This document shows positions 1 to 33,909 of a stretch of 33,909 nt of DNA, piece after piece. This DNA comes from an uncultured Spartobacteria bacterium (lineage in GTDB: Bacteria; Verrucomicrobiota; Verrucomicrobiia; Chthoniobacterales; Terrimicrobiaceae), in contig CALFPA010000105.1 in the NCBI GenBank assembly GCA_937919825.1, positions 1 through 33,909 on the forward strand, given 5' to 3'. The position numbers and the translations under genes are program-made. Numbering within the stretch: the stretch's first letter is position 1; each line of letters starts with the position of its first letter. The notes under the pieces are model-generated. The model saw only the letters and a program-made list of their open reading frames with translations. It ran no database searches and was not told where the DNA came from.

Positions 1-53
1 CCCCTGGCCTTCTCATTGCGAACGAGACGCTCTACCAACTGAGCTATACCCCC
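1..53 (-). tRNA. tRNA-Ala (anticodon CGC), partial, 3' end outside the window
   Basis: Read on the minus strand, this begins with the acceptor strand GGGGGTA, followed by the D-arm GCTC-AGTTGGTA-GAGC and a 5-bp anticodon stem closing the loop TTCGCAA. The anticodon CGC (plus-strand bases 18-20) decodes Ala GCG codons. The variable region and start of the T-arm are visible, but the window ends before the 3' acceptor strand. The 5' sequence matches the usual bacterial tRNA-Ala pattern. Nothing clear is seen between it and folE2. Confidence 0.9.
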
Positions 54-118
54 GAGGAAAGCGTGGCAAAATCTAACGGGAAACCCCGGCGCTTCAAGCG
101 GCAAAAAAATCGGCGCGG

Positions 119-901
119 TCATTCGGCGGTGAGGTGTTTTTCGATCAGGGCGTAGGCGTTGTGGTTGTGGATCGACTCGAAATTTTCCGCCTCCACGCGA
201 TACCAAAGAATGTTGGCGTCCTCCTCGCAGCGGACCGCGACATTCCGGACAAGATCTTCGACGAACACCGGGTTGTTGTAGGCGAGTTCGGTGACATGTT
301 TTTCATCCGGTCGCTTCAAGAGACTATAAAGACCGGCGCTCGCGGACTCCTCGGCGAGCACGATCATGTCCTCGACCCACATGGGTTTTTTGCAGCGCAC
401 GGAGAGCGTCACATGGCCACGCTGGTTGTGGGCGCCGGCGGCGCTGATGGCTTTCGAGCAGGGGCAGAGCGTGGTCACCGGCACGGCGGTCGTGACAATG
501 AAATCGATCTTGCCCGCGGCGAGCGTGGCATTGAATCGCACGGTGTAATCCATCAATCCCGGCGAGCCGGTTGCGGGCGCTTTTTTTTCCAGAAAGAAAG
601 GAAACTCGATATCGAAATGCGCGCAATCACTCTCGAGGCGCTTGGCCATTTTCTCGAGGATGTCGCGGATGTTCGCCACATGGATCACCGGGCCGTGCTC
701 GGCGAGGACTTCGATGAAGCGGCTCATGTGCGTGCCCTTAAAATGGTGCGGCAGATCGACCGTCATTTGCAGGGTCGCCACGGTGCTTTGGACGGCGTGG
801 TGCTTGTCACGGACCTGCATGGGATAGCGGAGCGACTTGACCCCCACGCGGTCGATCGGAATCCGGCGGTGGTCGCGTTCGCTTTGGGTGTCTTTCAACA
901 T
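119..901 (-). CDS. folE2: GTP cyclohydrolase IB (FolE2 type)
   Basis: This 260-residue protein is predicted to convert GTP to 7,8-dihydroneopterin triphosphate, the first step of folate synthesis, in the cytosol. Family signatures are the catalytic-Cys segment LCPCSK (residues 145-150), HNQRGH (158-163) and the C-terminal NHNAYALIEKH. FolE2 enzymes are the metal-flexible alternative to the zinc enzyme FolE. The open frame extends upstream to 1252, but that extension is low-complexity and overlaps the divergent SDR gene. The ATG at 901 gives the normal family length. No clear Shine-Dalgarno sequence precedes it. folD lies in the same window, but in a different transcription unit. Confidence 0.93.
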   Translation of the reverse strand: MLKDTQSERDHRRIPIDRVGVKSLRYPMQVRDKHHAVQSTVATLQMTVDLPHHFKGTHMSRFIEVLAEHGPVIHVANIRDILEKMAKRLESDCAHFDIEFPFFLEKKAPATGSPGLMDYTVRFNATLAAGKIDFIVTTAVPVTTLCPCSKAISAAGAHNQRGHVTLSVRCKKPMWVEDMIVLAEESASAGLYSLLKRPDEKHVTELAYNNPVFVEDLVRNVAVRCEEDANILWYRVEAENFESIHNHNAYALIEKHLTAE

Positions 902-992
902 GGAGCGTCCGACTTTGCTTCCAGTCGATCGACACCGGAAGCCAAAAAAAGCCGTGCGGGAAGGATGCGAATGGCTTTTAGTCTGCGTCCCT

Positions 993-1805
993 ATGGCTAC
1001 GAACCTGTTCGACCTCTCTGAAGAAGTGGCTGTTGTTATCGGCGGCACCGGTGTTCTTGGTGGAAGCATGGCCCTCGCTCTCGCCTCCGCTGGCGCCAAA
1101 GTTGTGGTGGCCGGACGCAGCGCCGAGCGCGGCAAAGCCCGTGTGGCCGAGATCGCGAAGGCCGGCGGAAAATCTTTTTTCGTTGAGACCGACGCCACCG
1201 ACCGCGAGAGCGTCGAGAACCTCCTCTCCGCCACCACGCAGGCTTTCGGCATCCCCTCCGTGTTGGTGAATGCCGCCGGCGGAAACGATCCTCGCGTGAC
1301 TGTGACTCCCGAGTCTCCGTTTTCGGAAATTGCCGCGGACGACTGGATGGAAAATTACGAGCTGAACCTGGTCGGCGGCGCGCTGATTCCCTGCCAAGTC
1401 ATCGGCCAGGCGATGGCCGACGCCGGGCGCGGCAGTGTGATCAATATCGCCAGCACCTCCGGCCACCTGCCCCTCTCCCGCGTGGTGGCCTACTCCGCCG
1501 CGAAGGCTTCCGTGCTCAATCTCACCCAATTCCTCTCCCGCGAATGGGCCTCCACCGGCGTGCGAGTGAACTCCATCTCGCCCGGATTTTTCCCGGCCGA
1601 GCAAAATCTCCGCCTTCTCTTCAATCCCGACGGATCCACCACGCCGCGAGCCAAAGCCATTCTCGACCACACCTCGATGGCGCGTTTCGGCGAAGCCGAG
1701 GAACTCGCCGGCGCCGTTGTTTTCCTCGCCAGCCCGCAAGCCAGTTCGTTCGTCACCGGCAGTGACATCCGGGTGGACGGGGGATTCCTCTCGCAAACGA
1801 TCTAG
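993..1805 (+). CDS. SDR-family oxidoreductase, D-mannonate/fructuronate reductase-like
   Basis: This 270-residue classical short-chain dehydrogenase has the Rossmann motif GGTGVLGG (residues 17-24), NAAGG (93-97), a catalytic Ser at 154 and YSAAK (Tyr167, Lys171), and ends in the usual DGGF segment. The stretch GFFPAEQN followed by an insert with DGS and then DHTSMARFG resembles YjmF-type mannonate (fructuronate) oxidoreductases of hexuronate metabolism rather than FabG. The substrate is therefore inferred. The start at 993 removes an implausible 52-residue leader that would run into the divergent folE2 upstream region. The 91-bp gap to folE2 must hold both promoters. No uronate pathway partner is visible nearby. 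Confidence 0.85.
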   Translation: MATNLFDLSEEVAVVIGGTGVLGGSMALALASAGAKVVVAGRSAERGKARVAEIAKAGGKSFFVETDATDRESVENLLSATTQAFGIPSVLVNAAGGNDPRVTVTPESPFSEIAADDWMENYELNLVGGALIPCQVIGQAMADAGRGSVINIASTSGHLPLSRVVAYSAAKASVLNLTQFLSREWASTGVRVNSISPGFFPAEQNLRLLFNPDGSTTPRAKAILDHTSMARFGEAEELAGAVVFLASPQASSFVTGSDIRVDGGFLSQTI

Positions 1806-1855
1806 ACCCCCTTGCTGTTGAAACCTTCCGCGACTATCGTGCCGCTCCCTTTTGC

Positions 1856-3256
1856 ATGGCTGTAAAAACCGAAAAAGACCTTCCCGAGTTCCACCGGGCG
1901 AATTGGCTGAAGTCCATGAGCGCAATGCAGCTCAAGAATTACGGCTACGCCATCCAACTCCTCCAGACGATCCTCAAGAGCCATCCCGAGTTCCTCACCG
2001 CCCGACAACTCCTGCGAAAGTCCGCCATCGCCAAGACCGCCGGGAAAAAAAGCCTGCTCTCCGGACTTTCCGTCACCTCCTTCAGTTCGATCAAAATCCA
2101 GTCCCAGCTGAAAAAAGATCCCCTCTCGGCCCTCGATGCCATCGAGAAATCCCTCGAGACCGACCCGCAAAATCCCCAACTCAACCAACTCCTGAAGGAT
2201 GCCGCGCTCGCCGCGAATCTCCCCGACATCGCCGCCTTCGCTTTGGAGACAATCGTCGAGGCTTCTCCGAAAGACACCAAGGCCCTGCACGAACTCGGCC
2301 AGCATTACTTGAAATTCGGCGCGCCGGAAAAAGCCGTCCCGATTTTTCAGCGCCTCCTCGAGATCTCCCCGAACGACCTCGCCGCCATTAAAGGATCCAA
2401 GGATGCCGCTGCCTCCTCTTCGATGAAATCCGGCGGTTGGGATAAAGCGGAATCCACCTATCGCGACCTCATCAAGGACAAGGATCAAGCCGTTGCCCTC
2501 GAGCAGCAATCCCGCGTTGTTCGCAGCGAGGAGATGATCGATAACCTCCTTGCCGAACTCCACGCCAAGGCGGAGGCCGAGGGCGAAAATTGCACCGTCG
2601 ATACCGCCCGCCGCATCGCTGAACTTCACGAGCAGAAAGAAGATTGGGAAAACGCCACCAACTGGTTCAATTACGCCGCCTCGCTCTCGAACAATTCCGA
2701 CATGGCGCTCGTTCGCAAAGCCTCCGACTTGCAAATCCGCCAGTTCGACCTCGCCATCGAAGCCCGTGAGCAATTCATCGAAGCGAATCCCGGCTCACCC
2801 GAGTCCGAGGGCTACGCCGCCGAGTTGGTATCTTTGAAAAAACAGCGCGCCGACCTTGCCCTCGAGGCCGCCCGTTCCCGCGTGGAGCAAAACCCCACCG
2901 ACCTCCAACTCCGCTTCGAACTCGGCGAAATCCTCGTTGATCTCGAAAACTGGCAGGAGGCGATTCCCGAACTCCAAAAAGCCCGCCAAAATCCGAATGT
3001 CCGCATGCGGGCGATGAGCCTTCTTGGTCAATGCTTCACCGCCCGCGGCATGCTCGACCTCGCCGCCAAGACCCTCTCCGACGCCGTCTCCGAGCTCCTG
3101 GTCATGGATGCCGTTAAAAAAGATGTCATCTACAACCTCGGCCTCGTTTACGAAAAAATGGGCGACGCCCAAAAGACCGTCGATTGCATGAAGCAAATCT
3201 ACGAAGTGGACTACGGCTACCGCGACGTCGCCAAGCGGGTCGAGAGCTCCTACTGA
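1856..3256 (+). CDS. TPR-repeat protein
   Basis: This 466-residue protein is built almost entirely of tetratricopeptide-like helical repeats. Clear units are near residues 30-60, 100-130, 140-180 (ELGQHYLKFGAPEKAVPIFQ), 255-285, 345-375 (FELGEILVDLENWQEAIPEL), 380-410 and 420-450 (YNLGLVYEKMGDAQKTVDCM). It has no signal peptide or membrane segment, so it is probably a cytosolic scaffold. The N-terminal segment with YAIQLLQTILKSHPEF is itself repeat-like. The gene stands alone 50 bp after the SDR gene. Partners and exact role cannot be read from the sequence. Confidence 0.85.
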   Translation: MAVKTEKDLPEFHRANWLKSMSAMQLKNYGYAIQLLQTILKSHPEFLTARQLLRKSAIAKTAGKKSLLSGLSVTSFSSIKIQSQLKKDPLSALDAIEKSLETDPQNPQLNQLLKDAALAANLPDIAAFALETIVEASPKDTKALHELGQHYLKFGAPEKAVPIFQRLLEISPNDLAAIKGSKDAAASSSMKSGGWDKAESTYRDLIKDKDQAVALEQQSRVVRSEEMIDNLLAELHAKAEAEGENCTVDTARRIAELHEQKEDWENATNWFNYAASLSNNSDMALVRKASDLQIRQFDLAIEAREQFIEANPGSPESEGYAAELVSLKKQRADLALEAARSRVEQNPTDLQLRFELGEILVDLENWQEAIPELQKARQNPNVRMRAMSLLGQCFTARGMLDLAAKTLSDAVSELLVMDAVKKDVIYNLGLVYEKMGDAQKTVDCMKQIYEVDYGYRDVAKRVESSY

Positions 3257-3260
3257 GTTC

Positions 3261-3305
3261 AGGCTGAAACGCGCTCGGCGGCGTGGAATGTGCAGCCTTT
3301 TCTGC
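3261..3305 (+). terminator. possible terminator after the TPR gene
   Basis: AGGCTG (3261-3266) can pair with CAGCCT (3293-3298), and a T-rich stretch follows. The 26-nt loop is long and the stem is only 6 bp, so this is a weak candidate. It lies between the convergent TPR gene and PIN toxin gene, where a terminator is expected. Confidence 0.25.
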
Positions 3306-3324
3306 TTTTGCCCTCGATCGCTTG

Positions 3325-3735
3325 TCAACTCAACCCGAGTTGCTTGGCAGCCGCGTTCAACTTCGCATCGCAGGTGACCAACCGGATTTTGAGCCGATCA
3401 GCCAACTCCAAGTAGGCGGCATCGTAGGCCGAGAGATCGAATTGCACGGCCAAATGGAACATCCGGCGACGGGCTGGCCCGCCGGGAAGATCCTCCAGCC
3501 TGATCGGCACCTGCTGCAAGGCATCGATGGCCTCCGAAACATCCTCCGGCGCCAGCCTTTTTCGACGCAGAGCCGAGCGCAGCAAATTCATCATTTCGTA
3601 GTGCCAAAGAGCAGGCACCGAGAGTTGCACGGTTCCTTTGATCAGTTGAGATAGAAGCCGATCCGCTTCCTCGGAGAATTCGTCGGCCAGAATCCAAGCC
3701 CCACAGAAAGAAGCGTCGGCCACGACTTGCTTCAT
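3325..3735 (-). CDS. PIN-domain toxin (VapC-like)
   Basis: This 136-residue PIN-domain protein has the acidic residues of the nuclease site: Asp7 (VADAS), Glu47 (HYEMMN), Asp105 (YDAAYLELA) and Asp123 (VTCDAKL). VapC toxins cleave RNA such as initiator tRNA or rRNA, but the target here is unknown. Its start overlaps the antitoxin stop by 4 nt (ATGA), the standard toxin/antitoxin layout. The pair sits at the 3' end of the folD-containing run, convergent with the TPR gene. Everything needed for function appears intact. Confidence 0.88.
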   Translation of the reverse strand: MKQVVADASFCGAWILADEFSEEADRLLSQLIKGTVQLSVPALWHYEMMNLLRSALRRKRLAPEDVSEAIDALQQVPIRLEDLPGGPARRRMFHLAVQFDLSAYDAAYLELADRLKIRLVTCDAKLNAAAKQLGLS

Positions 3736-3986
3736 CGCCGCCCCTCTTCAATCAGGGATTTCAAAGATCCCTTCCTGGACTTGGATCGCGCTCGGATTTT
3801 CCGAAAAGCCGCCACCAGATCGGCATCGGTCTTAGAGCCACCTTCCACGCCGGAGGAGAGAAGGGCGACTCGCCGCCCGCGTTTGGTGATCCAGATCCGG
3901 CTGCCTTTCGAGGCGAGCTCCACAAGTGAGGAGAACTTGTTCTTGGCCTCGAAGGTGCCGAGGGAGATAGCGTTGCCTGCTTGCAT
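3732..3986 (-). CDS. antitoxin of the Phd/YefM type, partner of the 3325-3735 toxin
   Basis: This 84-residue protein starts MQAGNAISLGTFEAKNKFS, followed by a segment with ITKRGRRVALL. That is the N-terminal DNA-binding fold of Phd/YefM antitoxins, here with 'ITKRGRRVA' in place of the usual 'ITRHGRPVA'. The basic C-terminal part (KIRARSKSRKGSLKSLIEEGRR) would bind the toxin. The frame runs 17 codons further upstream, but the ATG at 3986 matches the family start. Such antitoxins usually repress their own promoter, which would lie in the 62 bp between it and folD. Confidence 0.82.
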   Translation of the reverse strand: MQAGNAISLGTFEAKNKFSSLVELASKGSRIWITKRGRRVALLSSGVEGGSKTDADLVAAFRKIRARSKSRKGSLKSLIEEGRR

Positions 3987-4048
3987 GATTTTCAAGCTGG
4001 CCAACAATCTGGCCTGTGTCAAGAGGGTGCCAGACACGACCCCAAAAA

Positions 4049-4927
4049 TCAGGCCGTGAGGCGCTCGGCGGCGGTGACGCAGTTCGACATGAGCATGGCG
4101 ATGGTCATGGGACCGACGCCGCCTGGGACCGGGGTGATGGCGGCGCAGCGGTCGGCCACGGCGTCGTAGTCCACATCGCCGACGAGGCGGTATCCTTTGG
4201 AATTGGAGGGATCGTCGATGCGGTTGATGCCGACATCGATCACCACCGCGCCTTCGCGGATGTGGTCGGAGCCGAGGAAATGGGGACGGCCGATGGCGGC
4301 GACCACGATGTCCGCCGCGCGGGTGATGGCGGCGAGGTTTTTTGTTCGCGAGTGGGCGACTGTCACGGTGGCATCGCCGCCCGGGCCTCGTTTCATGAGC
4401 AGGAGGGCCATGGGTTTTCCGACAATCATACTGCGGCCGACAACGACCGCGTTTTTGCCGGCGGTTTCGATGCCGGATTCTTGAAGGAGTCGGATGCAGC
4501 CGAGCGGCGTGCAGGGAACGAAACCCGTGGGGTCCTCAAGCGCGAGCTTGGCGACATTCACAGGATGGAAACCGTCCACATCCTTGCGGGGATCGATGGC
4601 GCGGACGATCGCGGCCTCGTCGATCTGCGGCGGGGGAGGGGACTGGACGAGGATGCCGTGAATGGCGGGGTCGGCGTTGAGTTTTTCGACGAGCGCGAGG
4701 AGTTCCTCCTGCGTGGTGTCGGCGGGGAGTTCCTCTTTAACGGAGTGGAGTCCGAGTTCGGCGGCCTTGCGGTCTTTCGAGCGCACATAGGCGCGGGAAG
4801 CCGGGTCGTTGCCGACGAGCACCACGGCGAGGCCGGGTTGAATGCCGCGCTGGCGCAGGGCGTCCACGCGTTGTTTGGTTTCCTCGAGCACCTTGGCGGC
4901 CACGGCCGCTCCATCAATCCGCACCAT
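4049..4927 (-). CDS. folD: bifunctional methylene-THF dehydrogenase / methenyl-THF cyclohydrolase
   Basis: This 292-residue full-length FolD interconverts 5,10-methylene-THF and 10-formyl-THF for purine and formyl-Met synthesis. Visible signatures are [11 protein letters not shown] with the catalytic Tyr47/Lys51 pair, DVDGFHPVN (from residue 116), the nucleotide-binding segment [11 protein letters not shown] (162-172) and [13 protein letters not shown] (268-280). Its start overlaps the 3' end of the upstream acyltransferase gene by 14 nt, so translation is probably coupled. It is the last housekeeping gene of the leftward run. Confidence 0.96.
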
Positions 4928-5546
4928 TTTTTAAAAGTTCCTCCAGTTGTTTTCGCGCCGCTTCGAAATCGTCATCGGAGAGGTTCTCCGGAAATTCCAA
5001 CGGCTCCGCGATTGTGACCGACACCTTCGAAAACGGCAATGGGATGATGAAGCCGTCCCAGGTTTTCATCCGAATGCATCGGCTGAATGTGGCGTGCATT
5101 GGGATGATGCGGGCGCCGGTGTTTTGGGCGAGCAGGATAACGCCTGGGCCGAGCGAGTATTTGGGGCCGCGGGGGCCGTCGGGCGTGATCGCGATATCGC
5201 GCCCGAGGCGGATGAGACGGACGAGTTCCAAAAGCGCGCGGGAGCCTCGGCGGGAACTCGAGCCGCGCACCGAGCCCATGCCGAAGGCGGCCACGAGTTG
5301 CGCAAGGATTTCGCCGTCGCGGCTCGGGCTGGTGAGAACGGTGACGCCGAGGCGGTTTTTTGGATAGAGGCGGTCAAAGGCGAAAGTGATTCCGAGGATT
5401 CGGTTGTGCCAAAAACAGAAGAGGGAGGTTTTGGGTGTCGCTTCGTTGAGGAGACCGAAGCGGTCCTCAAATCGAAGGCGCAGGGTGGCGAAAAGCCCGC
5501 GGAGGAGTGCCGCACCGAGGAGGGCGAGGAGGCGTTCGCGGGTCAT
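4914..5546 (-). CDS. DUF374-type lysophospholipid acyltransferase-like protein
   Basis: This 210-residue protein has the marks of the DUF374 branch of the acyltransferase superfamily: [10 protein letters not shown] with the putative catalytic His47, the loop [13 protein letters not shown], and [16 protein letters not shown]. Members are thought to acylate lipid A or phospholipid precursors at the inner membrane, and an N-terminal hydrophobic stretch (residues 5-20) would anchor it there. The start at 5546 (MTRERLL) overlaps the stop of the upstream phosphatase-family gene by 4 nt (ATGA). The longer frame to 5714 has only low-complexity Arg-rich sequence upstream. Substrate unknown. Confidence 0.85.
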
Positions 5547-6538
5547 GGCAGAAACTCCCGGAGGATTTTTTGGAGGACAGGGCGGGCCTTGGCGGCGAGG
5601 GTTTCGTTGGCGTAGGCGATCCAGGCGACGCCTGATTCGGTATCGAGCGGCGCGTCGGGGAAACCTCCCAGCGGATGCTCGAAAACGACGCCCGCTTTTT
5701 TCAAAAGAAGCCACGCGCAGGCGTCGTAGGGATGGCAGACGAGGGAGGATTCCAGGTCGAGCGCGTGGAAAATAAGTGGGCGCAGGTCGCCGACCAAGCG
5801 GTCACGGCCGGTGATCAGCTCGTGGAACTGCCCGGCGGTGGAGAGATATTGGTCGTCGAAAACTACGGGCGACCTCGAGCGGTTCGGGCCGAGGATTTGG
5901 TCCCAGAGGCGCTCCTCGATTTGTGCGGTGAGCGTGCGGCCTTCGGGAAAAAATTTCGCGAGCGAGGCGAAGCCATGGTCGAAAGAATGGGCGGTCGATG
6001 GCTCGGTGTGCAGCGGCTTGGGATCGGAGCCGGCGCGCCAATCGCACCAGGTCGCGACGAGCGGGCCGTCGAGGCGGGCGCTGAATTGGTCGGCGCGCCA
6101 TTGCTTGGAGACGGGCAGCTCGGTCATCGCGCAGGCGACGATTTGGGAGAGGCGGGTTTCCTCGCCGTGCTGGGGGGCGATGGCGGCCAGAGCCCAAGCG
6201 CTGCGCTTGTCATACATCAACCCTCGGGTGCCATCGATGGGGTCGATGATGCATTTCCATTTCGTCTCGGCGGCGGATTTTCCCTCGGGAAAACAGAGTT
6301 CGGATTCGAGGCCCTCCATGACGATCTGGACAGGTTCTTCGCTCGGCCATTGCGCACGAAACCACTCGAGGATCGCGTCCTCGCCGAAGCGGTCGATGGC
6401 GAAGATTGTGTCACCTCCCGCTTCGCCTGTGACGGCGGCGAGCTTTTCTGCCGAAAGGCCCTGACGCGCCGACACGACTTTCGAGAGGATCGCGGTGCCG
6501 AGTTCGCAGAGGAGGTGGCGGAGTTTTTCTTGGTCCAT
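5543..6538 (-). CDS. inositol monophosphatase-family protein
   Basis: This 331-residue protein belongs to the Mg-dependent IMPase/CysQ/FBPase superfamily. It has GDTIFAID (42-49), the metal ligand Glu75 in VMEGLESE, and DPIDGTRG (99-106), whose two Asp bind metal. The distal segment (YDACAWLLLKKAGVVFEHPLGG) corresponds to the second metal-binding region, where the family norm is 'WDxAAG'. It is longer than typical IMPases (about 260 residues). The substrate is uncertain: a sugar phosphate, an inositol phosphate or 3'-phosphoadenosine phosphate are all possible. It lies 15 nt after the MATE gene and overlaps the acyltransferase gene by 4 nt. Confidence 0.82.
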   Translation of the reverse strand: MDQEKLRHLLCELGTAILSKVVSARQGLSAEKLAAVTGEAGGDTIFAIDRFGEDAILEWFRAQWPSEEPVQIVMEGLESELCFPEGKSAAETKWKCIIDPIDGTRGLMYDKRSAWALAAIAPQHGEETRLSQIVACAMTELPVSKQWRADQFSARLDGPLVATWCDWRAGSDPKPLHTEPSTAHSFDHGFASLAKFFPEGRTLTAQIEERLWDQILGPNRSRSPVVFDDQYLSTAGQFHELITGRDRLVGDLRPLIFHALDLESSLVCHPYDACAWLLLKKAGVVFEHPLGGFPDAPLDTESGVAWIAYANETLAAKARPVLQKILREFLP

Positions 6539-6553
6539 CGAATCGATGCGATG

Positions 6554-7915
6554 CTATCGGGGCGTTTCGGGATGTGCCGAGCATTTTGCCAGCAGGCGCG
6601 TGGCGAGGGCGGCGGCGGCGACGCCAAGGCCGACGACGAATCCAGTCCAGATACCGGAGGCGCCCAAGCCAAAATGGAAGGCGGCGAGGTGCGACACGGG
6701 TAACGCCACGACCCAGTAGGCGAGGATGCCGAAGAAAAAAGGAATCTTGGTGTCGCCAAATCCCCGCAACGCTCCGGAGGAGGCGATTTGGATGCCGTCG
6801 AAAACTTGAAAAACCCCGGCGAGGATGAGCAGTTGAGCGGTCAATGCCCTAACCGCTGGATCCTCGGTAAACCACCCCGCGATCCAGGAACCGAGTGTTA
6901 AGTAAACCGCTGCGAACAAAACGGCGATCCCGAGCGTCATGCCGAGTGTGCCGTGGACAATCGTGCGGATTTCCCCGAACCGCCCAGCGCCTCGTGCCTG
7001 ACCGACCCTCACGCTCACGGCCTGGCCGATGCCCAGAGGCACCATGAAGGTCGTCGCCGCGCAGGTGAGGGCAATTTGATGGGCTGCCAGCTCGGTGACT
7101 CCCAGCCAGCCCATCATCAGCGACCCGAAGGAAAATCCCGTAACCTCGCACAGGCTTAATCCGCCCGAATGGATGCCGATGCCGAGCAGGCGTTTCACTT
7201 CCGGCATCAGGCCGGGAGCAGTCCAGTCGGTGGGCCATGCGGCGCGGAGCGACTCGGCCAATGCAGGGTAGAGGAACATCGCGATCATCGTGGCGATGCG
7301 GCTGAGCAGCGTGGCGAGTCCCGCGCCGTCGAGACCCATCGCGGGCGCGCCGAGGTTTCCGTAGATCAAAATCCAGTTGAGAAGAACATTCAGCAAAACC
7401 CCGCCGAGCATGATCCAGAAGGGCGGCCAGGGTCTCGCGAGGGCCTCGCAGAAATTTTTCGTCGAACCAGTCGCGAACACCGCAGGCATCGACCAAGCGC
7501 AGAGCAGGAGGTAGTTCCCGGCCGAGGAATTCACCTCCGCCGGTTGGCCGAAGATCGGGAGAGAGCGCAGGAGCGCGTGGGCTGTGAGGGCGACGAGCAA
7601 ACCCATCACCAGCGAAATGGCAAGGCCACCGCGGAGACTTTCGCTGGCGAGATGCGGCTTGCCGGCTCCGAAGGCGTGCGAGGCGTTCACACTCACTCCG
7701 GCGAGAACGCCAAATCCGAAGACCAGCGGCACGGAGAGAAGGGTGTTTGCAAAACCGCAGGCAGCGAGGGGGACTGTGCCGACATGGCCAACCATGAGGG
7801 TGTCGGCGAGACCCATGAGCATTAGGCCGACCAATCCGGCGACGATCGGAAACGCCAGAGTGAGGGTGCGGCGGTTCTCGCGGTGGAGCGCTCGAAAGGT
7901 GCTGGATTTTGCCAT
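6554..7915 (-). CDS. MATE-family multidrug/cation efflux transporter
   Basis: This 453-residue polytopic membrane protein has two homologous halves, as in MATE (NorM-like) Na+ or H+ antiporters. The N-terminal half carries FPIVAGLVGLMLMGLADTLMVGHVG and the second half LGIGHSGGLSLCEV with EVTGFSFGSLMMGWLG. About 12 membrane segments can be seen. The start at 7915 (MAKSSTF) shares one base with the ymdB stop (TAATG). Frame upstream of this ATG lies inside ymdB and is not coding. Substrates cannot be predicted. Confidence 0.92.
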   Translation of the reverse strand: MAKSSTFRALHRENRRTLTLAFPIVAGLVGLMLMGLADTLMVGHVGTVPLAACGFANTLLSVPLVFGFGVLAGVSVNASHAFGAGKPHLASESLRGGLAISLVMGLLVALTAHALLRSLPIFGQPAEVNSSAGNYLLLCAWSMPAVFATGSTKNFCEALARPWPPFWIMLGGVLLNVLLNWILIYGNLGAPAMGLDGAGLATLLSRIATMIAMFLYPALAESLRAAWPTDWTAPGLMPEVKRLLGIGIHSGGLSLCEVTGFSFGSLMMGWLGVTELAAHQIALTCAATTFMVPLGIGQAVSVRVGQARGAGRFGEIRTIVHGTLGMTLGIAVLFAAVYLTLGSWIAGWFTEDPAVRALTAQLLILAGVFQVFDGIQIASSGALRGFGDTKIPFFFGILAYWVVALPVSHLAAFHFGLGASGIWTGFVVGLGVAAAALATRLLAKCSAHPETPR

Positions 7916-8706
7916 TAGGCCTCGTCGAGCACCTGTCGGAAGCGCGAGATCGAGGCGGCGCGGCCGGTGGCGGGATCGATCTCGATCAGCGCGCCGCAAA
8001 CCTGCACGGGGCCGCGCGCGATCGGGAATTGCGAGGGGAGGGCATCGAGGAATTTTTGCACCACGGCCTCCGCCTTGCGGCCGAGAATTGAGTCGAGCGG
8101 GCCGCACATTCCCGCGTCGCAAAGGAACGCCGTTCCGCCAGGGAGAATGCGCTCGTCGGCGGTTTGGACATGCGTGTGGGTGCCGACGACCGCCGAGACC
8201 TTGCCGTCGAGGTGGCGGGCCATGGCAGTTTTTTCGCTGGTCGTTTCACCGTGGACATCCACGAAAATCACGGGGGTTTCAGCGCGCAGTCGCTCGACCT
8301 CCCGCATCGCGCAGGTGAAAGGATTGTCGAGTTGCTGATTCATGAAGGTCCGGCATTGCACATTCATCACGGCTATCTTTCCCTTGGCCGTCTCGAGCAC
8401 GATGCTTCCCTGACCCGGTGCGCCCGGTGGGTAGTTCACGGGACGCAACACGCGCGGCTCGGTCGGCAGGTAGGGCGCGGTCTCCTTTTGATCCCAAACA
8501 TGGTCGCCGGTGGTGATCACCGCGACGCCGGAGCGGAGGAGGTCGATCGCGATTTTCGGGGTGATTCCGCGGCCATGCGCAGAGTTTTCGCCATTCACCA
8601 CCACAAAATCGACAGCGTTGTCGGCGAGCATGGCGGTGACGACTTTTTTGGCAGCCGTGCGCCCCGGTTCGCCAACAATGTCACCCAGAAAAAGAAGTCG
8701 GATCAT
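7915..8706 (-). CDS. ymdB: YmdB-family metallophosphoesterase (TIGR00282 type)
   Basis: This 263-residue protein has the whole binuclear metal site of the family: Asp9 (FLGDIVG), Glu40/Asn41 (NGENS), Asp68/His69 (GDHVWD), His152 (DVHGE) and His177/His179 (GTHTHVQTAD). Bacillus YmdB is a 2',3'- and 3',5'-cyclic nucleotide phosphodiesterase affecting biofilm and motility choices. The role here is inferred from family membership. It is the first gene of the leftward run, divergent from the amidase gene across 47 bp. Confidence 0.92.
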   Translation of the reverse strand: MIRLLFLGDIVGEPGRTAAKKVVTAMLADNAVDFVVVNGENSAHGRGITPKIAIDLLRSGVAVITTGDHVWDQKETAPYLPTEPRVLRPVNYPPGAPGQGSIVLETAKGKIAVMNVQCRTFMNQQLDNPFTCAMREVERLRAETPVIFVDVHGETTSEKTAMARHLDGKVSAVVGTHTHVQTADERILPGGTAFLCDAGMCGPLDSILGRKAEAVVQKFLDALPSQFPIARGPVQVCGALIEIDPATGRAASISRFRQVLDEA

Positions 8707-8753
8707 CGATCCTTTTTATAGCAACCGGCCGTGAACGCATTTAAAAAAACCGG

Positions 8754-9950
8754 GTGCGAATTCTAGCGTTGATCTTTTTCTGTCTGGCGGGGCTGCTTCA
8801 GCCGGCCTTCGCCAAAACCACGCCGCTCGGCAATCGTCCGGATTGGTCGAAGCTCGACAAATTCCAGGAGACCATCTCGCGCGAACGGTTCATCGATCTG
8901 CTGGCGCGGGTTTATGCCCCGGGCGACGCGGCCGTCGGTGTGATTGCCGTCACGCCCACGATGGCTAAAATCCAGACCGCTCCCGGCAAGCCGCCGTATT
9001 TACTCCGCTTCGCGAAATCTTCGGTCACACCCGCGCGCTACTGGCGTCCGCGCTCGGCGATTCCGAAGGACTCCGGCAAGCCTCTCGCCGGCGTGAAAAT
9101 CGCGATCGACCCCGGCCACATCGGAGGCAAGTGGGCGAAAATGGAGGAGCGGTGGTTCCAGATCGGGGACTCCAAGCCCGTCGCCGAGGGCGATATGACC
9201 CTGCGCGTGGCGAAACTTCTCAAGCCTCGCCTAGAGGCTCTCGGCGCTCAGGTTTGGTTGACGCGTTCCGGCTCCGAGCCGATCACCAGCCGCCGTCCGG
9301 ACGCCCTTCGGAAATTAGCCGTCGAATCCCTCCGCGAAAAAGGTGACAAGGCAACTTCCTTCGCGATCACCAAGGAAAGCGAACGGCTTTTCTACCGCAC
9401 CGCCGAGATCCGCCGCCGTGCGGTGCTCGTCAACGATTCGATCAAGCCCGACCTCGTCCTCGCGCTGCATTTCAACGCCGAGGCTTGGGGCAATCCTGCC
9501 AAACCCTCACTGATCAACAAAAACCACGCCCATTTCCTTGTGACCGGCGGCTGGAGTAAAAAGGAACTCAGCTATGAGGACCAGCGCTACGAGATGCTCG
9601 TGAAGATCCTCAACGGCTCGCACAACGAGGAAGTGGCGGTCTCGAAAGCACTCGCCAAAACCACGCTCAAAAACACCGGCTTGCCTCCTTATATCTATCA
9701 AGGAGGCGAGGTCCGCATCTCGGGCAGTGATTACATTTGGGCAAGGAACCTTCTCGCAAACCGGCTTTTCGAGTGTCCGGTCGTTTACGCCGAGCCCTAT
9801 GTGATGAACTCGCGCGAGGTTTTCACTCGTGTGCAGGCGGGCGACTACGACGGCAAAAAAAAGGTGGCTGGCACGATGCGAAAGAGCATTTACAAGGAAT
9901 ACGCTGACGCTGTTGTGGAGGGGCTGGTCAACCACTACTCGCAACGCTAG
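8754..9950 (+). CDS. secreted N-acetylmuramoyl-L-alanine amidase (Amidase_3 type)
   Basis: This 398-residue protein has a signal peptide (residues 1-20, ending PAFA) and a zinc amidase domain from about residue 113. Metal and catalytic residues are His122 (IDPGHIGG), Glu145 (VAEGDMTL), His239 (LALHFNA) and Glu347 (YAEPYVMNS). Such enzymes cut the lactyl-peptide bond of periplasmic peptidoglycan during cell separation. The start is a GTG at 8754, chosen because the signal peptide begins there. A long insertion between the second and third metal ligands (about 180-230) makes it larger than an AmiC catalytic domain. parA follows 15 bp downstream. Confidence 0.9.
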   Translation: MRILALIFFCLAGLLQPAFAKTTPLGNRPDWSKLDKFQETISRERFIDLLARVYAPGDAAVGVIAVTPTMAKIQTAPGKPPYLLRFAKSSVTPARYWRPRSAIPKDSGKPLAGVKIAIDPGHIGGKWAKMEERWFQIGDSKPVAEGDMTLRVAKLLKPRLEALGAQVWLTRSGSEPITSRRPDALRKLAVESLREKGDKATSFAITKESERLFYRTAEIRRRAVLVNDSIKPDLVLALHFNAEAWGNPAKPSLINKNHAHFLVTGGWSKKELSYEDQRYEMLVKILNGSHNEEVAVSKALAKTTLKNTGLPPYIYQGGEVRISGSDYIWARNLLANRLFECPVVYAEPYVMNSREVFTRVQAGDYDGKKKVAGTMRKSIYKEYADAVVEGLVNHYSQR

Positions 9951-9965
9951 CCTCCACCCCAAGCT

Positions 9966-10793
9966 ATGAAAATCATCGCCATCACGAACCAAAAGGGAGG
10001 GGTTGGAAAAACCACCACCAGCCTCAACCTCGCCGCCGCCCTCGCGGAAAAAAAAGTCCGCGTTTTGCTGGTCGATCTCGATCCGCAAGGCAGCGCCTCG
10101 AGCGTGTTGGTTTCGAAGGAGGAGGGCGCCGAGACGCCGAGCATCTACGCCGCACTCATCGGCGAAAAACCCGCCTCTGATCTTATTTCTCCCACCCGCA
10201 TCAAAAACCTTTCGATCATTCCCTCGGACCTCGACCTCGCCGGCGCCGAGGTGGAAGTGGCACGGATGGACGACCACATGATGAGGCTCCGCGCGGCGTT
10301 CGAGGATCTTCGCGAGAAAAACGCCTTCGACTATGTCCTGCTCGACTGCCCGCCGTCGCTGGGAATCTTGATGTCCAACGCGCTCACGGCCGCCGACGAA
10401 ATCCTCGTTCCGATCCAGTGCGAATACTACGCCCTCGAGGGTCTCGGGCTTTTGATGGAGGTCACCGACCGCATCCGCGCCACTGGCGCGAACCCCACGC
10501 TGTCGATCTCCGGCCTGCTCCTCACGATGTTCGACGCCCGCACAAACCTGAACCCCGCCGTCGAGCGCGAGGTGAGGAACCATTTCCAAGAGGTCGTCTA
10601 CAAAACGCTGATCCCGCGCACCGTCCGCTTCGCCGAAGCCCCGAGTCACGGACGGACGATTTTCGAACACGACCCGAATGGCATTGGCTCAAACGCCTAT
10701 CGCAAGCTCGCCGCCGAATTCCTCCAGCGCCAAAAAAGCCAGGTCACCTTCATGAACTCCCCCACGCATCGCGCACAGGAGACGCCCGAGTAG
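9966..10793 (+). CDS. parA: ParA/Soj-type chromosome partitioning ATPase
   Basis: This 275-residue protein has the deviant Walker A motif KGGVGKTT (residues 10-17, signature Lys10), the A' segment LLVDLDPQGSAS and the Walker B-like VLLDCPPSLG. Its length and pattern fit Soj/ParA (about 255-275 residues) rather than MinD, and no amphipathic membrane-targeting tail is obvious. ParA moves origin regions together with ParB and parS, but no parB or clear parS is seen next to it. It sits between an amidase and an AI-2E permease. It could instead position another cargo. Confidence 0.9.
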   Translation: MKIIAITNQKGGVGKTTTSLNLAAALAEKKVRVLLVDLDPQGSASSVLVSKEEGAETPSIYAALIGEKPASDLISPTRIKNLSIIPSDLDLAGAEVEVARMDDHMMRLRAAFEDLREKNAFDYVLLDCPPSLGILMSNALTAADEILVPIQCEYYALEGLGLLMEVTDRIRATGANPTLSISGLLLTMFDARTNLNPAVEREVRNHFQEVVYKTLIPRTVRFAEAPSHGRTIFEHDPNGIGSNAYRKLAAEFLQRQKSQVTFMNSPTHRAQETPE

Positions 10794-10844
10794 CATTGTT
10801 TTTCTTTGCCCGCCGCGCGGTTGGCGGGTAGTAACTGGCGCTGT

Positions 10845-12041
10845 TTGAATCAAGCGAGTCCATTTCAGTTCAAAATATTCTGGGCGGCCGTCACCACGCT
10901 GTCCTTCCTCGCCATCGCGGCGGCGATCACGCTCGTTGGCTCGATTGTTGTCGGGGGTCTTTCGTTTCTTCAACCGGTTTTGATCCCGGTCGCCGTTGCC
11001 GCCATTCTGGCATTCCTGCTCGAGCCCGTGGTGAAATTTTTCATGCGGCTGCGTTTTAGCCGACTCGCCAGCATCGCGGCGGTCTATGTGATTTTTGCGT
11101 GCCTGTTCGTGGGCTTGATCGTCTACATCGCACCGCCGGCCTACCGGCAGGGGAAGGCATTCACTAAAAATTTCCCCGCCTACATGATGAAGACCGAGGC
11201 GCTGGCCACGAGCACGCTGAACAACCTTCATAAACTCGCCGAGTTCGATCCCTTCGCCGCCCACGAAGGGCCCCAAACCGCCGGTGACCAGATCACCTCG
11301 ATGGTTCGCACAGGGATCAAGGACGCCGGAACCTGGGTGCAGCAAAAACTCCCCGACCTCGCGGTGGAATCTGGTCGCTTCCTACAACGCAGCCTCGGCG
11401 GCTTCCTCGGTGTTTTTGGATTTTTGCTGAGCCTCATCCTCGTTCCGATTTTCCTGTTTTTCTTCCTGCGAGACAGCCCCGCGATTGCGGAAAATTGGAG
11501 CCGCTACCTGCCGCTGCGCGCCTCTCCCCTCAAGAGCGAGATCGTTTCGTTGGTGGGTGAAATCAATTCCTACCTCATCAGTTTCTTCCGCGGCCAACTC
11601 CTTGTGAGCCTGATCGATGGCGTGATGATATCTGTGGCGTTACTATTTCTTGGGCTAGATTTTGCGATTCTGATCGGCATCATGGTTGGAGTCCTCGGGC
11701 TGATTCCCTACCTCGGGATGATGATCTGCTACATCCCGGCGGTCATTATCGCCGCCGCCCAATTTGGAGACTGGTTTCACCCCGCTTTGGTAACCCTGAT
11801 TTTCATCCTCGCGAACAACATCGACGGCATTTTTATCGCCCCGAAAATCGTCGGCGAGTCCGTCGGTCTCCACCCGCTCACGGTCATCATCTCCGTATTG
11901 GCCTGGAGCTTGATTCTCGGCGGTCTCCTCGGCGCCATCCTCGCCGTTCCGCTTACAGCCACGATCAAGGTTCTCTTAAAAAGATATTTCTGGGACCGCC
12001 CGGCAAGTGCTCCGGCAGACCCTCCCGATCGATCCCCCTGA
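10845..12041 (+). CDS. AI-2E family (PerM/TqsA-like) membrane transporter
   Basis: This is a polytopic protein of about 398 residues. Two hydrophobic helices near the N-terminus (AAITLVGSIVVGG and LIPVAVAAILAFLLEP), a soluble central part, and a C-terminal helix bundle with FFFLRDSP, GLIPYLGMMICYIP and LGGLLGAILAVPLTA are hallmarks of the family. Members export autoinducer-2 or act as Na+(Li+)/H+ antiporters; the substrate here is unknown. No ATG is available. TTG at 10845 (LNQASPFQFK) puts a short tail before the first helix, while TTG at 10806 would add 13 residues encoded across an inverted repeat (10809-10828). The start is therefore uncertain. Confidence 0.85.
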   Translation: MNQASPFQFKIFWAAVTTLSFLAIAAAITLVGSIVVGGLSFLQPVLIPVAVAAILAFLLEPVVKFFMRLRFSRLASIAAVYVIFACLFVGLIVYIAPPAYRQGKAFTKNFPAYMMKTEALATSTLNNLHKLAEFDPFAAHEGPQTAGDQITSMVRTGIKDAGTWVQQKLPDLAVESGRFLQRSLGGFLGVFGFLLSLILVPIFLFFFLRDSPAIAENWSRYLPLRASPLKSEIVSLVGEINSYLISFFRGQLLVSLIDGVMISVALLFLGLDFAILIGIMVGVLGLIPYLGMMICYIPAVIIAAAQFGDWFHPALVTLIFILANNIDGIFIAPKIVGESVGLHPLTVIISVLAWSLILGGLLGAILAVPLTATIKVLLKRYFWDRPASAPADPPDRSP

Positions 12042-12356
12042 CGCAGTCAAACCGGCGAAATCAAAATCCCCCTCATCGCCGCCAAAACCTCCCGTAGAGC
12101 CGTCGAGAATTTCCCGTAGGGCAGGCGTCCCGACTGACATCAAATGACTTACAACCGCAGGCGAGACGCCCGTGCCACATTCCCTAGGACGGCGCATTCG
12201 CGCCTGAAACTTGGGCCGACACGGAGGTCAGCCCTCCAAGCATTCGCTCCATTCGCTCAATTCGCAGGCAAAATTTCAGGTTTCTACTCCCTCCGCGTCC
12301 CAGCGTCCCTGCGGGAGATGGTAGTAACTTCCAAGCGCACGGAGGTGGTTGGGATT
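12042..12356. repeat. 315-bp intergenic region holding a composite R1-R2 repeat
   Basis: There is no credible gene here between the convergent AI-2E and PIN-toxin genes. Bases 12190-12240 are one copy of the R1 repeat (GGCGC..CGCGCCTGAA, CTTGGGCCGACACGGAGGTC, GCCCTCC). Bases 12236-12318 are one copy of R2 (CATTCGCTCC.., GGCAAAATTTCAGGTTTCT, CTGCGGGAG). Bases 12110-12185 (GTAGGGCAGGCGTCCCGAC.., GAGACGCCCGTGCCACATT) also resemble sequence beside the R1 copy near 33740-33800. The same R1-then-R2 order is found at 33582-33740 in inverted orientation. Confidence 0.75.
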
Positions 12357-12776
12357 TCAGCGCAGGAATTTTTCCGCAGGCGAGAGGCGGAGGCCTGGGA
12401 TGCGCGAAAATTCGGCGGTATTCAGGGTTGCGAGGTCGAAATCATGGTGCAGACAAGTTGCTGCAATCAGGAGGTCGTGTGCGCCGATGGCCACGCCTTG
12501 CGCGGCGAGGTCCGCTTTCAGGCGGGCATGGGTTTTTGCCTCTTTTATTCCAAACGGGAAAACCACATGCGATGTGACGAGCACTTCGAAAAAGTCGCGA
12601 CGGGACTCCTGTCGCCTCCCGGACGGCGCGCGAAAAACTCCCTCCAAAAACTCGGAGACCGTGATCGCGCTGATCGCCGCTTCCGAGTCGCCCACAACCT
12701 GCTCGTTGAATGCGATGGCATCCCACCGACCGCGCTCCTGCGCGATCAACACCAAGGTATCGAACAGCACACTCAT
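12357..12776 (-). CDS. second PIN-domain toxin (VapC-like)
   Basis: This 139-residue PIN protein has Asp6 (MSVLFDTLVLI), Glu42 (TVSEFLEGV), Asp101 (GAHDLLIAATCL) and the C-terminal LATLNTAEFSRIPGL typical of VapC. The usual fourth acidic residue is replaced by Asn119, as in many VapC proteins. The start at 12776 overlaps the antitoxin stop by 4 nt (ATGA), and the frame's 3 extra codons upstream are not needed. The toxin appears intact although its antitoxin is shortened, so either the toxin is poorly expressed or the antitoxin still works. Confidence 0.86.
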   Translation of the reverse strand: MSVLFDTLVLIAQERGRWDAIAFNEQVVGDSEAAISAITVSEFLEGVFRAPSGRRQESRRDFFEVLVTSHVVFPFGIKEAKTHARLKADLAAQGVAIGAHDLLIAATCLHHDFDLATLNTAEFSRIPGLRLSPAEKFLR

Positions 12777-12985
12777 TCCGCCCAAGGGTCGCGCTGCGGG
12801 CGATTCGACTCACTGCGGATTTTCTTCAAGTCGTCGGAAAAGGAATCCGCTTCCTCGGCCGACATGGGGACCCGCTTCCTCCAAAACTCAGCCAACTCGC
12901 GCCCGGTGGTTTTTTTTAGTCCCTCGGGAACCAGGCGCGCCACGGGTTTGCCATTCCGTGTGAGAACGGCCGCTTCGCCAAGCAT
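12773..12985 (-). CDS. antitoxin of the Phd/YefM type, N-terminally truncated at a repeat
   Basis: This 70-residue frame starts MLGEAAVLTRNGKPVARLVPEG. In Phd/YefM antitoxins the 'VLTRNGKPVARLVP' motif is normally preceded by about 20-25 residues forming the first helices of the DNA-binding fold; these are absent. The remaining C-terminal region (LAEFWRKRVPMSAEEADSFS, DDLKKIRSESNRPQRDPWAE) is the toxin-binding part and looks complete. The first codons (12978-12985) lie inside repeat copy R2b, which suggests the repeat replaced the 5' end and promoter. It could still neutralise toxin if translated. It might be better called a pseudogene. Confidence 0.65.
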   Translation of the reverse strand: MLGEAAVLTRNGKPVARLVPEGLKKTTGRELAEFWRKRVPMSAEEADSFSDDLKKIRSESNRPQRDPWAE

Positions 12986-13090
12986 TCGCGTTCATTCGCT
13001 CCATTCGCGGGCAAAATTTCAGGTTTCTGCTCCCTCGGCGGCTTAGCGTCACTGCGGGAGGTTTCTCTGTTTGCATCGTGGCTTCGTGTG
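12978..13090 (+). repeat. R2 repeat copy b, upstream of the truncated antitoxin
   Basis: Starting with CCAAGCATTCGC, this matches 12236-12318 with few differences (GGCAAAATTTCAGGTTTCT is shared, then a CTCCCTC..GCG tract and CTGCGGGAG). It continues into GCATCGTGGCTTCGTGTGGG, which is also found inverted near 33582. Between it and the EamA gene (13091-13171) no feature is seen. Confidence 0.75.
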
Positions 13091-13171
13091 GGAATCCCTT
13101 CTTGAGCATTGGGGTTATTTTCCAAGCGATGTTTTTCCCGCCTTGAGGAGTGATGCCAGTTTCGTTCCAAC

Positions 13172-14131
13172 ATGATTGCTGGGAACATCGAGAGGGTGGC
13201 GGGGCGGCCTGCCGGGTGGCGGGTCGTGCTGGCTTTTGGGATCGTCTATCTTGGCTATGGGCTGAATTTTTTGGCGATCAAGGCGGGGGTGGAATCGATG
13301 CCGGCGTTTCTTTTTGCGGCATCCCACATTCTCGGTGCGGGGGGTGATTTTGATGGCTTGGACGGTGGTGCGCGGGGGGGGGTGTTGATGCCAAGGGCCA
13401 ATATCGGGCGCGCGGCGTTCGCGGCGTTGTTTCTTTTTGTGGGTGGGGTCGGGCTTGTGACACAGGGCGAAAAACTCGGTGTTCCGTCGGGCATCGCTGC
13501 CATCATCAAAGCCTCGGTGCCGCTATGGGTGGTCCTCCTGGAATTTCTACGGCCGAAGGGCGAAAAGCCCGGCGCGATCGTGTTGGCAGGGTTGGTGGCT
13601 GGAGCAGTGGGGGTGGTTTTGCTGGTGGCACCGAGGCTTTCCGGGGCGATGAATTCCGGGGGAACATTGGGGACGGCGTTATTGCTGCTGTCGGCACTGT
13701 TGTTCGCCATCGGTTCGATTTTTGTGAGGAATTACCCTCCGGATACCGATGCGGTGCGAAGCTCGATGTGGATGATGGTTTTTGGCGGGTGCTACTTGGT
13801 TTTTCTCGGAGCGGTGCTCGGGGAATTCGGTCAAATCACGGAGGCCGAGTTCGGCTGGAAGACGGTCTCGGCATTTTTGTTTCTGCTGTTTGTGCATTCG
13901 CTGGCGGCATTCACGGCGATGAATTGGCTCCTCAGCCACCTGCCGGCATCGATTGTTACGACGAAGTTTTTTGTTTCTCCCGCCGTGGCGGTGCTGGCGG
14001 GGTGGTTGGTGCTGGGGGAAACGGTGGTGCTGGGGGAAACGGTGGGGCTGGAAACGCTGGCGAGCCTGCTCTTAATCCTTGCGGGGGTGGGGGTGGTCTT
14101 CGTGGGGAGGTATCGCGCGGCGAAGGGGTGA
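13172..14131 (+). CDS. EamA/DMT-family permease with internal homopolymer irregularities
   Basis: This 319-residue polytopic protein is of the drug/metabolite transporter superfamily. It has two EamA halves (first half YGLNFLAIKAGVESMPAFLFAA, VGLVTQGEKLGVPSGIAAII and VPLWVVLLE; second half AMNWLLSHLPASIVTTKFFVSPAVAVLAGWLVLGE, split here in description only). Between residues 56 and 74 the frame reads GDFDGLDGGARGGV instead of a membrane helix. The next frame reads AGVILMAWTVVRGG, as expected for helix 2. An extra G in the run 13339-13344 and a missing G in the run 13374-13382 would explain this. An 18-bp perfect tandem duplication lies at 14008-14043. Function may be impaired, unless these are sequencing errors. 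Confidence 0.78.
   Translation: MIAGNIERVAGRPAGWRVVLAFGIVYLGYGLNFLAIKAGVESMPAFLFAASHILGAGGDFDGLDGGARGGVLMPRANIGRAAFAALFLFVGGVGLVTQGEKLGVPSGIAAIIKASVPLWVVLLEFLRPKGEKPGAIVLAGLVAGAVGVVLLVAPRLSGAMNSGGTLGTALLLLSALLFAIGSIFVRNYPPDTDAVRSSMWMMVFGGCYLVFLGAVLGEFGQITEAEFGWKTVSAFLFLLFVHSLAAFTAMNWLLSHLPASIVTTKFFVSPAVAVLAGWLVLGETVVLGETVGLETLASLLLILAGVGVVFVGRYRAAKG
14008..14043 (+). repeat. perfect 2 x 18-bp tandem duplication inside the EamA gene
   Basis: The unit GGTGCTGGGGGAAACGGT occurs twice in succession and adds six residues (VLGETV) beside the conserved 'LGE' of the last EamA helices. It keeps the frame. A related GGGCTGGAAACG follows directly, so the site may expand by slippage. Confidence 0.9.
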
Positions 14132-14197
14132 TTTTTCGTGCCTCGGGTTGGCGTTCGAGCTGGGGTTTTCAGCGTATTCCGAGATTTTGGTTTGAAC

Positions 14198-14220
14198 ACA
14201 CGGGGCTTCCGTGTCTTTCT
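14198..14220 (+). terminator. possible short hairpin terminator after the EamA gene
   Basis: ACACGG (14198-14203) pairs with CCGTGT (14209-14214) around a 5-nt loop, and CTTTCT follows. The tail is short of T, so this is only a weak candidate. It lies 24 bp before the lipoprotein start and might act in its leader instead. Confidence 0.3.
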
Positions 14221-14237
14221 ATCACTTCTCAATTCCT

Positions 14238-14642
14238 ATGAAAAAATCTTCCCTGATCGTTCTTGGTTCCGCAGCGGCCCTGTTATTGCTCGCGGCTTGC
14301 GAAACCAGCGACAAAAATTCCTCCCGTTTCAACCGTGGCACGAACCGCTTCGGATACGGAGCCGCCGGCACCCAATACGCCACGCCGACACCGACGCCGG
14401 AGGGCTATGTCGAGCAACCAGTCGTCGATCCCTTTGCTCCGCCGACCCCGACGCCATTTGCAACGCCGCCGCCAGCGCAAGCGGCTCCGCGTGATATTTC
14501 TTATGGCACACCGGTGCCCGGCAAAGCGGGTTTTGTCACCAGTCCCCACTCGCCCTACGCGGGGTATGTGGATGTGCGTGGCTTTCCCCCCGGCACCGAG
14601 GTGAAGTGCCCTTACTCGGGCAAGATTTTTTTGGTGCCCTGA
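14238..14642 (+). CDS. small Pro-rich outer-envelope lipoprotein
   Basis: This 134-residue protein has a lipoprotein signal: MKKSSLIVLGSAAALLLLAAC, with lipid attachment at Cys21 (LAAC box). A low-complexity linker carries TPTPTPEGY and PPTPTPFATPPP. The C-terminus has GYVDVRGFPPGTEVKCPYSG followed by KIFLVP, a tail I associate with small verrucomicrobial lipoproteins of unknown role. The start at 14238 is the only one that yields the signal peptide. The 3' end overlaps the tyrA frame, so the two may be co-translated. No function can be assigned. Confidence 0.85.
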   Translation: MKKSSLIVLGSAAALLLLAACETSDKNSSRFNRGTNRFGYGAAGTQYATPTPTPEGYVEQPVVDPFAPPTPTPFATPPPAQAAPRDISYGTPVPGKAGFVTSPHSPYAGYVDVRGFPPGTEVKCPYSGKIFLVP

Positions 14643-15487
14643 GACGGCGCGTCGCCATTCTCGGTCCGGGTCTGATTGGAGGATCCTTGGCTATGGCCTT
14701 GGGCAGGCATTCCACAGCATGGGATATTTCGCTCTGGGCTCGCCGGTCTGATGCCGCGGAGGAAGCCGCGAGAGTCCTGCCGCACTGTGCCGTTTCCACC
14801 AATCTCTCGGAGGTGGTGGAGTCCTGCGATCTGGCCGTGCTTTGCACCTCGCCTCACGCCATTGCCGCCGCTGGGCCGGAGTTGAAAAAACTCCTCCCTC
14901 CCTCGGCGATCGTCACCGATGCCGGAAGCGTGAAGGTCAAAATTGTTGCCGCGCTGGAGCCTGTGCTTGGCGGGCGATTCGTGGGCGCTCATCCCATGGC
15001 GGGCTCGGAGCAAAGCGGCATCCAAGCCGCGCGGGAGGATTTATTTGATGGCGCGGTGTGTCTTTTGACTCCGACCGCATCAACCGATCCCTCGGCTCTG
15101 GAAGCCGTTCGAGCCATGTGGAGCGCCGCCGGTTGTGTTTTGCGCGAGATGGGGGCCTCCGAACACGACCGTGCCATCGCGCGGATCAGCCACTTGCCAC
15201 ACGCGACTGCCGCATCGCTCGTTCATGCCGCCGTGGGGGCCAACCCCTCCTTGGCGGAACTCGGTGGCGGTGGCTACCGCGATTCCACCAGGATCGCGGG
15301 CGGGCCGGAATCCATGTGGACAGAAATTTTTTTAGACAACCGTGACGAACTCCTTGCGGGAATCACCGACTTGCAAACCGCGCTGGAGACACTCAAACTC
15401 GCCCTGCAGAACGGTCATCAAAACGCGCTCGAGGCATTTCTTTATGATGCCCGACGACTCCGCTCGCAAAAGCCGTCCACCGAATAA
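14606..15487 (+). CDS. tyrA: prephenate (or arogenate) dehydrogenase
   Basis: This 293-residue NAD(P)-dependent TyrA is predicted to make 4-hydroxyphenylpyruvate for tyrosine. It has GPGLIGGS (20-27), VVESCDLAVLCTSPHA, DAGSVK, GAHPMAGSEQSG and HLPHATAASLVHA, the usual order of the family. There is no chorismate mutase or ACT domain. The only standard start is GTG at 14606, which overlaps the lipoprotein gene by 37 nt and adds about 11 residues before the Rossmann strand. A CTG at 14639 would give the more usual length. aroA begins at the very next base after its stop. Confidence 0.92.
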   Translation: MPLLGQDFFGALRRRVAILGPGLIGGSLAMALGRHSTAWDISLWARRSDAAEEAARVLPHCAVSTNLSEVVESCDLAVLCTSPHAIAAAGPELKKLLPPSAIVTDAGSVKVKIVAALEPVLGGRFVGAHPMAGSEQSGIQAAREDLFDGAVCLLTPTASTDPSALEAVRAMWSAAGCVLREMGASEHDRAIARISHLPHATAASLVHAAVGANPSLAELGGGGYRDSTRIAGGPESMWTEIFLDNRDELLAGITDLQTALETLKLALQNGHQNALEAFLYDARRLRSQKPSTE

Positions 15488-16921
15488 ATGGGCACCAAGG
15501 AACAACACATTTTCAAATCCCGCCGCGCCGCGCCCATTGACGCCGAAATCAGCGTGCCGCCGGATAAAAGCATCTCGCACCGCGCGGTTCTGCTCGCTTC
15601 GCTTTCCAACGGGCGCTGCGAGATCAGCAATTTCCTCGAGGGCGAGGACTGCCGCAGCACCGCCGCCGCGATGCGCCAGCTCGGCGTGATGATCGAATCC
15701 CCCGAGCCCGGCAAGCTGATCGTGGAGGGAATGGCGGGCCGGTTCACGAAGCCCTTCGGCGATCTCGATTGTGGAAATTCGGGCACAACGATGCGTTTGA
15801 TGTCTGGCATTCTCGCTTCGCAGCCTTTCCAAACGCGTTTGATCGGTGATGCCTCGCTCTCGAAGCGTCCAATGCAGCGCGTGATCGATCCCCTTCGATT
15901 GATGGGTGCCAAGCTTCACGCCGAAGGCGAAAAATCCTGCCCGCCGCTTGTGGTCGAGGAGAGCTCCGGTTTGCAGGGCATTACTTACCGGTTGCCCGTG
16001 GCGAGCGCGCAGGTGAAGAGCGCCGTTCTGCTCGCGGGGCTTTTTGCCAAAGGCACGACAACCGTGATCGAGGATGTCCGTTCGCGCGATCACACCGAGC
16101 GGATGCTCCAGTATTTTCTCGTGAAAGCGAAACGCGAGGAGGTGTGGGAAAATAAAAACTCCCCAAAACACCGCCGCCTTGTGGAAATCCGAACCACGCT
16201 CGAAGGCGGGCAGATTCCCGAGTCCATGGACTTCACGGTGCCGGGGGATATTTCCAGCGCGGCCTTTTGGATGGTGGCCGCCGCCGCCGCGCCCGGTTCC
16301 CGGCTTTTGATCAAGGATGTCGGACTCAATCCCACCCGCACCGGCATCATTGATGTCCTCGTTCGAATGGGTGCGCGCATCCGGGAAGTCATTGAGAGTT
16401 CCTTTCACGGGGAGCCGATCGGAAACCTCGACATCAAGGGCGGCAAACTCCGCGCCACCGAAATCCGAGGCGCCGAAATCCCGAATGTCATCGATGAAAT
16501 CCCCATCCTCGCCGTCGCCGCCGCATTGGCTGAAGGAACGACGGTAATTCGCGACGCCGCCGAGCTTCGCGTCAAGGAGACCGACCGCATTGCCGTGGTC
16601 GCCTCGCACCTCCGGGCGATGGGCGCCAAGGTCGAGGAATTTCCCGACGGCATGGCGATCACGGGTGGCGCTCCGCTCAAAGGCGCACGACTCCAGAGCC
16701 ACCACGACCACCGAATCGCAATGGCCTTCTCCATCGCTGGACTTTTCGCCAGTGGGGAAACTGTAATGGAAGGCACGGACTGCGTGAATACCTCGTATCC
16801 CGGCTTCGAACAGACCCTTCGCGTGATGCAAAAGGGCGGAAAAATGAAACGCAAAACCCGTGAACTCACCGGCCTCAAGGGGACGGGTAAACCTGCCGTG
16901 CGTCCAGCGGCCACCGCCTAA
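15488..16921 (+). CDS. aroA: 3-phosphoshikimate 1-carboxyvinyltransferase (EPSP synthase)
   Basis: This 477-residue enzyme joins PEP to shikimate-3-phosphate in the chorismate pathway. Visible signatures are PPDKSISHRA with Lys27, LDCGNSGTTMRL (residues 93-104), a DVGLNPTRTG-type motif before the second domain, and LRVKETDRI followed by DHRIAMAFS. It is about 40 residues longer than usual because of an internal segment near residue 220 (VWENKNSPKHRR) and a basic C-terminal tail after KRKTRELTG. Its stop overlaps the cmk start by one base (TAATG). Confidence 0.96.
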   Translation: MGTKEQHIFKSRRAAPIDAEISVPPDKSISHRAVLLASLSNGRCEISNFLEGEDCRSTAAAMRQLGVMIESPEPGKLIVEGMAGRFTKPFGDLDCGNSGTTMRLMSGILASQPFQTRLIGDASLSKRPMQRVIDPLRLMGAKLHAEGEKSCPPLVVEESSGLQGITYRLPVASAQVKSAVLLAGLFAKGTTTVIEDVRSRDHTERMLQYFLVKAKREEVWENKNSPKHRRLVEIRTTLEGGQIPESMDFTVPGDISSAAFWMVAAAAAPGSRLLIKDVGLNPTRTGIIDVLVRMGARIREVIESSFHGEPIGNLDIKGGKLRATEIRGAEIPNVIDEIPILAVAAALAEGTTVIRDAAELRVKETDRIAVVASHLRAMGAKVEEFPDGMAITGGAPLKGARLQSHHDHRIAMAFSIAGLFASGETVMEGTDCVNTSYPGFEQTLRVMQKGGKMKRKTRELTGLKGTGKPAVRPAATA

Positions 16922-17562
16922 TGGTTGTCGCAATCGATGGTCCCGCCGCCTCTGGCAAAAGCAGCGTTGCCCGCAAACTCGCGCGCAGCCTCGGTTTTTC
17001 GTATGTGAATTCCGGCGCGATGTATCGTGCAGTGACCTGGGAGTTGCTTCGCGAGCAGATCGACCCCGCCCGCCCAGATCGTGTGGAGGCGGCTCTGGGG
17101 AGGATGAAACTCGACAGTGGTTTTTCGGAAAATGGGGATTCCTACATTCGCATCAATGCCGAAATTCCCGATCTCGAACTCCGTCAAATCGAGGTGAACC
17201 AAGCCGTGTCCGCCTACTCAGCGATTCCGGCCGTGCGCAATGTCATCGGCCAGCGGCTGCGCTCCATGTGCCAGGGGCTCAATGTCGTGATGGAAGGGCG
17301 GGACATCGGCACGGCGGTCTTTCCCGACTCGCCGCACAAATTTTATCTCGACGCCTCCCCGGAAATTCGCCGCCGCCGCCGCGCCGCCCAAGGCCAGGAC
17401 GACAGCATTGAGCACCGCGACAAGCTCGACTCCACGCGCCGAGTTGCTCCGCTCTCCGTGGCCTCCGACGCCCATGTCATCGATACCTCGCACCTCGATA
17501 TCGAGGGCGTTGTGGCTCACATTGCCGGCATCTTGAAAGGGTCAGGCATTCCTGCGGAATGA
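16921..17562 (+). CDS. cmk: cytidylate kinase
   Basis: This 213-residue kinase phosphorylates CMP and dCMP. It has the P-loop GPAASGKSS (7-15), VNSGAMYRAVTW (substrate site), VMEGRDIGTAVFPD and the Arg-rich lid EIRRRRRAAQGQ. The order aroA-cmk-plsC is seen in many bacteria, though here rpsA does not follow. The gene is coupled on both sides: a 1-nt overlap with aroA and a 4-nt overlap (ATGA) with plsC. Confidence 0.96.
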   Translation: MVVAIDGPAASGKSSVARKLARSLGFSYVNSGAMYRAVTWELLREQIDPARPDRVEAALGRMKLDSGFSENGDSYIRINAEIPDLELRQIEVNQAVSAYSAIPAVRNVIGQRLRSMCQGLNVVMEGRDIGTAVFPDSPHKFYLDASPEIRRRRRAAQGQDDSIEHRDKLDSTRRVAPLSVASDAHVIDTSHLDIEGVVAHIAGILKGSGIPAE

Positions 17563-18173
17563 CGATTGTTTACAATATTTTCTACAACCTCGCGAAGCTC
17601 CTCGCGCGGATCTTTTTTTCCATGCGGGTCATCCACCCCGAGCGCATGGTCGAGTCCGGACCGCTCATCATCGCGGTGAACCACTCGAGTTTTTTCGATC
17701 CCCCACTCGCGGGCATTTGCAGCCGACGCGGGGTTTACTACCTGGCCCGTAAGACGCTATTGAAATGGCCATTTTTCGGCCCGCTCTTTCCAGCGATGAA
17801 TGTGATTCCTGTCGAGCGCGATGGAAATGACATGTCCGCCCTCCGCGAGGTCATCAAAAAAACCAAGGAGGGCAACGCCGTCGTTTTGTTTCCGGAAGGC
17901 ACGCGATCGCTCGATGGGGGCTTGCAACCCGCTCGGGCAGGGATCGGCCTGCTCATTGCCAAAACGGGCGCTCCGGTCCTGCCGATGCGAATTTTCGGGG
18001 CTTACGAGGCATTTCCGAAAAACGCCAAGGGCCTTCGCTCCACGCAAATCACCGTGGTGCTCGGCGAACCGATTTATTTCACTCCTGCGGAGGTTGAAAA
18101 TCCCTCCCGCGAGAATTATCAAATCCTCAGCAATCGGGTGATGGATGCCATCGCCGCCCTGAAAATCGAATGA
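17559..18173 (+). CDS. plsC: 1-acyl-sn-glycerol-3-phosphate acyltransferase
   Basis: This 204-residue PlsC-family enzyme makes phosphatidic acid at the inner membrane. It has the HX4D motif NHSSFFDP (His42, Asp47), VERDGNDMSALRE, FPEGTRS (111-117) and a later Pro-containing block (APVLPMRIFGAYEAFP). An N-terminal amphipathic or hydrophobic segment (residues 5-22) would bind membrane. It is coupled to cmk upstream and to a 51-residue membrane protein downstream, both by ATGA overlaps. Confidence 0.93.
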   Translation: MTIVYNIFYNLAKLLARIFFSMRVIHPERMVESGPLIIAVNHSSFFDPPLAGICSRRGVYYLARKTLLKWPFFGPLFPAMNVIPVERDGNDMSALREVIKKTKEGNAVVLFPEGTRSLDGGLQPARAGIGLLIAKTGAPVLPMRIFGAYEAFPKNAKGLRSTQITVVLGEPIYFTPAEVENPSRENYQILSNRVMDAIAALKIE

Positions 18174-18325
18174 TCTCCGAGGAAAAACTCTCTGCGCCGC
18201 TTCCCTGGCTTGCCGCCCTGTCCGTGTTGGTCTGGCTTGCGGTGGTGGCCTTGCAACTTTTCATGCCCTCAAGCTCCGTCGTGGTCGAAACTCTCCCCGC
18301 TCCGGCGCCGGCGGTTTCTAAGTAA
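18170..18325 (+). CDS. 51-residue single-pass membrane protein, unknown function
   Basis: This small frame begins with an ATG that overlaps the plsC stop (ATGA), so it is probably translated by coupling. Residues 1-10 are MISEEKLSAP, residues 12-32 form one membrane helix (LPWLAALSVLVWLAVVALQL, then F), and the tail is a short Pro/Ala segment ending PAPAPAVSK. The next gene starts 5 bp after its stop. Tight spacing on both sides is the main evidence that it is real. I recognise no family. A role with PlsC or with the 174-residue neighbour is only a guess. Confidence 0.65.
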   Translation: MISEEKLSAPLPWLAALSVLVWLAVVALQLFMPSSSVVVETLPAPAPAVSK

Positions 18326-18330
18326 TCCTC

Positions 18331-18855
18331 ATGTTCAAGGACCACGACTTTCATTACGCGATGGAAAACACCCGAGTGGTGATGGCCCCTCACAGCGCGA
18401 TCGAGACCTTTGGCACGACGCGGTTCCATTTCAATCTGGTGAGCGAATTGCTCGACGAGGTGGATACCGTTCGCGTCCGCACCGGCACCATCGAGGCGGA
18501 GCGGCCGCGCATTCTCACTGCTCAGCATTTCAGCAAGGTTCTCCTCGAGGGCTTCGGCGACGAGGCGCGCGAATTCGCCGAGTGGATGGAGTCGAATGCC
18601 TCGATGGCCAAAATCCTTCGATACGGATTTCAATTTCGAAAAACGAATTTCGCCGAAAAGATCGTGAAGGAACCGATGGATGCGGCGCTGGGGCGACTCG
18701 AGGAGGAGTTGAAACGCGGCGATGATCCTTTTGCCGCGCTGATCGCCGGGGTGGACGATGTCTGGGAGGTCTGCTTGTTGAAGTTCACCACAGAGATGAT
18801 CCAGCGCTCCGCCGGCGAAAACATCGCCGAGTGGAAACGGCGTGGTCTCGCCTGA
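18331..18855 (+). CDS. conserved-looking protein of unknown function (174 aa)
   Basis: This soluble, acidic, mostly helical 174-residue protein has no signal peptide, membrane helix or motif I recognise. Notable stretches are HYAMENTRVVMAPHSAIETFG, the segment ERPRILTAQHFSKVLLEGFG and the charged C-terminal part with FTTEMIQRSAGENIAEW. It starts 5 bp after the 51-residue membrane protein and so seems to belong to the cmk-plsC operon. The following LysM gene is separated by 51 bp. Codon use resembles the neighbours, so it looks like a genuine resident gene. Confidence 0.8.
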   Translation: MFKDHDFHYAMENTRVVMAPHSAIETFGTTRFHFNLVSELLDEVDTVRVRTGTIEAERPRILTAQHFSKVLLEGFGDEAREFAEWMESNASMAKILRYGFQFRKTNFAEKIVKEPMDAALGRLEEELKRGDDPFAALIAGVDDVWEVCLLKFTTEMIQRSAGENIAEWKRRGLA

Positions 18856-18906
18856 TTTCGGGGTTTCCATTTTCGGAAGCCTGCGGGTAGATTTCGCCTT
18901 TCGCTT

Positions 18907-19743
18907 ATGTTTTTGAAATCACTCACGATTTTGTTGCTCGTCGGGGGCATTCTTGGAGGCAGTGCCTATTTTCTCCACGAGCTTTATTACAAGGATAAGA
19001 AGCTCGATGTAATCGAGGAGACAGCCACGCCGACGCCCACGCCGGAGCCGACCCCTGATCCCTCCATCGCGGCCTTCGAGGCGATGAAGCCGGCCTTGGC
19101 GCAAAATACGATTCAGGCGCGCGATGCAGTCCTCCAATTCCTCGCCGCGCATCCGGACTCTCCGAAATCCGCCGAGGCTCGTGCGGTGCTTGGCCGAATC
19201 AATCTCGCCCTTTACCGCGATCCCGTCGCCACGCCGGCGAACATTGTTTACACTGTGAAAAAAGGCGACTCGCTCGTGCGCATCGCTTCTCAGAATAAAA
19301 GCAATGCCGAGTTGATCTACTGGGGGAATGGGCTCAGCTCGATCAATCTCCAGATCGGCCAGCAATTGCTCGTGCCTCAATTCGAGGCCGCTCTCGTGGT
19401 GGACCGCGCGAATTCGACGGTCACGATTTTCAACAACGGAGAGTTCTTCAAGGAATACCCCGCCGTTTCTCTCCAGATCGCCGGCACGAGCGCGATCGAA
19501 ACCAAAGTCGTGGATCGCATGGCGCGCAAGGGGGAGGTTCGTGTGCCGTTTGGTCACAAAGATTATGGCGACACCGAGCGATTTGTCCTCCTCGGGGCTG
19601 GCGGTGCCACGATCAAGCCGACTCCAGCAGCACACGCCGACGGCTCCGCGCCGGTCATGCCAGCTGGAATTGTGCTCAAGCCCGAGGATTTCAGTGAAAT
19701 CTATGTGCTCGTGAAAACCGGAACCCCCGTCACCATCAACTGA
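18907..19743 (+). CDS. membrane-anchored LysM protein with a degenerate L,D-transpeptidase (YkuD-like) domain
   Basis: This is a 278-residue periplasm-facing protein. It has an N-terminal anchor (residues 5-24), a Thr-Pro linker (40-52), a short helical part (54-103), a LysM domain (114-157, VYTVKKGDSLVRIASQN) and a C-terminal domain (about 162-278). That last domain follows the YkuD pattern (VVDRANSTVTIFNNGEFFKEYP at its start, LVKTGTPVTI at its end). The catalytic 'SHGCIRL' motif reads MPAGIVLKP (251-259), and the whole protein contains no Cys. It therefore probably binds peptidoglycan without cross-linking it. accA follows 6 bp downstream. Confidence 0.82.
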   Translation: MFLKSLTILLLVGGILGGSAYFLHELYYKDKKLDVIEETATPTPTPEPTPDPSIAAFEAMKPALAQNTIQARDAVLQFLAAHPDSPKSAEARAVLGRINLALYRDPVATPANIVYTVKKGDSLVRIASQNKSNAELIYWGNGLSSINLQIGQQLLVPQFEAALVVDRANSTVTIFNNGEFFKEYPAVSLQIAGTSAIETKVVDRMARKGEVRVPFGHKDYGDTERFVLLGAGGATIKPTPAAHADGSAPVMPAGIVLKPEDFSEIYVLVKTGTPVTIN

Positions 19744-19749
19744 CAAGCC

Positions 19750-20706
19750 ATGAACAAGCAGACCCTGGATTTTGAAAAACCAATCGTCGAACTCGAGCAA
19801 AAGCTCGGGGAGTTGCTCCGCCAATCCGAGGAGCGCAAAATCGATCTCCGAAGCGAGATCGAGAGCATGCAGCGCAAAATCGAGGCCACCCGCGAGAGGG
19901 TTTACGGGAGCCTGACCGCTTGGCAGCGGGTGCAAATCTCGCGCCACATCGCGCGCCCTTTCTTCCTCGATTATGTCCGGATGGCCTGCACCGATTTTGT
20001 GGAACTCAAGGGCGACCGGCTTTTCGGGGATGATGCCTCCATGCCTGGCGGTCTGGCCACGATTGGCGGCATTCGTTGTGTGGTGATCGGCCAGCAAAAA
20101 GGGCGCGACATGAAGGAAAACCTCCTTCGCAATTTCGGGAGCCCGCACCCGGAGGGTTACCGCAAGGCCCTTCGCCTTATGCGCATGGCGGAGAAGTTTG
20201 GATTCCCGTTTGTGGCCTTTATCGACACGCCAGGCGCGTATCCCGGAATCGGGGCCGAAGAGCGTCACATCGCCGAGGCGATCGCTGTGAACATCCGAGA
20301 CATGATGACCCTGCGGACTCCGATTATTTCCATCGTGATTGGCGAAGGTGGCTCCGGCGGTGCGTTGGGGATCGGCGTGGCCGACCGTGTGCTCATGCTC
20401 GAAAATGCCTACTACTCGGTGATCAGTCCTGAGGGGTGCGCAGCGATTCTTTGGAAGCATCGCAAACACGCTCCCGAAGCCGCTGAGGCTCTTAAACTCT
20501 GTGCTCCTGATCTTGTGAAAATGGGCCTCGTGGACGGCGTGATTCCCGAGCCGGCCGGCGGCGCCCATTGCGATCCTGAACAGGCCGCAGACAACATCCG
20601 GGCGACAATCGAAAAAGAACTCCAAGTCCTCTCCAAGACCCCGATCGAAAAACTCCTTTCGAGCCGCTACGAAAAATTCCGCCGAATGGGAGTCTTCGAG
20701 GAGTAA
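19750..20706 (+). CDS. accA: acetyl-CoA carboxylase, carboxyltransferase subunit alpha
   Basis: This 318-residue AccA, with AccD, transfers carboxyl from biotin to acetyl-CoA to give malonyl-CoA for fatty acid synthesis. Its length matches the family (about 319). Typical stretches are the N-terminal FEKPIVELEQKLGEL, ALRLMRMAEKFGFPFVAFID (starting near residue 140), TPGAYPGIGAEERH, GEGGSGGALGIGVAD and YSVISPEGCAAILW. No accD is in the window. It lies between a cell-wall-binding protein and an LPS-transport permease, a position that fits a general envelope-synthesis operon. Confidence 0.96.
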   Translation: MNKQTLDFEKPIVELEQKLGELLRQSEERKIDLRSEIESMQRKIEATRERVYGSLTAWQRVQISRHIARPFFLDYVRMACTDFVELKGDRLFGDDASMPGGLATIGGIRCVVIGQQKGRDMKENLLRNFGSPHPEGYRKALRLMRMAEKFGFPFVAFIDTPGAYPGIGAEERHIAEAIAVNIRDMMTLRTPIISIVIGEGGSGGALGIGVADRVLMLENAYYSVISPEGCAAILWKHRKHAPEAAEALKLCAPDLVKMGLVDGVIPEPAGGAHCDPEQAADNIRATIEKELQVLSKTPIEKLLSSRYEKFRRMGVFEE

Positions 20707-20724
20707 ACCGCGATTCCGCCCCGG

Positions 20725-21834
20725 ATGAGGATTTTTGACCGTTATGTAGCTTCCAGTGTGCTGGTGACAGCATTCATGGGCGTCTTGATTCTCAGCCTCG
20801 TCCTGGTTCTCGGGAATATTTTCAAGGAGCTCTTGAATGTCCTCGTCAATAACCCGGATGTCCCAATTTTAACCGTTCTGGCTTTCATGGCGCTCGTATT
20901 GCCATTTTCGCTGACCTTCACGATTCCGTGGGGCTTTCTCACCGCGATCCTCCTGGTGTTCGGTCGCATGTCCGCGGACAGCGAGTTGATCGCGCTGAAG
21001 TCGAACGGCATCAGCGTGCCGCGCATTTGCGTTCCGGTTTTCCTTATGGCGATCCTTCTCACGGGTGTTTGTTTTTGGATCAATATCGAAGTCGCCCCCC
21101 GCGCCGAACAGGCCATGAATCGAGCGATCGTCGATATCGCCACGAGCAATCCCACCGCACTTTTCCGGGCGGATGAGATTGTCGAAGCCTTTCCGGACCG
21201 ACGCGTCTATGTCGGCGGCAAGGATGGCGACCGCTTAAAAAATATCCTTGTCTTCGAGATGGATGAGGACTTCCGGCCCACCAAAATGATCCATGCAATG
21301 GAGGGCGAGTTGACGCCCGACATCAAAAACTCGCGGCTTCTTCTCCGGTTGTTCGACGCGAGATTCGAGCAGCGCGACTCGAAAAATCCGAGTGATCTCA
21401 CGAAAATCCAGCAGGGTATTGTCATGCAGGAGGGAGTTTTTCCTCTCGCTCTCGACCGTTTTTTCAAAAACTTCCAAAAAAATCGCAGACTTAGTTCTTA
21501 CACGCTTGCCGAGTTGGTAGAGCTGATCAAAACGCTAGAGGGTATTAAACGTCTCGAGGCGCTTGTGGAGCTGAATAAACGCTTCTCCACCTCGCTTTCC
21601 TGCATCGCCTTCGCCCTGATCGCGATTCCGCTTGGCATCACGACGCACCGGAAGGAAACCTCGGTGGGATTTGCGCTCAGTCTCATCGTGGCTTTCAGTT
21701 ATTTCTTTTTTATTCTGATGGCCGACACCTTTCGCGGAAAAGCCGAAGCCTTTCCCCAGGTGCTGATCTGGATTCCGAATCTCGTATTTTTCGGGCTCGG
21801 CACGGTGCTGTTCTTCCGCTTGTCGAAACGCTGA
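20725..21834 (+). CDS. LptF/LptG-family LPS export permease
   Basis: This 369-residue inner-membrane protein is of the YjgP/YjgQ family. An N-terminal group of helices (MRIFDRYVASSVLVTAFMG.., FTIPWGFLTAILLVFGRMSAD), a periplasmic beta-rich domain (about residues 130-250) and C-terminal helices (FALIAIPLGITTHR, VLIWIPNLVFFGLGTVLFF) give the normal LptF/G layout. With LptB it extracts LPS from the inner membrane. Only one member is present here and the F versus G assignment is not clear. It starts 18 bp after accA and ends 3 bp before the hydrolase gene. Confidence 0.9.
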   Translation: MRIFDRYVASSVLVTAFMGVLILSLVLVLGNIFKELLNVLVNNPDVPILTVLAFMALVLPFSLTFTIPWGFLTAILLVFGRMSADSELIALKSNGISVPRICVPVFLMAILLTGVCFWINIEVAPRAEQAMNRAIVDIATSNPTALFRADEIVEAFPDRRVYVGGKDGDRLKNILVFEMDEDFRPTKMIHAMEGELTPDIKNSRLLLRLFDARFEQRDSKNPSDLTKIQQGIVMQEGVFPLALDRFFKNFQKNRRLSSYTLAELVELIKTLEGIKRLEALVELNKRFSTSLSCIAFALIAIPLGITTHRKETSVGFALSLIVAFSYFFFILMADTFRGKAEAFPQVLIWIPNLVFFGLGTVLFFRLSKR

Positions 21835-21837
21835 ACC

Positions 21838-22857
21838 ATGACGCCACGCCGCCTCCTGCTGAGGATTTTGTTTCTGGTCGCCGTGCTGGCGCTCTTGCTC
21901 CTTGGTGGATACTTCGCGTGGTTCCAATCCTGGCGCGCCGGTCAAATGCTCGACCTGGCCGCTCGTTCGGAAGTGGTGAAACTTCCCGCTGGGGAAATGG
22001 AATTCGCCGTGCGCGGATCCGGCGAGCCAGTCCTGATTTTTCACTCGGCTCCCGGCGGCTACGATCAGGCCCTCGCCCTCGGCGGTTTTTTAGAGGACGA
22101 GGGTTTCCAAATCATCGCGCCTTCCCGCCCGGGCTATCTCCGAACCCCTCTATCCACTGGCCCTGCGCCGGAAAACCAAGCCGAAGCGGTCGCCCAACTT
22201 CTGGACTATCTGGAAATTTCCCAAGCCTCCGTCATCGGGCTCGGTTGGGGAGCCTCGGCCGCGATCGAGTTTGCAAAAAATTTCCCGGATCGAGCCTCGG
22301 CGTTGGTGCTGGTTTCCGCCGCCACTTCGGAAACTCCGCCCGCCGCTGGCATTCCATTTCCCCAGGTTCTGGCTGATCAAGTCGGAGGCGATGCGGCTTC
22401 GGATTGGTTTTTAAAAAATGCGGCTCGCGATCCCGAGAGAATTCTCGGAACGGCGTTTGATCTCACCTCCTCGGGTGGTCCCGTCGAGCGCCTGGCTTGG
22501 ATCGACAGTGTTCTTCAAGAACCCTCCGAGCTTGAGTTATTCCAAGACCTTCTCTCCTCGCTCGCTCCGCCATCGTCGCGAGAAATTGGAATGGAAAACG
22601 ACCTCGCTCAACCCTTGCTCTCGATCCGATCATTGAAGACGCCCGCGCTTCTCGTTCAGGGAGCGAGCGACAAGGTGGTGCCGGCTGGATCGGGCGATCG
22701 CTCCCGTTTTGCTCCCGCTGAGGTTTTAACGCTGCCAAGCCAAGGCCACCTCGTTCTGCTCGGGCGCGGTGCGGCTGAAGCCTCTCAGCGCGTTGTCGAT
22801 TTTTTGCGCCTTCACCCTTCCGCTGGAACTCCCGATGATTCGACCGATGGCAAATAA
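21838..22857 (+). CDS. membrane-anchored alpha/beta-hydrolase-fold protein lacking the nucleophile Ser
   Basis: This 339-residue protein has an N-terminal membrane anchor (residues 8-29) and an alpha/beta-hydrolase domain from about residue 55. The oxyanion strand (VLIFHSAPGGYDQ), the acid in QGASDKVVP (Asp278) and the His in SQGHLVLLG (His304) are in place. The nucleophile elbow reads GLGWG (134-138) instead of GxSxG, with Gly136 at the Ser position. It is therefore probably not a serine hydrolase, unless another residue serves. The gene's 3' end overlaps the M16 peptidase start. Confidence 0.82.
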   Translation: MTPRRLLLRILFLVAVLALLLLGGYFAWFQSWRAGQMLDLAARSEVVKLPAGEMEFAVRGSGEPVLIFHSAPGGYDQALALGGFLEDEGFQIIAPSRPGYLRTPLSTGPAPENQAEAVAQLLDYLEISQASVIGLGWGASAAIEFAKNFPDRASALVLVSAATSETPPAAGIPFPQVLADQVGGDAASDWFLKNAARDPERILGTAFDLTSSGGPVERLAWIDSVLQEPSELELFQDLLSSLAPPSSREIGMENDLAQPLLSIRSLKTPALLVQGASDKVVPAGSGDRSRFAPAEVLTLPSQGHLVLLGRGAAEASQRVVDFLRLHPSAGTPDDSTDGK

Positions 22858-24118
22858 AACCCGGCTCACCAAACTCCCCGGCGGCCTTCGCGTCGCCACC
22901 TGCGAAATGCCCCACGCCGAAACGGCTTCGATGGGTGTTTGGGCTTCGGTGGGAGGTCGCCACGAACCGGCAAAACTCAACGGCATCTCGCACTTCATCG
23001 AGCACATGCTTTTTAAAGGAACCGCCCGCCGCTCCGCCCGACGAATCATGGAAGATATCGAGGGGGTGGGGGGCGACATGAATGCTTTCACGGCTGAAGA
23101 GCGGACATGTTACTACGCCACGGCGGCGGCCGAGCACTTCCCTCGCGTGTGTGATGTGCTTTGCGATCTCTACATGAATCCTCGCCTGGCACCCCGAGAC
23201 ATTGACCGCGAGCGGGGCGTTATCGCCGAAGAAATTTTGATGTATCAAGACGAGCCGTCCTCGCTAGTGGAGGAATTGCTCGAGGGAAAATTCTGGGAGG
23301 GCCATCCGCTCGGAAGGCCGATCACCGGCACTCTGCAAACCATCGAAGCGATGGATGCCGAGGCATTCCGCGCCTATCGGGCATCGCACTACAATGCCGC
23401 CAGCACGGTGGTGACTGCCGCCGGCAAAGTGGATCACGACAAAGTGGTGGATTCCGTCGCGCGGCTTTTAGAGGGGCTTTCCAAAAGCAAGCCGCCTGCG
23501 GCAAAACGATGCCCCGCCCCGACCGAGTCACCGCGAATCGCCACGATCGACCGCGACATCCAACAGACGCAGCTCTCGCTGGCATTTCCAGGATTCAGTC
23601 ATTGCGACGAGCGCCGATACGCCGCGCTTCTTCTACATGTCGTTCTCGGGGCGAACGCCACTTCGCGGCTGTTCCAAGAACTCCGCGAGAAACGCGGCCT
23701 CTGCTACTCGGTGAGTTCGCACATCCTCACTCTCAACGATGGCGGCTACCTCGGCGTCTCCGCCGGACTCGATCGTCGCAATATCGAGAAATCCCTTTCG
23801 ATCGTGCTTGCCCAGTGCGAGTCGCTTTCCAAAAAAAATCTCCCGGCAGCGGAACTCCGCCGCGCCAAGGAATACTCGATCGGGTCCGCGCGAATGTCGT
23901 TGGAACGGGCCTCCAGCCAGAACATGCGGCTCGGCGGTTCGATCCTCGCCCACGGCGAAATCATCGAGCCCGATGTCGTGAACGAACGAATCCGCCGGGT
24001 GACTGCCGATGAAATCCGCGAAGCCGCCCGTCAAATCCTCGATCCATCCCGCCTCACGTTAGCGATCGTTGGACCCAATCCTGATGTGAAGATGCTTCGT
24101 CGTCTTCTTAATGCATGA
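22847..24118 (+). CDS. M16-family zinc peptidase (processing-peptidase-like)
   Basis: This 423-residue peptidase has the inverted zinc motif HFIEH (residues 49-53) and the downstream Glu ligand region in NAFTAEERTCYYA. Typical later parts are HPLGRPITGT, ATSRLFQELREKRGLCYSV and a C-terminal IVGP. Single-domain-pair M16B enzymes of this size cleave small peptides or leader sequences. The ATG at 22847 (MANKTRLTKLPGGLRVAT) is preferred, with ATG 22835 and an upstream frame to 22769 also open. It overlaps the hydrolase gene by 11 nt and the HAD gene by 4 nt (ATGA). Confidence 0.92.
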   Translation: MANKTRLTKLPGGLRVATCEMPHAETASMGVWASVGGRHEPAKLNGISHFIEHMLFKGTARRSARRIMEDIEGVGGDMNAFTAEERTCYYATAAAEHFPRVCDVLCDLYMNPRLAPRDIDRERGVIAEEILMYQDEPSSLVEELLEGKFWEGHPLGRPITGTLQTIEAMDAEAFRAYRASHYNAASTVVTAAGKVDHDKVVDSVARLLEGLSKSKPPAAKRCPAPTESPRIATIDRDIQQTQLSLAFPGFSHCDERRYAALLLHVVLGANATSRLFQELREKRGLCYSVSSHILTLNDGGYLGVSAGLDRRNIEKSLSIVLAQCESLSKKNLPAAELRRAKEYSIGSARMSLERASSQNMRLGGSILAHGEIIEPDVVNERIRRVTADEIREAARQILDPSRLTLAIVGPNPDVKMLRRLLNA

Positions 24119-24780
24119 AGGGTGTGATTTTCGATTGGGACGGAGTGGTCATCGATTCCTCCGCCGAGCACGAGCGGTCTTGGGAAATCCTCTCAGAAGA
24201 AATCTCTAGGCCGCTACCCGAAGGCCATTTCAAGCGGGGATTCGGAAAAAAGAACGAAGTCATCATTCCGGAAATCCTCGGTTGGGCAAAGGATGCTGCG
24301 GAGATTCCCAATCTCGCGGAACGCAAGGAGACGATCTACCGCGCCCTCGTCCGAGATCGCGGTGTCCAAATCCTCCCCGGAGCCCGCGAGTTGCTCGAGG
24401 CCCTTCGCTCCGAGAAAATTCCCCGCGCCATCGGATCCTCCACGCCCCGCCAAAATCTCGAAGCAATTTTTTCCGTTACGGGGCTCGGGGAATTTTTTGA
24501 TGCGGTTGTCTGTGGAGATGATGTCGCAAACGGCAAACCCGCGCCGGATGTTTTCCTGCTTGCCGCCCAAAAGCTCGCCCTGGCTCCTGCGGATTGCCTC
24601 GTGATCGAAGACGCCCACGCCGGCATCGAGGCCGCCCACCGTGCGGGAATCCCCGTTCTCGCCGTGGCCACGACGAACTCCCTCTCGGAATTGGATGCCG
24701 CCACCGGCGCCCTCGAGTCACTCGCCGGGGTGACCCCCTCCATGCTCCGTGAAATTCATTCGCGGGCCGCAGAGGGTTGA
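24115..24780 (+). CDS. HAD-superfamily hydrolase (phosphatase/phosphoglucomutase-like)
   Basis: This 221-residue subfamily IA HAD protein has the nucleophile motif FDWDGVV (Asp7, Asp9), GSSTPRQN (motif II), GKPAPDVFLLAA (motif III Lys) and VIEDAHAGIEAAHRAG (motif IV). The helical cap lies between residues 15 and 80. The pattern is like beta-phosphoglucomutases and phosphoglycolate phosphatases, so a sugar- or small-molecule phosphate is the likely substrate. It is the last gene of the dense forward block and is coupled to the M16 gene. Confidence 0.9.
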   Translation: MKGVIFDWDGVVIDSSAEHERSWEILSEEISRPLPEGHFKRGFGKKNEVIIPEILGWAKDAAEIPNLAERKETIYRALVRDRGVQILPGARELLEALRSEKIPRAIGSSTPRQNLEAIFSVTGLGEFFDAVVCGDDVANGKPAPDVFLLAAQKLALAPADCLVIEDAHAGIEAAHRAGIPVLAVATTNSLSELDAATGALESLAGVTPSMLREIHSRAAEG

Positions 24781-24827
24781 CTCTCTCGGCGCTCGTTTTC
24801 GCCCCTACGCACATCGTCAATTTGTTT

Positions 24828-24855
24828 TTGACACGAAAATTCGAACGGCTAGCTT
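24828..24855 (+). promoter_or_regulatory. candidate sigma-70-type promoter for the tRNA-Thr/tuf cluster
   Basis: TTGACA (24828-24833) matches the -35 consensus exactly. After 16 bp comes TAGCTT (24850-24855), a weak -10. The position, about 137 bp before tRNA-Thr in a 211-bp gap without a gene, suits the start of a strongly expressed stable-RNA/elongation-factor unit. The rest of the gap shows no clear feature. Confidence 0.45.
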
Positions 24856-24991
24856 CTGCCTTCCCATTGGATGGGGGAGATGACACCAACTGCTCGCCGA
24901 CTTGTGCGGGCGGTCAGCGTCCTCGCCTCCAACCACGGGAGACATAACCACGCGGATCGAAGCGCGAACGATGCGGCCCTAGCCGCCAGAT

Positions 24992-25067
<76 letters not shown>

Positions 25068-25108
25068 CCTTCCCTCGATCCTCAATAACCAAAAAATAAC
25101 AACCCAAG

Positions 25109-26293
25109 ATGGCTAAAGAACAGTTCCAGCGCACGAAACCACACGTCAACATCGGCACGATTGGCCATGTCGACCACGGCAAAACCACACTCACCGCAGC
25201 AATTACCACCGTTTTAGCAAAAAGCGGCGGCGCCACGGCCAAGAAATACGACGAAATCGACGCAGCTCCTGAAGAAAAAGAGCGCGGCATTACGATCAAT
25301 ACGGCCCACGTCGAATACGAGACCACAAATCGCCACTACGCCCATGTCGATTGCCCCGGCCACGCCGACTATGTCAAAAACATGATCACCGGCGCAGCCC
25401 AGATGGACGGCGCGATCCTCGTTTGCAGTGCTGCCGACGGCCCAATGCCTCAGACCCGTGAGCACATCCTTCTCGCCCGCCAGGTCGGCGTGCCTTCGAT
25501 CGTTGTTTTCATGAACAAGGTCGACATGGTTGACGACAAGGATCTCCTCGAACTCGTCGAGATGGAAATCCGCGAGCTTTTGAGCAAATACGAATTCCCA
25601 GGCGACGCCATTCCGATCGTCAAAGGTTCCGCGCTCAAAGCCCTCGAGGGCGACGCCACCTACGAAAAAGAAATCCTCAACCTCATGGCCGCCGTGGATG
25701 AATACATCCCCACGCCAGAGCGTCCAAAGGATCTGCCCTTCCTCATGCCCGTGGAAGATGTGTTCAACATCGAAGGTCGCGGCACTGTCGCCACCGGTCG
25801 TGTCGAGCGCGGCATCCTCAAGAAAATGGAGGAAGTCGAAATCGTCGGTCTCAAGCCAACAGCCAAGACGACCGTTACGGACATCGAAATGTTCCGCAAG
25901 CTCCTCGACAGCGCCGAAGCCGGTGACAATGTCGGCGTGCTTCTCCGCGGCACCAAGAAAGAAGACATCGAGCGCGGTCAGGTCATCGCCAAGCCCGGCT
26001 CGATCAAGCCGCACACCAAGTTCAAGGCCGAGGTCTATGTCCTCTCCAAAGACGAGGGTGGTCGCCACACTCCATTCTTCTCGAACTACCGCCCACAATT
26101 TTACTTCCGCACCACTGATGTGACCGGAACTGTCAAATTGCCAGAAGGTGTCGAAATGGTCATGCCTGGTGACAATGTTTCTGTGGAAGTCGAGCTCATC
26201 ACTCCGATCGCCATGGAGAAGACCATCCGCTTCGCGATCCGCGAAGGTGGCCGCACCGTGGGTGCCGGTCGCGTTGCCGACATTATCGCCTAA
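25109..26293 (+). CDS. tuf: translation elongation factor Tu
   Basis: This is a 394-residue full-length EF-Tu, which carries aminoacyl-tRNA to the ribosome. It has the P-loop GHVDHGKTT, switch region [29 protein letters not shown] and the beta-barrel domains 2 and 3 ([12 protein letters not shown].., [15 protein letters not shown] at the end). Codon use is noticeably more biased to C-ending codons, as expected for a highly expressed gene. It is flanked by tRNA-Thr and tRNA-Trp. Confidence 0.99.
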
Positions 26294-26326
26294 GCGCCAA
26301 TCCATAGGCAGGATTTTTTAATCCAA

Positions 26327-26399
26327 AGGTCAGTAGCTCAATTGGTAGAGCAGCGGTCTCCAAAACCGCTTGTTGGGGGTTCGAGTCCCTCCTGACCTG
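26327..26399 (+). tRNA. tRNA-Trp (anticodon CCA)
   Basis: The acceptor AGGTCAG pairs with CTGACCT, the anticodon stem GCGGT/ACCGC closes the loop CTCCAAA, and the T-arm is GGGGGTTCGAGTCCCTC. The discriminator base is G, normal for tRNA-Trp. No CCA is encoded, unlike tRNA-Thr next door, so CCA must be added after transcription. It lies between tuf and secE, a common bacterial position. Confidence 0.97.
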
Positions 26400-26421
26400 T
26401 GGCGCCTTATCCAAAAAAACA

Positions 26422-26637
26422 ATGTTTTCCAAAGTCCGCAAATTCACTTCCGAGGTTCGTGTGGAACTCGGCAAGGCCACATGGCCTTGGGATCCGAATG
26501 AAAAGGGGTTCAAGCGTTTCAAGGAACTCTCCGACTCGACCGTCGTGGTTCTTGTCGCGATGCTGATCCTTGGCGGCTACATCGCTTTTTTCGATTTCAT
26601 CCTAATCAATGTCGTCGGATTTCTGACGAAGCCCTGA
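26422..26637 (+). CDS. secE: preprotein translocase subunit SecE
   Basis: This 71-residue short-form SecE has one membrane helix. The cytosolic amphipathic region contains FTSEVRVELGKATWPWD (conserved 'E..KV.WP' type pattern), and the helix is about residues 41-65 (VVVLVAMLILGGYIAFFDFI). It stabilises SecY in the Sec channel. nusG follows 26 bp downstream, the near-universal secE-nusG pairing. Confidence 0.95.
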   Translation: MFSKVRKFTSEVRVELGKATWPWDPNEKGFKRFKELSDSTVVVLVAMLILGGYIAFFDFILINVVGFLTKP

Positions 26638-26663
26638 ATCCCCCTCCGAATTACTTTTTTCCA

Positions 26664-27227
26664 ATGCCCATCGCCCCGAAAGACCAGTGGTATGTTGTTC
26701 ATGTGCTCTCCGGACAGGAGACCAAAGTTAAAGAAAACATCGACCGCCGCATCGCGACCGAGGAAATGGGCGACCATGTTTACGAGGTCCTGATCCCCAC
26801 CGAACGCATTCAAGAAATCAAGCGTGGTAAAAAAACCGAGACGACCCGCAAGTTTTTCCCCGGTTACATCATCGTCAACATGCACCTGCTCGATGAGAAC
26901 AACCAACTCATCGACAAGACTTGGTATTTCATTAAGGAAACCAATGGCGTCCTCGGATTCGCCGGCACCAAAGACCGTCCGATTCCCATGCGTCCAAAAG
27001 AGGTTGACGGTCTGCTCGCGCAGATTCGCGACCGCGAGGATTCGGTCAAACCCAAGATTCAATTCGAAGTGGGCGACAAAGTGAAAGTCGCCGATGGTCC
27101 GTTCCAAAACCAGAACGGCCTTGTGGAAGAAATCGATCCCGAGCGCGGCAAACTCCGCGTCTCCGTAAGTATCTTCGGCCGCGATACGCTCGTGGACCTC
27201 GAATACTGGCAGGTCGAGAAAGCCTGA
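26664..27227 (+). CDS. nusG: transcription termination/antitermination factor NusG
   Basis: This 187-residue NusG has an NGN domain (residues 5-115: WYVVHVLSGQETKVKENI, RKFFPGYIIVNM, GVLGFAG) and a C-terminal KOW domain (FEVGDKVKVADGPFQNQNG). It binds RNA polymerase, and Rho or ribosomal S10. In most bacteria rplK-rplA follows, but here a dispersed repeat and an unrelated peptidase gene follow. Confidence 0.98.
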   Translation: MPIAPKDQWYVVHVLSGQETKVKENIDRRIATEEMGDHVYEVLIPTERIQEIKRGKKTETTRKFFPGYIIVNMHLLDENNQLIDKTWYFIKETNGVLGFAGTKDRPIPMRPKEVDGLLAQIRDREDSVKPKIQFEVGDKVKVADGPFQNQNGLVEEIDPERGKLRVSVSIFGRDTLVDLEYWQVEKA

Positions 27228-27234
27228 TCCAAAC

Positions 27235-27284
27235 TGGAGGGACGACCTCCGTGTCGTCCCAAGCTTCAGGCGCGCCGGCGCCGT
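27235..27284 (+). repeat. R1 repeat copy b, downstream of nusG
   Basis: It reads TGGAGGGACGACCTCCGTGT, then CGTCCCAAGCTTCAGGCGCG and CCGGCGCCGT. It is the inverted equivalent of 12190-12240. The element contains internal dyads (GGAGG..CCTCC and GGCGC..GCGCC) that could form RNA hairpins at the nusG 3' end. It starts 8 bp after the nusG stop. Confidence 0.8.
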
Positions 27285-27356
27285 CCATGTAGTTCAGGCG
27301 TCCCGCTACCCCTCACGCTGGGAGGGGATATTGGTCAGCCCATCCGAGAATCATCC

Positions 27357-27385
27357 TTCAGAAAATACAAACACATCGTTCTAAT
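27357..27385 (+). promoter_or_regulatory. candidate promoter for the YugP-type peptidase gene
   Basis: TTCAGA (27357-27362) and TCTAAT (27380-27385) match the -35 and -10 consensus at 4 and 5 of 6 positions with ideal 17-bp spacing. The -10 lies 44 bp before the ATG at 27430. This suggests the gene is not simply read through from nusG. Confidence 0.5.
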
Positions 27386-27429
27386 TTTCGTAATTCCCAA
27401 ATCATCCCTCCTTTGCCATTTTCTCCACC

Positions 27430-28122
27430 ATGCTATTACCACTCCTTCTCTTCATCGGCACCCTTGGTTTGTCCTTCTGGGCCTCTGCGAGGGTGAAAAG
27501 CGTCTACCGCAAATACTCCCAAGAGCCTTCGCTTACCGGACTCACCGGCGCTCTAGCCGCCGCGCGCGTCCTTCAAGACGAGGGCGTCGATGGTGTCACA
27601 ATCGAGCCCTGCGAAGGGGAACTCACGGACCACTACGACCCCGCCCACCGTCGGCTCGTGCTGAGTGCAAACAACTACCACGGCACCTCCGTGGCCGCGC
27701 TCGCGGTGGCGGCTCACGAGGCCGGTCATGCTATCCAACACGCGAGAGCCTACGCGCCCTTGCATCTCCGCATGGCGGCCGTCGGCGCGACCCAGATTGC
27801 GAGCCAGTTGGTCATGTGGCTGCCCTTGATCGGTATGTTCACCGGCTTTGTAAACACCCACACCGGTATCGTCCTGATGGCAGTCGGTTGGGGAGTGATC
27901 ATGCTCTTCAATCTCGTGACCTTGCCTGTCGAGTTTGACGCCTCGGCTCGTGCCAAGGTCGCCCTACGCAACTCGGGAATCCTTGCAGCCATGCATGAGG
28001 AGGACGGAGTAAACCGAGTTCTTAAAGCCGCCGCCTGGACCTATGTAGCGGCCTTCATCACCTCGCTGGCCTACTTTCTATGGCATCTCCTGCCTCTCAT
28101 TCTGGGACGCCGCGAGGAATGA
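27430..28122 (+). CDS. YugP-type zinc metallopeptidase, membrane-bound
   Basis: This 230-residue membrane protein has the zinc motif HEAGH (residues 96-100) in AVAAHEAGHAIQHARAY, preceded by DHYDPAHRRLVLS, as in the YugP (Zn_peptidase_2) family. Membrane segments lie at about 1-20, 118-136, 145-165 and 205-225. The family is widespread but its substrates are poorly known; a membrane protein quality-control role is possible. It ends in a basic-acidic GRREE tail. It probably has its own promoter. Confidence 0.9.
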   Translation: MLLPLLLFIGTLGLSFWASARVKSVYRKYSQEPSLTGLTGALAAARVLQDEGVDGVTIEPCEGELTDHYDPAHRRLVLSANNYHGTSVAALAVAAHEAGHAIQHARAYAPLHLRMAAVGATQIASQLVMWLPLIGMFTGFVNTHTGIVLMAVGWGVIMLFNLVTLPVEFDASARAKVALRNSGILAAMHEEDGVNRVLKAAAWTYVAAFITSLAYFLWHLLPLILGRREE

Positions 28123-28173
28123 AGCCTCTCATTCACAGATCTCCGATCATCTAGAATCCCACCCTCCGGCGTG

Positions 28174-28839
28174 ATGTCCAATAACTCCCCCGATAACTCA
28201 AGCATCCACGATATCTTGAGCGACTGCGCGGATCGTGCGGCCGGGGAGGGGATTTTGCTCTCCGAGGCGTTGGACCGGATCGGTCCCCATGCGTTTTGTT
28301 TTGCCGCGATTTTGCTGGCAGTCCCGTTCATTCAGCCGGTGCCCCTGGGGCCGCTGACCATGATTTGCGGGGCGACCTTCGTTGCCTTGGGCTGGCAAAT
28401 GGCAAGAGGCAGAAACTCCCCGGCGCTTCCGAAATCCGCTGGAGGTCTTCGGATTCATGGTTACTTCTGGGTGGGTGTCGTTGGCTTCACGAAGCGAATC
28501 CTCTCGTTTTGCCAGCGATTCACACGCGTGCGGTTGAGCCATTGGGTGGAAGGAAAACGGGGGCGCCGCCTTGTCGGAGGTCTCATTCTGGTGGGAGGCG
28601 CTTTGCTGGCGATGCCCATGGCCAATCTCCCCCTCAATAATTTCTTCCCCGCGCTGATGATCTTTTTTGCCGCGCTGGCTTGGATCGAACGCGACGGGCT
28701 GATGGTCATCCTCTCTCTGGCTTGGGGGGGATTGACGATTTTGTATTTCGCCGCCGTCGGAGCCGCTCTTTGGTTTTTCGGCGCGAAGGCCGTCGACTGG
28801 ATGATGCCTGCAGCGACGGCTGCATTCTCCGAGAAATGA
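28174..28839 (+). CDS. ExoD-like exopolysaccharide synthesis protein
   Basis: This is a 221-residue membrane protein of the ExoD family. It has the N-terminal segment GEGILLSEALDRIGPHAFCF, AVPFIQPVPLGPLTM, LRIHGYFWVGVVG and several C-terminal helices (about 130-150, 150-167, 178-200). ExoD was named for alkali-sensitive exopolysaccharide mutants of rhizobia, and its molecular role is unclear. A GTG at 28171 directly precedes the ATG at 28174, so either could start. A 93-bp stretch without a clear gene separates it from murA. Confidence 0.87.
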   Translation: MSNNSPDNSSIHDILSDCADRAAGEGILLSEALDRIGPHAFCFAAILLAVPFIQPVPLGPLTMICGATFVALGWQMARGRNSPALPKSAGGLRIHGYFWVGVVGFTKRILSFCQRFTRVRLSHWVEGKRGRRLVGGLILVGGALLAMPMANLPLNNFFPALMIFFAALAWIERDGLMVILSLAWGGLTILYFAAVGAALWFFGAKAVDWMMPAATAAFSEK

Positions 28840-28932
28840 AACACAGCCGCAGTGCGCCCGATGAGTTGAAAAATCGGGACAAGGCGGCGGCTCCCGTCTA
28901 TCAAAGCGCGAGAAGATTCGTTATCGCGAAAC

Positions 28933-30192
28933 ATGGATAAAATTTTGGTTCACGGCGGACGCCGCCTGCGGGGGAGCGTCAAGATCAGCGGTTCAAAAAA
29001 CTCCGCCCTCCCGATCCTCGCGGCCACGCTTCTCACCAAGGAACCCTGCACCATTTCGCGCGTTCCCGACCTCAGCGACATCCACTACATGCTCACGATC
29101 CTGAGCGAACTCGGTTGTGAGGTGGAGCGTGCCAGTGGAACAGTCCAGATCCGCGCTGAGAAAATTCTCACCCACGCTCCCTACGACATTGTCCGGAAAA
29201 TGCGGGCCTCGGTTTGTATTCTGGGGCCCCTTCTCGGGCGCGAGCACGAGGCCACGGTCTCGCTGCCGGGTGGCTGTGTTATTGGCGACAGGCCAATCGA
29301 TCTTCATCTCCGAGGATTCGAGGCGTTGGGTGCGGCGGTAAGGGTTTCCGGCGGGAATGTGAAGGTGCTCGCTCCTCATTTGAAGGGCGCGAGGATTTCG
29401 CTGCGGAGTCATTTCGGTTCCACGGTTCTTGGAACGGGAAATGTGATGATGGCTGCGGTTTTGGCTGATGGCGTCACGGTGATCGACGGCGCAGCTGAAG
29501 AACCTGAGGTCGTGGACTTGGCGAATTTTCTGATCGCGATGGGTGCCAAGATCGAAGGCGCCGGCACGCGGAGCATAACAATCGAAGGGGTGAAAGAACT
29601 CCATGGCGCCGAGCACGAGGTGATCCCCGACCGCATCGAGGCGGGAACCTTCCTCGCAGCGGGTGCGATTTCTGGAGATGAGGTGACGGTTTCGCGAGTG
29701 AATCCCGTGCACTTGGAATCCGTCACCAGCCTGCTCGCAAATTCGGGTTTTGAAATTCTCTCGAATGGCAGTCAGGTCACGATCCGCCCTGGTGCCAAGC
29801 GCACCGCCTTGAAAATTGATGCCGTTCCATTCCCAGGTTTTCCCACCGACATGCAGGCACAGATGTGCGCGTTGATGGCGACGACCGAGGGAATCAGCGT
29901 GGTGAGCGATCATGTCTTTCCGCACCGGTTCATGCATGTGGCGGAGATGAAACGCATGGGGGCCGATATCGAACTCCAAGGCGGCACAGCTTTCATCAAA
30001 GGGGTGGCCCAACTCAGTGGTGCGCCAGTCATGGCGAGCGACCTCCGCGCCTCGGCCGCGCTGGTTCTTGCGGGCTTGCAGGCCGATGGAATCACCGAAG
30101 TGAATCGTGTTTACCATATCGACCGCGGCTATGAATCGATCGACGAAAAGCTCAACGAGCTCGGCGCAGAGATTGAACGGGTCAAGGCCTAG
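28933..30192 (+). CDS. murA: UDP-N-acetylglucosamine 1-carboxyvinyltransferase
   Basis: This 419-residue MurA catalyses the first committed step of peptidoglycan synthesis in the cytosol. It has SGSKNSALP with Lys22/Asn23, and PGGCVIGDRPID with Cys115, the residue alkylated by fosfomycin. IGGTAFIKG-like and RASAALVLAGL segments near the C-terminus are also typical. Cys rather than Asp at 115 predicts the normal fosfomycin-sensitive site. Length matches the family exactly. Confidence 0.98.
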   Translation: MDKILVHGGRRLRGSVKISGSKNSALPILAATLLTKEPCTISRVPDLSDIHYMLTILSELGCEVERASGTVQIRAEKILTHAPYDIVRKMRASVCILGPLLGREHEATVSLPGGCVIGDRPIDLHLRGFEALGAAVRVSGGNVKVLAPHLKGARISLRSHFGSTVLGTGNVMMAAVLADGVTVIDGAAEEPEVVDLANFLIAMGAKIEGAGTRSITIEGVKELHGAEHEVIPDRIEAGTFLAAGAISGDEVTVSRVNPVHLESVTSLLANSGFEILSNGSQVTIRPGAKRTALKIDAVPFPGFPTDMQAQMCALMATTEGISVVSDHVFPHRFMHVAEMKRMGADIELQGGTAFIKGVAQLSGAPVMASDLRASAALVLAGLQADGITEVNRVYHIDRGYESIDEKLNELGAEIERVKA

Positions 30193-30198
30193 GCCGGT

Positions 30199-30807
30199 TC
30201 AAAAAGCCAACACGCCCCACTCGTCGGGGCGATGAAATTTGGGAATCGGGTGGGGGGATGTTGTGGAAAGGACTGGCATTCGCCCGTCTTGAAACGCGTC
30301 ATACCGGCAGAAGGAAAACCGCCACCGTTCTCCATTCTCAATGGATGAACGATTCGTGATGACTCCGCAGGGGATCAAAGCCAAAACGATCCATCGACCG
30401 GATTCGATCCAAACGCGGCTTTCAAAAATCCCATCGGGGAGGATTTCGGATGGGGCGCCCACGGCGGAAAAGCCAAATTGTGTGCGGGTGTTCGTAGGTG
30501 TGACATGAAGCTCGCGATAATGGCTTTCACTTTCTGGCTTCAAAAAAATCTCAAACACATCGCCGAGTTCCCAAGTTCTCTGGTTGGGTTCGGTGACGCG
30601 GGTGAAAATGTCCAAATCTGGAATCGTCGCGAGAACGAGGAGTTGGTCTGCGACGCGTCCCACACGAACCTCCGCGCCGAGAAAATCCGGCTCCGGTTGG
30701 GGCAGCCAGGACTGGCCAAAGGCGATGGCAGGAGCTTTTACAAACGCCTTCAGGACCGATTCCAAATTCGAGCTGTCGAATTCGGGAAGAGTTTTGCAAG
30801 CGGTCAT
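30199..30807 (-). CDS. CBM9-like (carbohydrate-binding) domain protein
   Basis: This 202-residue protein without a signal peptide consists of one beta-sandwich like the CBM9/DOMON-type domains. Visible parts are the N-terminal FLGAEVRVGRVADQLLVLAT, the conserved WELGDVFEIFLKP followed by YRELHVTPTN, and WRFSFCRYDAF near the end. Similar domains bind sugar chain ends in xylanases, and here it stands alone. The ATG at 30807 follows a GTG at 30810. The start overlaps the stop of a degraded reading frame upstream (TGATG), which suggests it was once translated after an intact gene. It is convergent with murA. Confidence 0.75.
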   Translation of the reverse strand: MTACKTLPEFDSSNLESVLKAFVKAPAIAFGQSWLPQPEPDFLGAEVRVGRVADQLLVLATIPDLDIFTRVTEPNQRTWELGDVFEIFLKPESESHYRELHVTPTNTRTQFGFSAVGAPSEILPDGIFESRVWIESGRWIVLALIPCGVITNRSSIENGERWRFSFCRYDAFQDGRMPVLSTTSPHPIPKFHRPDEWGVLAF

Positions 30808-30914
30808 CACGGCTGGCTTTGCAGGATGATTGTTTCGTCGCGATACATGTCGTTGTTGGATCCCTGGAACTCGGCCTTCAGCCCGGGCAACCTTTGAAAA
30901 ACTAAATCAAGTAT
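30807..30914 (-). pseudogene. 3'-terminal remnant of a second copy of the secreted unknown gene
   Basis: In the frame ending at the TGA 30807-30809 the last 35 codons include LKAEFQGSNNDMYRDETI, closely matching LKAEFQASNKDMYRHETV at the end of the gene at 31272-32003. At the DNA level both share TTCGT.GCGATACATGTC. Similarity fades upstream of about 30914. No start or N-terminal part of the gene is found, so this is a fragment. Confidence 0.75.
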
Positions 30915-31271
30915 GGGGTTTGTTTGAATTCCAAAGACAATTACCGAAAGCAGGACTCGCTTGTCCTTCTTATTGGATTCGGTGGTTCGCACTGGAAGTC
31001 CGGTTGTGCCAACCGGACAATCCGATGGTGCCATTGGTTCATTATGTTACGGGCTCGGGCATCGTTGTTGCGGCGGCATCGCCTTACGAAAACATGCTGG
31101 AGGGATGACCTCCGTGTCATCCCATTTTTGCGACGAAGCCGCCATTGTATCGCAGACGGCGCTGCGCGCCTGAAGCTTGGGCGCCGACGGAGCATCGCCC
31201 TCCAATTGTTGGTGCCGAATGAGCGATGGACGCGGCTGGCTTTGCGGCGTGGGTCATTCGGGTCGGTCGCT
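30915..31271. repeat. non-coding decayed region with an inverted hairpin and R1 repeats
   Basis: I see no credible gene here. Bases 30998-31018 form a perfect 8-bp hairpin (GTCCGGTT-GTGCC-AACCGGAC). Bases 31098-31124 (TGGAGGGATGACCTCCGTGT..) are a left R1 half, and 31157-31205 (CGGCGCTGCGCGCCTGAAGC, TTGGGCGCC.., CCCTCCAA) an R1 copy in the opposite orientation. Together these give an imperfect inverted-repeat element of about 108 bp. It separates the broken secreted-protein gene from its duplicated 3' end. Confidence 0.7.
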
Positions 31272-31502
31272 TTACTCGGCGCTCGGGGATTTTTCCGCGC
31301 TCTTCAGAACAACCGTTTCGTGGCGATACATGTCTTTGTTAGAGGCCTGAAACTCCGCCTTCAGGCGCACTTTGATTTTCGAAACATCCACGATTTCCCA
31401 GCCCTCGAAGCGAAGTTGTCCGCCCTGGCCTTCGTTGTGTTGAACGCCGATGAGTAAATGCCTGGCATCGTCATGCACCTTGCCCGTGGTTGTTTTTGGC
31501 TC
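31272..31502 (-). pseudogene. 3' part of the secreted unknown gene, cut off by an in-frame TAA
   Basis: Directly after the TAA at 31503-31505 the same frame continues EPKTTTGKVHDDARHLLIGV.., GWEIVDVSKIKVRLKAEFQ.. and stops with TAA at 31272. The continued frame without any indel, and the match of its end to the remnant at 30807-30914, indicate that it is the natural C-terminal part of the gene at 31503-32003. A single base change in a Tyr-type codon would create the stop. Expression would need readthrough. Confidence 0.75.
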
Positions 31503-32003
31503 TTAGTAGAAAGTGCGAAGGCTGCTCTCCCGGGAATCGGCGGCGTGCAATTTGGGATCCAGATAAACCACTGAGCCGTCTTCCAGCACGAGTCGGATGT
31601 CCGGATAACCGCTGCGCTGCTCCTCGCCCGCAGAGGTTTTCGGGATGCCACAGGTCCATCCACCCACGCCTGCGCATTGTGCCAAAAGCTCGTCTTCGAT
31701 GAACCGGCTGGCCTCGTTGATGCGCCCTGCCGAATGGATCGGGTGGGACGGCTCGTTCAGCTTGGCGAGGGTTTGGTTGAGGATGACAGCGAATTTTTCG
31801 AGCCACGGTTTATCGGTGGCAGGATCGACAGGGATGATTTTTTTGCCGGTGGTGGCGGAGAGGACTTCGCTGAAAGCGATGCCCCGCAGGTCTCGGTCTT
31901 TCTGAAGAAGCCAGCCGATAAACTCGGTGGCGTCGGATTTTTTCTCGTCCGCAAAAAGCGGTGAGGCGGCGATCAGAGCCAGCGTGATTGCCGCCCGGAG
32001 CAT
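31503..32003 (-). CDS. secreted protein of unknown function, nonsense-truncated, PD-(D/E)xK-like pattern
   Basis: This is a 166-residue frame with a signal peptide (MLRAAITLALIAASPLFA). The mature part has SDATEFIGWLLQKDRDLRGI, then Cys-containing CAGVGGWTCG, then GYPDIRLVLEDGSVVYLDPKL. The order PD..(about 14)..DxK resembles the active site of PD-(D/E)xK nuclease folds, but this is an inference from spacing alone. The frame ends at a TAA after SLRTFY, with the missing C-terminal 77 residues continuing in the same frame. The ATG at 32003 shares a base with the oprB stop (TGATG), so it is in an operon with the porin gene. Confidence 0.7.
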   Translation of the reverse strand: MLRAAITLALIAASPLFADEKKSDATEFIGWLLQKDRDLRGIAFSEVLSATTGKKIIPVDPATDKPWLEKFAVILNQTLAKLNEPSHPIHSAGRINEASRFIEDELLAQCAGVGGWTCGIPKTSAGEEQRSGYPDIRLVLEDGSVVYLDPKLHAADSRESSLRTFY

Positions 32004-33460
32004 CAGAAGCTCACGCTCATCTGTGCGCCGAGCACGAGAGCGTTCGGGATGTTGCCGGTGCCTCCAGGGTTGATGATCCATTGGAGGTTCGGCTGCACAT
32101 AGGCGAATTTCGTGATCTGAACGCGGTAGCCGGCTTCAAGAGCGAGTTCGTAACTGGGCGATCCTGCGCCTGTGGCGGATACGGTGTCGGCGTAATCTTC
32201 GCTGAAATTGCCATATGCCATGCCGAGCATGGTGATGTCACTGTCGCGAGTGGGAACAAGGCCGCGATAGACGATGCCGGCGTTCGCCTGGAACGGAAGC
32301 TTCGAGATGTTTTGTTGGGGCGAGAGGACGAATGCGCTCCAGAGAGTGAGGCCTTGGTTACTGCCGGGCGATTCCTGCCAGATCATTTGGTCGGCGTGCC
32401 AGTAGAAGCCATAGGAGTTGTTCGCGGTCTCGGCGGAGCCGAACTGCGCGTAGTCCCAAGGCGAGAAATACATGCCGAACCAGTAGTGGCCGGGCAGTCC
32501 GCGCATCTCGGCGGCCACGGGTTCCTTGAAGGTCTTCCCCTCGGAGCGGGCCTTGCGAGAGACTGCCGACTTGCCATCCGATTTCGCCTGGCTGGCGGCG
32601 ACTGGTTTTTTGAAAAACTCGGGAGTCCACCCGACCTGACCCACCATGGTGACGCCATCGGAGTTGTTCATGCTCCAATTCAAGCCGTGGCCTTCGTAGA
32701 GGTTGATCTGGGTGGCTTGGTAGATTCCCGCCATGGCGAACCATTCGGGCGAGGGGTCAACGCGGAGGCGGGCACCCCAGACGGCGTTCGGATAAGTCGA
32801 GAAGGCCGAGTTGACGGGGAGCGACTGAGGGTTTCCATCGATGCCGTTGTTCATGTAGAGCCAGTAGAGCGGCGAGGAGGCGAAGTCATCGCCCGCCGAG
32901 AAGCGTCCGATCTTGATGCCGAGTTTTTCCTCGAGGAGTTTTTGCTCCAGCACGAGCGCGTAGAAGGCGATGGTCTGGCCGCCATAAACCTGCTGGACAG
33001 TGAATTGATTACCGATGTCTTGGGCGGAAAGGTTCGAGCCGTTGCGGTCGAGGGCGCTGATCGTCAGCGTGGCACCGTGCCAGCCGACGAGTTTTTCGAA
33101 ATCAAGTTGCACGCCGAAGCTGGTGTTGTCGGCATAGGCGAAGGCTTGGCTCCGGCCACCGACGGGATTACCCGCGATGTTGTTTGTGTAGGAGGCGGAA
33201 ATTTCGATGCCGGAATCGTCGAGGAAATTCCTGACGCCCCACCAGTCACCGCTCAGGGAGTTGCCCTCCCACCACTGGCGCGAACCGATGTAGTTCGAGG
33301 GGTAGGGATCGTAATAGGTCCAGAATCGCGAGTAGCCGAACATCTCGTCCTGATTTTCAATGTAGCCAAGCGGCGTGCCAGGGATGTCGCCCGATTCTTG
33401 GGCGAAAACAACGATCGATGTGGAAACGAGGACAGCGAGCGAGAGGGGGATATTTTTCAT
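32003..33460 (-). CDS. OprB-family carbohydrate-selective porin
   Basis: This 485-residue outer-membrane beta-barrel protein has a signal peptide (MKNIPLSLAVLVSTSIVVFA), the early GDWWGVRNFLDDSGIEISAS (OprB start of barrel), many alternating aromatic strands and a C-terminal Phe (QMSVSF) for BAM-dependent insertion. OprB porins admit glucose and other sugars. ATG 33460 is chosen because the signal peptide begins there, although the frame is open to 33514. GGAGGT lies about 15 nt upstream, further than usual. It heads the unit with the secreted unknown protein and CBM9-like gene. Confidence 0.9.
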   Translation of the reverse strand: MKNIPLSLAVLVSTSIVVFAQESGDIPGTPLGYIENQDEMFGYSRFWTYYDPYPSNYIGSRQWWEGNSLSGDWWGVRNFLDDSGIEISASYTNNIAGNPVGGRSQAFAYADNTSFGVQLDFEKLVGWHGATLTISALDRNGSNLSAQDIGNQFTVQQVYGGQTIAFYALVLEQKLLEEKLGIKIGRFSAGDDFASSPLYWLYMNNGIDGNPQSLPVNSAFSTYPNAVWGARLRVDPSPEWFAMAGIYQATQINLYEGHGLNWSMNNSDGVTMVGQVGWTPEFFKKPVAASQAKSDGKSAVSRKARSEGKTFKEPVAAEMRGLPGHYWFGMYFSPWDYAQFGSAETANNSYGFYWHADQMIWQESPGSNQGLTLWSAFVLSPQQNISKLPFQANAGIVYRGLVPTRDSDITMLGMAYGNFSEDYADTVSATGAGSPSYELALEAGYRVQITKFAYVQPNLQWIINPGGTGNIPNALVLGAQMSVSF

Positions 33461-33909
33461 GAGGGTAAAAAATACCTCCCAGAAATCCCAAGTCCTGCCA
33501 ATGCGATTTTGCATCGAGTTCCAAAAAGGAAAAAAAGGGTTAGCCGGAGTCGCTGTGCTGGCTGGAGGGGGGCAAGGGGCTCACACGAAGCCGCGAAGCG
33601 CACGGAGAAAAAATCCCGCAGTGGCGCTGGGCCGCAGAGGAGAATCGGGAAATTTTGCCTGCGAATGTGGCAAATCCACGCGAATACAGGGTAGGGTCGC
33701 CTCGCCGAGCCGACCCAAGATTCAGGCGCGGATGCGCCGTTTCAAGGAGCGTGGGGCATCTCGCCCACATTGCTCCATCCATTTTGGGGCGGGGGACGCC
33801 CATTCTCCTTGAGGCGCCCGGCGGCGCGGACGCCCTGGCAGTAAATTTCTCTCCGTGATCTCTTTGTGCTTTGACTCGGTCGGGCCCACTCCCTCGCCCT
33901 TCGGGCCAA
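33461..33909. repeat. oprB upstream region with composite R2-R1 repeat
   Basis: Bases 33461-33581 are the oprB leader with no convincing promoter. Bases 33582-33672 are R2 copy c (inverted: CACACGAAGCCGCGAAGCGC, CCCGCAGTGGCGCTGGG, GAAATTTTGCCTGCGAATG). Bases 33691-33740 are R1 copy d (GTAGGGTCGCCTCGCCGAGC, CGACCCAAGATTCAGGCGCG, GATGCGCCGT). From 33742 to 33812 a segment is bounded by the inverted pair TCAAGGAG/CTCCTTGA. CTCTCCGTGATCTCTTTGTG (33850-33869) is like repeat tails common in this kind of genome. No gene is seen. Confidence 0.7.

Follow-up and report, generated by a model that had tools for sequence, protein, structure and literature searches.

What is left of a toxin-antitoxin pair when the gene of its antitoxin breaks off in a repeat? 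The question is raised by a locus of an uncultured Spartobacteria bacterium, in the window analysed here (the whole stretch of 33,909 nucleotides, contig CALFPA010000105.1), where an antitoxin ORF short of its 5′ part lies directly 5′ of the gene of a PIN-domain toxin. The account that we find probable, with some reserve, is that of a displaced VapBC remnant that has lost autoregulation and whose toxin is probably attenuated or silent. The features concerned are:

12357-12776, minus strand: VapC-type PIN toxin of 139 aa (profile, fold, homologue alignment)
12773-12985, minus strand: 5′-truncated Phd/YefM antitoxin ORF of 70 aa (ORF, profile match, sister alignment)
12979-12980, no strand: junction where the toxin-antitoxin fragment meets the repeat (sister DNA alignment, repeat match)
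12978-13060, plus strand: right copy of an 82-bp repeat module, which gives the antitoxin its minus-strand start codon (repeat match)
12236-12317, plus strand: left copy of that module, in direct orientation (88% identity with the right copy, E about 1e-22)
12116-12317, plus strand: composite (mosaic) intergenic repeat, with modules at about 12116-12183, 12186-12247 and 12236-12317
12318-12355, no strand: unique spacer separating the left repeat from the 3′ end of the toxin gene (genus comparison)
13061-13171, plus strand: upstream region of the EamA transporter gene, which follows the repeat without a break also in the sister genome

The reference for the comparison is a sister-species genome (G003, a Verrucomicrobia MAG; pair at L010/L039/L073, JAPLTG010000028.1); it and the window's genome are both draft assemblies. 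The sister antitoxin is intact, with 92 aa and the N-terminus MESTLTVTEAARNFSDLINRVVYRGDAAVL, and matches PF02604 over profile positions 2-42 with 34.6 bits, above the cut-off. The window's antitoxin, which begins MLGEAAVLTRNGKPVARLVP, consists of the counterpart of sister residues 25-92 preceded by Met-Leu from the repeat. Its residues 4-21 align only with positions 25-42 of the 74 in the PF02604 profile, and the score of 16.2 bits (E = 0.0092) stays below the cut-off of 29.8. The N-terminal DNA-binding fold that characterizes Phd/YefM proteins (PF02604) is thus missing from the ORF, as the first-pass annotation had claimed. The C-terminal toxin-binding tail of this antitoxin subfamily is complete, with 94% identity to the sister over the common part.

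That annotation had named two observations that would speak against a truncation, namely repeat-free orthologues starting at the same Met and a start codon further upstream, and neither is found. All 13 Phd-type relatives recovered for this toxin subfamily across the phylum (the orthologue L010 and 12 homologues, L012, L014 and L118-L127) have a full-length antitoxin with an [ST]VTEAARNF-like start. An in-frame TGA lies three codons 5′ of the new Met, and upstream of 12985 the missing N-terminus is absent in every frame, with no earlier start codon. An alternative upstream start and a frameshifted N-terminus are therefore both ruled out. Neither a second antitoxin copy nor a separate N-terminus was found in the window's genome; a paralogue acting in trans is likewise rejected, the best other match in the genome having 27% identity. 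The new ATG, read on the minus strand, lies within the repeat copy 12978-13060 and has no clear Shine-Dalgarno sequence. No sigma-70-like site was found by scanning near the clipped start, which says little because the intact sister pair has none either; the combined sigma-70 and terminator scan is uninformative at both pairs. An Rfam scan of 12000-13300 gave no match.

The distribution of the pair in the two genomes bears on how the antitoxin came to be clipped. An orthologous pair without the repeat, anticipated in the first-pass annotation, does exist in the sister, where it lies beside a LysR gene and is 92% identical in DNA to the window's fragment over 624 bp, without any indel. At the sister EamA locus, a single composite repeat runs straight into the EamA upstream region, and there is no toxin-antitoxin pair. 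Conversely, the pair is missing from the corresponding LysR locus of the window's genome. Its LysR gene (L111, G000:C69, near 5700, minus strand), the counterpart of the one adjoining the sister's intact pair, appears frameshifted after about codon 185. The window's fragment (12356-12979) extends from antitoxin codon 25 on one side to just past the toxin stop on the other and sits between the direct repeat copies 12236-12317 and 12978-13060. The position of the pair fragment thus differs between the window and the sister. Since the sister has the repeat-EamA arrangement without the pair and the pair elsewhere without the repeat, the pair fragment has been relocated between repeat copies. The relocation is relative to the sister: either position may be the ancestral one, and the cut may or may not have coincided with the move. 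Upstream of the sister pair is an AT-rich region with a repeated GATTATCT motif, which is absent at the window's pair. As both the antitoxin N-terminus and this sister-type upstream region are lacking, autoregulation should be lost.

At the fragment/repeat junction, identity to the sister pair is 8-10/10 per block on the inward side and 1-5/10 on the outward side, and outside the junction it falls to 27% over 75 nt. The break at 12979/12980 and the repeat beginning at 12978 coincide, as had been noticed from the letters alone, and no more than about 2 bp are common to fragment and repeat. Modules of the composite repeat are dispersed in the window's genome (36 matches) and in the genus, and a further copy in inverted orientation occupies 33582-33765, near the contig end. 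The window's genome yielded a single Y1-type transposase. The left and right copies diverge by 12% and may have differed before the rearrangement. The 38-bp spacer 12318-12355 has no match in 15 further genomes of the genus.

The surroundings are variable as well. In several other genus members, an AI-2E-type permease gene is directly followed by a lipoprotein gene; at this site (10806-14642) the window has repeat, clipped pair, repeat and EamA gene in between. The sister contigs break near the equivalent of 10806-14642, within repetitive adhesin-like sequence. In the EamA ORF (13172-14131, plus strand), about 13 residues (codons 58-70) are in a different frame from that of the sister's protein, which two indels in G runs, compensating each other, could explain; they are either real or due to consensus error. 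Elsewhere in the window (3325-4037, minus strand) lies a second pair, apparently intact, in which the gene of a PIN-domain toxin (3325-3735) comes after that of a Phd-like antitoxin (3732-4037).

For the toxin of the clipped pair, 12776 is the most likely start; its ATG there overlaps the antitoxin TGA (ATGA overlap). It matches the PIN profile PF01850 over positions 1-119 of 120 with 48 bits (cut-off 23.6), and its predicted structure (mean pLDDT 95) has as top fold match Rickettsia felis VapC2 (3zvk; E 1e-10, TM 0.85), with a further match to 3dbo_B (E 5e-7). These Pfam and PDB matches are by sequence or fold. The metal-binding acidic residues of the active site (D6, E42, D101 and E122) are all present. 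Residue 8, the third position of the D-T-S/N motif, is Leu (S8L). In 57 homologues this position is N (29), S (16), D (5), T (4) or C (2), with one gap, and it is never hydrophobic aliphatic; hence none of the 56 scored homologues departs from this set of five residues, whereas the window's toxin has Leu. The regularity reflects conservation among homologues and is not a formal VapBC family criterion. The first reading, according to which the toxin keeps its key residues, is therefore right for length, fold and acidic residues but not for residue 8 of the motif. S8L is a single base change, seen in one MAG. For R. felis VapC, PMC4229260 reports that the equivalents of N8 and T115 are touched by the catalytic E120, and that the mutations T7P, T115I, N117I and E120G destroy or reduce toxicity, residue 8 not being among those reported there. 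Because of the Leu at position 8, the window's toxin is most likely attenuated or inactive. This adds a third possibility, a weakened toxin, to the two initially envisaged, a neutralizing C-terminus or a silent locus, and it is the better-supported one.

Among relatives, the two halves of the antitoxin can part company. The antitoxins of L011 (1899-2168, minus strand) and L013 (1268-1513, plus strand) have a different N-terminus without any Pfam hit, and share with the window's antitoxin only a C-terminal stretch (34-37% identity over 43-44 aa). The toxins of both loci belong, in the toxin tree, to the subfamily of the window's toxin. These antitoxins represent a natural swap of the N-terminal part, which supports the view that the C-terminal tail is a separable module. 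No pair was found in viral contigs, and plasmid matches to the pair are all below 60% identity.

Selection has left its mark on both genes. Measured against the sister, the toxin has a dN/dS of 0.13 and the shared part of the antitoxin one of 0.10; dS is 0.26-0.27, which falls inside the range of other orthologues (0.12-0.38, EamA being higher). The low dN/dS values show past constraint, which may predate the truncation. Together with the lack of indels and the complete C-terminus, these values fit either a recent move or an antitoxin that still neutralizes. In the toxin tree, the window's branch is longer than the sister's (0.065 versus 0.025), the direction of relaxation, on only about ten residue changes.

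Assembled into a history, the displaced remnant would originate from a chromosomal type II pair of the VapBC-5 kind (Phd/YefM antitoxin and PIN-domain VapC) in a verrucomicrobial MAG. The part that extends from codon 25 of the antitoxin to just past the toxin stop would have been relocated between direct repeat copies beside the EamA gene, leaving behind the DNA-binding N-terminus, the native start, the promoter and the operator region; recombination or template switching via the repeats would be the natural mechanism. With the in-frame ATG supplied by the repeat, a 70-residue product with a complete toxin-binding tail could be made, but presumably there would be no autoregulation, and neither a ribosome-binding site nor a promoter is obvious. 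With an attenuated toxin the cell could tolerate the disrupted control, and the locus would probably be a remnant heading to loss. Against this reading, the dN/dS values of both genes and the indel-free alignment over the whole fragment are unlike long neutral decay.

These same data give some weight to the main rival account, possible though rather less than probable, in which the pair still works: a minimal 70-residue antitoxin would neutralize VapC, transcription would come from an outside or fortuitous promoter, and only autoregulation would be lost. The C-terminal residues are wholly kept, the antitoxin has a low dN/dS with neither stops nor indels, and L011 and L013 show toxins of this subfamily paired with antitoxins alike in the C-terminal stretch only. 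Moreover, VapB touches VapC via its C-terminal third (PMC4229260), and PaaA2 offers a precedent (PMC8630535). Set against this are the S8L change in the toxin, the start codon without a clear Shine-Dalgarno sequence or any promoter-like site found, and selection that may predate the truncation. A bolder proposition appears unlikely: the dispersed repeat would have removed the DNA-binding part and provided another start codon, and so turned an ordinary Phd-VapC pair into a working one, with a regulator-free minimal antitoxin and a compensating change in the toxin active site.

Two further accounts concern the junction itself. An error of assembly or consensus, in a MAG contig rich in repeats, is an improbable source of the truncation or of S8L. 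Both are indeed seen in one MAG only, sister contigs break near the locus, and the EamA and LysR genes of the window's genome have other frame oddities; but a junction overlap of about 2 bp is too short for a k-mer misjoin, the repeat-EamA continuity recurs in the sister, and neither a separate N-terminus nor a second copy was found in the genome. Least probable of all is insertion of the repeat in place into the antitoxin gene, as the first-pass annotation implied. The repeat does abut the truncated gene, as then stated, and belongs to a dispersed family; however, what lies beyond it is not the antitoxin N-terminus but the region upstream of EamA, next to which the sister too has a repeat copy, and the downstream flank of the toxin also departs from the sister just past the stop codon. 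What stands of that claim is the contact between repeat and cut; the gene was most probably not split where it lay, its fragment having been relocated between repeat copies.

The pair has a close known counterpart in VapBC-5 of Mycobacterium tuberculosis (3DBO), with the same pairing of a Phd/YefM-domain VapB (PF02604 in the intact sister) and a PIN VapC (PF01850), a family assignment made for 3DBO in PMC5086665. The window's pair differs from it by an antitoxin without the N-terminal DNA-binding part and by Leu at the third position of D-T-S/N. The best fold matches of the toxin are VapC2 of R. felis (3ZVK) and VapC1 of H. influenzae (6NKL), with TM 0.82-0.85; the acidic set is the same, N119/E122 replacing the fourth aspartate. 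The R. felis antitoxin is of MazE/AbrB type and intact, and N8 of the R. felis VapC corresponds to Leu in the window's toxin. The repeat resembles REP/BIME-like elements, being likewise short, mosaic, intergenic and present in many copies, a likeness that concerns dispersal; GTAG REPs are reported to be abundant in O. terrae, another verrucomicrobium (PMC3733652). Most likely, the pair is a remnant that is fading out and does not represent a system of a new type. The locus is a clear snapshot of how a single rearrangement can deprive a toxin-antitoxin pair of its regulation, and both the intact copy in the sister and the empty site are there to compare it with. Should the clipped antitoxin work, it would show, in nature, a way in which antitoxins lacking a DNA-binding domain could come about. 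PaaA2, from PaaR2-PaaA2-ParE2 of E. coli O157:H7, is such an antitoxin, without detectable DNA-binding motif, and its origin is left as an open question (PMC8630535). The two belong to different families, and PaaR2-PaaA2-ParE2 has a separate operon regulator and a studied function, whereas no regulator is evident for the window's pair.

What the first reader, a model, noticed from the sequence alone, without database searches (positions are those of the whole stretch)
30807..31390. Duplicated 3' end flanking a repeat-filled insertion
The last ~35 codons of the secreted-protein gene occur twice, at about 31275-31380 and 30807-30914, separated by roughly 360 bp containing R1 repeats and a perfect hairpin. 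The distal copy ends in TGATG overlapping the CBM9-like gene. This suggests the ancestral gene was directly coupled to the CBM9-like gene and was then split by duplication/insertion, or that a tandem paralogue decayed.
Basis: partly seen in the sequence, partly recalled or inferred. Interest (0 to 1): 0.5.

Follow-up and report, generated by a model that had tools for sequence, protein, structure and literature searches.

The report
Mosaic scar inside a porin operon
In a freshwater Verrucomicrobia genome, the tail of one gene appears twice because debris from other elements (a broken antitoxin gene and an interspersed repeat) now separates two versions of that gene's end, most likely a leftover of recombination with a related species; this is an ordinary kind of genome scar, although the gene itself looks like an exported DNA-cutting enzyme.

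Summary
The duplication is real but shorter than described. 24 codons (72 nt, 30810-30881) repeat the conserved C-terminus of the upstream gene (copy at about 31293-31364); no homology extends further upstream. Congeners show the ancestral order oprB - secreted gene - CBM9-like gene, with the secreted gene ending at or within a few nt of the CBM9-like start, so "directly coupled, then split" is supported. No tandem full-length copies were seen in 84 gene-bearing genomes of 213 searched, or in 80 named loci. The intervening ~410 bp is a decayed Phd/YefM antitoxin fragment (source of the 21-nt hairpin) plus one interspersed MITE/REPIN-like repeat. The copies differ by dS about 1.4 with dN/dS about 0.1: as far apart as different species' genes, and diverged as coding sequence. 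So this is not a recent duplication that decayed, but most likely a scar joining two orthologue-level alleles (one-sided illegitimate recombination); paralogue loss and assembly chimerism remain possible. The upstream gene also carries an in-frame stop. Side result: the "secreted protein" is an exported PD-(D/E)xK endonuclease homologue (SwaI/EcoRV fold), seen here only in Verrucomicrobiota-type records. The scar itself is ordinary.

The parts
32006..33514 (-). oprB-like carbohydrate-selective porin gene (first gene of the operon)
   Evidence: Pfam OprB E 5.1e-67; 90% aa identical orthologue beside the same neighbours in G003
31275..32003 (-). Secreted-protein gene, upstream (complete) copy, with an in-frame TAA at codon 167; exported PD-(D/E)xK endonuclease homologue of SwaI/EcoRV fold
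   Evidence: frames; stop; family, model, fold, PADLOC REase_II; N-terminus, catalytic columns; TGATG overlap with oprB
31293..31364 (-). Proximal copy of the duplicated C-terminal block (inside the complete gene)
31233..31260 (-). 28-nt partial repeat of the tail end (75% to 30810-30837, includes an exact 13-mer found only twice in the genome assembly)
31073..31208 (.). Interspersed MITE/REPIN-like element R1, core 31098-31204 with terminal inverted repeats TGGAGGG...CCCTCCA and inner palindrome 31102-31123
   Evidence: terminator-like on the + strand
30892..31060 (+). Decayed fragment of a Phd/YefM-type antitoxin gene (5' part; cognate PIN toxin gene absent)
   Evidence: 70-74% to G011 and G004 loci; those ORFs are PhdYeFM_antitox; G004 neighbour is PIN; score 92 vs shuffle maximum 28
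30998..31018 (.). Perfect 9-bp hairpin inside the antitoxin fragment, at a small deletion relative to the G011 and G004 homologues
30810..30881 (-). Distal copy of the duplicated C-terminal block (24 codons), in frame to TGA
30807..31034 (-). 75-codon chimeric open frame (antisense of the antitoxin fragment plus the distal tail), ending in TGATG on the next gene; no evidence that it is translated
30202..30807 (-). CBM9-like gene, intact, ancestrally coupled to the secreted-protein gene
   Evidence: CBM9_2 E 0.017, below Pfam cut-off; dN/dS 0.12 vs G003

Best explanation
The locus is a recombination scar in an oprB - secreted nuclease-like gene - CBM9-like operon. Ancestrally the secreted gene ended at or next to the CBM9-like start codon. 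In this lineage a segment carrying a complete copy of the secreted gene (with the oprB side) was joined, through other DNA (an interspersed R1 repeat and the 5' end of a Phd-type antitoxin gene), to a second, orthologue-level allele of which only the last 24 codons plus the CBM9-like gene remain. The simplest single event is one-sided (homology-facilitated illegitimate) recombination with DNA of a related species: homologous exchange on the oprB/secreted-gene side and an illegitimate joint inside the resident gene's tail (30882-30891). Shown: the conserved order, the two diverged tails, the identity of the inserted pieces and the sharp edge of the tail. Inferred: the one-sided event, its direction, and that the pieces arrived together. 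The complete copy has since acquired an in-frame stop, so it is probably inactive here, while the CBM9-like gene remains intact.
For: Ancestral coupling: G003, G004, G012, G002, G006 and G007 carry oprB - gene - CBM9-like in order, with the stop touching or near the next start; five named loci show the same order. The distal tail keeps the ancestral relation to the CBM9-like gene (TGATG). The tails are 23% apart at DNA level, differences by codon position 5/1/10, dS 1.36 and dN/dS 0.10, close to window/G003 for the whole gene (dS 1.24, dN/dS 0.12): both lived as coding sequence until recently. Homology stops at 30881 and antitoxin homology begins at 30892. No tandem full copies. Precedent for this mechanism leaving 3' ends of displaced genes downstream: PMC5361080 (passages read); the process is defined in PMC3240628 (abstract read).
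Against: No donor was found: no congener has this gene followed by the R1-antitoxin stretch. The trees do not make either block foreign: oprB, the secreted gene and the CBM9-like gene of the window all pair with G003 (support 1.00, 0.95, 0.84). 24 codons are too few to place the distal tail. The unique 13-nt repeat at 31233 (2 of 2000 shuffles reach 13 nt) is not predicted by a single one-sided event. Homology-facilitated illegitimate recombination is reported as rare (passage; abstract).
Confidence: 0.5

Rival explanations
1. Old tandem paralogue: the gene was duplicated in tandem before or around the split from G003, both copies stayed functional for a long time, and recently most of the second copy was deleted, with R1 and an antitoxin gene inserted and decayed in between.
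For: Explains the diverged but coding-type difference between the tails and the intact frame of the distal tail; the family decays often, with split or partial copies in G007, G065, G142, G143, G144, G164, G176, G183, G187 and G198.
Against: No genome among 84 gene-bearing of 213 and no locus among 80 has two full copies; needs several separate events; no trace of the rest of the second copy in the gap.
Confidence: 0.25
2. Assembly artefact: the genome is a metagenome-type assembly, and two related strains or species were joined in this contig at the spacer, giving one tail from each.
For: 143 contigs; the sister records named are MAGs; the tails are as far apart as different species' genes; no second genome shows the junction.
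Against: Gene order on both sides is colinear with G003; R1 copies in this genome match only in short or imperfect stretches (100% over 27 nt, 94% over 51 nt), a poor bridge for assembly; contamination is estimated at 1.3%.
Confidence: 0.15
3. Insertion with target-site duplication: a ~410-bp segment (tail fragment, antitoxin fragment, R1) inserted into the spacer of an otherwise intact gene pair, duplicating the 13 bp CGGCTGGCTTTGC.
For: The 13-mer flanks the segment exactly (30810-30822, 31233-31245) and occurs nowhere else in the genome assembly; the repeat is beyond most shuffles.
Against: In the distal copy the 13-mer is the natural continuation of the gene's end (G003 and G004 also read CAAAGC-nnn-CCG there), so it came with the tail; no terminal inverted repeats were reported at the segment ends.
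Confidence: 0.08

Closest known systems
Homology-facilitated illegitimate recombination scars leaving orphan 3' ends (Vibrio T6SS effector/immunity arrays, Rhs loci; PMC5361080, passages read)
   Same: A complete gene followed by the orphaned 3' end of a diverged version and the ancestral downstream gene, between conserved neighbours.
   Different: Here the joint carries a repeat element and antitoxin debris, the displaced gene is a nuclease-like gene rather than an effector, and no donor or recombination was observed.
MITE / REP-REPIN elements (GTAG/CGTC repeats, PMC3733652, passages read)
   Same: R1 is short, palindromic, with inverted ends, many copies per genome and non-coding.
   Different: No GTAG/CGTC tag or cognate transposase was tested; copies also form tandem runs of about 159 bp in G014.
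Type II restriction endonucleases of SwaI/EcoRV/HincII fold
   Same: Fold and PD...DxK motif of the upstream gene's product.
   Different: Carries an export-signal-like N-terminus, and no methyltransferase was among the ten neighbours scanned.

Membership tests
Scar of homology-facilitated illegitimate recombination | Two diverged orthologue-level versions of one gene end in series, the distal one in its ancestral context | tested here: met
Scar of homology-facilitated illegitimate recombination | Identifiable donor sequence next to the homologous anchor | tested here: not met
   No congener has the gene followed by R1 and the antitoxin fragment; therefore proposed as mechanism, not filed as a proven member
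Scar of homology-facilitated illegitimate recombination | Short microhomology at the illegitimate joint | tested here: inconclusive
   The joint lies within 30882-30891; the donor sequence is unknown, so microhomology cannot be scored
Phd/YefM antitoxin (type II toxin-antitoxin) | Match of the encoded protein to PF02604 above cut-off | tested here: met
   Met for the homologous ORFs in G011 and G004 (33.1 and 31.3 bits, cut-off 29.8); the window fragment is related at DNA level only and is no longer a gene
Type II restriction endonuclease (PD-(D/E)xK, SwaI/EcoRV class) | Restriction-endonuclease fold | tested here: met
   Model pLDDT 87; SwaI Z 11.9, 3.2 A over 158 residues; EcoRV Z about 9; PADLOC REase_II in 20 of 20 members
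Type II restriction endonuclease (PD-(D/E)xK, SwaI/EcoRV class) | Catalytic PD...(D/E)xK residues | tested here: met
   P134, D135 and D149 in 20 of 20 members, K151 in 19 of 20
Type II restriction endonuclease (PD-(D/E)xK, SwaI/EcoRV class) | Cognate DNA methyltransferase next door | tested here: inconclusive
   None among ten neighbours from eight loci; in the window the neighbours are oprB and CBM9-like; not searched genome-wide
REPIN/MITE | Multiple interspersed palindromic copies without coding capacity | tested here: met
   12 of 16 genus genomes have matches at E <= 0.001 to the insert, nearly all in the R1 part; inverted ends
CBM9 | Pfam CBM9_2 above cut-off | tested here: not met
   15.3 bits against a cut-off of 25; hence 'CBM9-like' only

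The most novel reading that the evidence does not exclude
The operon belongs to a Verrucomicrobiota device in which an exported restriction-type endonuclease works with an outer-membrane porin on incoming DNA (scavenging or restriction outside the cytoplasm), and the scar seen here is itself a product of uptake of congener DNA at this locus; the unique 13-bp direct repeats flanking the 410-bp segment could allow precise reversion.
Probability: 0.12. Interest if true: 0.55.

Novelty: new member of a known kind. Interest (0 to 1): 0.25.

Why it matters
As a scar it is ordinary: it documents that operons in this genus are reshuffled by joining diverged alleles through repeat and toxin-antitoxin debris. 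Its main value is indirect: it led to a family of exported SwaI/EcoRV-fold endonuclease homologues that no Pfam or NCBIfam model covers, and whose role (DNA scavenging or extracytoplasmic restriction) is testable.

Tried and rejected
Rejected: (1) a longer duplicated block or decayed remnant of the gene upstream of 30881: a weak by-eye protein resemblance did not beat shuffles, and the family HMM reaches only the last 23 residues. (2) Recent local duplication: disfavoured by divergence and codon-position pattern. (3) A CBM9-like start remnant after the complete copy: the score (5/300 shuffles) came from a comparison stretch that included the 13-mer, so it is not evidence. (4) A sigma-70 promoter for the CBM9-like gene in the insert: none found. 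(5) Rfam families in the insert: none. (6) Search for a described exported/periplasmic/secreted restriction endonuclease: 0 papers for the five phrases; one unrelated paper for the terms (listing only); this covers only the open-access library. (7) L166 has a second 138-nt hit 2.3 kb from its gene; not followed.

Not done: genus genomes without the gene (G001, G005, G009, G010, G013, G015) were not inspected for synteny; reads and coverage were not available.

Full report
Observation. The minus strand reads oprB (33514-32006), a secreted-protein gene (32003-31275) and a CBM9-like gene (30807-30202), with murA on the plus strand beyond (murA is named from recall of the family, supported only by the 96% identical G003 orthologue). 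The C-terminal end of the secreted-protein gene occurs twice: 30816-30881 against 31299-31364, 79% over 66 nt. In register, 53 of 69 nt and 16 of 23 residues are identical; the alignment score of 65 compares with a maximum of 26 in 300 dinucleotide shuffles. The distal block runs from 30810 to 30881 and stops there: the sequence upstream scores like shuffles (124/300, 224/300), and a family profile matches only the last 23 residues. The distal copy ends in TGATG shared with the CBM9-like start; the complete gene starts in the same manner on the oprB stop.

What lies between. R1 (31073-31208) is an interspersed element: the insert has 45 matching places in this genome at E <= 1 (query included), nearly all in R1, and matches in 12 of 16 genus genomes at E <= 0.001. 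Nine longer copies align with inverted ends TGGAGGG/CCCTCCA and inner palindromes. The stretch 30892-31060 is 70-74% identical to the 5' part of antitoxin ORFs in G011 and G004; those ORFs are Phd/YefM antitoxins by Pfam, and in G004 the next gene is a PIN-domain toxin. In the window this fragment has small deletions and no toxin gene; the 21-nt hairpin 30998-31018 lies at one such deletion. About 24 nt (31209-31232) and the joint 30882-30891 remain unassigned.

Relatives. Among the eleven regions fetched, G003, G004, G012, G002, G006 and G007 carry oprB - secreted gene - CBM9-like in order, with the secreted gene's stop at or a few nt from the next start. G008 and G014 have oprB and the CBM9-like gene without the secreted gene; G011, G018 and G025 have oprB and the secreted gene without the CBM9-like gene in the stretch fetched. 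G003, the closest, is colinear through murA (MurA 96%, OprB 90%, secreted protein 77%, CBM9-like 64% aa identity). Its alternative, tandem full copies, was found in 0 of 84 gene-bearing genomes among 213 searched and 0 of 80 named loci. Eleven genomes show two matches, but these are pieces of one broken gene or, in the window genome, the tail.

Age and nature of the copies. Differences between the two tails fall 5/1/10 on codon positions. NG86 gives dS 1.36 and dN/dS 0.10 for the tails, against dS 1.24 and dN/dS 0.12 for the whole gene between window and G003. With 23 codons these are rough, but they say that both tails diverged under coding constraint for about as long as the species split. 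A recent duplication followed by decay would instead give nearly identical copies or position-independent differences. The complete copy has an in-frame stop at codon 167, where intact relatives have a sense codon; the codons after it still show dN/dS 0.07 against G003, so the stop is recent or an assembly error. G007's orthologue is also frame-broken.

Mechanism. I consider one-sided recombination most likely (0.5). A segment with oprB and a complete gene replaced the resident one by homology, and its other end, carrying R1 and antitoxin DNA, was joined illegitimately within the resident gene's last 24 codons, leaving these with the CBM9-like gene. This mode is proposed for Vibrio T6SS loci, where 3' ends of displaced genes persist downstream (PMC5361080, passages read; definition in PMC3240628, abstract read). 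Against it: no donor found, and the trees of all three genes pair the window with G003, so neither block is visibly foreign. Old paralogue loss (0.25) and assembly chimerism (0.15) remain. A 13-nt direct repeat (30810-30822, 31233-31245), found nowhere else in the assembly and reached by 2 of 2000 shuffles, is unexplained by the favoured model.

The secreted protein. Its family has no Pfam or NCBIfam model: member 1 gives none, and no model matches more than one of the 20 members. All 20 members match PADLOC's type II restriction enzyme profile (best 2.1e-23). A model with mean pLDDT 87 matches EcoRV in Foldseek (E 8e-4) and SwaI at Z 11.9 in VIA-align, with restriction endonucleases filling the 50 rows shown. 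P134, D135 and D149 are invariant and K151 is present in 19 of 20; 17 of 20 members, as cut for the alignment, have a hydrophobic N-terminal stretch. 173 relatives were found in genome contigs; the titles of the 80 kept are Verrucomicrobiota-type records. oprB adjacency was seen in 9 of 80. Ten neighbours scanned in eight other loci included a pyrimidine nucleoside phosphorylase, a TatD-type DNase and three ribBA-type genes, and no methyltransferase. An exported nuclease for DNA scavenging is my guess; activity is untested.

Verdict. It is an ordinary mosaic scar with modest interest; the exported endonuclease-like family is the part worth pursuing.

Noticed in passing
window 31275-32003 (-): The 'secreted protein' is an exported PD-(D/E)xK endonuclease homologue of SwaI/EcoRV fold without a Pfam or NCBIfam model; relatives are Verrucomicrobiota-type records among the 80 kept.
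   Followed up: partly
window codon 167 of the gene at 31275-32003 (-): In-frame TAA in an otherwise conserved gene; downstream codons still show constraint, so a recent nonsense mutation or an assembly error.
   Followed up: partly
L128 (G014:C44), L109 (G013:C14), L130 (G007:C11): R1 elements form tandem runs with a period of roughly 156-159 bp in several congeners.
   Followed up: no
window 31102-31123 (+): The inner R1 palindrome followed by ATTTTT resembles an intrinsic terminator on the + strand, opposite to the operon.
   Followed up: no
G007, G065, G142, G143, G144, G164, G176, G183, G187, G198 (no window coordinates): The exported endonuclease-like gene is split or partial in many genomes, suggesting repeated decay.
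   Followed up: no
L155:3669-4904 and L188:5710-6498: Neighbours of the family elsewhere include a pyrimidine nucleoside phosphorylase and a TatD-type DNase, hinting at a nucleotide-salvage context.
   Followed up: no
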